Shown here piece by piece: positions 1 through 64,000 of a DNA stretch of 64,000 bases. Made by a program: the position numbers and the translations under genes. The DNA comes from Aeromicrobium chenweiae (GTDB taxonomy: Bacteria; Actinomycetota; Actinomycetes; Propionibacteriales; Nocardioidaceae). The DNA is taken from the NCBI RefSeq assembly GCF_003065605.1, contig NZ_CP026952.1, positions 2,418,001 to 2,482,000 of the forward strand, written 5' to 3'. How positions within the stretch are numbered: position 1 is the stretch's first letter; each line of letters begins with the position of its first letter. The notes beneath the pieces were generated by a model, which was not told the origin of the DNA, made no database searches, and was given only the letters and a program-made list of their open reading frames with translations.

Positions 1-827
1 AAGACCTTGACGACGTCGTGACCGGTGAACACCTCCTCGATGTGACCGTTGAGGCGACCGGTGCTGGCCCACTGCTTGACGAACTGCGGCTGCGAGCGCT
101 TCGTGACCGCACGGGTGATCGCGAGTGCCAGCGGGATCGTCACCAGCGCGACCAGGGCGAGCAGGGGCGAGATCACGAACATCATCGCGAGCGTGCCGAT
201 GACCATGAGGAGCGAGGTGAGCAGCTGGCTCATGGTCTGCTGGAACGACTGGGCGATGTTGTCGATGTCGTTGGTCGTGCGCGAGAGCACCTCGCCGCGC
301 TCGGTGCGGTCGAAGTACGACAGCGGCAGACGGTTGATCTTCGCCTCGACGTCGTCGCGCAGGCGGGCCACGGTGCGCTGCACGACGATCGTGGTGAAAC
401 GGCCCTGGAACCACTGCAGCAGCGACGCCAGGACGTACAGGACGAGCACTCCGCCCAGCACCCACGAGAGGCTGGTGAAGTCGATGCCCGAGCCCGGCTG
501 CAGGTCCACGGACGAGACGAGGGACGCGAGCTGGTCCCGTCCGTCGGCGCGCAGGGTCGCCACGACCTCGGCCTTCGTGGTGCCGGCGGGGAACTGGTCG
601 GACAGGTAGCCGGTGAAGACGATGTCGGTCGCACGTCCGAGGACCTTGGGCCCGATCACGGACAGAGAGGTCGCGATGACGCCGAAGACCACGACACCCC
701 AGAGGATCCGGCGCTGGTCCAGCACGCGGTCGGCGAGGCGGCGCAGCGTGCCCTTGAAGTCCTGGGCCCGGGCCGGGGGCATGCCCATGCCCGCGAGTGC
801 CGGTCCGCCCGGCCGTCCGCCGCTCAT
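1..827 (-). CDS. ABC exporter half-transporter, membrane part (C-terminus outside window)
   Basis: This is the N-terminal ~275 residues of a type I ABC exporter-like protein. The frame runs off the left edge, so the ATPase domain is not in the window. After a Gly/Pro-rich start (MSGGRPGGPALAGMG) comes a multi-span membrane domain with the usual cytoplasmic-loop signatures (INRLPLSYFD followed by RTTNDI). The ATG overlaps the stop of the gene upstream as ATGA, so the two proteins are probably co-translated and form a heterodimeric exporter. The substrate cannot be told from sequence; such actinobacterial pairs are usually annotated as multidrug or lipid exporters. Confidence 0.85.
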   Translation of the reverse strand, partial: MSGGRPGGPALAGMGMPPARAQDFKGTLRRLADRVLDQRRILWGVVVFGVIATSLSVIGPKVLGRATDIVFTGYLSDQFPAGTTKAEVVATLRADGRDQLASLVSSVDLQPGSGIDFTSLSWVLGGVLVLYVLASLLQWFQGRFTTIVVQRTVARLRDDVEAKINRLPLSYFDRTERGEVLSRTTNDIDNIAQSFQQTMSQLLTSLLMVIGTLAMMFVISPLLALVALVTIPLALAITRAVTKRSQPQFVKQWASTGRLNGHIEEVFTGHDVVKV

Positions 828-2560
828 GCGGTCGCCTCCTCGAGCGTGAGCTGCGACAGGACGATCTCGCGGTAGACGCCGCAGGTCTCCATCAGCTCGT
901 CGTGGGTGCCGGTGCCGACGACCCGGCCCTCGTCCAGGACGACGATGCGGTCGGCGCCGCGGATCGTGGAGACGCGCTGGGCGACGATGATCACCGCGGA
1001 GTCGGCGGTCACCGTGCGCAGGGCCGCACGCAGCGCCGCGTCGGTGCCGTAGTCCAGGGCCGAGAAGGAGTCGTCGAACAGGTAGATCGCCGGGCGCTTG
1101 ATGATCGCGCGGGCGATCGCCAGGCGCTGGCGCTGGCCACCGGAGACGTTCGTGCCGCCCTGCGCGATCGGTGCCTCGAGCTGCTCGGGCATCCGGCGCA
1201 CGAAGTCGGTGGCCTGGGCGATCTCGAGGGCCGCCCACACCTCCTCGTCGGTCGCGTCCGGACGTCCGTACCGCAGGTTCGAACCCACCGTGCCGGAGAA
1301 CAGGAAGGGGCGCTGCGGCACCAGTCCGATCGCGGCCCACACGTCCTCGGGGCGCAGCGAGCGGACGTCGTGGCCGTCGATCCGGACCGTGCCGGACGTC
1401 GCGTCGAACAGCCGCGGGACGAGCCCGAGCAGGGTCGACTTGCCGCTGCCGGTCGAGCCGATGATCGCGGTGGTCTCCCCCGGGCGCGCGACGAGGTCGA
1501 TCCCGTGCAGGACGTCGTGCTCGGCGCCGGGGAACGCGAACGAGGCGTCCTGGATGTCGACCCGGCCCTCGGACAGCGTGACCGGGACCGCTCCGTCGGG
1601 GGCCTGGACGCTCGGCTCGGTGCGGAGCACCTCGGTGATGCGCTCCGCCGACACCTCGGCGCGGGGCCAGAGCATCAGCATGAACGTGGCCATCATGACC
1701 GACATGAGGATCTGGACCAGGTAGTTCTGGAACGCGGTCAGGGTGCCGACGTCCAGGTCGCCGCTGCCGATGCGGTAGCCGCCGAACCACGTGGCCAGCA
1801 CGACCGAGACGTTCATGATGAGCATGACGATCGGGAACATCATGGCCATGAGCCGGCCGACCGCGATCGCGACCTCCATGTTCTCGCGGTTCGCGTCGCC
1901 GAAGCGGCGGCCCTCGTAGTCCTCCTTGACGAACGCCCGGATCACCCGGATCCCCATGATCTGCTCGCGCATGACCCCGTTGATCGCGTCGATCTTGACC
2001 TGCAGGAGGCGGAACAGCGGACGCATCTGGCGGATCACGAGCCCGATGCTGATCACGAGCGCCGGGATCACCAGCAGCAGGAGGCCGGAGAGCTCGACGT
2101 CCTGGCGCAGCGCCATGGCGATGCCGCCGAAGCACATGATCGGGGCGGTCACGAGCAGCGTGAGCGCCATGAAGACGATGAGCTGGACCTGCTGGACGTC
2201 GTTCGTGGACCGCGTGATGAGGGTCGGCGCGCCCAGCTGGGCCATCTCGCGGGCGGCGAAGGTCTCCACTGTGCCGAACACGCCGGCGCGCAGGTCTCGG
2301 CCGAGGGCCATCGACGTCCGGGCACCGTAGTAGACCGCGATGATCGTGCACACGACCTGCAGGAACGTGATGGCCAGCATCACGACGCCGGTGCGGACGA
2401 TGAAGCCGGTGTCGCCCAGCACGACGCCCCGGTCGATGATGTCGGCGTTGAGGCCGGGCAGGTACAGGTTGGCCAGCGTCTGGACGAGCTGGAAGAACAG
2501 CACCACCGCGATCGGACGCTTGTACGGCGCGAGGTACGTCCTCAGCAGCGGCAGAAGCAT
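824..2560 (-). CDS. ABC exporter half-transporter (membrane domain fused to ATPase)
   Basis: A 578-residue protein with a six-span exporter membrane domain (about residues 15-300) followed by a complete nucleotide-binding domain. Walker A is GSTGSGKST (near residue 370), the signature is VSGGQRQRLAIARA, and Walker B is IYLFDDSFSALD. In Walker B the residue after the second Asp is Ser instead of the usual catalytic Glu, which is common in the degenerate half of heterodimeric exporters, so the partner at 1-827 may carry the working ATP site. The start is MLLPLLRTYLAPYKRP with an ATG. It is the first gene of a two-gene unit, preceded by an inverted repeat at 2636-2721. Confidence 0.9.
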   Translation of the reverse strand: MLLPLLRTYLAPYKRPIAVVLFFQLVQTLANLYLPGLNADIIDRGVVLGDTGFIVRTGVVMLAITFLQVVCTIIAVYYGARTSMALGRDLRAGVFGTVETFAAREMAQLGAPTLITRSTNDVQQVQLIVFMALTLLVTAPIMCFGGIAMALRQDVELSGLLLLVIPALVISIGLVIRQMRPLFRLLQVKIDAINGVMREQIMGIRVIRAFVKEDYEGRRFGDANRENMEVAIAVGRLMAMMFPIVMLIMNVSVVLATWFGGYRIGSGDLDVGTLTAFQNYLVQILMSVMMATFMLMLWPRAEVSAERITEVLRTEPSVQAPDGAVPVTLSEGRVDIQDASFAFPGAEHDVLHGIDLVARPGETTAIIGSTGSGKSTLLGLVPRLFDATSGTVRIDGHDVRSLRPEDVWAAIGLVPQRPFLFSGTVGSNLRYGRPDATDEEVWAALEIAQATDFVRRMPEQLEAPIAQGGTNVSGGQRQRLAIARAIIKRPAIYLFDDSFSALDYGTDAALRAALRTVTADSAVIIVAQRVSTIRGADRIVVLDEGRVVGTGTHDELMETCGVYREIVLSQLTLEEATA

Positions 2561-2635
2561 TGCCTCAGGCTATCTCGGCGCCCCGCCGTCGGCCGCGTGG
2601 GCGACGTCGTCCGTTCCGACCGCCCCCCCGCTGGG

Positions 2636-2721
2636 GTTTCCCAGGAGAACCCCGAAAGCCGGCACCTCGCCCCTGTCGCGACCAGTGGGAAGCGTCCGGT
2701 CCGGGGGTTCTCCTGGGAAAC
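2636..2721. repeat. 18-bp perfect inverted repeat between gntP and the ABC exporter genes
   Basis: Arms GTTTCCCAGGAGAACCCC at 2636-2653 and its exact reverse complement at 2704-2721 are separated by 50 bp. Each arm with flanking bases is itself nearly palindromic (GGGGTT...AACCCC). It lies in the 177-bp gap downstream of gntP and upstream of the ABC genes, where it could terminate the gluconate operon, although no T-run follows. It could also be a dispersed intergenic repeat. Confidence 0.7.
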
Positions 2722-2737
2722 TGCGCCGCGTCGCCGG

Positions 2738-4123
2738 TCAGACGACGAGGTTGAGCGCCAGCACCACGACCAGGCCGCTGACCGACAGGACGGTCTCCAT
2801 GATCGACCAGCTCTTGATCGTCTGGCCGACGGTCAGGCCGAAGTACTCCTTGACCAACCAGAACCCTGCGTCGTTGACGTGCGAGAAGAACACCGAGCCG
2901 GCACCGATCGCGAGGACGAGCAGCGACACCTCGCCGCTCGGCAGGTCCGCGGCGATCGGCACCATGATGCCCGCGGCGGTGATCGTGGCGACGGTGGCGG
3001 AGCCGGTGGCCACGCGGATGACGACCGCCACGAGCCAGGCGATCAGCAGGACGGACACCCCGCTGTCACGGACGAAGTCGGCCACGACCTCGGCGATCCC
3101 GGTGTCGACGAGCGTCTGCTTGAAGCCGCCGCCCGCGCCGACGATGAGGATGATGCCGGCGATCGGCGGCAGCGAGCTGCTCAGCACGTCGGACACGTCC
3201 TCCTTGGACATGCCCGTGCCGATGCCGAACGTGAACACGGCCACCAGGACCGCGATGAGCAGGGCGACGAACGGCTCGCCGATGAAGTCCAGGATGCTGC
3301 GCAGCGTCGTGCCGTCGTCGACCGCGATGTCGCCGAACGCCTTGCCCATCATCAGCACCACCGGCAGCAGGACCGTCGCCAGGGTGATGCCGAAGCTCGG
3401 TCGGCGCTCGCGCTTCTCGGTCGACGCGTCGTACAGGTCACCGGCCGGAACCGGCACCCAGCGGTCGGCGAAGCGCGCGAAGACCGGGCCGGCGAGCACG
3501 ATCGTCGGGATCGCGACGAGGACGCCGAGGCCGAGCGTCAGGCCCAGGTTGGCGTCCACCAGGTCGATCGCCGCGAGAGGACCGGGGTGCGGCGGCACGA
3601 AGCCGTGCATCGCGGACAGTCCCGCGAGTGCGGGAATGCCCAAGGAGATGATCGACCGCTCCGCACGCTTGGCGACCAGGAAGATGACCGGCATCAGCAG
3701 CACGAGGCCGATCTCGAAGAACATCGGCAGACCGATGATCGCGCCGATCGCGGCCATCGACCACGGCAGCATGCGCTGGCTCGAGCGCCCCACGATCGTG
3801 TCGACGATCTGGTCCGCGCCGCCGGAGTCGGCGAGCAGCTTGCCGAACATCGCACCGAGTGCGATCAGCACGCCGACACCGGACACGGTGCTGCCCACGC
3901 CCGCGCTGAAGCTCGCGACGACGTCGAGCATCGCCCGTCCGGCGATCGCGCCGACCGTCAGGGCACCGAGGATCAGGGCCAGGAACGGGTGGAGCTTGAA
4001 GTAGGTGATCGCGATGACCAGCACCGCGATCCCGATCAGCGCGGCGGCGATGAGCTGCCCGGTGCCGGCGACGGCCTCGACGGGCTCGGGTGCTGCGGCG
4101 GTGGCGAGTGCGGCCAGATTCAT
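2738..4123 (-). CDS. gntP: Gluconate permease, GntP family
   Basis: A 461-residue, highly hydrophobic protein with about 12 predicted membrane spans. It matches the GntP gluconate:H+ symporter family in length and in conserved stretches such as LPMFFEIGLVLLMPV, GFVPPHPGPLAAIDLV and FFSHVNDAGFWLVKEYFG near the C-terminus. The start chosen (MNLAALATAAAPE) is the ATG that overlaps the gluconokinase stop as ATGA; a longer open frame upstream is only a shadow of the kinase gene. Together with the kinase it imports gluconate and feeds it to 6-phosphogluconate. Some GntP relatives carry other sugar acids, but the kinase partner argues for gluconate. Confidence 0.93.
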   Translation of the reverse strand: MNLAALATAAAPEPVEAVAGTGQLIAAALIGIAVLVIAITYFKLHPFLALILGALTVGAIAGRAMLDVVASFSAGVGSTVSGVGVLIALGAMFGKLLADSGGADQIVDTIVGRSSQRMLPWSMAAIGAIIGLPMFFEIGLVLLMPVIFLVAKRAERSIISLGIPALAGLSAMHGFVPPHPGPLAAIDLVDANLGLTLGLGVLVAIPTIVLAGPVFARFADRWVPVPAGDLYDASTEKRERRPSFGITLATVLLPVVLMMGKAFGDIAVDDGTTLRSILDFIGEPFVALLIAVLVAVFTFGIGTGMSKEDVSDVLSSSLPPIAGIILIVGAGGGFKQTLVDTGIAEVVADFVRDSGVSVLLIAWLVAVVIRVATGSATVATITAAGIMVPIAADLPSGEVSLLVLAIGAGSVFFSHVNDAGFWLVKEYFGLTVGQTIKSWSIMETVLSVSGLVVVLALNLVV

Positions 4124-4635
4124 GCGTCGTCTCCTTCGGACAGTCCGGCGCGGGCGATGAACGCGTCGACGATCTCGGCCGGGTTCGGGGTGATGTCGAA
4201 CGCCCAGCCGCGCTCGTCGTCCTGCAGCGGCTCGAGCGTCTCCTCCTGCGACTGCAGCAGGGACGAGGGCATGAAGTGCTCGCGGTGGTCCATGCGGGAC
4301 TTGATGAGGTCGTGGCCACCGGTGAGGTGCAGGAAGACGACGCGCGGTGCGGCGTCGACGAGAACGTCGCGGTAGGCGCGGCGCAGGGCCGAGCAGCTCA
4401 CGACACCGCCGGACCCGTCGTGGTCGGCCAGCCAGCGGCCGATGTCCTCGAGCCACGGCCAGCGGTCCTCGTCCGTCAGCGGCGTGCCGGCGGACATCTT
4501 GGCGATGTTCGCCTCGGAGTGGAAGGCGTCACCGTCCTCGTACTCGATGCCGAACCGGTCGGCCAGCTCGTGACCCACGGCGGACTTCCCCACCCCGGAG
4601 ATGCCCATGACGACGACCAGTGGTGTAGCTCCCAT
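4120..4635 (-). CDS. gntK: Gluconokinase (thermoresistant GntK type)
   Basis: A 171-residue P-loop kinase that phosphorylates D-gluconate to 6-phosphogluconate. The Walker A motif GISGVGKSAVG is near the N-terminus, and the family motifs DGDAFHSEANIAKMSAGTPL and DEDRWPWL follow; the latter are characteristic of GntK. The frame is open a further 15 codons upstream, but the ATG at 4635 is preferred because a TAGTGT element sits 7 nt before it (leaderless promoter geometry) and the motif spacing then fits the family length. It is translationally coupled to gntP downstream. Confidence 0.92.
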   Translation of the reverse strand: MGATPLVVVMGISGVGKSAVGHELADRFGIEYEDGDAFHSEANIAKMSAGTPLTDEDRWPWLEDIGRWLADHDGSGGVVSCSALRRAYRDVLVDAAPRVVFLHLTGGHDLIKSRMDHREHFMPSSLLQSQEETLEPLQDDERGWAFDITPNPAEIVDAFIARAGLSEGDDA

Positions 4636-4642
4636 GCCCGGC

Positions 4643-4648
4643 ACACTA
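4643..4648 (-). promoter_or_regulatory. -10 element of gntK (leaderless)
   Basis: TAGTGT on the minus strand ends 7 nt before the gntK ATG, so transcription would begin at or next to the start codon. No Shine-Dalgarno sequence is present. No convincing -35 was seen. Confidence 0.5.
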
Positions 4649-4692
4649 TGCCTGGACGCGCCGGCGACGGGCAGCGACACCCCGACCGGTGC

Positions 4693-6219
4693 CTACAGCA
4701 GGTCCTTGAGCTCCTTGGGCAGCTCGAAGTCCTGACCGCCCTGGGCGGGGAAGCCGAAGGCGTTGGCGCCCTCGTTCTTCGGGGCACTGGTCGCCTGGGC
4801 GGCACGCTTCGCGGGGTTGCCCGAGACGCGCTTGCCCTTCTTCTTCTGCTGCGGCTTCTGCTTCGCGCCGGCCCGCTTGCCGGGCATCCCGGGGATGCCG
4901 GGCATGCCCGGGATCCCGCCGCCCTTGGCCATCTGCTGCATCATCTTCTGCATCCCGAAGAACTGGTCGACCAGGCTGTTGACGTCCTTGACCTCGGTGC
5001 CCGAGCCCTTCGAGATCCGCAACCGGCGGGAGCCGTCGATGATCTTGGGGTTGTCGCGCTCGGCCGGCGTCATGGACTTGATGATCGCCTTGATCTTGTC
5101 GAACTGGCGCTCGTCGAAGTTGTTGATCTGCTCCTTGTACTGCCCCATGCCGGGGATCATGCCCATGACCTTGGACATCGAGCCCAGCTTGGCGATGCCC
5201 TCGAGCTGCTTGAGCAGGTCGTCCATCGTGAACGAGCCGCCCATGAGCCGCTCGGCGTCCTTGGCGGCCTGGTCGGCGTCGAACGCCTTCTCGGCCTGCT
5301 CGATCAGGGTGAGCATGTCGCCCATGTCGAGGATGCGGCCGGCCATCCGGTCGGGGTGGAACGTCTCGAAGTCGGTGAGCTTCTCGCCGGTCGAGGCGAA
5401 CATGATCGGACGCCCGGTGATCGAGCGCACCGAGAGGGCCGCGCCACCGCGGGCGTCGCCGTCCAGCTTGGTCAGCACGACGCCGGTGAAGTCGACGCCC
5501 TCGAGGAAGGCCTGCGCGGTGACGACGGCGTCCTGGCCGATCATCGCGTCGATGACGAACAGCACCTCGTCGGGGTCGACGGCCGCACGGATGTCGGCGG
5601 CCTGCTGCATGAGCTCGGCGTCGATGCCGAGGCGTCCGGCGGTGTCGACGATGACGACGTCGTGGAGCGTGCGGCGTGCCTCGGCCAGACCGGCGGTCGC
5701 GACCTGGACCGGGTCACCGACGCCGTTGCCGGGCTCGGGCGCGAAGACCGAGACGCCGGCCTGCCCGCCGACGACCTGCAGCTGGGTGACGGCGTTGGGG
5801 CGCTGGAGGTCGCAGGCCACCAGCATCGGCGACTTGCCCTGCTCCTTGAGCCACAGCGCGAGCTTGCCGGCGAGGGTCGTCTTGCCGGCGCCCTGCAGGC
5901 CCGCGAGCATGATGACCGTGGGCGGGTTCTTGGCGTAGCGGATGCGGCGGGTCTCGCCGCCCAGGATCGTGACGAGCTCGTCGTTGACGATCTTGATGAC
6001 CTGCTGCGCGGGGTTCAGCGCCTGGCTGACCTCGGCGCCCGAGGCCCGCTCCTTGACGTTGGCGATGAACTCGCGGACGACCGGTACCGCGACGTCGGCG
6101 TCCAGCAGGGCGACTCGGATCTCGCGGGCGACCGCGTCGATGTCGGCCTCGGAGAGTCGACCCTTGCCGCGCAGGTTCTTGAACGCTGACTGCAGGCGAT
6201 CTTGCAGGGTGTCGAACAT
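4693..6219 (-). CDS. ffh: Signal recognition particle protein (SRP54 GTPase)
   Basis: A 508-residue protein that binds signal peptides of nascent membrane proteins and SRP RNA, and docks with FtsY. The N-domain occupies about residues 1-90. The G-domain begins with P-loop GLQGAGKTT (107-115) and contains the DTAGR motif. The M-domain, with the Met-rich helices (FGMQKMMQQMAKGG), follows from about residue 320. The C-terminus is extended and basic, with Gly-Met-Pro repeats (IPGMPGIPGMPG) and a Lys-rich stretch, typical of actinobacterial Ffh. A possible -10 (TAGAGT, 6262-6267) lies about 45 nt upstream. It follows glnD, a common actinobacterial order. Confidence 0.97.
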   Translation of the reverse strand: MFDTLQDRLQSAFKNLRGKGRLSEADIDAVAREIRVALLDADVAVPVVREFIANVKERASGAEVSQALNPAQQVIKIVNDELVTILGGETRRIRYAKNPPTVIMLAGLQGAGKTTLAGKLALWLKEQGKSPMLVACDLQRPNAVTQLQVVGGQAGVSVFAPEPGNGVGDPVQVATAGLAEARRTLHDVVIVDTAGRLGIDAELMQQAADIRAAVDPDEVLFVIDAMIGQDAVVTAQAFLEGVDFTGVVLTKLDGDARGGAALSVRSITGRPIMFASTGEKLTDFETFHPDRMAGRILDMGDMLTLIEQAEKAFDADQAAKDAERLMGGSFTMDDLLKQLEGIAKLGSMSKVMGMIPGMGQYKEQINNFDERQFDKIKAIIKSMTPAERDNPKIIDGSRRLRISKGSGTEVKDVNSLVDQFFGMQKMMQQMAKGGGIPGMPGIPGMPGKRAGAKQKPQQKKKGKRVSGNPAKRAAQATSAPKNEGANAFGFPAQGGQDFELPKELKDLL

Positions 6220-6281
6220 GGGGTTGTCGTCGTCCTCAGGAAGAAGGTGGGGGTCTGATCAACTCTAACCGAGGCCCCGAG

Positions 6282-6302
6282 CGCCCCTGCCGGTCCGGGG
6301 CG
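6282..6302 (-). terminator. Candidate hairpin after glnD
   Basis: CGCCCC (6282-6287) and GGGGCG (6297-6302) pair across 9 nt, 18-38 nt past the glnD stop. There is no T-run, so termination is only a guess. Confidence 0.35.
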
Positions 6303-6319
6303 GTGCGTCGGCATCACGG

Positions 6320-8599
6320 TCACGTCAGGGCTGCTGCCAGGGCGTCGCGCAGCTTCTCGGCGGTAGGTCCGTCGAGACGGTTCCCGTCCACGTCGACGAC
6401 GTAGAAGACGTCGCGGACCTCGTCCCCGTACGTCGACATGTGGGCCGAGCGGATCGACAGGCCGAGGGAGGCGATCTGGTCGCACACCGTCCACACGAGC
6501 CCCCTCCGGTCGTGCGCCCGGACCTCGACGACCGTGGCCGTCTCCGAGACGTTGCCGAGCAGTCGTACGCGGGCATCCTCCGCGTCGGGGATCGACGCGA
6601 GCTCGAGCCGGCCGGCCAGGTCGAGGTCCCCCGCCATCGCGGGCCGGAGGCGTTCGGTCAGGCGGGCCGGGTCGACGTCCTGGCGCGACACCTCCCACAG
6701 CGACACCGCGACGTCGCCGAGCGTGACGGTGCGCGCGGAGCGGATCGCGAGGCCGGCCAGCGCCAGTCCACCGGCGAGATCGGCCATGACGCCCCGGCGG
6801 TTCGCGGTGACGATCGTGAGCAGCGAGCCGCCCTGGTGCGGCTCGACCGTCAGCGTGAAGTCCGCGGGTCCCGTGGTCCCCCAGTCGGGGACCGGCACGT
6901 GGACAGGCCAGCCCTCGTACGCCTCGGCGTCCGGGCTGCCGACCGACTCGTCGAGGACGCCCCGGACCTTCTCGACGAGTCCTTCGATGAGCCCGCGTCG
7001 CCAGGTCGACCACGCACTCGCGCCGGTGGACTGGGCGTCCGAGGCCGTCAGGGCGGCCAGGAGGTCCAGGAAGTCCTCCGTGCCCACGATCTCCGCGACG
7101 TTCGCCGCGGTCGAGGGGTCCTCGATGTCACGTCGTGTCGCGATCGTCGGCAGCAGCAGGTGCCAGCGCACGAGGCGTCCCACGACGTCGGCGTCGGCCG
7201 CGTCGAACCCCCACCGCAGGGCGATGCGGGTCGCCATCGGCTCGCCCACCTCGGAGTGGTCGCCCGCGACGCCCTTGCCGATGTCGTGCAGCAGCGCGGC
7301 CACGGCCAGGAGGTCGGGACGGGCGACGTCGCGCTTGATCGCCGCGGCGTGGACGCACGCCTCCAGGCTGTGCCGGTCGACGGTGAAGCGATGCACCGGC
7401 GACGAGGACCCGCGCAGGCGGATGGGCGCCCACTCGGGCAGCACGCGGTCGACCACCCCGGCGAAGTCGAGCTCGTCCCACACGCGCACGAGCCCCGGTC
7501 CGGCGGTGAGCAGGTCGACCAAGTGTCGGCGGGCCGTGGGCGGCCAGGGATCGGGCAGCTCGCCCATCGTCCTGGCCAGCCGGACCGCGGACCCCGGGCC
7601 GAGGGGCAGACCCTCGCGTGCGGCGGCGGCCGCGGCCCGCAGGGCGAGCTCGGGGTCCGTCGCGGGATCGGCGTCCTTGGTCACGATGACCTCACCCGCG
7701 AGGACGCCGACCCCGTCGCCGAGGGGCAGGACCTTGGGGCCGCGGGACGTGATCGTCCCCTTGCGGGGCGGAGCGAGCGCGTCGTCCACCTTGCGCCAGG
7801 CCAGCGAGGCCAGGTGCGCGATCCGGCGACCGATCTGTCGGGTGTGCAGGTCGAGCTCCTCGGCCCCCATCCCCAGCACCGCCGCCACGTCGGGGATGAC
7901 GTCCGCGTCGAGCCGCTCGACCCGGCGCCCCACGGTCTGGTGCAGGGCGTCGCGGACGTCGAGCAGGGAGCTGCGCAGCCACTCGGACTCCCCGTGCGGG
8001 ACGTCGATGAGCCACGTCGCGACGAGCGCGCGCAGGATCACGCTGTCGCGCAGTCCCCCGCCCGACTCCTTCAGGTCGGGGACCGCGGCGTGCGCGAGCC
8101 AGCCGGCCCGCTCGATGCGGGCCTGACGTGCCTGGCGCACCTCCTCCACGCGGGTGCGGGCGTCTCGCCGCCAGTCCGCGAGGACCTCCGAGCGCAGGCC
8201 CAGGACCAGCCCCGAGTCACCGGCGACCGGGCGGGCATCGAGCATGCCCATCGCCGCGCGGTGGTCGCTCGCTGCGGCGTCGCGCATCTGGACGGTGTCC
8301 CGCACGGAGTGGTCGAGCGCCACCCCGTCGTCCCACAGCGGGTACCAGATGGCCTCGGCGACCTCGCGGACGACGGACTCCTCGACCGACGGGTCGTGCA
8401 GCAGGACGACGTCCAGGTCGCTGAAGGGAGAGAGCTCGGAGCGGCCGTACCCGCCGACCGCGACCAGCGCGAGTCCCCCGCCCTCCCGCGGGTCGCCCCC
8501 GCTGTCGGGCACCGCCGCCGCGAACAGCTGCCGCAGGCGCCGGTCGGCCTCCAGGGCCCGGTCGGCGCGGCGGCGGGCGAGATCGGGATGGTCGGTCAC
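6320..8599 (-). CDS. glnD: [Protein-PII] uridylyl/adenylyltransferase GlnD
   Basis: About 759 residues with the GlnD domain order: a nucleotidyltransferase domain with GGYGRSELSPFSDLDVVLLH near the N-terminus, an HD phosphohydrolase domain around LLHDIGKGVAGDHSEVG, and two C-terminal ACT domains (starting near GGSLLTIVTANRRGVMADLA and VEVRAHDRRGLVWTV). It modifies and demodifies the PII protein encoded just upstream; in actinobacteria the modification is adenylylation. The GTG at 8599 is chosen because TAGCCT sits exactly 6 nt before it (8606-8611); a GTG two codons earlier is also possible. It is the last gene of the amtB-glnK-glnD set. Confidence 0.95.
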   Translation of the reverse strand: MTDHPDLARRRADRALEADRRLRQLFAAAVPDSGGDPREGGGLALVAVGGYGRSELSPFSDLDVVLLHDPSVEESVVREVAEAIWYPLWDDGVALDHSVRDTVQMRDAAASDHRAAMGMLDARPVAGDSGLVLGLRSEVLADWRRDARTRVEEVRQARQARIERAGWLAHAAVPDLKESGGGLRDSVILRALVATWLIDVPHGESEWLRSSLLDVRDALHQTVGRRVERLDADVIPDVAAVLGMGAEELDLHTRQIGRRIAHLASLAWRKVDDALAPPRKGTITSRGPKVLPLGDGVGVLAGEVIVTKDADPATDPELALRAAAAAAREGLPLGPGSAVRLARTMGELPDPWPPTARRHLVDLLTAGPGLVRVWDELDFAGVVDRVLPEWAPIRLRGSSSPVHRFTVDRHSLEACVHAAAIKRDVARPDLLAVAALLHDIGKGVAGDHSEVGEPMATRIALRWGFDAADADVVGRLVRWHLLLPTIATRRDIEDPSTAANVAEIVGTEDFLDLLAALTASDAQSTGASAWSTWRRGLIEGLVEKVRGVLDESVGSPDAEAYEGWPVHVPVPDWGTTGPADFTLTVEPHQGGSLLTIVTANRRGVMADLAGGLALAGLAIRSARTVTLGDVAVSLWEVSRQDVDPARLTERLRPAMAGDLDLAGRLELASIPDAEDARVRLLGNVSETATVVEVRAHDRRGLVWTVCDQIASLGLSIRSAHMSTYGDEVRDVFYVVDVDGNRLDGPTAEKLRDALAAALT

Positions 8600-8605
8600 G
8601 AGCAC

Positions 8606-8611
8606 AGGCTA
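8606..8611 (-). promoter_or_regulatory. -10 element directly before glnD
   Basis: TAGCCT lies 6 nt upstream of the GTG at 8599, which would give glnD its own leaderless transcript in addition to read-through from amtB-glnK. Confidence 0.4.
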
Positions 8612-8627
8612 GTGCGCCCCCACACGA

Positions 8628-8690
8628 CGCTGGGCCTGACGTTTCGACGAACACGCCGTCGGCGTGTCTGCCAGAACGTCAGGCCCAGCG
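8628..8690. terminator. Long nested hairpin between glnK and glnD
   Basis: A 16-bp perfect inverted repeat (CGCTGGGCCTGACGTT at 8628-8643, mirrored at 8675-8690) encloses a second hairpin, ACACGCC/GGCGTGT (8651-8657 and 8661-8667). It starts 9 nt after the glnK stop. It could attenuate transcription from amtB-glnK into glnD or protect the upstream mRNA; there is no T-run. Confidence 0.65.
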
Positions 8691-8698
8691 AGGTGGGG

Positions 8699-10293
<1,595 letters not shown>

Positions 10294-10380
10294 GAAACCT
10301 CCGAAGTGGTGACTGCGGGCGTGATGCCACCCGCTGCGTCACAGCCTGATTGCGGAGGATTTCAAGATGCCGCCCCTGGT

Positions 10381-10427
10381 GTTGCGACCAGGTCACGAAA
10401 TCGGATGCCGTGTTAACACCGTGTTTC
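10381..10427 (-). promoter_or_regulatory. GlnR-type operator upstream of amtB
   Basis: On the minus strand GTGAC-N6-GCAAC (10381-10396) fits the actinobacterial GlnR a/b half-site pair. A second pair, GAAAC-N6-TTAAC (10412-10427), lies 15 nt away. Both are 88-134 nt upstream of the amtB ATG, in the 155-bp gap after ftsY. Confidence 0.6.
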
Positions 10428-10448
10428 GGGCCCTGCGGCCGGCCGGCC

Positions 10449-11591
10449 TCAGGACAGCAGTGCGTCGACGAACTCCTCGGCGTCGAACGGGGCGAGGTCG
10501 TCCTCGCCCTCGCCGAGTCCCACGAACTTGACCGGGACGCCGAGCTCGCGCTGGACCGCGATGACGATGCCGCCCTTGGCCGTGCCGTCGAGCTTGGTCA
10601 GGACGATGCCCGTCACGTCCACGACCTCGCCGAAGACGCGCGCCTGGGTCAGGCCGTTCTGACCCGTCGTCGCGTCGATGACCAGCAGGACCTCGGTGAC
10701 GGGAGCCTGCTTCTCGATCACGCGCTTGACCTTGCCGAGCTCGTCCATCAGGCCGGACTTGGTGTGCAGACGGCCCGCGGTGTCGACGAGCACGACGTCG
10801 GTCTCGTCGGCGATGCCACGCTGGACGGCCTCGAACCCGACGCTCGCGGGGTCGCCGCCCTCGGGACCGCGCACGGTCGGGACGCCGACCCGCTCGCCCC
10901 AGGTCTGCAGCTGGTCGGCGGCGGCGGCACGGAACGTGTCGGCCGCGCCGAGGACGACGGTCTGCTCCTCGGCCACCAGCACGCGCGCGAGGCGGCCGAC
11001 GGTCGTGGTCTTGCCGGTGCCGTTGACGCCGACGACCAGCACGACGCCGGGCTTGTCGTCGGCCCCGGTGGAGCGCAGCGTGCGGTCCAGCGTCGGGTCG
11101 ACCAGCCGGACGAGCTCCTCACGCAGGGCGGCCTTGGCCAGCTGGGGGTCGGTGATGCCCTCGACGCGCAGCTTCGTGCGGAGGTTCTGCACGAGCTCGT
11201 CGGTCGCCGTCACGCCCACGTCGGCGGCGAGCAGGGTGTCCTCGATCTCCTCCCACGCGGCCTCGTCGAGGGTCGAGCGACCCAGGACGGCCAGCAGCCC
11301 CTTGCCGAGCGAGCCCTGTGACTTGGCGAGCCGGGCGCGCAGGCGGACGAGACGCCCCTGCGGGGCCTCCGGGCGCTCCAGCGTGTCGACGGCCGTCGGC
11401 GGGCCCGGGACGTCCTCGTCCTCCAGGTGGGGCTCGGGGCGTTCGGGGTGGTGGATGACCTCGTCGGTGATCTCCTGCAGGTCCGCGGGCGGAGGCAGCT
11501 CCGCCCTCCCGCGGGACATGACGAGGCCGATGCCTGCCCCCAGGATGACGACAGCGGCAGCGATGATGATGAGAAGAACGGTCGTGGTCAC
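10449..11591 (-). CDS. ftsY: SRP receptor GTPase FtsY
   Basis: A 380-residue membrane-docking partner of Ffh. A hydrophobic N-terminal segment (residues 4-25) is followed by an acidic linker (about 35-75), then the NG domain with P-loop GVNGTGKTT (188-196), [16 protein letters not shown] and [10 protein letters not shown]. The start is a GTG that overlaps the cydC stop as GTGA. The gene is therefore translationally coupled to the cytochrome bd assembly genes, an unusual partnership for a protein-targeting factor. Confidence 0.96.
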
Positions 11592-13183
11592 ACCGCGATC
11601 CTATGCGGGTCGTGTTGGGCGCCGCCCACGGACACGACCTGGCCGACCCGCTCCAGCACGGCGGCGGAGTGGCTGATGACCAGGACGCTCCGGCCGGGCA
11701 CGAGGGCCAGCAGGTCGTCCATCAGCGCCTCGCCCGCCTCCGCGTCGAGGTGCTCGGTGGGCTCGTCGACGATCAGCACGCGATGTCCGCCCAGCACCAG
11801 GCGGGCCAGGCACAGCCGTTGCCGCTCGCCACCGGACAGCCGGTTGCCGCGCTCGCCGACCCGCGTGTCCAGGCCGTCGGCCAGCGAGGCGACGAAGTCC
11901 CCCAGACCGGCGGTCCCGAGCGCGCGGTGCAGCTCGGCGTCGGACGCGTGCGGGTCCGCGATGCGCAGGTTCTCCCGGATCGTGGTGTCGAACACGATCT
12001 CGTCCTGTCCCAGGTAGCCGACGACGCTGCGCACGTCCGTCGCGGCGAGCTCGCGGACGTCGACGCCGCCGAGCAGCACCTGTCCCCCGCGCGGCTCCGC
12101 GAGGCGCGCGAGCGTGTGGGCGAGCGTGCTCTTGCCCGAGCCGCTCGGGCCCGTGACGCCCAGGACCGCGCCCGCCGGCAGGTCGAGCTCGATCCCCCGG
12201 GCCACGGTCGAGGTCCAGCCCACGGCGAGGTCGCGGGCGACCAGGTCGTAGTTCGCGGGCAGCGGCAGCGGGTCGACCGGGTCGGTGATCGCCGCTGCCG
12301 CCAGCGCGAGCTCGCCGAGCCGCGCCTCCGCGCCCTCGATCTCGGGCCGGAGCCGTTCTGCCTCCGCGAGCGCCGAGAGCGGCTCGACGAGCGCGAGCGG
12401 TGCCAGGACGACGACGCCCACGAGCACCGGGGCCAGATCTGCCGAGAGCGCGGCGATCGTGGCCACGGCCACGCCGGTCGCCAGGAGCACGAGAGCCTCC
12501 CCCAGACCGGTGACGACCGCGGCCCGGCGCTGGGCCGCCTCGAGCGAGGCGGTCGACCGGCGCGTCTCGCGACGCAGGACGTCCGTCGCCCCGTACGCCA
12601 CGAGGTCCGGGGCGGCCAGCACCGCCTGCGAGACGTCCGCCGCGAGGTCGCCGCGCCACCGGGCCGTCAGGGTCCCGGCGCGGCGCACCGACCATGGCAC
12701 GACCGTACGCACGCCGGCCATCGCCGCGAGCGTCGTGGCAGCGAGCACCAGGCCGGACCGCAGGTCGACCACGCCGACCAGGCCGATCGTCACGGCCGAG
12801 GACGCGATCGCGACGACCCACGGGCCACGCAGGCGCAGCACCCGGTCCTGGATCGCGTCGACGTCCGAGACGACCCGGCTCACCAGGTCACCCCGACGAC
12901 GCGACGCCATGCCACCCGGTGCGATCCGGTCGAGGTCACGGTAGACCGCGACGCGCGCCTCGGTGATGCGGGCGAACGTCGCGTCGTGGGTCAGGAGCCG
13001 CTCGACGTACCGCAGCACGGCCCGGGTGAGCCCGAAGAACCGCACCCCGACGATCGCCACCATCAGGTACAGCACCGGCGGCTGCTCCGCCGCCCGCACG
13101 ATCAGCCACGCGGACGTGAGCAGCAGGGCAATGCCGGCGAGCTCGGACAGCACGCCCATCAGCCGGCCCCACACCATCGTCAT
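11588..13183 (-). CDS. cydC: Cytochrome bd assembly ABC exporter subunit CydC
   Basis: A 531-residue fused membrane/ATPase half-transporter that, with CydD, exports thiols or handles heme needed to assemble cytochrome bd. Membrane spans fill the first ~280 residues. Walker A is GPSGSGKST, the signature LSGGERQRLCLARL and Walker B VLIVDEPTEHLD, with the usual Glu after the second Asp. The ATG overlaps the cydD stop as ATGA. Order and coupling (cydA-cydB-cydD-cydC) identify it. Confidence 0.9.
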   Translation of the reverse strand: MTMVWGRLMGVLSELAGIALLLTSAWLIVRAAEQPPVLYLMVAIVGVRFFGLTRAVLRYVERLLTHDATFARITEARVAVYRDLDRIAPGGMASRRRGDLVSRVVSDVDAIQDRVLRLRGPWVVAIASSAVTIGLVGVVDLRSGLVLAATTLAAMAGVRTVVPWSVRRAGTLTARWRGDLAADVSQAVLAAPDLVAYGATDVLRRETRRSTASLEAAQRRAAVVTGLGEALVLLATGVAVATIAALSADLAPVLVGVVVLAPLALVEPLSALAEAERLRPEIEGAEARLGELALAAAAITDPVDPLPLPANYDLVARDLAVGWTSTVARGIELDLPAGAVLGVTGPSGSGKSTLAHTLARLAEPRGGQVLLGGVDVRELAATDVRSVVGYLGQDEIVFDTTIRENLRIADPHASDAELHRALGTAGLGDFVASLADGLDTRVGERGNRLSGGERQRLCLARLVLGGHRVLIVDEPTEHLDAEAGEALMDDLLALVPGRSVLVISHSAAVLERVGQVVSVGGAQHDPHRIAV

Positions 13184-14805
13184 GCGAGCACCATCCTCGA
13201 GGTCAGCCGGAGCTCGCGGTCCGCGGCCGCGATCGTCTCCGGGCGGTGGGCGACGACCAGGACGGTCACGTCGAGCGAGCGGAGGGTGGCGAGGACGGCC
13301 GCCTCGCGGGATGCGTCGAGGCCGGCCGTCGGCTCGTCGAGCAGCACCAGCCGGGCGTCCCCACGGCGCACGCGCAGCACGGCACGAGCCACCGCGATCC
13401 GTCGGCGCTCGCCGGCCGAGACGTCGTCACCGGACTCGTCGATCACCCGGTCCAGCGGCAGGTCCGCCGCTCCGGCGTCCCGCAGCGCGGCGGACACGTC
13501 GTCCCGGCCCGACTCGTCGTCGCCCAGACGCACGTTGTCCTCGATCGTGCCCGGCACGAGCCCGGGCACCTGCGGGACCCACGCGATCTGTCGCCGCCAG
13601 GCCACGGGGTCGATCGAGGACAGGTCCACGTCGTCCACCAGGACGTAGCCGGTGGTGGGGCGGTCGAAGGCCATCAGCAGCGACAGCAGGGTGGACTTGC
13701 CACAGCCAGAGGGGCCGGTGACGGCGACGAACTCGCCGGGCCGGACCCGCGTGTGGGCCAGCTCCAGGCTCGGCGCCGAGCGCCCGGCGCGGCGGACCAC
13801 GACGCCGTCGAGGACGATCTCGGCAGCCCGCAGGTCCGGTGCGGGCGCCGCTCCTTCGTGCCGGTCGTGGTCGAGCAGGCCCAACAGCTCCGCGGTCGCC
13901 TCGGCACCCTCGGTGCTGTCGTGGAACATCGCGCCCAGCCGCTTCACCGGCGCGAACGCCTCGGGGGCGAGGAGCAGGACGAACAGCGCGGGCCCGAGCT
14001 CGAGGTCCCCCTCGACGACCCGCAGGCCGACGCTCACCGCCACGAGCGCGACGGCGAGCGTCGAGAACAGCTCGAGCACCAGCGAGGACAGGAAGGCCAG
14101 GCGCAGCGCACGGACGGTCTCGCGGCGGTGCCGCTCCCCCACCTCGCGGAGCCCCTTCTCCTGGCGCCGGCCGAAGACCTTGAGGACCGTCAGCCCGTCG
14201 AGCACGTCCGCGAAGTGCCGGCCGAGACGCTCGAGTGCCTGCCAGCGCCGGTCGATCCGGTCCTTCGTGAGCATGCCGACCAGGACCATGAAGACGATGA
14301 TCAGCGGCAACGTCACCGCGAGCACGATCGCCGACAGCAGGTCCGCGCGGGCCACCGCGAGCAGCACCAACGGCGGGACGAGCGCCGTCAGGACGACCTG
14401 CGGCAGGAACCGGCCGACGTACCCGTCGAACGCGTCGAGCCCCGGCCCGAGCAGGGCAACCACCCGCGAGCTGTTGGGCCGCGGCCCCAGACGACGCGGA
14501 TCGAGCAGGTCGTCGACGACCTCACCTCTCAGCTCGGCCTTGACCGACGCTGCCGCGCGGGCGGACACGGCCGTGTGGCACCAGGTGACCGCCGCCCGGG
14601 CGGCCAGGCCGACCGCGACCGCCGTCACCAGAGCGGCGACCGGCTCGCCGTCGAAGCGTTGCGCGACGACCTGCGCCACGACGTACGCGACGGCGATCAC
14701 CAGTCCCGCGGTGGCGAGGCCCAGCGCGACGCTGACGGCAAGGAGCCGGCGCACGCCGCGGGAGCGACGGACGAGACGGGGATCCAGGGGACGCATCGCC
14801 GTCAC
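13180..14805 (-). CDS. cydD: Cytochrome bd assembly ABC exporter subunit CydD
   Basis: A 541-residue half-transporter with an N-terminal membrane domain and C-terminal ATPase: Walker A GPSGCGKST, a signature reading VSAGERRRIAVARA (Ala instead of the second Ser/Gly position) and Walker B LVLLDEPTAGLD. The start chosen is the GTG that overlaps the cydB stop as GTGA (protein begins VTAMRPLDPR); the ATG three codons later is the alternative. A much longer frame upstream only mirrors cydB. Works as a heterodimer with CydC. Confidence 0.9.
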   Translation of the reverse strand: MTAMRPLDPRLVRRSRGVRRLLAVSVALGLATAGLVIAVAYVVAQVVAQRFDGEPVAALVTAVAVGLAARAAVTWCHTAVSARAAASVKAELRGEVVDDLLDPRRLGPRPNSSRVVALLGPGLDAFDGYVGRFLPQVVLTALVPPLVLLAVARADLLSAIVLAVTLPLIIVFMVLVGMLTKDRIDRRWQALERLGRHFADVLDGLTVLKVFGRRQEKGLREVGERHRRETVRALRLAFLSSLVLELFSTLAVALVAVSVGLRVVEGDLELGPALFVLLLAPEAFAPVKRLGAMFHDSTEGAEATAELLGLLDHDRHEGAAPAPDLRAAEIVLDGVVVRRAGRSAPSLELAHTRVRPGEFVAVTGPSGCGKSTLLSLLMAFDRPTTGYVLVDDVDLSSIDPVAWRRQIAWVPQVPGLVPGTIEDNVRLGDDESGRDDVSAALRDAGAADLPLDRVIDESGDDVSAGERRRIAVARAVLRVRRGDARLVLLDEPTAGLDASREAAVLATLRSLDVTVLVVAHRPETIAAADRELRLTSRMVLA

Positions 14806-15797
14806 ACCGGGATGTGGTGCACGCCGATGCGGCGGCGGAACACCCAGTAGGACCAGCTCTGGTAGCCGATGACGATCGGGGTGAAGAACACCGCGACCCA
14901 CGACATGATCGTGAGCGTGTACGGCGTCGAGGCGGCGTTGGTCGTGGTCAGCGACCAGGCCGCGTCGAGCGAGGACGGCATGACGTCGGGGAACAGCCCG
15001 CTGAACAGTGTCGCCACCAGCAGCGCGATCGCCACGGCGGTGCCGGCGAACGCCCGGCCGTCGCGCCGGTCGAGCGCGTTGAGCATGCCGATCACGAACG
15101 CGAGGACGGTCAGCCCGCCGAGGATCCACACCGCGAGGCTGTCCTGGGCCAGGCCGGTCCACACGACGAACGCCACGGCCAGGGCCCCGGCGACGACGCC
15201 GGCCCGCAGGCCGAGCCGGATCGCCCGCTCACGGATGGGCCCCACGGTCTTGAGACCGACGAAGAACGCGCCGTGCACCAGGAAGACCGACAGCGTGACC
15301 AGCCCGCCGAGCAGCCCGTAGGGGTTCAGCAGGTTGAAGAACCCGCCGACGTACTCGCCGTCGGCGTCGATCGGCACACCGCGCACGATGTTGGCCAGCG
15401 CGACGCCCCACAACAGGGCGGGGACGACCGACCCGAACACGATCGCGGTGTCGCAGCGCCGCCGCCACGACACCTCGTCCCGCTTGGAGCGGAACTCGAT
15501 GCCGATGATTCGCACGATCAACGCCACGAGGATCAGGAGCAGCGGCAGGTAGAAGCCGCTGAACAGCGTCGCGTACCACTCGGGGAACGCCGCGAACGTG
15601 GCTCCGCCGGCGACGAGCAACCACACCTCGTTGCCGTCCCAGACCGGGCCGATCGTGTTGATCAGGACCCGGCGCTCGGTGTCATCCCGCGCGAGCACCG
15701 CCATGAGCATGCCGACGCCGAAGTCGAACCCCTCGAGGACGAGGTAGCCGACCCACAGGACCGCGATGATGATGAACCAGAAGGTCGTGAGCTCCAT
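14802..15797 (-). CDS. cydB: Cytochrome bd ubiquinol/menaquinol oxidase subunit II
   Basis: A 331-residue integral membrane protein with about nine spans. It begins MELTTFWFIIIAVLWVGYLVLEGFDFGVG and carries the family stretch GPVWDGNEVWLLVAGGATFAAFP. It forms the high-affinity terminal oxidase with CydA, reducing oxygen at low tension without pumping protons. It lies 12 nt after cydA. Confidence 0.97.
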   Translation of the reverse strand: MELTTFWFIIIAVLWVGYLVLEGFDFGVGMLMAVLARDDTERRVLINTIGPVWDGNEVWLLVAGGATFAAFPEWYATLFSGFYLPLLLILVALIVRIIGIEFRSKRDEVSWRRRCDTAIVFGSVVPALLWGVALANIVRGVPIDADGEYVGGFFNLLNPYGLLGGLVTLSVFLVHGAFFVGLKTVGPIRERAIRLGLRAGVVAGALAVAFVVWTGLAQDSLAVWILGGLTVLAFVIGMLNALDRRDGRAFAGTAVAIALLVATLFSGLFPDVMPSSLDAAWSLTTTNAASTPYTLTIMSWVAVFFTPIVIGYQSWSYWVFRRRIGVHHIPV

Positions 15798-15809
15798 GTC
15801 AGTGTCCGA

Positions 15810-17216
15810 TCAGTAGGCGTACGCGAGCGGCGCGTCGGCGTCGCCGAGGTCCGGGTCGCGTGGGGGGTCGAGCTGGGGCAGTCCGGCCTGCACGTAGCGC
15901 AGCAGCAGCCGCACCTCGATGACGGCCAGGACGCCGTAGAGGAGGGTGAACGTCGCCAGCGACGTCGCCACCTCCCCCACGCTCGTGCTGGGCGAGACGC
16001 CGGACGCGGTCGGCATGAGGCCGAACACGACCCACGGCTGACGGCCCATCTCGGTGAAGATCCAGCCGAACGAGTTCGCCGCCATGGGCAGCAGCGGCAG
16101 GACGATCGCCGCCCGGAGCATCCACCGCGAGCGCGGGGTGCGGCCTCGCCTGGTGGCCCAGAGCATGAGCGCGCCGGCCGCCATCGCCAGTCCGCCCGCC
16201 GTGATCATCGCGCGGAAGGTCCAGTACGTGACGGGGATGTTGGGCTTGTAGTCGCCGGGGCCGTACTTCTGCTCGTACTCCTCCTGCAGCGAGTCGATGC
16301 CGCGGACCTCCCCGTCGAAGGTCCCGGTGCCGAGGAACGAGAGCAGCTTGGGGACCTCGAGCTTGAAGACCTCCTCGGACCCGTCGAGCGTCCCGACCGT
16401 GAGGATCGAGAACGGCGCGGGCTTGGCGTCGTCGTACAGCGCCTCGGCCGCGGCCATCTTCATGGGCTGCACCTCGGTCATGACCTTGCCCTGGAAGTCG
16501 CCGGTGATCATCGTGCCGAGGCCGGCGACGAGCAGCACGACCGCGCCCATGCGGAAGGCGGGACGGAACGCGTCGGCGTCGCGATCGGGGTGCCGCATCA
16601 TGTTCCACAGCGCGACCCCGGCGACGAACGCGCCGGCGACCATGAAGCAGCCGATGATCTGGTGCGGGAACGTGGCCAGCAGCACCTTGTTCGTCAGCAC
16701 CGCTCCGAAGTCGGTGAGCTCGGCGCGGCCCTTCTCGCCGTTGAGCGTGTAACCGACCGGGTTCTGCATGAACGAGTTGGCCGCGAGGATGAAGTACGCC
16801 GAGAACACCGTGCCGGCCGCGGCGATCCAGATGCACGCGAGGTGGAGGCCCGGCTTGAGCCGGTCCCAGCCGAAGATCCACAGGCCGAGGAAGGTGGACT
16901 CCAGGAAGAACGCCAGCAGGCCCTCGATCGCCAGCGGAGCGCCGAAGATGTCGCCCACGAAGCGCGAGTAGTCGCTCCAGTTCATCCCGAACTGGAACTC
17001 CTGGACGATGCCGGTCGCGATGCCCATCGCGAAGTTGATGAGGAACAGCTTGCCGAAGAACTTGGTCAGGCGAAGCCAGCGCTCGTCGCCCGAACGGCGC
17101 CAGATCGTCTGCATCGTGGCGACCAGGACGGACAGTCCGATCGTGAGCGGCACGAAGAAGAAGTGGTACACGGTGGTGATGCCGAACTGCCATCGTGCGA
17201 GGTCCAGGACATCCAT
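15810..17216 (-). CDS. cydA: Cytochrome bd oxidase subunit I
   Basis: A 468-residue protein holding hemes b558, b595 and d. Visible hallmarks are MDVLDLARWQFGITTVYHFF with His18 (heme ligand), GWDRLKPGLH, the GRQPW motif in GWIFTEMGRQPWVVFGLMPT and a short Q-loop typical of Gram-positive enzymes. A good Shine-Dalgarno (AAGGAG) lies 6 nt before the ATG. Two of the three BlaI-type operators (17232-17267) lie 16-51 nt upstream of the start, so the operon is probably repressed by the divergent BlaI protein. Confidence 0.97.
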   Translation of the reverse strand: MDVLDLARWQFGITTVYHFFFVPLTIGLSVLVATMQTIWRRSGDERWLRLTKFFGKLFLINFAMGIATGIVQEFQFGMNWSDYSRFVGDIFGAPLAIEGLLAFFLESTFLGLWIFGWDRLKPGLHLACIWIAAAGTVFSAYFILAANSFMQNPVGYTLNGEKGRAELTDFGAVLTNKVLLATFPHQIIGCFMVAGAFVAGVALWNMMRHPDRDADAFRPAFRMGAVVLLVAGLGTMITGDFQGKVMTEVQPMKMAAAEALYDDAKPAPFSILTVGTLDGSEEVFKLEVPKLLSFLGTGTFDGEVRGIDSLQEEYEQKYGPGDYKPNIPVTYWTFRAMITAGGLAMAAGALMLWATRRGRTPRSRWMLRAAIVLPLLPMAANSFGWIFTEMGRQPWVVFGLMPTASGVSPSTSVGEVATSLATFTLLYGVLAVIEVRLLLRYVQAGLPQLDPPRDPDLGDADAPLAYAY

Positions 17217-17231
17217 GTCTGCTCCTTCTTC

Positions 17232-17312
17232 TACTACGCCATGTAGTAACTACTACGGATCGTAGTAACACCGCACGAGCCGCCGCAAGCGCATTTACTA
17301 CCTGGCGTAGTA
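17232..17312. promoter_or_regulatory. Three BlaI-type operators between cydA and blaI
   Basis: Three copies of TACTAC-N5-GTAGTA occur in the 107-bp divergent region: 17232-17248, 17251-17267 and 17296-17312. Sites 1 and 2 are next to the cydA start, and site 3 overlaps the blaI -10 (TAGATT, 17311-17316), which ends 7 nt before the blaI ATG. The TACTA...TAGTA dyad is the type bound by BlaI/MecI repressors, including mycobacterial BlaI. Confidence 0.8.
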
Positions 17313-17323
17313 GATTGGGTCAC

Positions 17324-17692
17324 ATGCCTCATCTGGGAGAGCTGGAACGCTCGGTCATGAACGTCCTGTGGGACTCGTCCGCGCCCATGAAGGTGCGCGA
17401 GGTCCTCGACGCCCTGGACGAGCGCGACCTGGCGTACACGACGATCATGACCGTCCTCGACCGCCTCGGGACCAAGGAGATGGTCCGCCGCGAGCGTGAC
17501 GGCCGCGCGTTCCGCTACGCCCCTGCCCTGACGCGCGACGCGGCGACGTCCGAGCTGCTCCACGCCGCACTCGACCAGGCCGGAGCCGACCGCACCGCGG
17601 CCCTCGTGCACTTCGCCCGCACCGTCGACGTCGCAGAGGCCCAGGCACTGCGCGCCGCCCTCGACGAGATCGAGTCGCGAGCCTCGGAATGA
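17324..17692 (+). CDS. BlaI/MecI-family repressor
   Basis: A 122-residue winged-helix repressor. The N-terminus MPHLGELERSVMNVLWDSSA and the recognition-helix region LAYTTIMTVLDRLGTKEMV match the BlaI/MecI/CopY family, and the C-terminal helices form the dimer domain cleaved in classic systems. The start is the ATG at 17324, 7 nt after a TAGATT -10 (leaderless). It overlaps the M56 peptidase gene as ATGA. Operators before cydA and before itself suggest that it controls cytochrome bd as well as its own pair, rather than a beta-lactamase, since none is in the window. Confidence 0.9.
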   Translation: MPHLGELERSVMNVLWDSSAPMKVREVLDALDERDLAYTTIMTVLDRLGTKEMVRRERDGRAFRYAPALTRDAATSELLHAALDQAGADRTAALVHFARTVDVAEAQALRAALDEIESRASE

Positions 17693-18576
17693 CCCCGCTC
17701 CTGCTCGGGCTGATCGGGCTCGCCCTGTCGCTGCCGATCCCCGCACTGCTCGCCCGCACGAGCTGGCCGTTGCTGGTCCCGCGCGCCGGGATCATCCTGT
17801 GGCAGTCGTTCGCCCTGGCAGCCGTGCTCGCGATCTCGGGCGCCGCGCTGTCCACCGCACTGTGGCTGGTCACCGCCGAACGGCTCACCTGGTGGCGGAT
17901 CGCGCTGCACCTGGTCATCCTCGGCGTCGGCGTGCTGGTGTGGGCGCGGTTCTGGTGGGCGGCGTGGACCGTGTGGCGCGAGACGCAGGCCCGCCGGCGG
18001 CGCCAGCGCCACCTCGTCGACCTGCTGGGCGAGGCCGACGGCATGGCACCGGCGATCCGCATCCTGCAGGAGGAGACCCCGATCGCCTACTGCGTCCCGG
18101 GCATCGCGTCGCCACGCATCGTGGTATCGCAGGGCACGATCTCGACCCTGTCGGCCACGGAGTACGCCGCAGTGCTCGAGCACGAGCGCGCACACGTGCG
18201 CCGGCGGCACGATTTGGTCCTCGAGTCGTTCACGGTCCTGCACCGGGCGTTCCCCCGGTTCCTGCGCACCGACGCCCCGCTCGTGCAGAGCCAGGTCATG
18301 GTCGAGCTGCTCGCCGACGACGCCGCGCGCAAGTCCTGCGGCGAGGCCTCGGTCGCCCGGGCCCTGGTGGCCCTCGCCGGCGCACCCACCCCGGCAGGCG
18401 CGCTGGGCAGCGGCGGCTCGGCGAGCGTCCGGATGACCCGGCTCCTCGACCCCGATCCCCGCAACGCGCCGGCGTCAGGGCTCGCCTACCTCATCTCGGT
18501 GGTCGTGCTCGTGGCGCCGACCGTGCTGCTCGCGGTGCCGTGGATGGCGCACGCGATCCACACCCTCACCGGCTGA
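17689..18576 (+). CDS. M56 family zinc peptidase (BlaR/MecR1-like sensor without penicillin-binding domain)
   Basis: A 295-residue membrane metallopeptidase. Spans are visible at about residues 3-22, 35-60 and 70-92 and at the C-terminus (268-288). The zinc site is HERAH (165-169), with a likely third ligand in LLADDAA. There is no extracellular penicillin-sensor domain, as in mycobacterial BlaR-type proteins, so the signal is unknown. By analogy it cleaves or triggers loss of the BlaI repressor encoded by the overlapping gene upstream. If that repressor governs cydABDC, the peptidase may sense respiratory or envelope stress (inference). Confidence 0.85.
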   Translation: MTPLLLGLIGLALSLPIPALLARTSWPLLVPRAGIILWQSFALAAVLAISGAALSTALWLVTAERLTWWRIALHLVILGVGVLVWARFWWAAWTVWRETQARRRRQRHLVDLLGEADGMAPAIRILQEETPIAYCVPGIASPRIVVSQGTISTLSATEYAAVLEHERAHVRRRHDLVLESFTVLHRAFPRFLRTDAPLVQSQVMVELLADDAARKSCGEASVARALVALAGAPTPAGALGSGGSASVRMTRLLDPDPRNAPASGLAYLISVVVLVAPTVLLAVPWMAHAIHTLTG

Positions 18577-18579
18577 GGC

Positions 18580-19137
18580 TCAGAGGAACTCTCGCGGGTC
18601 GAACTCGGCGATCGGGATGACGCGAATGCGCGGCAGCCTGGTGTTGAACGCCTGGACGTCGTACTCGAGGTCGTGGAACTCCAGGCCCCGGTCGATCAGC
18701 GGCACGAAGCCGGCGCTGCGGAACTCGCGGAACGCGAGCAGCGCCGTCCGCCGGCCCGGCCCCACCAGGGGGCTCAGCTGCTCGACGAAGTCGCCGTCGT
18801 TGCTGGCCAGCATCACGTCGGCCTCGCGACGACCGAGCTCCTCCAGGGTGCGCTGGATCGCGATGTCGACGACCTTCTCGTCGGCGTTGCCCGACAGCGG
18901 CACCGGGCGGAAGCCGATCGCGGTGAGCGCCTGCACGAACGGCATCGGCAGCTCGCCGTTGGCCGCGAGGAAGAACAGCCCGGCGACCGGCTGGTCCCAC
19001 GTGTCCTCGGCGAACTGCAGGAGACGGTCCCACCGGGGACGCTCGTGCGGCTGCGGCCGGCGACCGAGGATGGACTGACCCAGGGTCGCGTCGATGTTCT
19101 CGCCGTCGACCAGGACGTACGTGGTGCGATCAGTCAT
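18580..19137 (-). CDS. NYN/PIN-like domain protein (putative RNase)
   Basis: A 185-residue protein with the NYN (LabA-like, PIN-fold) layout: an N-terminal strand with acidic residue (TTYVLVDGENIDATLG), a central KVVDIAIQRTLEEL segment and the second acidic motif VMLASNDGDFVEQLSPL. Asp residues in these three places would bind the metal ions used to cut RNA. It converges with the M56 gene, with only 3 bp between stops. The target is unknown; relatives are annotated as putative ribonucleases. Confidence 0.8.
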   Translation of the reverse strand: MTDRTTYVLVDGENIDATLGQSILGRRPQPHERPRWDRLLQFAEDTWDQPVAGLFFLAANGELPMPFVQALTAIGFRPVPLSGNADEKVVDIAIQRTLEELGRREADVMLASNDGDFVEQLSPLVGPGRRTALLAFREFRSAGFVPLIDRGLEFHDLEYDVQAFNTRLPRIRVIPIAEFDPREFL

Positions 19138-19183
19138 GCTCGGACCCTACGCGGTGCACCGGCCAGGGCGCCCGGCGAGTGGG

Positions 19184-19612
19184 TCAGACCACCAGCGGGG
19201 CCACGGCCTCGCGGATCACGTCGGGGACCGGCGTCACCGTGCGCGCCTCGGCGTCGACGTAGACGTGCACGAAGTGGCCGATCGCCGCCGGCTCGTCGTC
19301 GTCGCCCTGGAACAGCGCGATGCGGTAGACGATGCTCGACGTGCCGAGCCGGGTCACGGCGAGACCGGCCTGGACGTCCGCGGGGAAGCCCAGCTCACGG
19401 AGATACTCGCAGCGGGTCTCCTTGACCAGCCCGACCGCGTCCAGCCGGCGGATGTCGGTGCCGGTCGCGTCGATGAGGAATCCGTTGACCGCCGTGTCGA
19501 AGTACGAGTAGTAGACGACGTTGTTGACGTGGCCGTAGACGTCCTCGTCCTCCCAGCGCGTGGTGATCGTGCGCAGGACCGCGAAGTCCGTGCGCAGGCG
19601 CGGCTCGCTCAC
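19184..19612 (-). CDS. Acyl-CoA thioesterase, 4-hydroxybenzoyl-CoA thioesterase-like hot-dog fold
   Basis: A 142-residue single hot-dog domain. The motif RWEDEDVYGHVNNVVYYSYF holds the catalytic Asp position and the HVNN signature of the YbgC/FadM-like group. It hydrolyses an acyl-CoA; chain type cannot be read from sequence. The start overlaps the smc stop by 4 nt, so it is translationally coupled to smc, though no functional link is evident. Confidence 0.85.
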   Translation of the reverse strand: MSEPRLRTDFAVLRTITTRWEDEDVYGHVNNVVYYSYFDTAVNGFLIDATGTDIRRLDAVGLVKETRCEYLRELGFPADVQAGLAVTRLGTSSIVYRIALFQGDDDEPAAIGHFVHVYVDAEARTVTPVPDVIREAVAPLVV

Positions 19613-22600
19613 GCCGGTTCCTCCTCGCGCAGGCGCTGGCTGATGACTGCGGAGACCCCGTCGCCGCGCATCGAGACGCCGTAGAGCGCGTCGGCGACCT
19701 CCATCGTGCGCTTCTGGTGGGTGATGACGATGAGCTGGGAGTTCGCGCGCAGCTCTTCGTACAGCTCCAGCAGGCGTCCGAGGTTGGCGTCGTCCAGGGC
19801 CGCCTCGACCTCGTCGAGGATGTAGAACGGGCTGGGCCGCGCCTTGAACAGCGCGACCAGGAACGCGACCGCCACGAGCGACCGCTCACCGCCGGACAGC
19901 AGCGACAGCCGCTTGACCTTCTTGCCCGCCGGGCGCGCCTCCACGTCGATGCCGGTCGTCAGCATGTTCTGCGGGTCGGTGAGCACGAGCGCCCCCTCGC
20001 CGCCGGGGAACAGCCGGCTGAAGACGTGCTGGAACGCGTTCTCCACGTCGTACCAGGCCTCGGTGAAGACCTGCTCGACCTTGGCGTCGACCTCCTCGAC
20101 GATGTCGAGCAGGTCCTGGCGGGTCTTGCGCAGGTCGTCGAGCTGCTCGGACAGGAACTGGTGGCGCTCCTCCAGGGCGGTGAACTCCTCGAGGGCCAAC
20201 GGGTTGACCTTGCCGAGCATCGCCATCGAGCGCTCGGCCGTGCGCAGCCGCTTGACCTGGGTCTCGCGGTCGTACGGGACGGGCTCGGTGGGCAGCGAGT
20301 CGTCCTCGCCCTCGACCGTGACGGGCGGGACGAGCTGGTCGGGCCCGTAGTCGGCGACCAGGGTCTCGACCTCGAGGCCGAGCTCCTCCAGCGCCCGGGT
20401 CTCCAGGGCCTCCAGCCGCAGGCGCAGCTCGGCACGGGCCATCTGGTCCTTGTGCACCGTGTCGGTCAGGCCGTCGAGCTGGGTGGACAAGTCGCGCAGC
20501 CGGGACCGGACGCTGCGGAGGGTCTCCTCGCGCCCCGACCGGGACGTCTCGATCGCGGTGCGCAGGGCCGATGCCGTCGCGATCGACCGTTCCAGGCGGG
20601 CCAGGACCTGGTCGCTGGCCAGGATGACCGCCCGCGCGGTCTCGGCCTCGCGCAGCTGGCGGGCGCGACGCTCCGCGGCACGGCGCCTCGACTCCCGCTC
20701 GGACGTCGCGGCCTCGAACAGGGCCGTGACCTGGCCCTCGAGAGCGCGGGCGCGCTCCTCGTTCGTGCGCAGCGACAGACGGGCCTCGGTCTCGGCGCGG
20801 CGGCACGCGGACGCCTTCTCCGCGAGCTCCTCGAGCAGGGCGGTGTCGGGCTCCTCCTCCGGCGCGGACTCGGCCTGCGCCAGGCGCTCCTCGAGCTCCT
20901 GGAGGCCCGAGAGGTCACCGGCCATGGCCTCCTCGGCCTTGGTGATCGCGGCGGACAGTCGTTCGGCCTCGCCCCGTGCCGCCCGCGTCGTGGCGCCGAG
21001 GTGGCCGAGCTGCTCCGCGACGGCGGCCATCGTGGCGTCGGACTCGTGCAGCTCGCCGAGCGCGGCGTCGACGCGTTCCTGCGCCGCGGCGCGTGCCGTC
21101 TCGCCGGCCTCCTGCTCGAACCGCAGGCGCTCGAGGGTGTGGACGGCCGCGGCGAGGTCCTCGTCGGCCTGGGTGATCGCCGCCTGCACCTCGATGAGGC
21201 TCTGCTTGGACGTCGACCCTCCGGCCGCGAAGTGCGCCCCGAGGACGTCGCCCTCGCGGGTCACGGCGGTGACGTCGGGCGCGACCCGGACGACCTCCTG
21301 CGACTGGTCGAGCGTGTCGACGACGGCGACCTTGAACAGCAGCCGGCGCAGCGCCCCCTGCAGGGCGGCGGGACCGTCCACCACGTCGACCGCGTACGTC
21401 GCGAAGTCGGGCAGCCCCGGCCAGGTCGAGTCGTCGATCTCGCCGCCGCCCAGCAGCATGCCGGCGCGGCCGAGGTCCTCGGACTTCAGCTTCTCCATCG
21501 CCGACACGGCCGTGTCGAGGTGGTCGACGGCGACGGCGTCGGCAGCGGAGCCGAGCGCGGCGGCGATGGCCGTCTCGAAGCCGGCGCGCACGGTCAGCAG
21601 GGCCGCGACCGAGCCCAGCAGGCCGCTGATCTCGTCGGTCGCCGCGAGCAGCGCACCGGCGCCGTCCTTGCGGGCCAGCCCCAGCTCGAGGGCCTCCTTG
21701 CGGGCGGTGAGCGCCGCCTGCTGGCGCTCGGCGTCCTGCACCTGCGTGCCGAGGGCCGACAGCGTCGCGGTCGCCTCGGACAGGTCGGCCTCCGCGGCCT
21801 CGAGCTGCTCGTCGAGGCCCGACTCCCCCGCGTTGAGCCCGGCGATCTCGTTCTCGAGGGCGGTGAACTGTCGCTGCGCGTCGAGCGCACGCGCCTCGGC
21901 CTCGTCGCGGGCGGCGGTGAGCCGGCCGATCTCCTCCCCCGCGGCGGTCGAGCGACTCTTGAGCGCGTTGACCTGGCCGTGGAGGCGTGCGAGGCCCTCG
22001 CGCTGGTCGGCCGCGGCGCGCAGCAGCCCGGCGACCCGACGCTCCTCGGCGGTGTAGGTCGCCTCGGCCTCGTTGCGCTCGGCGATGACCGCGGCGAGCG
22101 CGGCGGTCGCCTCGGCGACGCTGGCGCTCAGCTGGGTGTGCTGCTCCTGGGCGCGACGGGCCTCGGCCTCGAGCTCCTCGGGCTCGCGACCGACGTGGCG
22201 GTCGTCGGCCTCGACGGCCGCGAGACGGACGCGCTCGTTCGCCAGTCCTGCGGTTCCCCGGATGCGCTCGCGCAGGCCGGAGAGGCTGTACCAGGTCTCC
22301 TGGGCCGCGGACAGCCGAGGAGAGTCCTCGCGCAGCTGGTCCTCCAGCTCGGTCTCCTGCTCCCGGGCCGCGGCGATGGCCTGCTCGACCGCCTGCCGCT
22401 TCTCCTTCAGTGCCGTCTCGTCCGCGAGCTCCTCGGCGATCGTGGTGCGCGCGGTGACGATGTCGTCGGCGAGCAGGCGCGCCCGGGCGTCACGGACGTC
22501 GGCCTGGATGACCGCGGCACGACGCGCCACCTCCGCCTGGCGGCCGAGCGGCTTGAGCTGGCGGCGCAGCTCGGTCAGGACGTCGTTCAGGCGGGTCAGG

Positions 22601-23160
22601 TTGCCCTGGGTGGCGTCCAGCTTGCGGATCGCCTTCTCCTTGCGCTTGCGGTGCTTCAGGACGCCCGCAGCCTCCTCGATGAAGCCGCGGCGCTCCTCCG
22701 GCGTGGCCCGCAGGACGCTGTCGAGCTGGCCCTGGCCGACGATGACGTGCATCTCGCGGCCGATGCCCGAGTCGCTCAGCAGCTCCTGGACGTCCAGGAG
22801 GCGGCACGTGCTGCCGTTGATCGCGTACTCCGAGCCGCCGTTGCGGAACATCGTGCGCGAGATCGTGACCTCCGTGTACTCGATCGGCAGGGCACCGTCG
22901 GAGTTGTCGATCGTCAGCACGACCTCGGCGCGACCGAGCGGCGGGCGGCCGGACGTCCCGGCGAAGATGACGTCCTCCATCTTGCCGCCGCGCAGGGACT
23001 TCGCGCCCTGCTCGCCCATGACCCACGAGAGCGCGTCGACGACGTTGGACTTGCCCGAGCCGTTGGGACCGACGACACACGTGATGCCGGGCTCGAGCTG
23101 AAGGGTCGTCGAGGAGGCGAAGGACTTGAACCCACGCAGTGTGAGGCTCTTGAGGTACAA
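19609..23160 (-). CDS. smc: Chromosome segregation ATPase SMC
   Basis: A full-length 1183-residue SMC: N-terminal ATPase half with Walker A GPNGSGKSN and the start MYLKSLTLRGFKSF, long coiled coils (about 165-500 and 665-1000), a Gly-rich hinge near residues 505-650, and the C-terminal half with signature LLSGGERSLVAVAFLVALF and Walker B FYILDEVEAALDDAN. It compacts and separates chromosomes with ScpA/ScpB, which are not in this window. The start codon is TTG, supported by GGAG 6 nt upstream and by the conserved N-terminus. A -10 (TAGGGT, 23191-23196) lies about 30 nt upstream. Confidence 0.97.
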   Translation of the reverse strand: MYLKSLTLRGFKSFASSTTLQLEPGITCVVGPNGSGKSNVVDALSWVMGEQGAKSLRGGKMEDVIFAGTSGRPPLGRAEVVLTIDNSDGALPIEYTEVTISRTMFRNGGSEYAINGSTCRLLDVQELLSDSGIGREMHVIVGQGQLDSVLRATPEERRGFIEEAAGVLKHRKRKEKAIRKLDATQGNLTRLNDVLTELRRQLKPLGRQAEVARRAAVIQADVRDARARLLADDIVTARTTIAEELADETALKEKRQAVEQAIAAAREQETELEDQLREDSPRLSAAQETWYSLSGLRERIRGTAGLANERVRLAAVEADDRHVGREPEELEAEARRAQEQHTQLSASVAEATAALAAVIAERNEAEATYTAEERRVAGLLRAAADQREGLARLHGQVNALKSRSTAAGEEIGRLTAARDEAEARALDAQRQFTALENEIAGLNAGESGLDEQLEAAEADLSEATATLSALGTQVQDAERQQAALTARKEALELGLARKDGAGALLAATDEISGLLGSVAALLTVRAGFETAIAAALGSAADAVAVDHLDTAVSAMEKLKSEDLGRAGMLLGGGEIDDSTWPGLPDFATYAVDVVDGPAALQGALRRLLFKVAVVDTLDQSQEVVRVAPDVTAVTREGDVLGAHFAAGGSTSKQSLIEVQAAITQADEDLAAAVHTLERLRFEQEAGETARAAAQERVDAALGELHESDATMAAVAEQLGHLGATTRAARGEAERLSAAITKAEEAMAGDLSGLQELEERLAQAESAPEEEPDTALLEELAEKASACRRAETEARLSLRTNEERARALEGQVTALFEAATSERESRRRAAERRARQLREAETARAVILASDQVLARLERSIATASALRTAIETSRSGREETLRSVRSRLRDLSTQLDGLTDTVHKDQMARAELRLRLEALETRALEELGLEVETLVADYGPDQLVPPVTVEGEDDSLPTEPVPYDRETQVKRLRTAERSMAMLGKVNPLALEEFTALEERHQFLSEQLDDLRKTRQDLLDIVEEVDAKVEQVFTEAWYDVENAFQHVFSRLFPGGEGALVLTDPQNMLTTGIDVEARPAGKKVKRLSLLSGGERSLVAVAFLVALFKARPSPFYILDEVEAALDDANLGRLLELYEELRANSQLIVITHQKRTMEVADALYGVSMRGDGVSAVISQRLREEEPA

Positions 23161-23190
23161 CTGGGCTCCTACGTACGACGGTTGGGAGCC

Positions 23191-23196
23191 ACCCTA
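23191..23196 (-). promoter_or_regulatory. -10 element of smc
   Basis: TAGGGT on the minus strand, about 30 nt before the TTG start, within the 49-bp gap between the small coiled-coil gene and smc. Confidence 0.4.
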
Positions 23197-23209
23197 GTGT
23201 GGCCGAACG

Positions 23210-23410
23210 TCAGTGAGCGACAGGCTCGGCGAGGTCTTCGGCAGTCACCAGGTCGACCCGCTCACGCAGGGTCGCGAGGAGACCGTCGTTCTCCACCTTG
23301 AGTCGCAGCACCTCGTTCTCGAGGTCGCTGACGCGACGTCGCAGTGCCGCGGTCTCTCGCACCTGGTCGGGGGTGGGTCCACCGAGGTATCCGAGAAGTG
23401 CTTTGGCCAT
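23210..23410 (-). CDS. Small coiled-coil protein of unknown function
   Basis: A 66-residue protein beginning MAKALLGYLGG, followed by one heptad-rich helix (RETAALRRRVSDLENEVLRL, then KVENDGLLATLRERV). GGAG lies 8 nt before the ATG, and the codon pattern matches the neighbours, so it looks genuine. It sits immediately upstream of smc on the same strand. I do not recognise a characterised homologue; small proteins with a similar N-terminus and coiled coil occur in other actinobacteria. A structural or partner role is only a guess. Confidence 0.7.
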   Translation of the reverse strand: MAKALLGYLGGPTPDQVRETAALRRRVSDLENEVLRLKVENDGLLATLRERVDLVTAEDLAEPVAH

Positions 23411-23529
23411 GGTTGTTCTCCGCGCGAAATAGACTGTTCTGATGGGCAGAAAACGATGATCTGCGTCTCGTAGTCTCCCACTTTCGAGGCGTCCGGGTCA
23501 ACTGCGCCCCCCATGGCTACGCTGGCGTG

Positions 23530-24027
23530 ATGGACGGACTCTTCGCCCCGGTCGAGGGCACCTGGCAGCCTGTCTCTCCCCGGCTCGCCACCGTCCGCCG
23601 GATCCTGCTGGTCCCCCTCCTCGTGGCGCTCGCGCTGGCCGGCCTCGTCCTGGTCGTCCTGCGCCTCGGCTCCTGGACCACCGTGCTCGGTGCCGCCCTC
23701 CTGGTCACGGGCCTCGCCGGCGCGGGCTGGACCTGGGTGTGGGCGGGACGCAACCAGCGCAGCTGGGGCTACGCCGAGAACGCGGACGACCTCCTGGTCA
23801 CCCGCGGCGTGATGTTCAAGCGGCTCGTCGCGATCCCGTACGGCCGCATGCAGTTCGTCGACGTCGAGGCCGGACCGATCGCGCGGGCGTTCGGCATCGC
23901 GACGGTCACGCTGCACACCGCGAGCCCCGAGACGGCCGCCGAGATCCCGGGACTGCCCGCGGCCCAGGCGACGCGGCTGCGCAACCGGTTGACCGAGCTC
24001 GGTGAGGCCCGTGGCGCCGGTCTCTGA
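23530..24027 (+). CDS. Membrane PH-domain protein (bPH2/DUF304, YdbS-like)
   Basis: A 165-residue protein with two membrane spans (about residues 23-65) followed by a bacterial PH-like domain (LLVTRGVMFKRLVAIPYGRM, then QFVDVEAGPIARAFGIATV). The ATG at 23530 is preferred over the GTG one codon earlier because TACGCT (23518-23523) lies 6 nt before it. It overlaps the next gene by 26 bp. YdbS/YdbT pairs in other bacteria are cell-envelope stress proteins; in Bacillus they help resist a bacteriocin. The exact role here is unknown. Confidence 0.85.
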   Translation: MDGLFAPVEGTWQPVSPRLATVRRILLVPLLVALALAGLVLVVLRLGSWTTVLGAALLVTGLAGAGWTWVWAGRNQRSWGYAENADDLLVTRGVMFKRLVAIPYGRMQFVDVEAGPIARAFGIATVTLHTASPETAAEIPGLPAAQATRLRNRLTELGEARGAGL

Positions 24028-25327
24028 CGTCGCGGCCCCCGAGATCGCGGGCCTTCGCACCCACCCCCTGACCGCGGTGGTGCAGGGGGCGCGCTGGGCC
24101 GCGGCCGCGTCGGTCGGCCTGGTCGGGTCGATCTTCACCGGCGACGGGTGGGGCGACCTCAACCCGTTCCTCAGCCTGCTGGCGGCGCTCGCCGGCGGGC
24201 TCGTGCTGGGCCTGCTCCTGGGCTTCGTCTCCTGGCGGTTCACCCGTTACGTGATCGACGGCGCCGAGCTCCGGATCAGCTCGGGCGTCGTCACCAAGGC
24301 CTCGCGCCGGATCCCGTACGAGCGGATCCAGTCCGTCGACATCGCACAACCCCTCGTCGCGCGGGTGCTCGCGCTGGCCGAGCTGCGCATCGAGATGGCC
24401 GGCGGCAGGGACTCGCGGACGTCCCTGCGGTTCCTGCGGCTCGCGGACGCCGCGACGCTGCGGCAGGTGCTGCTGTCGCGCGCCCACGGCGAGGAGGTCG
24501 AGGCGGCGACCGAGGAGCACCGGACCGCGATCACGGTCGTGCCGCCGGAGCGGGTCGTGCTCGGCACCGTGCTCTCCCTGGACTTCCTCTTCGCCGCGGT
24601 CGGCTCGGTCGCGCTCGTCGTGCTCATGATCTGGTTCGGCCAGGTCGTGGTGCTGCTCGGTGGTGTCCTGCCGCTGGCCTCGTGGCTCGGGCAGATCGTC
24701 GCCCACCGGGTGCTCCAGCAGTGGGACTTCACCCTCTCGCGGGGAGAGCGAGGGCTGCGCATCGAGCGCGGCCTGCTCTCCCGGACGTCCCAGACGATCC
24801 CGTTCGCCCGCGTGCAGGGCGTCGCGGTCAAGGAGCCGTTCGTCTGGCGGCGGCTGGGCTGGCAGCGGCTCGAGGTCGACGTCGCCGGGTACGCCGAGCA
24901 CGACTCCGAGCAGCAGGAGGACTCCTCGTCGACGCTGCTGCCCATCGCCGACCGCGTCCTGGCCGCCGCGGTGATCGACGAGCTGATCCCCGGCACCACC
25001 ACCGCGGACCTCGTCCGCACCCGGGCACCGAGGCGCTCGTGGGTGTTCGCGCCCATCGGCTGGCGCAACCGGTGGATCGCGGCGGACGACACCGCGTTCG
25101 TGGCGCACGAGGGCTGGGTCCAGCGGCGCACCAGCATCGTCCCGCACTCCAAGACCCAGTCGGTCGAGCTGCGACAGGGGCCCCTCCAGCGGCGGCTCCA
25201 CGTCGCGACGGTCGAGGTGCACACCCCGAAGGGCCCGGTCGACGCGGACGGCCGGCACCTCGACGAGCACGACGCCCGCGCCGCCCTGGTCGCGCAGCTC
25301 GAGCGGGCCCGCGCCTCGCGCGCCTAG
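24002..25327 (+). CDS. Membrane protein with three bPH2 (DUF304) domains, YdbT-like
   Basis: A 441-residue protein with alternating membrane pairs and PH-like domains. The first span pair lies at about residues 30-80, followed by domain 1 (ELRISSGVVTKASRRIPYER). A second pair (about 185-235) is followed by domain 2 (RIERGLLSRTSQTIPFAR), and domain 3 is near the C-terminus (WVQRRTSIVPHSKTQSVELR). The three domains share the pattern G-[IL]-x-x-[RK]-x-x-x-[IV]-P-x-x-[RK]. It starts with a GTG inside the upstream gene and forms a YdbS-YdbT pair with it. It converges with the uracil permease gene across the repeat region at 25338-25564. Confidence 0.85.
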   Translation: MRPVAPVSDVAAPEIAGLRTHPLTAVVQGARWAAAASVGLVGSIFTGDGWGDLNPFLSLLAALAGGLVLGLLLGFVSWRFTRYVIDGAELRISSGVVTKASRRIPYERIQSVDIAQPLVARVLALAELRIEMAGGRDSRTSLRFLRLADAATLRQVLLSRAHGEEVEAATEEHRTAITVVPPERVVLGTVLSLDFLFAAVGSVALVVLMIWFGQVVVLLGGVLPLASWLGQIVAHRVLQQWDFTLSRGERGLRIERGLLSRTSQTIPFARVQGVAVKEPFVWRRLGWQRLEVDVAGYAEHDSEQQEDSSSTLLPIADRVLAAAVIDELIPGTTTADLVRTRAPRRSWVFAPIGWRNRWIAADDTAFVAHEGWVQRRTSIVPHSKTQSVELRQGPLQRRLHVATVEVHTPKGPVDADGRHLDEHDARAALVAQLERARASRA

Positions 25328-25337
25328 CCCCCGGGGA

Positions 25338-25453
25338 GCGCGGTGCATACGCCACCGAATGCCCGGGGGGCGCGGTGCATACGCCACCGAATGCCCGGGG
25401 GCGCGGTGCATACGCCACCGAATGGCTCGGGCGCGGTGCATACGCCACCGAAT
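25338..25453. repeat. Four tandem copies of a 23-bp repeat
   Basis: The unit GCGCGGTGCATACGCCACCG followed by AAT occurs without mismatch at 25338-25360, 25370-25392, 25401-25423 and 25431-25453, with spacings of 32, 31 and 30 bp. Linkers are short G/C runs. It faces the inverted array at 25471-25564 in the 248-bp gap between two convergent genes. Confidence 0.95.
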
Positions 25454-25470
25454 AGGCCCGTTTCAGCCCT

Positions 25471-25564
25471 CATTCGGTGGCGCATCCACCGCGGCCCGCG
25501 GGAACGGTGGCACATCCACCGCGGCCCGCGGGAAAGGTGGCACATCCACCGCGGCCACGCGGGG
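25471..25564. repeat. Three tandem inverted counterparts of the 25338 repeat
   Basis: Units around GGTGGCRCATCCACCGCGGC start at 25475, 25506 and 25536 (period about 30 bp). The first is the reverse complement of the left array unit with two mismatches over 22 bp. Each unit also folds on its own (GGTGG-N5-CCACC). No promoter or gene was seen in the gap. Confidence 0.9.
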
Positions 25565-25575
25565 AACGGGGACGG

Positions 25576-26835
25576 CTAGCGGGCGCGGGCGCGTTCGACC
25601 GTCGTCATGACGTGGAAGACCACGATCGCGGCGATGGCGCCGAGGGCGATGCCGGTGAACTCCATGTCCCCGACGACGATCCGCAGGTCGCCGATGCCGA
25701 TGACCAGGGCCACTGCGGCGGTGAACTGGTTGACCGGCTTCGAGAAGTCGACGTTGTTGTCGATCCAGATCTTGATGCCGATGATGCCGATCAGTCCGTA
25801 GAGCGCCACGGTCACGCCGCCGAGCACTCCGGGCGGCACAGTCCGGATGACCTCGCCGATCTTGGGTGAGAGCCCCAGCAGGATCGCCAGGATGCCGGCG
25901 ACCCAGTAGGCCGCGGTCGAGTAGACGCGGGTCGCGGCCATCACGCCGATGTTCTCGCCGTACGTCGTGGTGCCCGACCCGCCCGCGGCTCCGGCGAGGG
26001 TCGTGGCGAGGCCGTCCGCGAGCAGCGCTCGGCCCGTCGTCTGGTTGATCGTGTCGTCCTCGGCGAGCTGGGCCACGCTGCGCACGTGCCCGACGTTCTC
26101 GGCGATGAGCACCAGCACGACCGGCAGGAACGCCGGCAGCACCGACCACGCGAACTCGGGCGACTGGAACTCGGGCAGCCCGACCCAGGCGGCCTTCTTG
26201 ACCTCCGTGAAGTCCAGGGCTCCGGCGAACGCAGCCACGACGTACCCGGCCACCACACCGATCACGATCGAGAGCCGGGCCACGAGGCCGCGCGCGAACA
26301 CAGCGACCAGCAGCACCACGGCCAGCGTCACGAGGGCCGTCCAGGGCGCCTGCTCGAAGTTGTCCGTCGCGGCGCCGGAGAGGTTGAAGCCGATCAGCGC
26401 GACGATGGAGCCGGCGACGACCGGCGGCATCAGCGACTGGATCCATCCCGTGCCGGTCCACAGGACGAGGACGCCGACGAGTGCGAGCAGCACGCCGCAG
26501 GCCGCCACGCCGAACAGGGCCGTCCCGATGTCGTCCCCGCCGGCCTTCGCGGCGGCGATCGGGGCGAGGAACGCGAAGGAGGAGCCGAGATAGCTCGGCA
26601 GCCGGTTGCCGGTCAGCACCAGGAACAACAGCGTCCCGACGCCGGAGAAGAAGATCGTCGTCGACGGCGGGAAGCCGGTGATGATCGGCACCAGGAACGT
26701 CGCGCCGAACATCGCGACGACGTGCTGGGCGCCGAAGCCGATGGTCCGAGGCCAGCTCAGCCGCTCGCCCGGGGCGACGATCTCGCCCTCGGTGATCGTC
26801 CGGCCGTCACCGTGCAGGGTCCAGGGCAGAGGCAT
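25576..26835 (-). CDS. uraA: Uracil permease, NCS2/UraA family
   Basis: A 419-residue nucleobase:cation symporter with about 14 spans. Family marks are FGATFLVPIITGFPPSTTIF, LVLIAENVGHVRSVAQL (transport-site Glu), GGSGTTTYGENIGVMAATRVYS and PGVLGGVTVALYGLIGIIG. The start MPLPWTLHGDGRTITEGE is preceded by GAAGGA 8 nt upstream; a longer open frame is a shadow of dus. It imports uracil for salvage. Xanthine permeases are related, but the pattern fits UraA best. Confidence 0.9.
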   Translation of the reverse strand: MPLPWTLHGDGRTITEGEIVAPGERLSWPRTIGFGAQHVVAMFGATFLVPIITGFPPSTTIFFSGVGTLLFLVLTGNRLPSYLGSSFAFLAPIAAAKAGGDDIGTALFGVAACGVLLALVGVLVLWTGTGWIQSLMPPVVAGSIVALIGFNLSGAATDNFEQAPWTALVTLAVVLLVAVFARGLVARLSIVIGVVAGYVVAAFAGALDFTEVKKAAWVGLPEFQSPEFAWSVLPAFLPVVLVLIAENVGHVRSVAQLAEDDTINQTTGRALLADGLATTLAGAAGGSGTTTYGENIGVMAATRVYSTAAYWVAGILAILLGLSPKIGEVIRTVPPGVLGGVTVALYGLIGIIGIKIWIDNNVDFSKPVNQFTAAVALVIGIGDLRIVVGDMEFTGIALGAIAAIVVFHVMTTVERARAR

Positions 26836-26884
26836 GAGGCGTCCTTCTCTTCTTGTGACAGCGGCGCACCGCGCCTGGAGGAGG

Positions 26885-28027
26885 TTATCCGCCCGACGTG
26901 CCATCCTCGGCGAGCGGGTCGAGCGGTGCGCTGATGGAGCGCGAGTCGAGCCAGCCGTCGGGCACCGACACCTTCTTGGGAGTGCCCTGACGTCCACGCG
27001 GCGTGCCCAGCTCACCCACCGGGTACGGCTCGGTCGGGTCGAGCCGGCCCAGGAGGTCGTCCAGGTCGGCGAACGACGACACCATGCCCAGGCGGCTGCG
27101 GACGTCCTTGCCGGCGGCGAATCCCTTGAGGTACCACGCGATGTGCTTGCGGAACTCGATGCAACCCCGCTCCTCACCCATGATCCCCGCGAGCAGCTCG
27201 GCGTGCCGGCGCATCACCGCGGTGACCTCGCCCAGGCGCGGCAGACCGACGACGGTCTCGCCGGAGAACGCCGCCGCCAGGTCGCGGAACAGCCACGGAC
27301 GTCCCAGGCACCCGCGGCCGACAACCACGCCGTCGCACCCGGTCTCCTCGACCATGCGGATCGCGTCGGCGGCCTCCCAGATGTCGCCGTTGCCGAGCAC
27401 CGGGATGTCGACGGACGACTTGAGCTCGGCGATCGACTCCCAGTCGGCCCGGCCGGAGTAGTGCTGCACCGCGGTACGGCCGTGCAGGGCGATCGCGGCG
27501 CAGCCGGTGTCCTGGGCGATGCGGCCCGCGTCGAGGTACGTCAGGTGGTCGTCGTCGATCCCCTTGCGCGTCTTCATGGTGACCGGGACGCCGTAGGGCG
27601 CGGCAGCGGCGACGGCGGCGGTCAGGATCTGCCCGAGCAGGACGTCCTTCCACGGCAGGGCCGCTCCCCCGCCCTTGCGGGTCACCTTGGGCACCGGGCA
27701 GCCGAAGTTGAGGTCGACGTGATCGACACCGTGGTCTGCGCACAGGATCTCGACCGCCCGGCCGATCGTCGTGGGGTCCACGCCGTACAGCTGCACGGAC
27801 CGATAGGTCTCGTTGGGCGCGAACGTCAGCATCGCGAGGCTCGTCTTGTCGCCCTCGACGATGCCGCGGGACGTGATCATCTCGCAGACGTACAGCCCTG
27901 CCCCCTGCTCGGCGCACAGCTGGCGGAACGCCGCGTTCGTGACCCCTGCCATCGGCGCGAGGACGACCGGCGTGGCGACCTCGAGGTCGCCCAGCCGCAG
28001 CGTGCGGGGCATCGTGGCGATCGACAT
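26885..28027 (-). CDS. dus: tRNA-dihydrouridine synthase (NifR3/DusB-like)
   Basis: A 380-residue FMN enzyme that reduces uridines in the tRNA D-loop. It has a TIM-barrel with VVLAPMAGVTNAAFRQLC, the catalytic Cys in DLNFGCPVPKVTRKGGGAAL, the phosphate-binding VLGNGDIWEAADAIRM and GVVVGRGCLGRPWLF, and a C-terminal helical domain. The ATG at 28027 is chosen because GACAAT stands 6 nt before it; the open frame continues upstream only as a shadow. Confidence 0.95.
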   Translation of the reverse strand: MSIATMPRTLRLGDLEVATPVVLAPMAGVTNAAFRQLCAEQGAGLYVCEMITSRGIVEGDKTSLAMLTFAPNETYRSVQLYGVDPTTIGRAVEILCADHGVDHVDLNFGCPVPKVTRKGGGAALPWKDVLLGQILTAAVAAAAPYGVPVTMKTRKGIDDDHLTYLDAGRIAQDTGCAAIALHGRTAVQHYSGRADWESIAELKSSVDIPVLGNGDIWEAADAIRMVEETGCDGVVVGRGCLGRPWLFRDLAAAFSGETVVGLPRLGEVTAVMRRHAELLAGIMGEERGCIEFRKHIAWYLKGFAAGKDVRSRLGMVSSFADLDDLLGRLDPTEPYPVGELGTPRGRQGTPKKVSVPDGWLDSRSISAPLDPLAEDGTSGG

Positions 28028-28033
28028 GACTCC

Positions 28034-28039
28034 ATTGTC
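28034..28039 (-). promoter_or_regulatory. -10 element of dus (leaderless)
   Basis: GACAAT lies 6 nt before the dus ATG on the minus strand. Confidence 0.45.
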
Positions 28040-28071
28040 GCGCACCGGCCCGAGCGCCGTGCCGCGCGGCG

Positions 28072-28665
28072 TCAGGGCTGCCAGGTGACGGCGTCCTTGG
28101 CCGAGCCGGGCTGCAGGTCGATCGAGACGAGCTTGCGCCCGCGCGGGAGGAGGTAGACCAGGCACAGGTTCGCCGAGGCGCCGGGCAGGAAGCTCTTGGG
28201 CAGCGTGGACCGCGGGCACGGCTTGAACGTCCCGACGATGTCGTTGGCGGGGAGCTGGGTGTTGCTGTCGTCGTGCGCGAAGATCGGCACCGCGGCGCCG
28301 CCGAGCCCGGCCGGGCCCTCGTTCTTGACCTTGACGGTGACGTAGAAGGGCGTCGACCTCTTCGTCTCCGCGTCGAGGGAGAAGAACTGGAAGTCCTTCA
28401 TCGATCCCTTCTTCACCCGCGCCACCGTGACGGTGACCGCGCTCGCGGCACGGTCACCGACCTGCTGGACCACGCTCGCGGGCTTGCCCTGGGCCAGCTT
28501 CGTGCCACCGGGGGTCAGCGTCACGCCCGCGGGCACGTCGAACCCCTTCGGCACGGCGACGGCGTCCGACGCCTTCGTCTTCTCGTCCGGCTCCGAGTCC
28601 GAGGAGCAGCCGCCGAGCACCAGCGCGGCGGCCACCCCGACGGCAGCGATCCTTCGTGTCCTCAC
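28072..28665 (-). CDS. Lipoprotein with DUF4352-like domain
   Basis: A 197-residue predicted lipoprotein. Signal peptide RRIAAVGVAAALVLGGCSS has a good lipobox (LGGC), followed by an acidic linker and one beta-rich domain (DFQFFSLDAETKRSTPFYVT, later VKVKNEGPAGLGG and PGASANLCLVYLLPRG) resembling immunoglobulin-like DUF4352 domains of actinobacterial lipoproteins. The GTG at 28665 is preferred over one six codons upstream because CACAAT stands 6 nt before it. Function unknown; it lies just after glyS. Confidence 0.75.
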   Translation of the reverse strand: MRTRRIAAVGVAAALVLGGCSSDSEPDEKTKASDAVAVPKGFDVPAGVTLTPGGTKLAQGKPASVVQQVGDRAASAVTVTVARVKKGSMKDFQFFSLDAETKRSTPFYVTVKVKNEGPAGLGGAAVPIFAHDDSNTQLPANDIVGTFKPCPRSTLPKSFLPGASANLCLVYLLPRGRKLVSIDLQPGSAKDAVTWQP

Positions 28666-28690
28666 GCGCCGATTGTGCGGCACGGGAGGA

Positions 28691-30076
28691 TCAGCAGCCC
28701 GGAAGGCGCGCCGCGAGCCACGACGTCACCTGGTCGAGCGCGATGCGCTCCTGCTGCATGGTGTCGCGGTCGCGGATCGTCACGGCCTGGTCCTCGAGGG
28801 TGTCGAAGTCGACCGTGATGCAGTACGGCGTGCCGATCTCGTCCTGACGGCGGTAGCGCTTGCCGATGGCCTGGGCGTCGTCGAACTCGACGTTCCAGAA
28901 GCCCCGGAGCTCCGCGGCCAGCGCACGCGCCTTGGGCGAGAGATCCTCGTTGCGCGACAGCGGCAGCACTGCGGCCTTGACCGGAGCAAGGCGCTTGTCG
29001 AGCTTCAGCACGGTCCGCTTGTCGGTGCCGCCCTTGGCGTTCGGCACCTCCTCGTCGACGTACGCGTCGATGAGGAACGCCATCATGGAGCGGTTGACGC
29101 CCGCTGCCGGCTCGATGACGTACGGCGTCCAGCGCTCGTTGGCGGCCTGGTCGAAGTACTGCAGGTCCTTGCCGGAGTGCTCGGCGTGCGTCTTGAGGTC
29201 GAAGTCGGTGCGGTTCGCGATGCCCTCGAGCTCGCCCCACGTGGAGCCGGCGAACTCGAAGCGGTACTCGATGTCGACGGTCCGCTTGGAGTAGTGCGAG
29301 AGCTTCTCGGCGGGGTGCTCGAAGAAGCGCAGGTTGTCGGGGTTGATGCCGAGGCCGGTGTACCAGTCCATCCGGATCTTCATCCAGGTCTCCTGCCACT
29401 CCTCGTCCGTGCCCGGCTCGACGAAGAACTCCATCTCCATCTGCTCGAACTCGCGGGTGCGGAAGATGAAGTTGCCCGGCGTGATCTCGTTGCGGAAGCT
29501 CTTGCCGATCTGGCCGATGCCGAACGGAGGCTTCTTGCGCGAGGTGGTCATCACCTGCAGGAAGTTGATGAAGATGCCCTGGGCGGTCTCGGGGCGCAGG
29601 TAGTGCAGGCCCTCCTCGGACTCGACGGGGCCGAGGAACGTCTTGAGCAGGCCGTTGAACATCCGGGGCTCGGTCCACTCGCCGCGGGTGCCGCAGTTCG
29701 CGCACACGATGAGGGTCATGTCGACCGAGTCGGGGTCGTCGATGCCCTTCTTCTCGGCGTACGCCTCCTGCAGGTGGTCCTGGCGGTAGCGCTTGTGGCA
29801 GTGCCGGCACTCGACCAGCGGGTCGACGAACGCCGACAGGTGACCGGACGCCTTCCAGACGTCGGTCGGCAGGATGACCGAGGAGTCGAGGCCCACGACG
29901 TCGTCGCGGCCCTGCACCATCGAGCGCCACCACTGCCGCTTGATGTTGTCCTTGAGCTCGACACCGAGCGGTCCGTAGTCCCACGCCGACTTGGTGCCGC
30001 CGTAGATCTCGCCGCACTGGTAGACGAATCCCCTGCGCTTGCTGAGGCTGATGACGTTGTCGACTGTTGATGCCAT
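28691..30076 (-). CDS. glyS: Glycyl-tRNA synthetase (alpha2, bacterial/eukaryotic-like)
   Basis: A 461-residue class II synthetase charging tRNA-Gly. It starts [20 protein letters not shown] and shows [20 protein letters not shown], a zinc-type insertion with CRHCHKRY and CANCG, the class II motif [27 protein letters not shown] with [15 protein letters not shown] and the C-terminal anticodon domain. The dimeric type is usual in actinobacteria. A longer frame into the znu region is not coding. Upstream, a TAGGCT -10-like hexamer near 30160-30170 would give a leader of about 85-90 nt containing the palindrome at 30120-30137. Confidence 0.96.
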
Positions 30077-30119
30077 GAGGGGATGTTTCCAATCCGGCTG
30101 GGTGTCGGCGGGCCTGTGC

Positions 30120-30137
30120 ACGTCATCGTGATGACGT
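30120..30137. promoter_or_regulatory. 18-bp palindrome in the glyS leader
   Basis: ACGTCATC-GT-GATGACGT, with perfect 8-bp arms, lies 44-61 nt before the glyS ATG. It may be an operator or an mRNA hairpin; nothing else identifies it. Confidence 0.45.
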
Positions 30138-30213
30138 ACGCCCGAGGGTGCGCTCAAGCCTAGCGGCGTGATCCTCCGCCCCTCGCGGCGCGGTCGCGCC
30201 GTCGCAGCACGAT

Positions 30214-30251
30214 TTGACAATGATTCCCACTGTGACTGAGAATCGTTCTCA
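30214..30251 (+). promoter_or_regulatory. znuA promoter with two Zur-box-like sites
   Basis: TTGACA (30214-30219) and GAGAAT (30238-30243) form -35 and -10 with an 18-bp spacer; the -10 ends 7 nt before the ATG, so the mRNA is leaderless. Over them lie TGACAATGATTCCCA (30215-30229) and the perfect dyad TGAGAATCGTTCTCA (30237-30251), both Fur/Zur-type. Their starts are 22 bp apart, two helical turns. Confidence 0.75.
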
Positions 30252-31177
30252 TGAGGAAGTCCCTGAGCCTGCTCGCGATCGCCCCGCTCGTCACCCTCCT
30301 TGCCGCATGCGGGGCGACAGCGAACGACGACGGACGGACGCGCGTCGTCGCCTCCTTCTACCCGTTCGCGTTCGTCACCGAGCAGGTCGGGGGCTCCTTC
30401 GTCAACGTCCAGAACCTCACCTCCCCCGGCGTCGAGCCCCACGACCTCGAGCTCAAGCCCAAGCAGGTCGCCGCGGTGCAGGACGCGGATCTGGTCGTCT
30501 ACGAGAAGCACTTCCAGGCCGCGGTCGACGAGGCCGTGGACCAGGCCGGTCGCTCCACCGAGGACACGGTCGACGCCGACGCCGAGCTCGACCTGCTCCC
30601 GGCCGATGACGAGGCCGGCGAGCACGGGGAGGACCACGCGGATCACGACCACGGCGACGAGGACCCGCACACGTGGCTCGACCCGACCAACATGGTGAGG
30701 ATCACCGAGGCGGTGGCCGCCAGGCTGTCCAAGCTCGACCCCGACCACGCGGAGGACTACCGCGCCAACGCCGACGCGCTCGTCGCCAGGCTGAAGAAGC
30801 TCGACGCGTCGTTCACCGAAGGGCTCAAGACCTGCGAGCGTCGCACGATCGTGACCACGCACGCGGCGTTCAAGTACCTCGCGAACCGCTACGACCTCCA
30901 CCAGGAGCCGATCGCCGGCATCGACCCGACCAACGAGCCGTCCCCGTCACAGCTCGGCGACATCACCAAGCTCGTCAAGCGCGAGGGCATCACCACGATC
31001 TTCACCGAGGAGCTCGTGAGCCCCGCCATCGCGGACACCATCGCGAAGGAGACCGGGGCCACGACCGCTACGCTCGACCCGATCGAGGGACTCTCCGACG
31101 ACACGTCCGACGAGGACTACGTGTCGCTGATGGAGAAGAACCTCGCCGCCCTCCAGAAGGCCAACAGCTGTTCATGA
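30251..31177 (+). CDS. znuA: Zinc ABC transporter, substrate-binding lipoprotein
   Basis: A 308-residue cluster A-I binding protein. The lipobox LLAAC follows the start [15 protein letters not shown]. Zinc ligands are probable at PHDLE, PHTWLDP and TTHAAF, plus the C-terminal acidic residue. A His/Asp-rich loop ([17 protein letters not shown]) precedes the central ligand, as in zinc rather than manganese binders. The start is fixed by the leaderless promoter. It overlaps znuC as ATGA. Confidence 0.93.
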
Positions 31178-31941
31178 CCGAGCAACCCCTCGCCGTCCGC
31201 GGCATGACCGTGACACTCGACGGTCGACCTGTCCTCCGGCAGGTGGACCTCGACGTGTTCGCCGGTGAGTTCGTGACCCTCCTGGGACCCAACGGCTCCG
31301 GCAAGTCGACGCTGGTCCGGGCCGCGATCGGCCTGGTCCCGATGGCCTCGGGCACCGTCGAGCTGTTCGGCACGCGGTTGGAGCACTTCAAGGACCGCGC
31401 CCGGCTCGGGTACGTCCCGCAGCGCTCGCGCGCGGTCGCGGGCGTCCCCGCCACCGTGCAGGAGGTCGTGATGAGCGGGCGCCTGGCGCATCGCCGGTTC
31501 TTCGGCGGCCGCACGAAGGCCGACGTCCGCGCGGTCGATGCGGCCATCTCCCGGGTCGGCATGGCCACGCGCACGCGCTCGGCGCTCAGCGAGCTGTCCG
31601 GCGGTCAGCAGCAGCGGGTGATGATCGCCCGCGCCCTGGCCTCGGAGGCCGAGCTGCTGGTCATGGACGAGCCCACCGCCGGCGTCGACCACGACAACCA
31701 GGAGTCATTGGCCGAGCTGCTGGGCGGACTCGTCCACGACGGGGCCTCGGTCCTGCTGGTGGCGCACGAGCTCGGCCCGCTGCGCCCGCTGATCGACCGC
31801 GCGGTCGTCCTGCAGGACGGCACGGTCGCGTACGACGGGCCGGTCGACAGCCTCATCGGCGAGGACCACGCCCACGTGCACCCGCACGGCGGGCGACCGC
31901 ACCTCCCCGAGGGTCTCGGCGGCGAAGGGATCTGGCGATGA
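31174..31941 (+). CDS. znuC: Zinc ABC transporter, ATPase
   Basis: A 255-residue ATPase: Walker A GPNGSGKST, Q-loop VPQRSR, signature LSGGQQQRVMIARA, Walker B LLVMDEPTAGVD, and a switch His in VAHELG. The C-terminus carries several His residues (EDHAHVHPHGG) that could sense or buffer zinc. The start is the ATG overlapping the znuA stop; a longer upstream frame is a shadow. Overlaps znuB as ATGA. Confidence 0.94.
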   Translation: MTEQPLAVRGMTVTLDGRPVLRQVDLDVFAGEFVTLLGPNGSGKSTLVRAAIGLVPMASGTVELFGTRLEHFKDRARLGYVPQRSRAVAGVPATVQEVVMSGRLAHRRFFGGRTKADVRAVDAAISRVGMATRTRSALSELSGGQQQRVMIARALASEAELLVMDEPTAGVDHDNQESLAELLGGLVHDGASVLLVAHELGPLRPLIDRAVVLQDGTVAYDGPVDSLIGEDHAHVHPHGGRPHLPEGLGGEGIWR

Positions 31942-32777
31942 TCGAGCTGCTCGACTACGACTTCATGCGGCGCGCGCTGGTCGCCGCCGTGTTCACCGGC
32001 CTGGCGGCGCCCGCCATCGGCACGTTCCTGGTGCAGCGCCGCCTCGCGCTGCTGGGCGACGGTCTCGGCCACGTCGCGCTCACCGGTGTGGCCCTGGGTC
32101 TGCTGACCGGCGTCGCGCCGATCCTCACCGCGGTGATCGTCGCGGCACTCGGCGCGGTGCTGATCGAGCTGCTGCGCATGTTCGGCCGCACCAGTGGCGA
32201 CGTGGCCCTCGCGATGCTGTTCTACGGCGGCATCGCCGGAGGCGTGCTGCTCATCGACCTCGCCGGCGAGAGCGCCGCGTCGCTCAACAGCTACCTGTTC
32301 GGGTCCATCCTCACGGTGTCCTCCGGCGACCTGGTGCTGGTGGGCGTCCTCGGGGCGATCGTCATCGCGCTGACCATCGGCCTGTCGCCCCAGCTGTTCG
32401 CGGTGTGCCAGGACGAGGAGCACGCGCGCGTCAGCGGCGTCCCCGTCAAGGCGTACAGCCTGCTCATCGCGGTGCTCGCCGCCGTCACGATCACCGTCGC
32501 GATGCGCACGGTGGGCCTGCTGCTCGTCTCCGCGCTCATGGTCGTCCCGGTCGCAGCGTCCCAGCAGCTCACCCGGAGCTTCCGCACGACGCATCTCGCG
32601 TCCATGGTGATCGGTCTCGTCGCGGCGCTGGGCGGCCTGGTGACGAGCTACGAGACCGAGACCCCGCCGGGCCCGACGATCGTCATGCTCGCGCTCGTCA
32701 TCTTCGGTGTCGCCGCCCTCGTCGGCACCGTGCTCAGGCGGACCGGGACCCGCCGCCGTCCAGTAGGTTCGGGCTGA
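31938..32777 (+). CDS. znuB: Zinc ABC transporter, permease
   Basis: A 279-residue ABC-3 family permease with about eight spans. It shows AAPAIGTFLVQRRLALLGDG near the N-terminus, the conserved DEEHARVSGVPVKAY loop and MRTVGLLLVSALMVVPVAAS. It forms the channel of ZnuABC. It is followed after 9 bp by the Fur-family gene with GGAG before its start. Confidence 0.94.
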   Translation: MIELLDYDFMRRALVAAVFTGLAAPAIGTFLVQRRLALLGDGLGHVALTGVALGLLTGVAPILTAVIVAALGAVLIELLRMFGRTSGDVALAMLFYGGIAGGVLLIDLAGESAASLNSYLFGSILTVSSGDLVLVGVLGAIVIALTIGLSPQLFAVCQDEEHARVSGVPVKAYSLLIAVLAAVTITVAMRTVGLLLVSALMVVPVAASQQLTRSFRTTHLASMVIGLVAALGGLVTSYETETPPGPTIVMLALVIFGVAALVGTVLRRTGTRRRPVGSG

Positions 32778-32786
32778 GGAGAAGTC

Positions 32787-33173
32787 ATGGTCGAAGCACC
32801 CCGCAACACCCGCCAGCGACGTGCCGTCGTCGCGATCCTGGAGGATCTCGACGGCTTCGCGAGCGCCCAGGAGATCCACGACATCCTCAAGCAGCGCGGT
32901 GAGTCAGTCGGCCTGTCGACGGTCTACCGCAGCCTGCAGGTTCTCGCCGACGCGGCCGAGGTCGACGCCCTGCGCAACGACGACGGCGAGGTGCTCTACC
33001 GCCAGTGCAGCGCCGGGCACCACCACCACCTGGTGTGCCGATCGTGCGGGCGCACCGTGGAGGTCGAGGGACCGACCGTCGAACGCTGGGCCGACAAGAT
33101 CGCCGGCGAGAACGGCTTCCGCGACGTCGCACACACCCTCGAGATCTTCGGCACCTGCGCGAACTGCGCCTAG
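32787..33173 (+). CDS. zur: Zinc uptake regulator, Fur family
   Basis: A 128-residue Fur-family repressor. The winged helix (FASAQEIHDILKQRGESVGL, then STVYRSLQVLADAAEVD) is followed by the metal-sensing SAGHHHHLVCRSCGRTVEVE region and a second CANC pair at the C-terminus, giving the structural zinc site. Its place as the last gene of znuACB and the boxes over the znuA promoter identify it as Zur, closing a negative feedback loop. Confidence 0.92.
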   Translation: MVEAPRNTRQRRAVVAILEDLDGFASAQEIHDILKQRGESVGLSTVYRSLQVLADAAEVDALRNDDGEVLYRQCSAGHHHHLVCRSCGRTVEVEGPTVERWADKIAGENGFRDVAHTLEIFGTCANCA

Positions 33174-33188
33174 GGGCCGCCCGGCGGG

Positions 33189-33794
33189 TCAGCGCGAGGT
33201 GGAGCCGACCTCGATCGACCGAGCCATCTGGTGCAGCTCGTCGATGCGCTCGGCTGGGACGTCCTTCAGCGGTGCGCTGGCGCTGAGCAGCGCCCCGGCG
33301 ACCACTCCCCCCGGGAACGATCCGAAGAGCGTCACATTGCTGAACTCCTCGCCGTCGTCGACCACGGCGAGCCAGTCCCGGCCACCCAGTCGAACCTCCT
33401 GGATCGCTACGCCGCGGCCCTTCGCACTTTCCTCGGCCTGCTCCCTCGGAGACGTGCCGACCCCCGCGACGACCCGGATGCCGTAGAGCACACCGTCGAT
33501 CTCGACCGAGCTCGACGTCTCGTCCGCCTTGCCTTCCGCATAGGACGCCGGGAACTGCCAGGACATCGGCGAGTCGCCGCCGAACCTGAAGGTGTGGCTG
33601 GTCTGCTCGGCAGCCAGCAGATCTTCGCCCACGTTCGAGGTGTCATACGGATACCCCTGCTCAGCTGCCCGGGACGCACCGGCCGCGGGCTTCTGCTCCC
33701 TGTCCGAGTCGCTGCACGATGCGAGCGACACGCTCAGCACCGCCGCCACCACGCCGCTCACCAGCCGGCGGCTCCACGCCGCACGCCCCGTCAT
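33189..33794 (-). CDS. Lipoprotein, paralogue 3 of a tandem set
   Basis: A 201-residue predicted lipoprotein with signal LVSGVVAAVLSVSLASCSDS (lipobox LASC). It then has a linker (EQKPAAGAS) and a single alpha/beta domain containing PMSWQFPASYAEGKADETS, LGGRDWLAVVDDGEEFSNV and a final helix AERIDELHQMARSIEV. It is clearly paralogous to the next two genes upstream, about half identical by eye, and starts in their ATGA chain. The fold reminds me of LpqN/Mog1-PsbP-like lipoproteins, but this is an inference. Last gene of the accessory run 33189-37831. Confidence 0.75.
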   Translation of the reverse strand: MTGRAAWSRRLVSGVVAAVLSVSLASCSDSDREQKPAAGASRAAEQGYPYDTSNVGEDLLAAEQTSHTFRFGGDSPMSWQFPASYAEGKADETSSSVEIDGVLYGIRVVAGVGTSPREQAEESAKGRGVAIQEVRLGGRDWLAVVDDGEEFSNVTLFGSFPGGVVAGALLSASAPLKDVPAERIDELHQMARSIEVGSTSR

Positions 33795-34405
33795 CTCGAG
33801 CTGCCGGCCTCGACCTCGATCGACTGAGCCATCTCGTGCAGCTCGTCGATGCGCTCGGGCGGGACGTCCGCGAGCGGGGCCTGGGCGGTGAAGCCGGCAC
33901 CCGCCACGATCTGTCCGGGGAAGGCACCGAGCAGGACGACCTGCGAGAAATCGTCTCCGTCGTCAACCACCGCGACCCAGTCACGACCGCCGATGGTGAC
34001 GTCGTAGATCCCGCCCCCCTTGCCCAGACGCAGCCGCGAGGCGAACTCCTCGGCCTTGGCCCGGGGCGTACTGCTGGTGCTTGCCACCGCCAGCAGACCG
34101 AACCTCACGTCGTCCACCTCGATCGTGGTCGAGGTCTCGTCCGTCTCGCCCTCGGCGTAGAACGTCGGGAACCGCCACGACATCGGCGCCTTGCCACCGA
34201 ACGTCGAGCTGGACCGCTTGTCGACGAGCAGGTCGTCGCCCACGTCAGAGGTGTCGAACGGATACCCCTCTGCTGCTGCCGTGGACGCACCTGCGGCCGG
34301 CTTCTGCTCCTTCTCCGAGTCGCTGCACGATGCGAGCGACACGCTCAGCGCTGCCGCCGCGACGCCGCTCACCAGCCGGCGAGTCCACACCACACGCACC
34401 GTCAT
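33791..34405 (-). CDS. Lipoprotein, paralogue 2 of a tandem set
   Basis: A 204-residue predicted lipoprotein with lipobox LASC in LVSGVAAAALSVSLASCSDS, the shared linker KEQKPAAGASTAAAEGYPFD, then the same domain (PMSWRFPTFYAEGETDETST, IGGRDWVAVVDDGDDFSQVV, ERIDELHEMAQSIEVEA). The signal peptide is nearly the same as in paralogue 3, so that duplication looks recent. ATGA overlaps join it to both neighbours. Function unknown. Confidence 0.75.
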   Translation of the reverse strand: MTVRVVWTRRLVSGVAAAALSVSLASCSDSEKEQKPAAGASTAAAEGYPFDTSDVGDDLLVDKRSSSTFGGKAPMSWRFPTFYAEGETDETSTTIEVDDVRFGLLAVASTSSTPRAKAEEFASRLRLGKGGGIYDVTIGGRDWVAVVDDGDDFSQVVLLGAFPGQIVAGAGFTAQAPLADVPPERIDELHEMAQSIEVEAGSSR

Positions 34406-35046
34406 CCCGAGCTGCCTGCCTCGATCTCGATCGACTGGACCATCTGGTGCAGCTCGTCGATGCGCTCGGCCGGGATGTCCTTGAGCGGGACGTCAGCGCT
34501 GAACCCCGCGCCGGCGACGACGCCTCTGGGGAACGAACCGTAAAGAACGACCTGGGACAGCGAGGTGCCCTCGTCGACGACCGCGACCCAGACCCGCCCA
34601 CCGAGGCTGACCTCGTGGATTCCGTCCTTCCCGACGTCCAGCTGAGCCGCGAGCTTCTCGGCACGCGCTTGCGGGGTGGTTCCGGTCCCGGCGACCACCT
34701 GGATGCCGTACCGCACCCCGTCGACCTTGATCGTGCCCGAGGTCTCGTCGGTCTCGCCGTCGGCGTAGAACGCCGGGAAGCGCCACGACGTCGGCGCGTC
34801 CTTGCCGAAGCTGAAGGATGTCCGCGCAGCCGAGAGCAGGTCGTCCCCGCCGTCCGAGGTGTCGAACGGGTATCCCTCTGCTGCTGCCGTGGACGCGCCT
34901 GCAGCCGGCTTCTGCTGCTCCTTATCCGAGCCGCTGCACGCCGTCAGCGACAACCCCGACACCGTGAGCACGAGGCCGACCAGCAGCCCTCGGACGCGCT
35001 TCGAACGACCCATCATCGACGTCCTTGCCTTCCTCTCGTTCGTCAT
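34402..35046 (-). CDS. Lipoprotein, paralogue 1 of a tandem set
   Basis: A 214-residue lipoprotein; the lipobox LTAC follows the hydrophobic segment LLVGLVLTVSGLSLTACSGS. Linker and domain match the two paralogues (KPAAGASTAAAEGYPFDTSD; PTSWRFPAFYADGETDETS; LGGRVWVAVVDEGTSLSQVV; AERIDELHQMVQSIEIEA). The start overlaps the small membrane gene upstream as ATGA; an internal ATG ten codons later would also leave a full signal peptide. It is the most divergent of the three at the N-terminus. Confidence 0.75.
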   Translation of the reverse strand: MTNERKARTSMMGRSKRVRGLLVGLVLTVSGLSLTACSGSDKEQQKPAAGASTAAAEGYPFDTSDGGDDLLSAARTSFSFGKDAPTSWRFPAFYADGETDETSGTIKVDGVRYGIQVVAGTGTTPQARAEKLAAQLDVGKDGIHEVSLGGRVWVAVVDEGTSLSQVVLYGSFPRGVVAGAGFSADVPLKDIPAERIDELHQMVQSIEIEAGSSG

Positions 35047-35447
35047 GGCGTCACCGCCTTCGCGCGACGCACCGCGCCGTGGTTGCCCTCACCACACGGG
35101 GTGTCGGTGTTGCCGCGGAGCGTGTGCGCGGCGGGATCGTCGGGGTCGAAGCACACCGCGCGATCCGCCAGGCGTGCCGACGGCTTCCAGATCGGGTCCT
35201 GGGTCTCGAACCATCGCCCCTCGGCCCTGTACCGGTACCGGACGTTCGCGCCCTCGATGGTGCTTCGTCCAACGCCGCTGCTGGAGCTGCGCGTCTCCGG
35301 GTCGTACGACGTGTACTCGACCTGCGTGGTCGTCGCGGTCAGCGGCGCGTTCTTCGAGGCGCCGGTCCTCTCCACAGCGATCACGACACCGATCGCCACG
35401 GCACCGGCGACCAGGAGGAACCCGACGATCACCAGGCAACCTTTCAC
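35043..35447 (-). CDS. Small membrane-anchored protein (DUF3592-like)
   Basis: A 134-residue protein with one N-terminal membrane span (CLVIVGFLLVAGAVAIGVVI) and an extracytoplasmic beta domain with YTSYDPETRSSS, GANVRYRYRAEGRWFETQ and paired cysteines (AVCFDPDD and DTPCGEG). The layout resembles DUF3592 domains. The GTG at 35447 overlaps the upstream stop as GTGA and is chosen over an in-frame start 35 codons earlier, which would give a Pro/Arg-rich shadow. Function unknown; part of the accessory run. Confidence 0.65.
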   Translation of the reverse strand: MKGCLVIVGFLLVAGAVAIGVVIAVERTGASKNAPLTATTTQVEYTSYDPETRSSSSGVGRSTIEGANVRYRYRAEGRWFETQDPIWKPSARLADRAVCFDPDDPAAHTLRGNTDTPCGEGNHGAVRRAKAVTP

Positions 35448-35926
35448 GCGGGGCGCTCCCACGGGTGGACCCGGATCGCCCCCAGGATCTGCTCCTGGGC
35501 CGCCCGGCCCTCGTCGGTGTCGAGAACAGCGATCTCGACGCGGTGCATCCACGTGCCGTCGGTGCTCAGGACCAGCGCGATGCGGGCCTCTCGGCCACCG
35601 AGCACTGCGGTGACGACAGCCGCGCTCGAGCCGAGCGCCCCCTCGACCGCGACCTCGACCGGTCGGCGCACCTCGATGACCTGGTCGACACGGTCGGAGA
35701 GCTCGGCGATCGCCGGACCGAGCGCCCGCTCCGGTCCTGTCGGCGTGCCGAGACGCGTCGAGCGGACGCCCACGAGCAGGCTCAGCAACGGGTTGCCGTC
35801 ACCCTGCCAGTGCCACAGGTGGCCGGTCGTGGCGTCGACCTGGCGCGAGACGATCCCGGCCGGTGTCGGAAGGCTCACCGGACCAAGAAGAGCCCGGGTC
35901 AGCTCGATCGAGCCCGTCCCTGTCAT
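35444..35926 (-). CDS. Hypothetical cytoplasmic protein, possible LpqN-like fold
   Basis: A 160-residue protein without signal or membrane segment. It has a repeated beta pattern (GREARIALVLSTDGTWMHRV) and ends in a helix followed by ILGAIRVHPW, a layout like the soluble domain of LpqN/Mog1-type proteins and roughly like the lipoproteins downstream. It overlaps the 519-residue protein's stop by one base (TGATG). It may be a chaperone or partner for that protein, but nothing proves this. Confidence 0.6.
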   Translation of the reverse strand: MTGTGSIELTRALLGPVSLPTPAGIVSRQVDATTGHLWHWQGDGNPLLSLLVGVRSTRLGTPTGPERALGPAIAELSDRVDQVIEVRRPVEVAVEGALGSSAAVVTAVLGGREARIALVLSTDGTWMHRVEIAVLDTDEGRAAQEQILGAIRVHPWERPA

Positions 35927-37485
35927 CAGCGCACCGCCTTCGGATCGATGTCGACCCAGTATCCCTGGCCGCCTTGACGCACCCAGACCCGGTTGGCCAG
36001 CTCCCCCTCGGCGCCGTACTCGATCTCGAGCTCGGCGACCTTGATGTCGACGCCGTGCTCCTCGCTGGCATAGGTCTCGGTCGTGGTCGACCGCACGGTC
36101 ACCTCGGCGTCGTCGTACGCGATGTCGATGGCACCGTCGACGTCACCGTTGCTGATGGCGTCCCTGAACTCGGCGAACCGAGGGTTGTCCTCGTTCATCT
36201 TCAGCTGGACGTCGACGCCCTGACCCGTGGACGTGTTGGCAGGCAGGTCCAGACCGAGCTTCTCGTTGGCCACCGCGCCGCTGATCCGACCCTCGAAGGT
36301 CGCCTCGGACATGCCGTCGTCCTTGAACTTGACCTCGCCCGACAGGGATCCCGAACCCGAGACGCCGGATCCTTCGGGTCCCAGGTCCGCGTCGGCCGAT
36401 GCCGCGATCTTGAGGCCGTACTCCTCGTTGACCCAGTCGTAGTAGCCGTCGACGCGCCCTTCTGCCTCGCCCGACGCGAGGGCTGACTCGAACTCGACAC
36501 TCGCCTTGCCATAGACACCGGTCTTGAAGCTCGTGATGTCCTGATCCAGGACGTAGTCGGCAACGTTCTGCGCGACCTTCCCCGGGACGTTGCCCACGTC
36601 CATGATGCCGATATCGCCGGCCTGCTCGCCGAGACCCGCGAGGAACGCGTCGGCCTCCGCCTGGTCCTTGAAGGTGAGCTCCAGCGTCGTGGTGGCGCCG
36701 GCCGATGCGTCGACATCCGACCCGCCGACGCTGATCTCGCGCCCGAGCCCCGCCTCCAAGGTCAGCGCCATCACGACCTTGCCGTCGCCCATGACCTGGT
36801 ACTGGGCCTCGGCGTACCCCTCGATCTCCCACGTCGCGAGCTCGGCCTCGATGCCCAGCCACGCCCGCAGGGTGTCGAGGACCACGTCCTCGCCGTACCT
36901 CGCCGCAAGCTCAGCGTCCGTCATGCCGTCCAGGGCCGACGGCAGCTGGTCGCCCGCGTTGGACAGCGAGCCGTCGCCGCCGTCGATCGTGCCGTCCGCG
37001 GCTGCCGTCATCGCGCGGGCGAGATCGGCGTCCGCATCCGCCGCCTTCGTCAGGGCGGCCGAGATCTGCGACGCGACGGTGGTGAGCGTGAGCTCCTCCG
37101 ACATGCGCTCGAAGATCGACTCGTCGTCGTAGGTCTTGGGGTCGGTGACCTGACCGCTGGTCGTGTCGACGGTGAACCCGTGCTTGCTCGCGGTGTCCAT
37201 CGCACCCTCGAGATCCTTGCGGGCAGCGGCGATGTCGCTGCCCGCCAGGTCGAGCGACGCGGCCACCTTGGCCACCTCGGCAGTGACGTCACGGAGGCGG
37301 TCCACGAGCAGGGCGTGCTCCTTCGACGCGGCAGCGGCAGCATCGCCCTGCCACGACACGGGCACGCGCGAGTCGTCCACCTCGTCCTGCAGGTCGATGA
37401 GGTTCCGGCGCGTGTTGTACAACCCGTCGGCGGCGGTGTCGAGCGACGTGGACTCCCAGGTCAGGAGCTCGGCGATGGTCACCAT
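35926..37485 (-). CDS. WXG-type protein, candidate type VII secretion substrate
   Basis: A 519-residue protein with no classical signal peptide. The first ~110 residues are helical with a WXG turn (SRVPVSWQGDAAAAASKEHA), as in ESX/WXG100-like N-domains. The remainder is acidic and rich in beta repeats: GLGREISVGGSDVDASAGAT, then ASVEFESALASGEAEGRVDG and SGSGSLSGEVKFKDDGMSEA. No toxin motif or catalytic triad is visible. The ATG at 37485 lies 10 nt after the small EspC/WXG100-like gene. Together they look like a secreted pair, but no EccC-type ATPase is in the window. Confidence 0.65.
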   Translation of the reverse strand: MVTIAELLTWESTSLDTAADGLYNTRRNLIDLQDEVDDSRVPVSWQGDAAAAASKEHALLVDRLRDVTAEVAKVAASLDLAGSDIAAARKDLEGAMDTASKHGFTVDTTSGQVTDPKTYDDESIFERMSEELTLTTVASQISAALTKAADADADLARAMTAAADGTIDGGDGSLSNAGDQLPSALDGMTDAELAARYGEDVVLDTLRAWLGIEAELATWEIEGYAEAQYQVMGDGKVVMALTLEAGLGREISVGGSDVDASAGATTTLELTFKDQAEADAFLAGLGEQAGDIGIMDVGNVPGKVAQNVADYVLDQDITSFKTGVYGKASVEFESALASGEAEGRVDGYYDWVNEEYGLKIAASADADLGPEGSGVSGSGSLSGEVKFKDDGMSEATFEGRISGAVANEKLGLDLPANTSTGQGVDVQLKMNEDNPRFAEFRDAISNGDVDGAIDIAYDDAEVTVRSTTTETYASEEHGVDIKVAELEIEYGAEGELANRVWVRQGGQGYWVDIDPKAVR

Positions 37486-37495
37486 GGCGCGACGC

Positions 37496-37831
37496 TCACC
37501 GCGCCTGGGCCATGGCAGGGCCACGGTTCGCGGCGGCATTGGCCTGCATGCGCATGGACGCCTCGTGGTCGGCGTGCGTGTAGGACGAGGCGCTGTTGGT
37601 CCGCGCGGTCGCGTGCGACGTGGCGTCGGTCGCCCACGTGGCGAACCGCTCGGTCCAAGCGGTCGACAACGCGGTGGCAGCGGCAGCACTGGCACTCCCG
37701 GGCAGCGCCGTGCTCACGCTGCTCAGGCCGGCCGTGGGATCGGCCGCCTTGACCGTGTCGGCCGCACTGGTCATGCCGCTTGCGGATGCCGTGATGTCAG
37801 CCACCACGGCCTCGAACGTGAACATCGTCAT
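37496..37831 (-). CDS. Small helical EspC/WXG100-like protein
   Basis: A 111-residue, Ala/Thr/Ser-rich helical protein (MTMFTFEAVVADITASASGM). A central Trp pair lies in ALSTAWTERFATWATDATSH, and the second helix carries TARTNSASSYTHADHEASMR. Size, composition and placement before a WXG-domain gene resemble ESX-secreted partners (EspC/DUF2580 or WXG100), though the WXG turn itself is not exact. GGGAGG lies 7 nt before the ATG; an upstream in-frame start 16 codons earlier lacks support. Confidence 0.6.
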   Translation of the reverse strand: MTMFTFEAVVADITASASGMTSAADTVKAADPTAGLSSVSTALPGSASAAAATALSTAWTERFATWATDATSHATARTNSASSYTHADHEASMRMQANAAANRGPAMAQAR

Positions 37832-37855
37832 CGCGTGCCTCCCCAACAGGTACGG

Positions 37856-37870
37856 TCTGTCGCAGACAGA
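37856..37870. promoter_or_regulatory. Short dyad upstream of the WXG100-like gene
   Basis: TCTGTC-GCA-GACAGA (15 bp) lies 25 nt upstream of the ATG at 37831, in the 107-bp gap after the membrane-protein gene. It may be an operator of the run 37831-33189. Confidence 0.4.
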
Positions 37871-37938
37871 TTGCCACAACTCGTCGCCGTGTGCGCGCGA
37901 TGGGCGCCCGGAGGCCGCACGGGATCACCGTGTGTCGG

Positions 37939-38532
37939 TCAGGGGCTCCCGCCGACGTCCCCGCCGCCCCCAATGTCCCCGCCCCCGAAGTCGCCGGACA
38001 CGTGGTCGGCCGGCCGGGCCATCGTGCCGCTCCCGTCGTCGTAGTAGGTGCCGTCCGGTCCTGTCATGAGCAGCTGCCAGAAGCCCGGCCGCGGCATGTC
38101 CCGCGCGGCCAGGTCCTCGCCGGTGATCTCGACGAGCGCGTCGCCGGGCACTGCGCGCAGTAGAACGTACGGATCGAACATCGATCCCCCGTTGACGACC
38201 AGCGACACGAGCTGCGCCTCGGACGCCCGCTGCACCGCCGCGGGAACGATCGCGGCCTTCACCGGGGCCACGGCCCGCCGCACGCCCGCCCCGACGTACG
38301 CGGCTCGCACCAGGTAGCCGCACAGGACGCCGCCGAGCACGCCGTAGATCACCGCGGACTCACGTAGGATGCCGGTCGCGAGCACCCATCCCGTCGAGAC
38401 CAGCACGACGCTGAACCCGGCCGCTGACGCCCAGGTGACCGTCTTCGCGCGACCGAGCACGCGGGTCACGGTCTCCTCCGAGCGATCCCACTCCCAGCGG
38501 GAGACGCTGCTCACCACCTCGGGCTCGTCCAT
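37939..38532 (-). CDS. Membrane protein of unknown function
   Basis: A 197-residue protein beginning MDEPEVVSSVSRWEWD. It has two close membrane spans (about residues 34-75: TWASAAGFSVVLVSTGWVLA and SAVIYGVLGGVLCGYLV) and a C-terminal soluble domain (LVSLVVNGGSMFDPYVLLRA; GFWQLLMTGPDGTYYDDGSG) ending in a Gly-rich tail. The ATG at 38532 follows GGGGGAG. It is the first gene of the accessory run, and may belong to the secreted pair downstream or be independent. Confidence 0.65.
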   Translation of the reverse strand: MDEPEVVSSVSRWEWDRSEETVTRVLGRAKTVTWASAAGFSVVLVSTGWVLATGILRESAVIYGVLGGVLCGYLVRAAYVGAGVRRAVAPVKAAIVPAAVQRASEAQLVSLVVNGGSMFDPYVLLRAVPGDALVEITGEDLAARDMPRPGFWQLLMTGPDGTYYDDGSGTMARPADHVSGDFGGGDIGGGGDVGGSP

Positions 38533-38612
38533 GAGCTCCCCCTCCCCTCGGCCTCCGGGCCATTCTCCCGGCTCCAGCACGACACTGCAGGCGATTGCTC
38601 GTCAACACCTCC

Positions 38613-38618
38613 TAGGCT
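38613..38618 (+). promoter_or_regulatory. -10 element of the GNAT gene (leaderless)
   Basis: TAGGCT lies 6 nt before the ATG at 38625. Confidence 0.5.
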
Positions 38619-38624
38619 CGTCCC

Positions 38625-39068
38625 ATGAGCATCCGCATCGTGACCGGCGACGAGATGACGGCCCAGGACGTCTACGACATCTGGAAGATCCGTGACGCCG
38701 TGTTCTCGGTCGAGCAGCAGTGCGACGAGGAGGACGTCGACGGCCGCGACCTCCTGCCGACCATGACGCACCTGTGGCTCGCCGACGGCGACGGGCCGAC
38801 GAGCTACCTGCGCTCGTACGTCGAGGACGGCGTCCGGCACATCGGGCGGGTGTGCACCCGCAAGGACCAGCGCGGCAAGGGCCTCTCGGGCTCGCTGATG
38901 CAGGAGTGCCACCGCCTCTGGGGCGACGAGCCCATCGAGCTGAACGCCCAGGCGTACCTCGAGCAGTGGTACGGGCGCTACGGGTACGTGCGGACGGGCG
39001 ACAACTTCATGGAGGCCGGCATCCCCCACGTCCCGATGCGCCGCACGCCCCCGCCCGCAGGGTCCTAG
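38625..39068 (+). CDS. GNAT acetyltransferase, ElaA family
   Basis: A 147-residue acetyltransferase. It has the ElaA-type N-terminus (YDIWKIRDAVFSVEQQCDEE followed by DVDGRDL and H), the acetyl-CoA loop in GRVCTRKDQRGKGLSGSLMQ and the C-terminal LNAQAYLEQWYGRYGYVRTG with FMEAGIPHVPM. The substrate of ElaA proteins is not known. It ends tail to tail with the next gene, the stops sharing three bases. Confidence 0.9.
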   Translation: MSIRIVTGDEMTAQDVYDIWKIRDAVFSVEQQCDEEDVDGRDLLPTMTHLWLADGDGPTSYLRSYVEDGVRHIGRVCTRKDQRGKGLSGSLMQECHRLWGDEPIELNAQAYLEQWYGRYGYVRTGDNFMEAGIPHVPMRRTPPPAGS

Positions 39069-39823
39069 CTCGGGTCGGTCACCGCGTTGACCGCCTCGGT
39101 GACGTCGCCCTCCACGACCGTCGCGTAGTCGTCCACGGCGTCGATCGCGGTCTGGAACTGCTCGGCGTACGTGAACGAGAAGCTCCGGTTGGCCTCGATG
39201 CTGTCGGCCAGCGCCGTGGCCTGGTCGATCACGTACTGGACAGCGCCCCGGACCGTGCCGGCGAGCTGCTGCTGCCCCTGCGGCACCGGCACGGCGTCGA
39301 GCTCGTCCAGTGCCCGCACGAAGGCAGGGATCAGCCGGTCCCGGACCGGCGTGCTGGTGCTCAGGACACCGCTGCCGACGTAGTCGCTCGCCCGCATGCC
39401 CAGGACCTTGCGGGCCGCCTCGATGTAGTCCACCCCGGCGTCGGCGCGCCGCAGCGTGCGGCTCAGGCGCTGGTACGGCTCCAGCAGCGTCTTCTGGGTC
39501 GCGACGGCCTCCTGCCAGACCTCCGACCGCTCGGTGCCGTACGCCGGCGCGTCGCCCAGCCGCGGCGGGTCGGCGATCACCTTGCGGACGACCCGGCGCA
39601 GGTCACCGGGGTCGGCCTGCCTCGAGCCGCGCACCTCGCGGGCGACTTCGGCGCGGAACGTCCCGACCTCGGAGAGGTACTGCGTCGCCACCTCGTCGGC
39701 CTCCGCGACCTGGGCGCCCTGCCGCTGCGCCTGCACCACCACCAGCAGCCCGACGACCGCGCCGAGCGTGAGCGTGACGAAGACCGGCAGGAACATCGTC
39801 AGCCGCCCGCCTCGTGCGCTCAC
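39065..39823 (-). CDS. Membrane-anchored protein with helical sensor-like domain
   Basis: A 252-residue protein with one N-terminal membrane span (MFLPVFVTLTLGAVVGLLVV) followed by a helical extracytoplasmic domain of about 210 residues (QGAQVAEADEVATQYLSEVG ... EQFQTAIDAVDDYATVVEGD). No second span or enzymatic motif was found. The GTG at 39823 has GGTGGAGG just before it; the ATG at 39796 is the alternative. I do not recognise the family. Confidence 0.65.
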   Translation of the reverse strand: MSARGGRLTMFLPVFVTLTLGAVVGLLVVVQAQRQGAQVAEADEVATQYLSEVGTFRAEVAREVRGSRQADPGDLRRVVRKVIADPPRLGDAPAYGTERSEVWQEAVATQKTLLEPYQRLSRTLRRADAGVDYIEAARKVLGMRASDYVGSGVLSTSTPVRDRLIPAFVRALDELDAVPVPQGQQQLAGTVRGAVQYVIDQATALADSIEANRSFSFTYAEQFQTAIDAVDDYATVVEGDVTEAVNAVTDPS

Positions 39824-39864
39824 CCCTCCACCGTCCCAGCGCCGAGGCCCCCGTGCAACGGGAG

Positions 39865-41496
39865 TCAGCCGTTGATGCGGGGCTCGACCCCGTGCAACCG
39901 CAGGCCGTACGTGAGCGCGTCGACGAGAGCCTCCCACGAGGCCTCGATGATGTTCGCGCCCACGCCGACCGTGACCCAGACGTCCTTGCCGTCGGTGGTC
40001 TCGATCAGCGTGCGGGTGATCGCATCGGTGCCGTGGCCCTGGTCGAGGATGCGGACCCGGTAGTCGGTCAGGTGGAACTGGGCGACGTCCGGGTAGACCT
40101 GCTCGATCGCCTGCCGCAGCGCGTGGTCGAGGGCGTTGACCGGGCCGTTGCCCTCACCGATGACCGCGAGGCGCACTCCCCCGGCGACGAGCTTGACCGT
40201 CGCCTCGGCCACGGCTGCGTCGCCGCGCCGCGACTCCGCCAGCACCCGCCACGACTCCACGTCGAAGAACGACGGGCGGACGCCGTCCATCTCCTCGGCC
40301 AGCAGCAACTCGAACGAGGCGTCGGCCGCCTCGAAGGTGTACCCGGCGCGCTCCATGCTCTTGACCCGGTCGGTGACGCGGCCCAGGCGCTCGGCGTCGC
40401 CCGTGAGGTCGTAGCCCAGCTCCTTGCCCTTGAGCTCGATCGTCGCCCGCCCGGCCATCTCGGACACCAGCAGGCGCATGTCGTTGCCGACTAGTGCCGG
40501 GTCGATGTGCTGGTACAGGTTGGGGTCGACGCGGATCGCGCTGGCGTGCAGGCCGGCCTTGTGCGCGAACGACGAGACGCCCGTGTAGGGCTGGCGGGCG
40601 TGCGGCGGGTAGTTGGTGATCTCGGAGATCGCGTGCGAGATGCGGGTCGCCTCCGCGAGACGTCCCTCCGGCAGGGCCGTGACGCCGAGCTTGAGCTCGA
40701 GGTTGGCCACGCAGGTGACCAGGTCGGCGTTGCCCGTGCGCTCGCCGTACCCGTTGATGCAACCCTGCAGGTGCGTCGCGCCGGCCTGCACGGCCGCCAT
40801 CGAGTTGGCGACGGCGCAGCCGGTGTCGTTGTGGGCGTGGATCCCCAGGCGTACGCCCGTCGTGGCGACGTCGGCGACGATCTCGGCGACCCAGTGCGGC
40901 AGCATCCCGCCGTTCGTGTCGCACAGCACGGCGACCTCGGCACCCGCGTCGCCCGCCGCCCGCACGACCTCCAGGGCGTAGTCGCGGTTGGCCCGGTAGC
41001 CGTCGAAGAAGTGCTCCATGTCGACGAAGACGCGCTGCCCTCCCTCCCGCAGGTACGTCACGGTGTCACGCACCATCGCGAGGTTCTCCTCCAGTGTCGT
41101 GCGCAGCGCCTCGGTCACGTGGCGGTCGTGGCTCTTGGCCACCAGGGTCACCACGGACGCCCCCGAGTCGCGCAGCGCCTGCACCAACGGGTCCTGCGAC
41201 GCCTCCACACCCGCGCGACGGGTCGCGCCGAACGCCGCCAGCGTCGCGTTCTTGAGGTCGAGCTCCTTGGCCGCGAGGGCGAAGAACTCGGTGTCCTTGG
41301 GGTTGGAGCCGGGCCAGCCGCCCTCGATGTAGCCCACACCGAGGTCGTCGAGGTGGCGGGCGATGTGGAGCTTGTCCTGCACGGAGAGGTTGAGGCCCTC
41401 CTGCTGCGCGCCGTCGCGCATCGTCGTGTCGTAGACGTGGAAGTCGCTCGCCTGCTGGTGTCCTGCGCTCACTGCTTCGTCCTTCGGTCCGGTCAT
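39865..41496 (-). CDS. cimA: Citramalate synthase (isopropylmalate synthase family)
   Basis: A 543-residue enzyme condensing pyruvate and acetyl-CoA to citramalate, the entry to the threonine-independent isoleucine route. The barrel starts VYDTTMRDGAQQEGLNLSVQ and has GYIEGGWPGSNPKDTEFF, GIHAHNDTGCAVANSMAA and GYGERTGNADLV. The C-terminal regulatory LeuA-dimer domain spans about residues 395-530. The GGWPGSNPKD motif is typical of the CimA group rather than LeuA. Transcription begins in the leader region at 41561-41626, where an Ile-rich leader peptide and a terminator suggest attenuation by isoleucine. Confidence 0.92.
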   Translation of the reverse strand: MTGPKDEAVSAGHQQASDFHVYDTTMRDGAQQEGLNLSVQDKLHIARHLDDLGVGYIEGGWPGSNPKDTEFFALAAKELDLKNATLAAFGATRRAGVEASQDPLVQALRDSGASVVTLVAKSHDRHVTEALRTTLEENLAMVRDTVTYLREGGQRVFVDMEHFFDGYRANRDYALEVVRAAGDAGAEVAVLCDTNGGMLPHWVAEIVADVATTGVRLGIHAHNDTGCAVANSMAAVQAGATHLQGCINGYGERTGNADLVTCVANLELKLGVTALPEGRLAEATRISHAISEITNYPPHARQPYTGVSSFAHKAGLHASAIRVDPNLYQHIDPALVGNDMRLLVSEMAGRATIELKGKELGYDLTGDAERLGRVTDRVKSMERAGYTFEAADASFELLLAEEMDGVRPSFFDVESWRVLAESRRGDAAVAEATVKLVAGGVRLAVIGEGNGPVNALDHALRQAIEQVYPDVAQFHLTDYRVRILDQGHGTDAITRTLIETTDGKDVWVTVGVGANIIEASWEALVDALTYGLRLHGVEPRING

Positions 41497-41513
41497 CGGC
41501 TGGCTCGGGCAAC

Positions 41514-41554
41514 AAAAAAGCCCCCCAGAGCATGGGAGGCAGCGCGTCGGGGGC
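41514..41554 (-). terminator. Attenuator terminator of cimA
   Basis: On the minus strand GCCCCC (41549-41554) pairs with GGGGGC (41520-41525) and is followed by six T (41519-41514). It lies 18 nt before cimA and just after the leader peptide stop. Confidence 0.85.
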
Positions 41555-41560
41555 GTGGAA

Positions 41561-41605
41561 TCAGTGCCCGGCGCGCCTGTCGATAATGATCGAGATGCTC
41601 TGCAT
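41561..41605 (-). CDS. cimA leader peptide (Ile-rich)
   Basis: A 14-residue open frame, MQSISIIIDRRAGH, with four Ile codons including three in a row (ATC, ATT, ATC). Its ATG is 6 nt after the TAGACT -10, so the leader mRNA has no 5' untranslated part. The stop is 7 nt before the attenuator stem. Stalling at the Ile codons when Ile-tRNA is scarce would be expected to block the terminator. Confidence 0.8.
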   Translation of the reverse strand: MQSISIIIDRRAGH

Positions 41606-41606
41606 G

Positions 41607-41626
41607 CGGTCAGTCTAGACTGACCG
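41607..41626. promoter_or_regulatory. Perfect 20-bp palindromic divergent promoter
   Basis: CGGTCAGTCTAGACTGACCG reads the same on both strands. It contains TAGACT both for the plus-strand gene (41616-41621) and, overlapping by two bases, for the cimA leader (41612-41617 on the minus strand). Distances to the starts are 9 and 6 nt. It could be a symmetric bidirectional promoter, an operator, or both. Confidence 0.8.
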
Positions 41627-41630
41627 ATCT

Positions 41631-42326
41631 ATGACCGCCAGACCCGTTCCCCTCACGGTGGAGCCCAGCGTGATGTACGCCGTCGTGACAGCGGCACCGC
41701 TGGAGTCCGAGGACCTCATCCCCCCGCCGTCGCCCGAGCTGCTGCGGCGCTACGGCACGTCCGAGCCGGCGCTGGAGCGACTGCGCACGCGCCAGCACCA
41801 GCTGCTCCTGATGCGCACCTGTCACGTCGAGGACGCCGCCTTCACCCAGCGCGACGTCCGCGTCGAGGCCCTGCGCCTCGCCGAGGAGCACGACGGGGTG
41901 GTCATCGACCTCGCGATCCCCCGTGTGGTCGAGGAGCGCGCCGACGCGGTCTCGCTCGCCCACGCCACACAGTGGTACGTCGCGGACTACGCCCACCTCG
42001 ACGCCGGGGAGCTGCGCACCGTCGGGCTGACGTCGTTCGGCCTGCCCGAGATCCACCTGCAGGGCGTCGACCGGGGACAGCACGCGATGTACGGGGCCGT
42101 TCTCGCCGGGCTCGTGCACCGCCTCATCGCCGAGTGGCCGGCCAACGACCCGGTCGGCGAGGCCACCGTGACACTGCGCGACATCGCGTACGGACTCGGC
42201 GACCCGTCCGCCGCGGAGACCCCGAAGGACCGGGCCGTGGCGATCCGCATCGACTACGACGCACAGGAGAACCACCTGGTCGTCCGGGTGCTCGACGACC
42301 CCGCGACGACACTGTTCGCCCCCTGA
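41631..42326 (+). CDS. Hypothetical protein, divergent from cimA
   Basis: A 231-residue soluble protein starting MTARPVPLTVEPSVMYAVVT, with a strand/helix-rich core (VRVEALRLAEEHDGVVIDLA; TVGLTSFGLPEIHLQGVDRG). There is no membrane segment and no motif I can name. It begins 9 nt after a TAGACT element in the palindromic region shared with cimA, and it converges with aspA. Codon use matches its neighbours. Function unknown. Confidence 0.75.
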   Translation: MTARPVPLTVEPSVMYAVVTAAPLESEDLIPPPSPELLRRYGTSEPALERLRTRQHQLLLMRTCHVEDAAFTQRDVRVEALRLAEEHDGVVIDLAIPRVVEERADAVSLAHATQWYVADYAHLDAGELRTVGLTSFGLPEIHLQGVDRGQHAMYGAVLAGLVHRLIAEWPANDPVGEATVTLRDIAYGLGDPSAAETPKDRAVAIRIDYDAQENHLVVRVLDDPATTLFAP

Positions 42327-42345
42327 TCGGCCGGACCCGCCCCCG

Positions 42346-43767
42346 TCAGGGCTTGGGCTGGTACGTGCGCGGTGCGAGGTTGGCCAGGGTCTCCGGTCGC
42401 AGGATCGCCTCGAGCTTCTCCCGCGGGAGCAGGCCGTGCTCGAGCACGAGCTCGGCCACGCCGCGTCCGGTCGCCAGGGCCTCCTTGGCCACCTCCGTCG
42501 CCGCGGCGTACCCGATGTAGGGGTTGAGCGCGGTGACCAGGCCGATCGAGTTCTCCACCTCGGCGCGCAGCAGCTCGGCGTTCGCGGTGATGCCGTCGAC
42601 GCACCGGCCCGCGAGCACCATGATCGCCTCGCGCAGCCGGGAGATGCCGGCGGACAGCGAGTAGCAGATGACCGGCTCGAACGCGTTGAGCTGCAGCTGT
42701 CCGGACTCGGCCGCCATCGTGACCGTGACGTCGTGACCGATGATCTGGAACGCGACCTGGTTGACGACCTCAGGGATCACGGGGTTCACCTTGCCGGGCA
42801 TGATGCTCGACCCGGCCTGCACCGCGGGCAGGTTGATCTCGTTGAAGCCGGCGCGGGGACCCGACGACAGGAGGCGCAGGTCGTTGCAGATCTTCGACAG
42901 CTTGACCGCGACGCGCTTGAGCGTGCCGGACAGCTGCACGAACGCACCGCAGTCCTGCGTCGCCTCGATCAGGTCGACGGCACTCTCCAGGGGCAGCCCG
43001 GTGAGCCTCGCCAGGTGCTCGCACGCCGACGAGACATAGCCCGCGGGGGCGTTCAGCATCGTCCCGATGGCGGTGGCACCCAGGTTGATCTCGTGCAGCA
43101 GCAGGACGGCCTCGCCGAGGCGCGCGCGGTCCTCGCCGATCATCAGGGAGTACGTGTGGAACTCCTGGCCGAGCGTCATCGGCACGGCGTCCTGCAGCTG
43201 GGTGCGCCCCATCTTGAGGACGTCGTGGAACTCGTCGGCCTTGCGGGCGAAGGACTCCTCCAGCACCTCCATGGCGGCCAGCAGGTCCTTCGTGGCGAGG
43301 ATGATCGCGATCTTGACGGCCGTCGGGTAGACGTCATTGGTGGACTGGCTCAGGTTCACGTGCTCGTTGGGATGCAGGAGCGCGTACTCGCCCTTCTTGT
43401 GCCCCATCAGCTCGAGCGCGCGGTTCGCGATGACCTCGTTGGCGTTCATGTTCGTCGAGGTGCCGGCGCCGCCCTGGATGACGTCGACCACGAACTGGTC
43501 GGCGAGCGCCCCGCCGCGGATCTCCTCGCAGGCGTCCGTGATCGCCGCGTGCCGCTCGTCGTCCAGCAGCCCCAGGTCGTGGTTCGCCGCGGCGGCCGCC
43601 TGCTTGACGCTCGCCAGGGCCTCGACGAGGTACGGGCTCTTGCCGATCGGGATGCCGGTGATGGGGAAGTTCTCGAGCGCGCGGAGCGTGTGCACGCCCC
43701 AGTAGGCCTCGAGGGGAACCTCACGGTCTCCGATCAGGTCGTGCTCGGAACGTGTGGCGACGGACAT
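42346..43767 (-). CDS. aspA: Aspartate ammonia-lyase
   Basis: A 473-residue member of the fumarase/aspartase superfamily, interconverting aspartate with fumarate and ammonia. It shows IQGGAGTSTNMNANEVIANR, VNLSQSTNDVYPTAVKIAII, GRTQLQDAVPMTLGQEFHTY and the catalytic-loop signature GSSIMPGKVNPVIPE. Length and the GKVNPVIPE variant favour aspartase over class II fumarase. Start MSVATRSEHDLIGDREV follows GAGGAGA. Confidence 0.92.
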   Translation of the reverse strand: MSVATRSEHDLIGDREVPLEAYWGVHTLRALENFPITGIPIGKSPYLVEALASVKQAAAAANHDLGLLDDERHAAITDACEEIRGGALADQFVVDVIQGGAGTSTNMNANEVIANRALELMGHKKGEYALLHPNEHVNLSQSTNDVYPTAVKIAIILATKDLLAAMEVLEESFARKADEFHDVLKMGRTQLQDAVPMTLGQEFHTYSLMIGEDRARLGEAVLLLHEINLGATAIGTMLNAPAGYVSSACEHLARLTGLPLESAVDLIEATQDCGAFVQLSGTLKRVAVKLSKICNDLRLLSSGPRAGFNEINLPAVQAGSSIMPGKVNPVIPEVVNQVAFQIIGHDVTVTMAAESGQLQLNAFEPVICYSLSAGISRLREAIMVLAGRCVDGITANAELLRAEVENSIGLVTALNPYIGYAAATEVAKEALATGRGVAELVLEHGLLPREKLEAILRPETLANLAPRTYQPKP

Positions 43768-43847
43768 GAACTCTCCTCGGTCGTGACGGTGGTCACAACC
43801 AGAGTTTCACAGATGCCCGACCACCCCACGTCCGAGCAGGTGCCACG

Positions 43848-44945
43848 TCAGGAGACGATGCGCTGCATCCAGCCGTGCCGGTCCTCGGCGCGCCCGTACT
43901 GGATGTCGACCAGCGCGGACCGGATGTCACTCGTGACCTTGCCGGGCTCGCCGTCACCGGACACGGCCTCACCGCCGTCCCACTTCAGGGACGCGACCGG
44001 GGTGACGACGGCGGCGGTGCCGCACGCGAAGACCTCGGTGATCGTGCCGTCCGCGGCACCCTCGCGCCACTCGTCGATCGACACCCGGCGCTCGACGACC
44101 TCGTGCCCGAGGTCGCGGCCGATCTGCATGATCGAGTCACGGGTGACCCCCTCGAGGATCGACCCCGACAGCTCCGGCGTGACGATCGAGCCGTCGGAGT
44201 GGACGAAGTACAGGTTCATCCCGCCCAGCTCCTCGATCCACTTCTGCTCGGTCGAGTCCAGGAACGCCACCTGGGCGCAGCCGTGCTCGGCGGCCTCCTG
44301 CTGCGGCAGCAGCGACGCGGCGTAGTTGCCACCGCACTTGGCGGCGCCGGTGCCACCGGCGCCTGCGCGGGAGAACTCCGACGACAACCAGATCGAGACC
44401 GCCTGGACGCCACCGGAGAAGTACGCGCCGGCCGGCGAGGCGATGACCGAGTAGGTCACGTGCTGGCTCGGGCGGACGCCGAGGAACACCTCGGACGCGA
44501 ACATGAACGGACGCAGGTAGAGGCTCTTCTCGCCGCCGGCCGGGATCCAGTCGCGGTCGGTCTCGACGAGGGCCTTGATCGAGCCGAGGAACCAGTCGAT
44601 CGGCAGCTCCGGCAGCGCCAGACGGTGCGCCGACCGCTGCATCCGGGCCGCGTTCGCCTCGGGGCGGAACAGCCAGACCGAGCCGTCCTCGTGGACGTAC
44701 GCCTTGAGGCCCTCGAAGATCTCCTGCGCGTAGTGCAGGACGGCCGTCGCGGGGTCGATCTGGAGCGGGCCGTAGGGCACGACGCGGGCGTTGGCCCAGT
44801 CGGTCTCGGGGGTCCACTCGGCCAGGAACATGTGGTCGGTGAAGTGGTTGCCGAAGCCCGGGTTCGCGAGGATCGTGTCGCGCTCCTCCGCGGGCTTCGC
44901 CGCGTCGTTACGGGTGAAGGTCGCGGAGAACGGGGTGGAGGTCAT
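43848..44945 (-). CDS. ilvE: Branched-chain amino-acid aminotransferase
   Basis: A 365-residue fold type IV PLP enzyme for the last step of Leu, Ile and Val synthesis. The PLP Lys lies in GTGAAKCGGNYAASLLPQQE. Other marks are WANARVVPYGPLQIDPATAV, HYAQEIFEGLKAYVHEDGSV, WIEELGGMNLYFVH and EVFACGTAAVVTPVASL. The ATG at 44945 is chosen; a GTG three codons earlier is possible. It follows leuB by 44 nt and probably shares its transcript. Confidence 0.94.
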   Translation of the reverse strand: MTSTPFSATFTRNDAAKPAEERDTILANPGFGNHFTDHMFLAEWTPETDWANARVVPYGPLQIDPATAVLHYAQEIFEGLKAYVHEDGSVWLFRPEANAARMQRSAHRLALPELPIDWFLGSIKALVETDRDWIPAGGEKSLYLRPFMFASEVFLGVRPSQHVTYSVIASPAGAYFSGGVQAVSIWLSSEFSRAGAGGTGAAKCGGNYAASLLPQQEAAEHGCAQVAFLDSTEQKWIEELGGMNLYFVHSDGSIVTPELSGSILEGVTRDSIMQIGRDLGHEVVERRVSIDEWREGAADGTITEVFACGTAAVVTPVASLKWDGGEAVSGDGEPGKVTSDIRSALVDIQYGRAEDRHGWMQRIVS

Positions 44946-44989
44946 GATGGTCACGGTACAACTCTCTGTCGGGCGAAGGTAAGCGGTCG

Positions 44990-46063
44990 TTAACCGACCG
45001 GTACGCCCTCGGCCGCGCCCAGATCCGTGACGCTCTGCGCGATGGCCTCCCCCACCTCCTCGGTGGAACGGGGGACGGCGCCGCGTCCGGCGATGTCGGC
45101 CTCGACGGCCGCGGTGATCTGCGCGGCGGCCTCGGGCACGCCGAGGTGCTCGAGCAGCAGGGCACCCGACAGGATCGCCGCGGTCGGGTCGGCCTTCGAC
45201 TGTCCCGCGATGTCGGGAGCCGAGCCGTGGACCGGCTCGAACATGCTCGGCGTCGTCCGGTCGGGGTTGACGTTGCCGCTCGCGGCCAGGCCGATGCCAC
45301 CGGTGATCGCCGCGGCAAGGTCGGTGAGGATGTCGCCGAACAGGTTGTCGGTGACGATGACGTCGAACCGAGCCGGGTCGGTCACGAGGAAGATCGTGGC
45401 CGCGTCGACGTGCAGGTAGTCGACCGTCACGTCGGGGAACTCCGGTGCGACGGCGGCGACGGTCCGGCTCCAGAGGTGACCCGCGTGGACGAGGACGTTG
45501 TTCTTGTGGACCAGCGTCAGCTTCTTGCGCGGACGCGCCTGGGCGCGGGCGAAGGCGTCGCGGACGACGCGCTCCACGCCGTACGCGGTGTTGATGCTGA
45601 CCTCGGTCGCGAGCTCGTGCGGCGTACCGACGCGGATCGCACCGCCGTTGCCGACGTACGGCCCCTCGGTGCCCTCACGGACGACCACGAAGTCGATGTC
45701 GCCGGGATCGCCCAGCGGGGTGGCCACACCCGGGAACAGCTTGGACGGGCGCAGGTTGACGTAGTGGTCGAGCGCGAAGCGCAGCTTGAGCAGGAGTCCG
45801 CGCTCGAGGACGCCCGACGGCACGCTCGGGTCGCCGATCGCACCGAGCAGGATCGCGTCGTGACCGCGGATCTCCTCCAGGACCGAGTCCGGCAGGGTCT
45901 CCCCCGTCGCGTGGTAGCGACGTGCGCCGAGGTCGTAGTCCGTGGTGGTGAACGCGAGGTCGTGCGCCGGGGCGATGACGTCCAGGACCTTGAGGGCCTG
46001 CGAGGTCACCTCGGGTCCGATGCCGTCACCGGCCACGACTGCGAGCGAGAAAGAGCGGGTCAT
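44990..46063 (-). CDS. leuB: 3-Isopropylmalate dehydrogenase
   Basis: A 357-residue NAD-dependent decarboxylating dehydrogenase of leucine synthesis (LeuB also acts on methylmalate in the citramalate route). The N-terminus [19 protein letters not shown], the substrate loop [20 protein letters not shown] and the metal/NAD region [19 protein letters not shown] are present. The ATG at 46063 is set by TAGGAT 7 nt before it. Transcripts from further upstream would also carry a 31-codon frame and a leader peptide (46120-46449). Confidence 0.94.
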
Positions 46064-46070
46064 GGGCGAC

Positions 46071-46076
46071 ATCCTA
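46071..46076 (-). promoter_or_regulatory. -10 element of leuB (leaderless)
   Basis: TAGGAT lies 7 nt before the leuB ATG on the minus strand, a second promoter besides the one before the leader peptide. Confidence 0.5.
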
Positions 46077-46119
46077 CGGAACACATCTCAGGATGTGAAA
46101 CTGCGGTATCGACATGTGG

Positions 46120-46215
46120 TCAGTTGTCGTCGGGTCGCTCGGACGGCTCGATCTCGGTCCGCGGCGCCTCGTCACGCAGGTGCGCCGGTCCCCACTCCAT
46201 CAGGTTGCGGTCCAT
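46120..46215 (-). CDS. Small 31-residue protein upstream of leuB
   Basis: A 31-codon frame starting MDRNLMEWGPAHLRDEAPRT and ending in PSERPDDN, acidic and hydrophilic. GAAGGAGAAG precedes the ATG with good spacing, better than most genes nearby. It lies between the leader peptide/hairpin (46384-46449) and leuB. I do not recognise it. It may be a genuine microprotein or a translated leader segment. Confidence 0.45.
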   Translation of the reverse strand: MDRNLMEWGPAHLRDEAPRTEIEPSERPDDN

Positions 46216-46383
46216 GATCTTCTCCTTCGGTTCGGACGGATGTCTGGCGGTGCGGGTCCGGCGAAGGTCCGCCGTTCGGCACGCGCCACATGTCCGGAGA
46301 TCGTCCGGGGAGAGATGTCAGATGTGCGATTCAGATCATGATCGCGAACCCTGCGGGCGGAACGGCGGGCCAACGCCGAAACA

Positions 46384-46420
46384 CCGCGGCAGGGTGTGGC
46401 CCTAAGAGGCCCTGCCGCGG
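46384..46420 (-). terminator. 11-bp hairpin overlapping the leu leader stop
   Basis: CCGCGGCAGGG and CCCTGCCGCGG pair perfectly across 15 nt. On the minus strand TGTTTCGG follows, a weak T-tract. The stem begins within the leader peptide, so ribosome position would control folding. The rest of 46216-46383 shows no gene I can support. Confidence 0.65.
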
Positions 46421-46449
46421 CAAGCGATGAGTACGAGCTGCTTCCGCAT
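46402..46449 (-). CDS. Leader peptide with Leu-Val-Leu-Ile run
   Basis: A 15-residue frame, MRKQLVLIACRGRAS, ending in TAG inside the loop of the hairpin at 46384-46420. A TAGGCT element stands 9 nt before the ATG. The consecutive CTC-GTA-CTC-ATC codons would report Leu, Val and Ile supply to the leuB-ilvE unit 340 nt downstream. Confidence 0.6.
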   Translation of the reverse strand: MRKQLVLIACRGRAS

Positions 46450-46562
46450 GGTGCTGACAGCCTACGCAGACGATCCGGGCAGCGTCCGCAATCGGGGCGC
46501 GCGTCTCAGTCGACGAGACGTCGCGGGGCTCGCGGGGTCACGGTCCGTGGAACACTGGTGAC

Positions 46563-47126
46563 GTGAGTGCACCCGCCGAAGTCCCCGATCTCGTCGCGAG
46601 GACCCTGGATCTTTCCCGTCAGCGGGGCTTCATCACGTCGATCCGCAACGAGACCGGCCGGCTGCTGGCCGCCCTGGCCGCATCCCGCCGGGGCACGCTC
46701 GCCGAGCTCGGCACCGGCTGTGGCGTGGGCTCGGCCTGGCTCTCCAGCGGTGCGCCGAAGGACGCGCGGGTCGTCAGCGCCGAGCTCGACCCGGCCCTGG
46801 CCCAGGACGTCCAGAAGATCTTCGCCGACACCGACAACGTCGACGTCATCGCCGGCGACTGGTCGACGCTCGAGCAGTACGCCCCGTTCTCGCTGCTGTT
46901 CGTCGACGTGCGCGAGGTCATGGAGAGCATCGACGTGCTGGCCGACCTGATGGAGCCCGGCGGCATGGTCATCCTCGACGACTTCGTCCCGTCGGCCTTC
47001 TGGCCGCCGATCGTGGAGGGCCGGGTCGACACCGTCCGCGAGCAGTGGCTCACCGACGAGCGCTTCGCCGCGGTCGAGATGCTGATCGACGTCGACGCAT
47101 CGCTGCTCATCGCCACCCGCCGCTGA
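46563..47126 (+). CDS. SAM-dependent O-methyltransferase-like protein
   Basis: A 187-residue Rossmann methyltransferase resembling the YrrM/O-methyltransferase group. Motif I is LAELGTGCGVGSAWLSSG, the acidic loop is VVSAELDPALAQDVQ, and PFSLLFVDVREVMESID plus GGMVILDDFVPSAFWPP complete the fold. The substrate is unknown. It starts with GTG; AACACT lies 6 nt before it. The stop is followed within 5 nt by the repeat array 47131-47211. Confidence 0.8.
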   Translation: MSAPAEVPDLVARTLDLSRQRGFITSIRNETGRLLAALAASRRGTLAELGTGCGVGSAWLSSGAPKDARVVSAELDPALAQDVQKIFADTDNVDVIAGDWSTLEQYAPFSLLFVDVREVMESIDVLADLMEPGGMVILDDFVPSAFWPPIVEGRVDTVREQWLTDERFAAVEMLIDVDASLLIATRR

Positions 47127-47130
47127 CCCC

Positions 47131-47211
47131 ACGAGTCACGTACGGACGCCGAGGAGTCACGTACGGACGTCCACGAGTCACGTACGGACGCCCAGGAGTC
47201 ACTCGCAGACG
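47131..47211. repeat. Four tandem 18-bp repeats, 21-bp period
   Basis: ACGAGTCACGTACGGACG and close variants start at 47131, 47152, 47173 and 47194; the first three share 17-18 of 18 bases and the fourth is degenerate. They face the inverted array at 47219-47302 and run into the 3' end of the convergent yczE gene. Confidence 0.93.
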
Positions 47212-47888
47212 GGCGCCGCCGCGCTAGGTGACTCGTCACCTTCCGTGCGTGACTCGTCGGCGTCGTCCGTGCGCGACTCGTCAGCGTCCGTACGCGACTC
47301 GTCGGCGGTGGTGGAGGAGGTGAAGGGCATGAAGAACTGGACGATGGGGCCGATCGTGAGGGCGTACAGGACCGTGCCGACGCCCACGGTGCCGCCGAGG
47401 AGGAACCCGACCCCGAGCACCGTGACCTCGATGACCGTCCGCCACAGCCGGACGCTGCGGCCCGTCCGCCTGACGAGGCCGAGCCACAGCCCGTCGCGGG
47501 GACCCGAACCGAGCGCCGCGCCGATGTAGAGCGCTCCGGCGAAGCCGTTGCCGACGATGCCGCCGACGAGCAGGAGCACCCGCAACCACAGCTGGTCCGG
47601 CTGGACGATCAGCGCGATGCCGAAGTCCGCCGCGAGGCCGATGACCAGGACGTTGAGCACCGTCCCGACGCCCGGGCGTTGCCGCAACGGGATCCACAGC
47701 AGCAGGATGAAGGCGCCCGTGACGATGACGACCTGGCCGAACGTCAGGCCCACGTGCTCGGTCACACCCTCGTGGAAGACGTCCCACGGGTCGAGGCCCA
47801 GCGTCGACTCGACCATCATCGCCATCGTGAAGCCGTAGAGGAACAGGCCGACGTTGAGGCGGACCAGCCGCCCGATGATCCCGTTCAT
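47199..47888 (-). CDS. YczE/YitT-type membrane protein
   Basis: A 229-residue protein with about five spans, beginning MNGIIGRLVRLNVGLFLYGF. It carries LGLDPWDVFHEGVTEHVGLT, GAALGSGPRDGLWLGL and VYR-type loops of the YczE family. The C-terminal ~35 residues are hydrophilic repeats (DESRTDADESRTDDADESRT) encoded by the inverted array 47219-47302, so the tail was probably added or lengthened by repeat expansion. YczE genes often sit beside MocR regulators, as here (48277). It is coupled to an 18-codon frame by ATGA. Confidence 0.85.
   Translation of the reverse strand: MNGIIGRLVRLNVGLFLYGFTMAMMVESTLGLDPWDVFHEGVTEHVGLTFGQVVIVTGAFILLLWIPLRQRPGVGTVLNVLVIGLAADFGIALIVQPDQLWLRVLLLVGGIVGNGFAGALYIGAALGSGPRDGLWLGLVRRTGRSVRLWRTVIEVTVLGVGFLLGGTVGVGTVLYALTIGPIVQFFMPFTSSTTADESRTDADESRTDDADESRTEGDESPSAAAPVCE
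47219..47302. repeat. Inverted counterpart array of 47131-47211, inside yczE
   Basis: Units like CGTCCGTACGCGACTCGT, the reverse complement of the left array with one or two changes, lie at 47285-47302, 47264-47281 and 47240-47257, with a degenerate one at 47219-47236. The period is 21-24 bp, so the reading frame of yczE stays open. Confidence 0.9.
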
Positions 47889-47941
47889 CGGCGCAGCTGC
47901 TGCGTGGCCCAGTCCCCGAGCTCGGATTCGATGACGAGCAT
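47885..47941 (-). CDS. 18-residue upstream open reading frame of yczE
   Basis: MLVIESELGDWATQQLRR, preceded by a perfect AAGGAGG with 5-nt spacing. Its stop overlaps the yczE ATG as ATGA, so yczE would be translated by reinitiation. Probably a coupling or leader peptide; no known homologue. Confidence 0.6.
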   Translation of the reverse strand: MLVIESELGDWATQQLRR

Positions 47942-48054
47942 GGTGGCCTCCTTGAAGGCGTGAGGGGGGTGAACCGGTTTGGCTCCTGGTTTGAGTGTGA
48001 CGCCCTGAATCGTCAAGAACAAGCGAACAGAACTGCATGCAATGTGTAGTCTTG

Positions 48055-48216
48055 CTACATGGATGTGTATCGACTCTCTTTGCTGCGGGAACTCAGCTCC
48101 TCGGGGTGGCTGCGCGGGGGCGGGTTGGTGCCGAGCCCGTCGCGCGCGACGAGACGCACGAGCCGGACGATCGACAGCACCACCAGGAGGCCGATGACGA
48201 CGAGGAACACGTTCAT
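48055..48216 (-). CDS. Small single-span membrane protein
   Basis: A 53-residue protein: MNVFLVVIGLLVVLSIVRLV forms one span, then a basic and hydrophilic tail (RDGLGTNPPPRSHPEELSSR). It is divergent from the MocR gene; the inverted repeat 48234-48260 lies 18 nt upstream. An upstream in-frame start 14 codons earlier overlaps that repeat and is less likely. Function unknown; possibly controlled by MocR. Confidence 0.5.
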   Translation of the reverse strand: MNVFLVVIGLLVVLSIVRLVRLVARDGLGTNPPPRSHPEELSSRSKESRYTSM

Positions 48217-48233
48217 GCGTCCAGCGTGAAGCC

Positions 48234-48260
48234 GATTGGCCCTGTATTCCATAGCCAATC
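48234..48260. promoter_or_regulatory. Inverted repeat in the mocR divergent region
   Basis: GATTGGC (48234-48240) and GCCAATC (48254-48260) are perfect arms 13 nt apart, between the small membrane gene and mocR, over both likely promoters. A candidate MocR autoregulatory operator. Confidence 0.55.
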
Positions 48261-48276
48261 ATGACACAGTGGACTC

Positions 48277-49725
48277 ATGGCACTGATCCTCTCCGCCCGC
48301 CGTCTCGCCGACCTGCTCGGTCCGCTCGACCACGCCGGCCCGGCGTACCGGGAGATCGCGGACCGCATCCGTCTGCTCGTCGTCGACGGACGCGTCGGGG
48401 ACGGGAGCCGGCTGCCGTCCGAACGTGAGCTCGCGGCCGCGATCGGGGTGAGCCGCACGACGACCAGCCGCGTGTACGCCGAGCTGCGCGACCTGGGCAT
48501 CCTGCACTCACGCCAGGGGTCGGGCAGCGTCGTCCGGGTCCCGCTCGAGGCCTCCAGCGCCAGCAGCCTGATCGTCACGCCGGACGACTCCGACACGATC
48601 GCCCTGACCTACTCCGCGCCGGCCGGGACGCCCGGGCTCGCGAGGGCGTTCCAGACCGCGGCGACCAAGCTGCCGGGCCTGCTCGCGACGACGGGCTACC
48701 TGCCCGACGGGCTGCCGGTGCTGCGGGAGATCCTCGCGCAGCGCTACACCGAGGCGGGCCTGCCGACCGATCCCGGGCAGATCATCGTGACGAGCGGGGC
48801 GATGGGTGCGATCTCGCTGCTCGCCCGCGTGCTCGTCGACCCCGGCAACCGGGTCGTCGTCGAGGGGATCAGCTATCCGCACGCCCACGAGTCGTTCACC
48901 GCCGCCGGCGCCCGCCTGTCGGCCCTCCCGGTCGACCGGTCCCCGTGGGAGCCGGCCGTGATGGCCGAGACGCTGGCCGGATCGACCCATCGCGCCGCGT
49001 ACCTCATCCCGGACTTCCACAACCCGACCGCGGCCGTCATGACCGACGCGGAACGCATCGCGTGGGCCCGCGAGCTGCGGCGGCACGACGTCGTCCCGAT
49101 CGTGGACGAGTCACTGCGCGAGATCAACCTGGACGGCGTCGAGATGCCGCCGGTGTTCGCGACGTACGACCCGCGGGCGCTCCTGATGGGCTCGTCGTCC
49201 AAGTCGTTCTGGGGCGGTCTGCGGGTCGGCTGGATCCGGGCACCGCACGACCTGGTCATGCCGATCGTGCAGGCCCGGATGATGGACGACCTGGGCACGT
49301 CGGCGTTCGACCAGCTGGTGCTGGCCGAGCTGCTGACCGAGGGCGGGCAGACCGCCGCGGCCGGACGTGCGCGGCTCCGCGCCGGGCGGGACCACCTGCT
49401 GGCCGAGCTGGCTCGCGAGCTCCCCGACTTCGCCGCGCCGTGCCCGGCAGGCGGGCTCAACCTCTGGCTCTCCCTCCCCGACCGCATCTCGTCCCGGCTG
49501 ACCGCTGCCGCCTCCCGGAACGGGCTGCTGCTCACCCCGGGGCCCCGCTTCTTCAGCCGCGCTGGGGCAGCCGGTGAGCGCCACCTCCGCATGCCGTACA
49601 CCCAGTCCCACGAGACCCTCACCGAGGCGGTCCGCCGCCTCCGCCTCGCGTACGAGGAGGTCATCGGCTCGTCCGAGCCGGCCGCCGGGCCCCGGCGGAC
49701 CGGGACGCTCGAGATGATCGCCTGA
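48277..49725 (+). CDS. MocR-family regulator (GntR DNA-binding domain fused to aminotransferase fold)
   Basis: A 482-residue fusion. The GntR-type winged helix is at residues 20-90 ([20 protein letters not shown] with [12 protein letters not shown]). The fold type I aminotransferase domain follows, with ASN/PNP-type [36 protein letters not shown] and the PLP Lys in [20 protein letters not shown]. MocR proteins sense an amine or aldehyde through PLP. The neighbouring YczE gene and the dyad at 48234-48260 suggest a yczR/yczE-like pair. Confidence 0.92.
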
Positions 49726-49762
49726 GAGCTGCACTCCCCCGCCCACCCCTTCGAGGAGAGAC

Positions 49763-50230
49763 ATGACCGACGCCCCGGCCCCACGCCCTCCCGTCCCGCC
49801 CTTCGACGAGGCGACGGCCCGCCAGAAGGTCCAGGCGGCGGAGGACGCCTGGAACAGCCGCGACCCCCGCCGGGTCGCGGGCGCGTACACCCCGGACTCG
49901 CAGTGGCGGAACCGCTCGGAGTTCGTGACCGGGCACGACGAGATCGTCGCGTTCCTGACCGCCAAGTGGGAGCGCGAGCTCGACTACGCGCTGCGCAAGA
50001 GCCTCTGGGCGTTCAGCGGCAACCACATCGCCGTCCGGTTCCAGTACGAGTGGCACGACGCCGACGGCCAGTGGTGGCGCAGCCACGGCAACGAGAACTG
50101 GGAGTTCGACGAGCGCGGCTACATGAACCGTCGCGAGGCGAGCATCAACGACGTCCCGATCGACGAGGCCGACCGCCGCATCTTCGGCCCCCGGTCGCCC
50201 GAGGACACGACGGACATCCCGCTGCGCTGA
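49763..50230 (+). CDS. DUF1348 (NTF2-like) protein
   Basis: A 155-residue protein of the SnoaL/NTF2-like superfamily, DUF1348 group. Conserved stretches are [60 protein letters not shown] and [30 protein letters not shown] precedes the ATG. The molecular function of this family is not established. It converges with the esterase gene, 6 bp between stops. Confidence 0.88.
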
Positions 50231-50236
50231 CGCCCC

Positions 50237-51463
50237 TCAGCGTCGGTGGGCCCGGCTGCCGGGATCGATCACGATCATCTCGGTGTCATCCGGCGTCCCG
50301 GGGCGTCGCGCGGAGTTGCCCGGGTAGTTGTTGTCGTTCGCGATCAGCAGGTGCCCGTTCCGCAGCGGCACGAGGGTCTCGACGGACTGGAAGCCGAACG
50401 AGAACTGCCTGCCGGTCCCCCACCCACCACCGGTGCTGATGCCTGCCGGGTCGGCGATCCGCAGCAGGTCGACGACGAGCCTCTTCGTGGTGGACCCGTC
50501 ACGGCCGAGACGCACCTCGTAGACCTTCTTGGTCACCGCCTTCGGCCCGTCGAGGTCGTCCCGCTCCAGCACGAGCAGGCGTCCATGTGAGGTGACCTGC
50601 GCGTCCGCGGCCAGCCCGGCGTCGGTGTCGGCGCGGTACGTCCAGGTGCGCCCCGTGTACCGCCCGGTGCGCGTGTCGACCTGCGAGATGACCCGGCGCC
50701 GCTTGTCGGTGTCGTCCACCAGCCCCTTCTCGGTGACCGGGTAGAGGTAGCGGCCGTCCTGTGACTGCGCCATGGCCTCGAACCCGCCGCTGGCCTGCGT
50801 GTTCGGCTGCTCGCCGGCCAGGTGCGGGTTCTGCGGCGACTTCCCGAGCGGGAAGCCCAGGGGCTTGGACAGGACGCGCCCGCGGGCGTCCACGTGGACG
50901 ACGAACGGGCCGAACTCGTCGCCGATCCAGAACGATCCGTCGCGGCCGCGTTGCACCGACTCGATGTCGAGGTCGTCCCCGGTGAGCAGCCGGTCCCGGG
51001 TCGTCTCGTTCACGATCGGGAAGCCGATCCGGTGCCGCGGGTCGGACAGCGTGATGTGCCGCAGCACCTCGACCTTTCCGGCGCCCCCGGCGGCAGTCTT
51101 CCAGCGCGGCTTGACCAGGTACAGACGCAGCAGGAAGTCCGCCGAGTTGCCCTTGGCCCCGAAGCCGTTGTCCGGCTGGGCCCAGAACGTGCCGTCGCCG
51201 TTGTCGATCGCGGCGGAGAAGCCGGGGATCACCTGGCCGGGGAAGGGCCCCTGTCGTCCGTTGGCCGGGGTCGCCTTGGCACCGGACGGCGGTCCCGGCG
51301 CCTGGAAGTCCGCCGACAGCAGCGCTCGGGCCAGCAGTCGGGGCTCGGTCGTGTGACCGCCGTGGGCGGACGCGGTCGCCGGGGAGAGCGCTGCTCCCGC
51401 CAGGGCGACGGCGAGGCCCGCGGCGATCCCCGTGCGTCGGGCGGTGTGGTGGAAACGGTGCAT
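50237..51463 (-). CDS. Secreted esterase-like protein, phytase-like family
   Basis: A 408-residue exported protein. Signal peptide RRTGIAAGLAVALAGAALSP ends near ATASAHG, then comes an esterase-like/phytase-like beta-propeller domain with IPGFSAAIDNGDGTFWAQPD, GRDGSFWIGDEFGPFVVHVD, GGFEAMAQSQDGRYLYPVTE and LIANDNNYPGNSARRPGTPD. Acidic residues in these loops fit calcium or phosphate-ester sites. Substrate unknown. The ATG at 51463 follows GGAG; the long upstream frame over ilvC is a shadow. The 209-bp gap before ilvC holds only its terminator and G/C-rich direct repeats near 51575-51612. Confidence 0.8.
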   Translation of the reverse strand: MHRFHHTARRTGIAAGLAVALAGAALSPATASAHGGHTTEPRLLARALLSADFQAPGPPSGAKATPANGRQGPFPGQVIPGFSAAIDNGDGTFWAQPDNGFGAKGNSADFLLRLYLVKPRWKTAAGGAGKVEVLRHITLSDPRHRIGFPIVNETTRDRLLTGDDLDIESVQRGRDGSFWIGDEFGPFVVHVDARGRVLSKPLGFPLGKSPQNPHLAGEQPNTQASGGFEAMAQSQDGRYLYPVTEKGLVDDTDKRRRVISQVDTRTGRYTGRTWTYRADTDAGLAADAQVTSHGRLLVLERDDLDGPKAVTKKVYEVRLGRDGSTTKRLVVDLLRIADPAGISTGGGWGTGRQFSFGFQSVETLVPLRNGHLLIANDNNYPGNSARRPGTPDDTEMIVIDPGSRAHRR

Positions 51464-51620
51464 GTCTGGCTCCTCAGGTCGTGGAGCGGTCCCCCCGCCC
51501 TCGCACCGAGCCAAACCGACCCACACGACGTGCCGGCGAACGGCACGTGAGGAGGCGCTGAACTCTCCCCTCGACGGACGGGGGGCTCCCCTCGGCGGGC
51601 GGGGGGCTCCCGTCACGCAG

Positions 51621-51656
51621 GCGAGGGCGCCACCGCCGAAGCGGTGACGCCCTCGC
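51621..51656 (-). terminator. ilvC terminator hairpin with UUCG loop
   Basis: GCGAGGGCG pairs with CGCCCTCGC, then one mismatch, then CACCGC/GCGGTG, closed on the minus strand by a TTCG tetraloop. It starts 16 nt after the ilvC stop. No long T-run, but the 15-bp stem is the strongest in the window. Confidence 0.8.
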
Positions 51657-51672
51657 GGGGGTGGTGCGGTGA

Positions 51673-53250
<1,578 letters not shown>

Positions 53251-53251
<1 letters not shown>

Positions 53252-55029
53252 CAGAGGTCCTCGTCGTCCCACTCGGGCGCGAGATCTCGCGCGATCTGGA
53301 TGTCGTCGTTGCTGGCGCCGCCGTGGACCATCGGCCACACCATGGCGTCACGCTCGACCACGAAGTCGATGACGACGGGGCGGTCGGTGATCGCCATGGC
53401 CTTCTCGATCGTCGCGTCGAGATCGGCCTCGCTGTCGCAGCGCAGGCCGACGCAGCCGTAGGCGTCGGCGAGCTTCACGAAGTCCGGGATGCGGCGGGCG
53501 CCGATCGACTCCGGACCCGTGTGGAGGTCCGTGTTGGAGTAGCGGCTGCCGTACAGCAGGGTCTGCCACTGGCGCACCATGCCGAGCGAGGAGTTGTTGA
53601 TGACCGCGACCTTGATCGGGATGCCCTCGAGCGCACACGTCGCGAGCTCCTGGTTGGTCATCTGGAAGCAGCCGTCGCCGTCGATGGCCCACACGACCTC
53701 GCCGGGGAGCCCGACCTGGGCGCCCATCGCGGCGGGGACCGCGTAGCCCATGGTGCCGGCGCCGCCGGAGTTCAGCCACTGGCGCGGACGCTCGTAGTCC
53801 ACGTAGTGCGCGGCCCACATCTGGTGCTGGCCGACACCGGCGACGTAGGTCGCCTCGGGGCCCGCGATCGCGCTGATCCGCTCGATCACGGTCTGGGGCG
53901 CCAGGCCCACCTCGGGCTTGTCGTACCCGACCGGGAACTTGGCCTTGATCGCGAGCACCTGCGCCTTCCAGGCGGAGTAGTCGCCGCGGACGCCGTCGTC
54001 GGCCGCCTGCTTCTGCAGCACCGTGATCAGGTCGGCGATGACCTCGCGGCAGTCGCCGACGATCGGGACGTCCGCGGTGCGGTTCTTGGAGATCTCGGCC
54101 GGGTCGATGTCGGCGTGGATCACCTTGGCGAGAGGGGCGAACGAGGCGAGGTGGCCGGTCACCCGGTCGTCGAAACGGGCACCGAGCGAGATGAGCAGAT
54201 CGCTCTTCTGCAGCGCGGCGACGGCCGCGACGGTGCCGTGCATGCCGGGCATGCCGAGGTGCAGCTCGTGCGAGTCGGGGAACGCGCCCCGCGCCATCAG
54301 CGTGGTCACGACAGGCATCTGGGTCATCTCGGCCAGGACCTTGAGCTCGGCCGCGGCGTCCGCCTTGATGACGCCGCCGCCGACGTACAGGACCGGACGC
54401 TTCGCCGCCGCGATCAGCCGGGCGGCCTCGCGCACCTGCTTGCCGTGCGGCCGGGTCGTCGGACGGTAGCCCGGGAGCGCGAGCTCGCTCGGCCAGCGGA
54501 AGGTCGTCATCGCCTGGAGGGCGTCCTTGGAGATGTCGACCAGGACCGGGCCGGGGCGACCGGTGAGCGCGATGTGGAAGGCCTCCGCGATGGTGCGCGG
54601 GATGTCGGCGGCGTCGGTGACCAGGAAGCTGTGCTTGGTGATCGGCATCGTGATGCCGCGGATGTCGGCCTCCTGGAAGCCGTCGGTGCCGATGAGGTGG
54701 CTCGCGACCTGCCCCGTGATGGCCACGATCGGCACGGAGTCCATGAACGCGTCGGCGATCGCGGTGACCAGGTTGGTCGCACCGGGGCCGGACGTGGCCA
54801 TGCAGACGCCGACCTTCCCGGTGACCATCGCGTAGCCCTGGGCGGCGTGACCGGCGCCCTGCTCGTGGCGGACGAGGACGTGGCGGATCTGCTGGGAGTC
54901 GAACAGCGGGTCGTACGCCGGGAGGATCGCGCCGCCCGGGATGCCGAAGATCGTGTCCACGTCGGCGTGCTCCAGGGCCCTGACGAGGCTCTGCGCCCCC
55001 GTCAGCTGCTCAGAGATCTGCTCGGTCAT
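53251..55029 (-). CDS. ilvB: Acetolactate synthase, large catalytic subunit
   Basis: A 592-residue ThDP enzyme making acetolactate and acetohydroxybutyrate. It shows [20 protein letters not shown], the catalytic Glu in [40 protein letters not shown] and the ThDP-Mg motif [20 protein letters not shown] with NNSS. It begins about 60 nt after the attenuator terminator at 55090-55125. Confidence 0.97.
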
Positions 55030-55089
55030 GAGTTCTGCTACCTAACTGTTCATCGCTCGTGTGCCGGGTCGCGACCGGCCTGTTCGCAT

Positions 55090-55136
55090 AAAAAAATCCC
55101 CCGGCCCCAGACCGTTCGCTGGGGACATTCGAGGGA
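55090..55136 (-). terminator. Attenuator terminator of ilvBNC
   Basis: On the minus strand CCCCAG-N8-CTGGGG within a longer GC stem is followed by GCCGGGGGA and seven T (55096-55090). It lies 24 nt after the leader peptide stop and 60 nt before ilvB. Confidence 0.85.
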
Positions 55137-55159
55137 GACGCGGGGCGTGGGCCGTCGCG

Positions 55160-55192
55160 TCAGTCGTCTACTACAAGAATCCAGATCTGCAC
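55160..55192 (-). CDS. ilvB leader peptide
   Basis: A ten-residue frame, MQIWILVVDD (GTG start), with Ile, Ile, Leu, Val, Val codons. GAGAGGAG stands 7-10 nt before the GTG. Matches the role of actinobacterial ilvB leaders in transcription attenuation. Confidence 0.85.
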   Translation of the reverse strand: MQIWILVVDD

Positions 55193-55219
55193 GTGCTCAG
55201 TCTCCTCTCGACGCCACAG

Positions 55220-55225
55220 ATTATC
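55220..55225 (-). promoter_or_regulatory. -10 element of the ilvBNC operon
   Basis: GATAAT on the minus strand, about 28 nt before the leader GTG. No clear -35. The rest of 55226-55351 also holds the promoter region of the divergent lipoprotein. Confidence 0.5.
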
Positions 55226-55351
55226 AAGCCGTGAGACGTTTCGTACCAGCATGTGGACTCGGTCCATGAACTGACAACTACCCCATCTACTGGCAGGATG
55301 GGCCGGTCGGCCTGCCAGCACACCGCGGCAGGCCCTTACCTTGGGGAGAAC

Positions 55352-55660
55352 ATGAAGAAGTCACTCAGCACGGCCATGCTCGTTGCCGCGCTTGCCCTGA
55401 CGTCCGCCTGTGGCGGAGGCGACGACCGGCCGAGCAAGGCTGAGGTCAAGAAGTCGATCACCAGCAAGGACAGCGTCTTCGGCACCTCGATCCCGGAGTC
55501 GGCCGCCGACTGCGTGTCGGGCGTCCTGGTCGACTCGAAGCTGTCGGACAAGACCCTGAACGCGATCGTCGAGGGCGACAAGGACTACAAGGGCCCGAAG
55601 AAGGACCAGAAGGCCCTGATGGACCTGACCAGCAAGTTCAGCAAGTGTGTCGCGAGCTAG
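55352..55660 (+). CDS. Small lipoprotein, paralogue of 57323-57733
   Basis: A 102-residue predicted lipoprotein. MKKSLSTAMLVAALALTSAC gives a clear lipobox (LTSAC), followed by a ~75-residue helical domain with two Cys: DCVSGVLVDSKLSDKTLNAI ... SKFSKCVAS. The same layout (C...L-x-x-S-x-LSDK-x-L...C at the end) occurs in the lipoprotein at 57323, so they are paralogues flanking the SDR gene. GGGGAG precedes the ATG. Function unknown. Confidence 0.75.
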   Translation: MKKSLSTAMLVAALALTSACGGGDDRPSKAEVKKSITSKDSVFGTSIPESAADCVSGVLVDSKLSDKTLNAIVEGDKDYKGPKKDQKALMDLTSKFSKCVAS

Positions 55661-55673
55661 CACCCGCTCACTG

Positions 55674-55706
55674 ACGGCCCGGCGGAGATCCTCTCCTCCG
55701 GGCCGT
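55674..55706. terminator. Bidirectional hairpin between convergent genes
   Basis: ACGGCCCGG (55674-55682) and CCGGGCCGT (55698-55706) with an inner GGAG/CTCC pair lie between the lipoprotein stop (55660) and the SDR stop (55740). Confidence 0.7.
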
Positions 55707-55739
55707 CGTGCGTCCGGGGCCGTGCGGACGCCCCCGGCC

Positions 55740-57197
55740 TCACCAGGGTGACGGCTCGTAGTCCTTGAGGAAGACGCCGTGCACGTCGTCACCCGCCTCG
55801 CCGCGGACGATCGGGTCGTAGACCCTGGCGGCGCCGTCGACGAGGTCGAGCGGGGCCTTGAAGCCCTCTTCGGCCAGCCGCACCTTGGTGGGGTGCGGCC
55901 GCTCGTCGGTGATCCACCCAGTGTCGACGGCCGTCATCAGGATGCCGTCCTGCTCCAGCATCTCCCCCGCGCTCGTGCGGGTCAGCATGTTGAGGGCCGC
56001 CTTGGCCATGTTGGTGTGCGGGTGTCCCGGGCCCTTGTAGCGCCGGCTGAACTGCCCCTCCATGGCCGAGACGTTCACGACGTACGTGCGACGCGACTCG
56101 GCGGCGGCCATCGACGGACGCAGGCGGCTGACCAGGATGAACGGCGCGGTCGTGTTGCACAGCTGCACCTCGAGCAGCTCGAGCGCGTCGACCTCGTGCA
56201 CCCGCTGCGTCCAGCTGTTGACGTCGACGGTGTCGGGCACGAGCCCTCCGGCGTCGATGCGGGACAGATCGGCGGATCCGGCCATCAGCGCCATCGAGGT
56301 GAGCTCCTCGGCCGTGTGCGCGTCACCGGCCAGGACGGGGTGCGCCGCGACCGAGCCCACCAGGGCCGCGGGGTGCGCGTCGCTCGTGTGGCCGAACGTC
56401 AGCAGCTCGGGCAACGGTCCGTCGGGCAGCGGGGCGGACTCGGCCTCGGCGAGCGGGGCGTACGCACCGGGCGTGCGGCGGACCGTCTGGGCCGCGTTGT
56501 TGATGAGGATGTCGAGCGGTCCCTGCTCGGCCACCGCGTCCGCCAGGCCGACGACCTGGGCGGGGTCGCGCAGGTCGATGCCGACGATCCGCAGGCGGTG
56601 GATCCAGTCGGCGCTGTCGGGCATCGCGGTGAAGCGACGGACCGCATCGTGCGGGAACCGGGTCGTGATCGTGGTGTGGGCGCCGTCGCGGAGCAGCCGC
56701 AGGGCGATGTACATGCCGATCTTGGCGCGTCCGCCCGTCAGGAGCGCGCGCTTGCCGGTCAGGTCGGTCCGCGCATCGCGCTTCGCCCGGTTCAGTGCCG
56801 CGCAGTCGGGGCACAGCTGGTGGTAGAACGCGTCGACGACCGTGTACTTCTGCTTGCAGATGTAGCAGGGCCGCGGCACGATCAGCGTCCCGGCGGTGGC
56901 GCCTGCGGCGTTGGAGACGAGCGGGATACCCTCGGTCTCGTCGTCGATGCGCGTGGGCGACCCGGTCGCGGTGGTGGCCACGACGGCGCGGTCGGCTGCG
57001 GCGACCTCGGCCCGCTTGGCGAGCCGGCGCTGCTTCTTGACGTCCTTGTAGAACTTGCCGCAGGCCCGGCGGAGCGCGACGTAGGTCTCGTCGTCCTCCT
57101 CGAGGTACTGGGCCTCCCCCAGGACCTTGAGGGCGATCGCCAGGTCGTCGGGGTCGATCGTGGACGTGGGCAGGACGTGATCAACAGGGACGCTCAT
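55740..57197 (-). CDS. SDR-fold protein with N-terminal zinc-ribbon, catalytic Tyr missing
   Basis: A 485-residue protein. Residues 1-100 are helical, 105-140 carry a zinc-ribbon-like CYICKQKYTVVDAFYHQLCP followed by DC, and from about 150 a short-chain dehydrogenase fold follows: a modified nucleotide motif LLTGGRAKIGMYIALRLLRD, DLRDPAQVVGL, NNAAQT, and VNVSAMEGQF. At the place of the YxxxK pair the sequence reads HTNMAKAALNML, so Lys is kept but Tyr is Thr. This suggests no classic dehydrogenase activity. TAGAAT lies 9 nt before the ATG with GGAGG between. Confidence 0.75.
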   Translation of the reverse strand: MSVPVDHVLPTSTIDPDDLAIALKVLGEAQYLEEDDETYVALRRACGKFYKDVKKQRRLAKRAEVAAADRAVVATTATGSPTRIDDETEGIPLVSNAAGATAGTLIVPRPCYICKQKYTVVDAFYHQLCPDCAALNRAKRDARTDLTGKRALLTGGRAKIGMYIALRLLRDGAHTTITTRFPHDAVRRFTAMPDSADWIHRLRIVGIDLRDPAQVVGLADAVAEQGPLDILINNAAQTVRRTPGAYAPLAEAESAPLPDGPLPELLTFGHTSDAHPAALVGSVAAHPVLAGDAHTAEELTSMALMAGSADLSRIDAGGLVPDTVDVNSWTQRVHEVDALELLEVQLCNTTAPFILVSRLRPSMAAAESRRTYVVNVSAMEGQFSRRYKGPGHPHTNMAKAALNMLTRTSAGEMLEQDGILMTAVDTGWITDERPHPTKVRLAEEGFKAPLDLVDGAARVYDPIVRGEAGDDVHGVFLKDYEPSPW

Positions 57198-57206
57198 GAC
57201 CCCTCC

Positions 57207-57212
57207 ATTCTA
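57207..57212 (-). promoter_or_regulatory. -10 element of the SDR gene
   Basis: TAGAAT lies 9 nt before the ATG at 57197 on the minus strand. Confidence 0.5.
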
Positions 57213-57322
57213 GGTGTCCCCCACGACTGTCCCCACACCCGCCGGACGGGCCCGCGGTCGCGGAGGTTGCGGAGGCTTGCTTTCATGGAAGGTCTTGCCC
57301 CCGAAACCCCCGAAGGATCCTC

Positions 57323-57733
57323 ATGATGCGACGCACCATCGGGCTCGCACTCGCCGGCCTCGCCCTCACCGTCACCAGCGCGTGCGGCGGCAGCTCCTCG
57401 GACGAGGATGCCGCGAAGGACACCAAGACGTCGAGCAGCCCCAGCGCGAGCAGCCCGACCTCCGCGGCGCCGTCGGCGACCACGCCGGCACCGCCGGTGA
57501 AGTCGGTGGACCCCAACAAGCGCCCCACGACGAAGCAGCTGACCGCGACGCTCAAGGGCGCCGGCCTCACCGACAAGCAGGCCACGTGCTTCAGCAAGCA
57601 GCTCGAGGACTCGTCGCTGTCCGACAAGCTGCTCGCCGCCCTGGTCAACCGCGACGGGACGTACAAGCCCTCCCAGAAGGAGACCGCGACCTATCAGAAG
57701 ATCGCTCAGGAGGCCGCGACCACCTGCGCCTGA
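57323..57733 (+). CDS. Small lipoprotein, paralogue of 55352-55660
   Basis: A 136-residue predicted lipoprotein: signal RRTIGLALAGLALTVTSACG (lipobox TSAC), a Ser/Thr/Pro/Ala linker of about 45 residues, then the same helical two-Cys domain as the other paralogue (TCFSKQLEDSSLSDKLLAAL ... EAATTC). The start codon is the first of two adjacent ATGs. The linker is the main difference and may let the domain reach further from the membrane. Converges with the gene at 57744. Confidence 0.75.
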   Translation: MMRRTIGLALAGLALTVTSACGGSSSDEDAAKDTKTSSSPSASSPTSAAPSATTPAPPVKSVDPNKRPTTKQLTATLKGAGLTDKQATCFSKQLEDSSLSDKLLAALVNRDGTYKPSQKETATYQKIAQEAATTCA

Positions 57734-57743
57734 GCGGAGGGAC

Positions 57744-58403
57744 TCAGCGCCGCCAGAACGTGGGACGCCGCGCGGGCCGGACGACGTCGGCGTCGTCCAG
57801 CTCCGCGCGCAACACCTCCGGCACGTCCGCCAGGGCGACCAGGTGGACCGTCGGCACGCCGAGGGCGGCCAGGCTCGTGGACGCGTCCAGGGCCGCCTCG
57901 AGCACCTCGCCCGCCGTGTCATCCTCGGCGACGTACGCCAGGCACCCCAGCGTGGGGCTGTCGTCGACCGTATAGCCGAAGGCGTACAGCGTCCGGACGT
58001 GGCCCGCCCCCGCCGTTGCCAGGGCGTTGCACACGGACGCGTCGAGGCCGTCCCACGCCGTGCGGCGCAGCGTCGTACCGGCCGGGAACGGCTCCAGGTA
58101 CCGCTTGACCTGGGCGGTGTAGTCCGCAGACGCGGTCATGCCCGACGGGTCACCGGGGTCGACCTGCACCCCGATGCCCGCCGGCAGCATGGCCAGCAGC
58201 CTGCGCACGGAGATCTTCCTGACGTCCCACGACTCGCTGTGGAGCGCGTCGTCGGCGCGGGCCTTGCTGGTCCACACGCACACCAGTTGACGGCCCGGCA
58301 CCGGCTCGCTGCCGGAGAACACACCCGTGCTCCGGTCCACGCCGATCAGCACCTGCGCGAACAGGAAGTCCCACCGGGTCGCGAAGACCGGCCCACCGCT
58401 CAT
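57744..58403 (-). CDS. Hypothetical protein, SseB-like N-terminal domain
   Basis: A 219-residue protein without signal or membrane spans. The part around LVCVWTSKARADDALHSESW and RLLAMLPAGIGVQVDPGDPS resembles SseB-type domains of actinobacteria (a weak by-eye match), and a second half contains YAFGYTVDDSPTLGCLAYVA. It lies 23 bp after ilvD on the same strand. Function unknown. Confidence 0.6.
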   Translation of the reverse strand: MSGGPVFATRWDFLFAQVLIGVDRSTGVFSGSEPVPGRQLVCVWTSKARADDALHSESWDVRKISVRRLLAMLPAGIGVQVDPGDPSGMTASADYTAQVKRYLEPFPAGTTLRRTAWDGLDASVCNALATAGAGHVRTLYAFGYTVDDSPTLGCLAYVAEDDTAGEVLEAALDASTSLAALGVPTVHLVALADVPEVLRAELDDADVVRPARRPTFWRR

Positions 58404-58426
58404 CTCGTACGCCTCGGCGTCCGCCG

Positions 58427-60112
58427 CTACCCGCAGACCGCTCCGTCGGCGGCCGAGCTGACGAGCTTGGCGTACTTGGCCAGGACGCCCTTGGTGTACT
58501 TCGGGGGCAGCGGCTCCCAGCCGACCTTGCGGGCCTCGAGCTCGTCGGCGTCGATCGCGACGTCGAGCCGCTTGTTGGCGACGTCGAGGGTGATCTGGTC
58601 ACCGTCCTTGACGAAGGCGATGGGTCCCCCGTCGACCGCCTCGGGGGCGACGTGTCCGACGCACAGGCCGGTCGTGCCGCCCGAGAAGCGCCCGTCGGTC
58701 ATCAGCAGGACGTCCTTGCCCAGGCCGGCGCCCTTGATCGCGCCGGTGATGGCGAGCATCTCGCGCATGCCCGGGCCACCCTTGGGGCCCTCGTAGCGGA
58801 TGACGACGACGTCGCCGGCGACGATCGTGCCCGCCTCGAGCGCGTCCATCGCCTTGCGCTCGCCGTCGAACACCCGGGCCGTGCCAGTGAAGACGTCCGA
58901 GTCGAAGCCGGCGCTCTTGACGACCGCGCCCTCCGGGGCGAGCGTGCCGTGCAGGATCGTCAGGCCGCCGGTCTTGTGGATCGGCTTGTCGATCGGGCGG
59001 ATCACGTCGCCGTCGAGCTTGAGCTCGATGTGGGCGAGGTTCTCGGCCATCGTCTTGCCGGTGACGGTCAGGCAGTCACCGTGCATGAGGCCCGCGTCGA
59101 GCAGCGCCTTCATGATGACCGGGATGCCGCCGACCTTGTCGACGTCGTTCATGACGTAGCGACCGAACGGCTTGAGATCGCCGAGGTGCGGGACCTTGTC
59201 ACCGATGCGGCTGAAGTCCTCGAGCGTCAGGTCGACCTCCGCCTCGCGGGCGATCGCCAGCAGGTGCAGGACGGCGTTGGTCGAGCCGCCCAGCGCCATG
59301 ACGACCGTGATGGCGTTCTCGAACGCCTCCTTGGTCATGATCTGACGTGCGGTGATGCCCTGGCGGAGCAGCTCGACGACGGCCTCGCCGGACTTGATCG
59401 CGTACTCGTCGCGGCGGCTGTCGATCGCCGGCGGGGCGGACGAGCCGGGCAGGCTCATGCCCAGCGCCTCGGCGGCCGAGGCCATCGTGTTGGCGGTGTA
59501 CATGCCGCCGCACGCACCCTCACCGGGGCAGATCGCCCGCTCGATCTTGTCGACCTGCTCGCGCGACATCCGGCCCGCGAGGCAGGCGCCGACGGCCTCG
59601 AAGGCGTCGATGATCGTGACGTCCTTGCCGTCGACGTTGCCGGGCATGATCGAGCCGGCGTAGACGAAGACGCTCGCCAGGTCGAGCCGCGCGGCGGCCA
59701 TCAGCATGCCGGGCAGGCTCTTGTCGCAACCGGCGAGCAGCACCGAGCCGTCGAGGCGCTCGGCCATCATGACGGTCTCGACCGAGTCCGCGATGACCTC
59801 ACGCGAGACCAGCGAGAAGTGCATGCCCTCGTGGCCCATCGAGATGCCGTCCGACACCGAGATCGTGCCGAACTCGAGCGGATATCCGCCGCCGGCGTGC
59901 ACGCCCTCCTTGGCCCGCTTCGCGAGGCGGTCCAGGGGCAGGTTGCAGGGAGTGATCTCGTTCCAGCTGGAGGCCACACCGATCTGCGGCTTCTCCCAGT
60001 CGTCATCACCCATGCCTACGGCGCGCAGCATCCCGCGTGACGCGGTGGCCTCGAGGCCATCGGTGACGGTGCGGCTGCGCGGCTTGATGTCGATCTCGTT
60101 CTCTGGGGGCAT
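58427..60112 (-). CDS. ilvD: Dihydroxy-acid dehydratase
   Basis: A 561-residue Fe-S enzyme giving the 2-keto acids of Val and Ile. The cluster cysteines lie in [20 protein letters not shown] and [20 protein letters not shown]; other marks are [20 protein letters not shown] and [26 protein letters not shown] (60120-60125) lies 7 nt before the ATG, so the mRNA is leaderless and no leader peptide is present, unlike ilvB, cimA and leuB. Confidence 0.96.
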
Positions 60113-60119
60113 GAGAGAA

Positions 60120-60125
60120 AGATTA
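60120..60125 (-). promoter_or_regulatory. -10 element of ilvD (leaderless)
   Basis: TAATCT lies 7 nt before the ilvD ATG on the minus strand. Confidence 0.5.
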
Positions 60126-60193
60126 CGGCGCAGGCCGCGCGCGCGGTGAGCGGACTCCGGGGACGACTGCGCTTCGGCGCCACAGGCCGCTCC

Positions 60194-60766
60194 TCAGGAC
60201 GGGATGTGCGCAAGCAGATGCGTCGCGAGATCGCGCAGCCGCTGCTCCTCGGGCCATCGCGCCACCTGCAGCCGGCGGCTGAGCGCCTGGGGCGAGATCC
60301 CGAGCTGGCGGGCGACGTCCTTCTGCGTCCGGCCGGGCGCCATCGCGGCCACTGCCTCCGCGCCACCCTCCGTCCGGTCGGTGATGACCCGCGCCAGGGC
60401 ATGGAGCGCCGTCTCGGCGTGACGCGTGCCCTCCCCCTCCACGGCGAGGCCCACCGCGGTCGAGCTCGAGCGTTCAACCGCTGCGCGGGCGGCGATCAGC
60501 GCGGGACCGCGGCTGGCCCGGACCGAGCGCGGAATGGGCTCGTCGACCGCTCCCACGCCGACCCCGACCCACCAGTCCTGCGTCGCGACGACGGAGCACA
60601 CCACGTCCACCACGACCGCGGGGTCGTCGGACAGGCCCTGGACCTCGTCGCCGGCGGTGCGCTCGAACTCCCGGACGAGGACGTGCTCGCGGAGCGCCGC
60701 CAGCAGGCCAGGGACTCCGTCTGCGTTCTCGCGGCTCCGGCGTTGGTCGATCGTGATCGCGAACAC
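60194..60766 (-). CDS. SatD-like nucleotidyl-cyclase-fold protein with C-terminal helix-turn-helix
   Basis: A 190-residue protein. The N-terminal ~105 residues follow the class III cyclase/SatD pattern: a first Asp in FAITIDQRRSR (Asp7), a second in FERTAGDEVQGL (Asp40), a GVGVGAVDEP strand-loop and a helix with RGPALIAARAAVERS. The last ~50 residues are a helix-turn-helix (RTQKDVARQLGISPQALSRR). The start is GTG at 60766. It is divergent from the Pycsar-type effector, with two dyads between, so it may repress that promoter. Cyclase activity is unproven. Confidence 0.6.
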   Translation of the reverse strand: MFAITIDQRRSRENADGVPGLLAALREHVLVREFERTAGDEVQGLSDDPAVVVDVVCSVVATQDWWVGVGVGAVDEPIPRSVRASRGPALIAARAAVERSSSTAVGLAVEGEGTRHAETALHALARVITDRTEGGAEAVAAMAPGRTQKDVARQLGISPQALSRRLQVARWPEEQRLRDLATHLLAHIPS

Positions 60767-60774
60767 ACTCCATG

Positions 60775-60822
60775 ATCAACGTTCTTTCGTTGATTTGTCA
60801 AGATCAACTCTGTTGCGTTGAT
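60775..60822. promoter_or_regulatory. Two tandem ATCAAC-N8-GTTGAT operators
   Basis: Identical 6-bp arms with 8-nt spacers at 60775-60794 and 60803-60822, 28 bp apart, lie in the 138-bp gap between the SatD-like gene and the effector gene; a further half-site GTTGAT is at 60845-60850. They fit a dimeric HTH protein such as the one next to them. Confidence 0.75.
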
Positions 60823-60904
60823 TGTCTTGGATCGCATTCCTGCCGTTGATCCGGTGTCCCCGATGATTGGTAACGTGGGCGTCCATCACCGTCACGGAGG
60901 ACAC

Positions 60905-61402
60905 ATGGCACGGACACCTGCGTCGGACGTGGAGCTGGCGATCCTGGCGGAGGCCCGCAACGAGGTGGGGGCCGCGGACCACAAGGCGTCCATGGTGCTG
61001 GCGGTGCTCGGCATCGGCTTCGGCGCCCTGCTGGCCGGCCTGCTCGCCCGCGACTGGAACCCTCGCGACCTCGACGCCCTCGGCGCCTTCTTCTGGTGGG
61101 TGGCCGCCGCCCTCGCCTCGTCCTCCGTCGCCGCCGCGGCGATGGCCGTCTGGCCCCGGTTCACCGTCCCGAGCAGGACCAAGGACATCTTCTACTGGGG
61201 GCACGCCGCCGCGTTCGACAGCCAGCGGTCGCTGGATGCCGTGCTCGACCGCCATCCCCCCACGCTCGAGGACCGGACCCGCCACCAGCTGTTCGAGCTC
61301 TCACGGATCGTCGCGAAGAAGTATCGCTACGTGCGACTGGCCATGTCGTTGGCCGGCCTGTCAGCCCCGGTCTTCCTGCTCGCCAGCCTGATCGGCTACT
61401 GA
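60905..61402 (+). CDS. Pycsar-effector-like membrane protein (DUF5706 type)
   Basis: A 165-residue membrane protein with the layout of PycTM/DUF5706 effectors: an N-terminal helix ending AARNE-type ADHKASMVLAVLG leading into span 1 (about 30-48), span 2 (62-84), the loop VWPRFTVPSRTKDIFYWGHA, a helical stretch RTRHQLFELSRIVAKKYRYV and span 3 (145-163). In Pycsar systems such proteins are triggered by cyclic CMP or UMP and damage the membrane. GGAGG lies 4 nt before the ATG. It sits between two SatD-like proteins and overlaps the downstream one tail to tail by 42 bp. Confidence 0.7.
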   Translation: MARTPASDVELAILAEARNEVGAADHKASMVLAVLGIGFGALLAGLLARDWNPRDLDALGAFFWWVAAALASSSVAAAAMAVWPRFTVPSRTKDIFYWGHAAAFDSQRSLDAVLDRHPPTLEDRTRHQLFELSRIVAKKYRYVRLAMSLAGLSAPVFLLASLIGY

Positions 61403-62074
61403 GCCGCCGAACCACGAGGTGAACTGGTCCTGCGAGCTCAGCACGGCGAAGGCCCCGCTGCGACGCAGGTTCTGCGACACCGCGGACGACGAGATCCCCT
61501 CGGCCAGCGCCATCTCGACCTGGGAGGCCCCGCTCAGCAGATGACGCAGGAGTCGCCGCGAGCGACCGGACATCTGGCTCACGATCTCGTCGCGGGCGAG
61601 CAGGAACGCGTTCACCATCGCGGCGGGCGGGTGCTCGTCCAGGGCGGAGCCGGTCAAGCGTTCGGAGACCTGGTACCAGGTGCGCAACGTCCGGTCTCGC
61701 TCCCCCTCGCGGCTCTTCGCCTCCACGATCGCATCGCGCGCAGCCCACCACCCGGGCCCGTCCTGCAGCGGGCCGTAGCGGGTGCGCCCGAGCTCCTCCA
61801 CCTCCCCCACGCCGATGCCTGCGCGACAGTCCAGCTCGTCCGGGAGCACGAGACGCAGCGCCAGCGTCGCCCGCACCGCCGACTCGACCGACAGGTAGCG
61901 GGCCTGGCACTCGTCGCCGAGCGTCGGCTCGAGCGGCTGGTCGAACTCGATCTCCTCGTTGACCCGTCGCAGCGCCTCCATGAGCGTCGCGTGGACCCAC
62001 GCGCGATCGGCATGACGACGAGATCCGACCAGATCGACGATGACCGCCACGCGCACCTTCGAGGTCTGGCTCAT
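61361..62074 (-). CDS. SatD-family nucleotidyl-cyclase-fold protein with C-terminal helix-turn-helix
   Basis: A 237-residue protein. The N-domain resembles SatD and class III cyclases: VAVIVDLVGSRRHADR with Asp14, EPTLGDECQARYLSVESAVR with Asp54, and CRAGIGVGEVEELGRTRYGP with an R-x-G-I core, followed by GPGWWAARDAIVEAK. Residues ~165-210 form a helix-turn-helix (SGASQVEMALAEGISSSAVS). Same architecture as the 190-residue protein at 60194, but clearly diverged from it. Its last 42 bp overlap the effector gene on the other strand. Confidence 0.65.
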   Translation of the reverse strand: MSQTSKVRVAVIVDLVGSRRHADRAWVHATLMEALRRVNEEIEFDQPLEPTLGDECQARYLSVESAVRATLALRLVLPDELDCRAGIGVGEVEELGRTRYGPLQDGPGWWAARDAIVEAKSREGERDRTLRTWYQVSERLTGSALDEHPPAAMVNAFLLARDEIVSQMSGRSRRLLRHLLSGASQVEMALAEGISSSAVSQNLRRSGAFAVLSSQDQFTSWFGGSVADQAGEQEDRG

Positions 62075-62080
62075 GGATGA

Positions 62081-62086
62081 AGCATA
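62081..62086 (-). promoter_or_regulatory. -10 element of the SatD-like gene; AT-rich divergent region
   Basis: TATGCT lies 6 nt before the ATG at 62074. The 55-bp gap to the ATP-grasp gene is AT-rich and contains ATGAAG-N7-ATGAAG direct repeats (62077-62095). Confidence 0.4.
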
Positions 62087-62129
62087 TGCATGAAGTTAAG
62101 ACAAAAATGGACGGTGACAGGATGGGCCG

Positions 62130-62987
62130 ATGACCATCGCGTTCGTGACCAGCTCGACCCATCGTCCGTACGACCCGGACCTCCCCCTCCTCGAGGCGGC
62201 AGCCGCCGAGCGGGGCACCGTCGGCGAGGTCGTCGTCTGGGACGACCCGCAGGTCGACTGGTCCGCGTACGACGCCGTGGTCGTCCGGTCGTGCTGGGAC
62301 TACATCGCCCGTCGCAAGGAGTTCCTCGCCTGGGCGGCCACCGTCCCGCGCCTCCACAACCCGCTCGATGTCTTGTCGTGGAACACCGACAAGGCCTATC
62401 TGCGCCAGCTCCAGGATGCCGGGGTGCCGATCATCGAGACCCTCTGGGACGTGACCGTTGGTGACGACCTCGGCGACCACGACGAGTGGGTCGTCAAGCC
62501 GACGATCTCCTCCGGCTCCAAGGACACCGCCCGCTGGAGCTCCCGCGAGGAGGCCTGGGCGCACAGTGCGGAGCTGGTCGCCGCGGGACGTACATCCATG
62601 ACCCAGCCCTACATCTCCTCGGTTGACGAGGAGGGCGAGACCGCGATGCTCTACTTCGCAGGCACGTTCTCGCACGCGATCCGCAAGGGACCGCTCCTTC
62701 AGCGCGGCGAAGGCGTCCGCCAGGACCGGGACAGCCGCGAGGAGATCACCCCGCGCACCCCGACGTCCCAGCAGCGCGAGGTCTCCGACCACGTGATGGA
62801 GACCGTGATGTCGCTGCTCGGTCTCGACCAGGCTCCGTTGTACGCGCGGGTGGACCTGGTCACAGCCGCGGACGGGGCGCCGATCCTCATCGAGCTCGAG
62901 CTGGCCGAGCCGAGCCTGTTCCTCCCCCAGTCCGGCGGGGGCGCAGGACGGCTGGTGGACGCCGTGCTGGAACGCGCCGGGGCGTGA
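62130..62987 (+). CDS. ATP-grasp domain protein of unknown substrate
   Basis: A 285-residue ATP-grasp ligase-like protein. It opens with a Rossmann-like pre-grasp domain (MTIAFVTSSTHRPYDPDLPL), then VVRSCWDYIARRKEFLAWAA, the ATP-binding strand WVVKPTISSGSKDTARWSS and the metal-binding end PILIELELAEPSLFLPQSGG. It is close in layout to the group that includes O-ureido-serine cyclo-ligase and glutathione-synthetase-like proteins. Substrate unknown. It is divergent from the SatD-like gene, so it may or may not belong to that locus. Confidence 0.85.
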   Translation: MTIAFVTSSTHRPYDPDLPLLEAAAAERGTVGEVVVWDDPQVDWSAYDAVVVRSCWDYIARRKEFLAWAATVPRLHNPLDVLSWNTDKAYLRQLQDAGVPIIETLWDVTVGDDLGDHDEWVVKPTISSGSKDTARWSSREEAWAHSAELVAAGRTSMTQPYISSVDEEGETAMLYFAGTFSHAIRKGPLLQRGEGVRQDRDSREEITPRTPTSQQREVSDHVMETVMSLLGLDQAPLYARVDLVTAADGAPILIELELAEPSLFLPQSGGGAGRLVDAVLERAGA

Positions 62988-63072
62988 GGCTGGCGCTCGC
63001 AAGCCCATCGTCCCACGCGGGGCGGACACGTGATATTTCCTGTTATATCAATGAAATAGTGTCGTCGAAGTC

Positions 63073-63101
63073 TTGTGATCGAACACACGTTCGAGTAGGG
63101 T
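63073..63101 (+). promoter_or_regulatory. SOS promoter: LexA box between -35 and -10
   Basis: TTGTGA (63073-63078) and TAGGGT (63096-63101) are spaced by 17 bp. The spacer holds TCGAACACACGTTCGA (63079-63094), a perfect match to the mycobacterial/actinobacterial LexA consensus TCGAAC-N4-GTTCGA. TAGGGT lies 6 nt before the ATG at 63108. Confidence 0.88.
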
Positions 63102-63107
63102 CGAGGT

Positions 63108-64000
63108 ATGAATCCGGAGCCCACGATCGACGCGATGCGCACCGCCGCGCAGACGCTCTCGTCGGGTGACACGCGTGAGAAGCTGCACGCGGTGCAGGCC
63201 GCTCAGGACGCGTTGGACGCGGCGAAGGCGGTGCTGCTGGCCGAGCTGCAGGCCGCACGGGAGTTCGAGCTCGACGGCGCCTCGACGTTGAACACGTGGG
63301 TGCGCAATCAGCTGCGGCTCAACGCCGGTCAGGCGACCCGGCTGGTGCGCAACGTGAACGCGCTCCGGGACCTGCCCTTGGTGGCCGAAGCTGCCACGAC
63401 CGGGCAGATCAGCGCCGCGCACGTGCAGGTGTTCGTCTACGGGCTGGCGCATGTGGGGCTCGATCCGATGCGGGAGTACGAGGAAGCGCTGGTGACGATC
63501 GCCTGTGAGCGGGACCCGGACGAGCTGTTCGACACGGTCAAGCGGCTCAAGGACCGCACACATCCCGAAGACCTGGATGATGCGTGGCGGGGTGGGATGG
63601 AGAAGGAGGACTTCGCCGTCGACGCCCTGCCGGAGGGGTGGCACATCTCAGGGTTCCTGAACACGTTGACCGGGCTGAAGCTCAAGAAGGTCCTCGACTC
63701 CGTCTCCGCGCTCCGTGATGCGGAGGACACCCGCACCGGGGCGCAGCGCCGCGTCCAGGGCCTGGACGACCTACTGTCGAGCATCCTCGGGAACGGGCTG
63801 CCGTCGGACAAGGGTGTGCGCCCGCACATGTCGGTGTTCGTCGACGCCGAGACCGTCGAGGCAGCGGCCGAACGCGTGCGGCAGGAAACTGAACAGCCCA
63901 ACTTCATCCCCGACCCGATGCCGGTCACCGAGCCGGCGACCTTGGCAGGTCATGGTGCGATCGGGCCTCACCTGTTGATGTTCTTGTTCTGCATGTCCGG
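63108..64000 (+). CDS. 13E12 repeat / DUF222 family protein (3' end outside window)
   Basis: The first ~297 residues of a DUF222-family protein, running off the right edge. It shows the helical DUF222 core: KLHAVQAAQDALDAAKAVLL, FELDGASTLNTWVRNQLRLN, LVRNVNALRDLPLVAEAATT and GQISAAHVQVFVYGLAHVGL. Complete members often end in an HNH endonuclease domain, which would lie outside. In mycobacteria several 13E12 genes are LexA-regulated, as the box here implies. The 120-bp gap before it is AT-rich around 63030-63060. Confidence 0.88.
   Translation, partial: MNPEPTIDAMRTAAQTLSSGDTREKLHAVQAAQDALDAAKAVLLAELQAAREFELDGASTLNTWVRNQLRLNAGQATRLVRNVNALRDLPLVAEAATTGQISAAHVQVFVYGLAHVGLDPMREYEEALVTIACERDPDELFDTVKRLKDRTHPEDLDDAWRGGMEKEDFAVDALPEGWHISGFLNTLTGLKLKKVLDSVSALRDAEDTRTGAQRRVQGLDDLLSSILGNGLPSDKGVRPHMSVFVDAETVEAAAERVRQETEQPNFIPDPMPVTEPATLAGHGAIGPHLLMFLFCMS

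Follow-up and report, generated by a model that had tools for sequence, protein, structure and literature searches.

Cytochrome bd is a copper-free backup respiratory oxidase, which helps actinobacteria, including Mycobacterium tuberculosis, to survive respiratory inhibitors. The 2009 paper on the BlaI regulon reportedly does not include cyd in the list given in its abstract. According to a second paper, which cites the 2009 regulon study, the cytochrome bd promoter is bound by M. tuberculosis BlaI (PMC5473688). Published work also counts the ATP synthase operon among the targets of BlaI, with an EMSA on Rv1303 (PMC12565901). A study of cyd induction in M. smegmatis names Crp and SigF, and in a term search of it for repressors or palindromes only Rex was found, as background (PMC7739888).

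The window analysed here is the whole 64,000-nucleotide stretch of DNA. It comes from the soil bacterium Aeromicrobium chenweiae; the genus belongs to the family Nocardioidaceae, order Propionibacteriales. The sequence-only reading of this DNA proposed that the cytochrome bd operon is probably under the control of a BlaI/M56 pair. This proposal is strongly supported by four lines of evidence, these being phylogenetic footprinting across relatives, the co-presence of regulator and operator, the occurrence of dyads at both promoters where BlaI is displaced, and calibration in mycobacteria. We consider that BlaI directly represses both cyd and blaI-M56, with a probability of about 0.85 on the basis of these comparisons of sequence.

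The locus and its proteins

The genes of the locus are as follows.

15810–17216, minus strand: cydA, cytochrome bd subunit I (PF01654, E 1.9e-169)
14802–15797, minus strand: cydB, cytochrome bd subunit II (PF02322, E 1.5e-107)
13180–14802, minus strand: cydD-like ABC exporter half, start codon approximate (PF00005 and PF00664)
11588–13183, minus strand: cydC-like ABC exporter half (PF00005)
17324–17692, plus strand: blaI, winged-helix repressor of the Penicillinase_R family, 122 residues (PF03965, E 2.2e-26)
17689–18576, plus strand: M56 membrane metallopeptidase, 295 residues, with HExxH at residues 165–169 (PF05569)

A second, distant gene resembling cytochrome bd subunit I (32% identity) is located at 1135683–1137005 of the A. 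chenweiae genome.

BlaI matches the PF03965 profile over positions 1–115 of 115, and thus has a full-length Penicillinase_R domain. Among solved structures, its nearest relative is M. tuberculosis 2g9w (E 1.6e-25). The LNF segment of S. aureus BlaI is the region of known BlaR1-triggered cleavage, and a conserved LVHF segment of the A. chenweiae protein aligns with it. The M56 protein scores 37.6–38.4 bits against PF05569 (cut-off 31) and is the only one that the Pfam model detects in the genome. Residues H165, E166 and H169 are invariant in an alignment of 19 relatives. A penicillin-binding or extracellular sensor domain was not found in this protein, which terminates just past its last helix. 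The top fold match for its structure model is S. aureus BlaR1, although at E 0.53 the match is a weak one.

Operators and promoters in the intergenic region

The cydA–blaI intergenic region is 107 bp long. The earlier claim that three TACTAC-N5-GTAGTA operators fill this divergent region proved exact in its positions, and all three dyads are perfect. The predicted operators and promoter elements are listed here.

17232–17248: predicted BlaI operator 1, TACTACGCCATGTAGTA, in the cydA leader, 3' of the predicted cydA start
17251–17267: predicted BlaI operator 2, TACTACGGATCGTAGTA, bearing the predicted cydA -10
17296–17312: predicted BlaI operator 3, TACTACCTGGCGTAGTA, overlapping the predicted blaI -10
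17264–17259, minus strand: predicted cydA -10, TACGAT
17283–17288, minus strand: predicted cydA -35, TTGCGG, 18 bp from the -10
17311–17316, plus strand: predicted blaI -10, TAGATT

In 100 dinucleotide-preserving shuffles the expected number of perfect dyads was 0.00, against the three observed; their occurrence by chance is ruled out, there being none in shuffled sequence. No other perfect TACTAC-N5-GTAGTA was found in the whole single-contig genome of 3,717,741 bp. It contains three copies with one mismatch, all of which are Tyr-Tyr codons within reading frames of high GC3, and a wider regulon in A. chenweiae is therefore rejected for near-perfect sites. Likewise, no dyad was found at the ATP synthase operon in a genome search for perfect sites, the one-mismatch sites being coding.

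The promoter assignments are drawn from conservation among 18 Aeromicrobium loci of the same arrangement. The putative cydA -10 has the form TACnnT in all 18, and a TTG at a spacing of 17–18 bp, corresponding to the putative -35, is present in 14 of them. The distance between sites 1 and 2 is 19 bp in 17 of these loci and 24 bp in the remaining one. The central base of site 2 is always T on the cydA strand (18/18), while the centres of sites 1 and 3 vary; a fixed T is what would be expected if a TACnnT hexamer lies inside site 2. On the other side, the conserved site 3 provides a palindromic operator at blaI's own promoter and shares two bases with the predicted blaI -10. As this hexamer ends seven bases before the ATG, the blaI mRNA is probably leaderless. 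The sequence-only reading had placed two dyads beside cydA and one on the blaI -10; this stands, with the refinement that site 2 bears the likely cydA -10. With site 2 on the likely cydA -10 and site 3 over that of blaI, both promoters should be repressed.

On the basis of these observations, we hypothesise that BlaI dimers occupy all three dyads and thereby repress both of the divergent promoters. Repression of cydABDC would be exerted through sites 1 and 2, which cover the -10 and the start region, and the leaderless blaI-M56 operon would be autoregulated through site 3 on its -10. On receipt of a signal, the M56 protease would cut BlaI, in the LVHF segment, and the repressor would leave the DNA, so that the copper-free oxidase and the regulator pair are both made. 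Induction through cleavage of BlaI by M56 is the mechanism of the family and, by analogy, is likely here.

Conservation of the dyads with BlaI

The TACTAC-type dyad is a general actinobacterial BlaI operator, and the sites alone are therefore no proof of an effect on cyd. They might serve only for the autoregulation of blaI, with cydA a mere neighbour under another regulator. It is true that repressors of the BlaI family autoregulate, and that mycobacterial blaI has a dyad of its own; but two of the three sites in A. chenweiae are on the cydA side, and one of these is on the cydA -10. The comparisons with relatives bear on the same question.

The cydA loci of 31 Aeromicrobium genomes were compared. 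A divergent BlaI/M56 pair is present at cydA in 18 of them and missing from the other 13. Dyads are present at all 18 loci with the pair: 17 of these have one or more perfect copies, and one has three copies with a single mismatch each. In the 13 loci that lack BlaI, the 300 bp upstream of cydA contain no dyad. The combined state of pair and dyad changes twice on the cydA tree, so the correlation does not come from a single event, although the events are few.

Some of the 13 loci without BlaI have instead a Rex-like (TTGTGAA...TCACAA) or a DosR-like (GGGACCAAGGTCCC) box before cydA, recognised by eye. These boxes suggest that the regulator of cyd has been swapped. Other boxes at cydA in BlaI-less relatives are also what would be expected if cydA were normally under a different regulator and the dyads concerned only blaI.

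A survey of the family covered 150 genomes, in which 96 cydA loci were compared. BlaI is divergent from cydA at 48 of the 96, with a gap of 98–245 bp. Three other families of the order Propionibacteriales (f2, f3 and f4) have further cydA loci linked to BlaI. The divergent BlaI/M56 pair is found at cydA in f2, and at all 38 BlaI-linked loci of f3, with a gap of 107–178 bp. In f4, BlaI lies 1.3–2.1 kb away from cydA, and each of the three loci that were read has two dyads next to cydA and a single one at the promoter of blaI. Dyads thus remain at cydA where blaI is displaced or unlinked, and we regard it as most improbable that they act in the autoregulation of blaI alone. Direct repression of cyd by BlaI is the reading preferred here.

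Named loci with the pair at cyd occur also in Microlunatus, Nocardioides, Desertihabitans, Actinomycetospora and Ruania. In loci of Micromonospora, a divergent cytochrome bd subunit I gene comes after blaI and M56 on the same strand, and there is one dyad, at the blaI promoter.

The outer bases of the dyads are conserved and their centres are free. Half-site changes in other genera are symmetric, TACGAC being found with GTCGTA, as expected for the operator of a dimer. An Arg in the recognition helix of BlaI goes with C at base 6 of the half-site (118 counts, many of them from related or overlapping loci), and an Asn goes with T (three cases only, all in copper islands). This may represent a specificity code, which would fit with each BlaI being paired with its own sites.

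Calibration in mycobacteria

Nine mycobacterial genomes, in which BlaI does not adjoin cydA, were searched for exact matches to TACKAC-N5-GTMGTA. Each contains 5–8 sites. A dyad is located upstream of atpI-atpB in eight of the nine; as this is the target confirmed by EMSA, the motif is identified as the BlaI operator. In all nine genomes a dyad also precedes the cydA reading frame, by approximately 30–45 bp, and by the same criterion cyd is a member of the BlaI regulon in mycobacteria. The sequence-only reading had noted that mycobacterial BlaI touches the ATP synthase genes, and took this as support for a link to cyd. The point is sound, and the parallel is in fact closer, because the dyad is present before mycobacterial cydA itself.

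Mycobacterial dyads were also seen before a cytochrome b (QcrB-type) gene (L166, 1501–1517) and at the start of a gene for an Rrf2-family regulator (L171, 1501–1517). Two mycobacteria have a dyad between a gene starting MGFLK (about 500 residues, membrane-like) and a smaller divergent gene (L206, 1533; L210, 1564).

Many related bacteria thus share this wiring, among them mycobacteria. The conserved BlaI operator at the cyd promoter points to a candidate direct repressor, and to a candidate protease, for the cyd switch. Aeromicrobium offers a clean system in which to study it, since there is just one BlaI, one M56 and one target region.

The inducing signal

Pairs of a repressor and a membrane protease of this type are known chiefly as inducers of penicillin resistance. 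The A. chenweiae case is a caution against calling BlaI/M56 pairs beta-lactam resistance genes in annotation. The link to an envelope sensor and beta-lactams proposed in the sequence-only reading is backed by no specific feature: a penicillin-binding domain is missing from the M56 protein, and the other pairs examined in the genus do not occur with beta-lactamases. Nor does any feature support the control of a beta-lactamase as the role of the A. chenweiae pair.

The same circuit could nevertheless respond to cell-wall damage or a beta-lactam, as staphylococcal BlaR1 does and as has been reported for M. tuberculosis BlaI. Amoxicillin/clavulanate indeed raises the expression of both blaI-blaR and cydAB in M. 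tuberculosis (PMC5473688), although wall damage may act via respiration. Since the M56 protein is without the penicillin-binding domain, and the other Aeromicrobium BlaI/M56 pairs examined are not found with beta-lactamases, we think such a signal unlikely.

Alternatively, the circuit could sense an imbalance of copper, or the failure of a copper oxidase, upon which the copper-free oxidase would take over. Eight extra BlaI regions were fetched from other Aeromicrobium, and the subset of neighbours checked against Pfam includes CopC, HMA domain, CtaG, DsbA-like thioredoxin, DsbD_TM and PCuAC genes; most of the other BlaI/M56 pairs of the genus are thus surrounded by genes for copper and thiol functions. 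Other Aeromicrobium genomes have single dyads in front of genes of the CopC type, and the expression of cyd and the rv1303-atp genes is raised in a copper-starved sigC mutant of M. tuberculosis (PMC7924339). Against this, the BlaIs of the copper islands are paralogues, and the operator differs for some of them; the M. tuberculosis data are explicable by other regulators; and the only metal site identified in M56 is the catalytic zinc motif. A copper signal is therefore an attractive idea to which we would give rather less than even odds. Some of the dyads in the extra BlaI/M56 islands (L186–L193) have the form TACTAT-N5-ATAGTA.

Taken together, the missing penicillin-binding domain, the paralogue loci that are not associated with beta-lactamases, the dyads at CopC genes and the expression data from M. 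tuberculosis make respiratory stress (a failing heme-copper oxidase) or copper/thiol stress likelier than a beta-lactam as the signal. More speculatively, the actinomycete BlaI with a sensor-less M56 might ancestrally be a respiratory/copper-stress switch, which senses failure of the heme-copper oxidase (or an imbalance of membrane copper or thiols) and turns on cytochrome bd, the control of beta-lactamases being a side branch. We put this forward tentatively, and think it doubtful.

Comparison with known systems

The A. chenweiae pair resembles BlaI/BlaR1 and MecI/MecR1 of S. aureus in the pairing of a repressor gene with an M56 gene, in the HExxH motif, and in a conserved Phe in the aligned cleavage segment. 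It differs in having neither a penicillin-binding sensor domain nor a beta-lactamase target, and in its operator. Rex of Streptomyces is similar in that a repressor acts over a cytochrome bd promoter, that of cydABCD (PMC5355995), but it responds to NADH and recognises TTGTGAAN4TTCACAA, and it is boxes of this type that are found in some BlaI-less Aeromicrobium.

The closest parallel is with BlaI (Rv1846c) and BlaR (Rv1845c) of M. tuberculosis. The mycobacterial protein is the nearest solved repressor (2g9w), the same type of dyad stands before cydA, atp and blaI in mycobacteria, and BlaR is likewise an M56 partner without a sensor domain (PMC5473688). The difference is that the A. chenweiae pair is divergent from cyd and dedicated to it, with no dyad at atp and no other perfect site. 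A regulatory link of this kind had already been stated for M. tuberculosis, and the arrangement in A. chenweiae is a variant of it that is dedicated to cyd and has no sensor domain.
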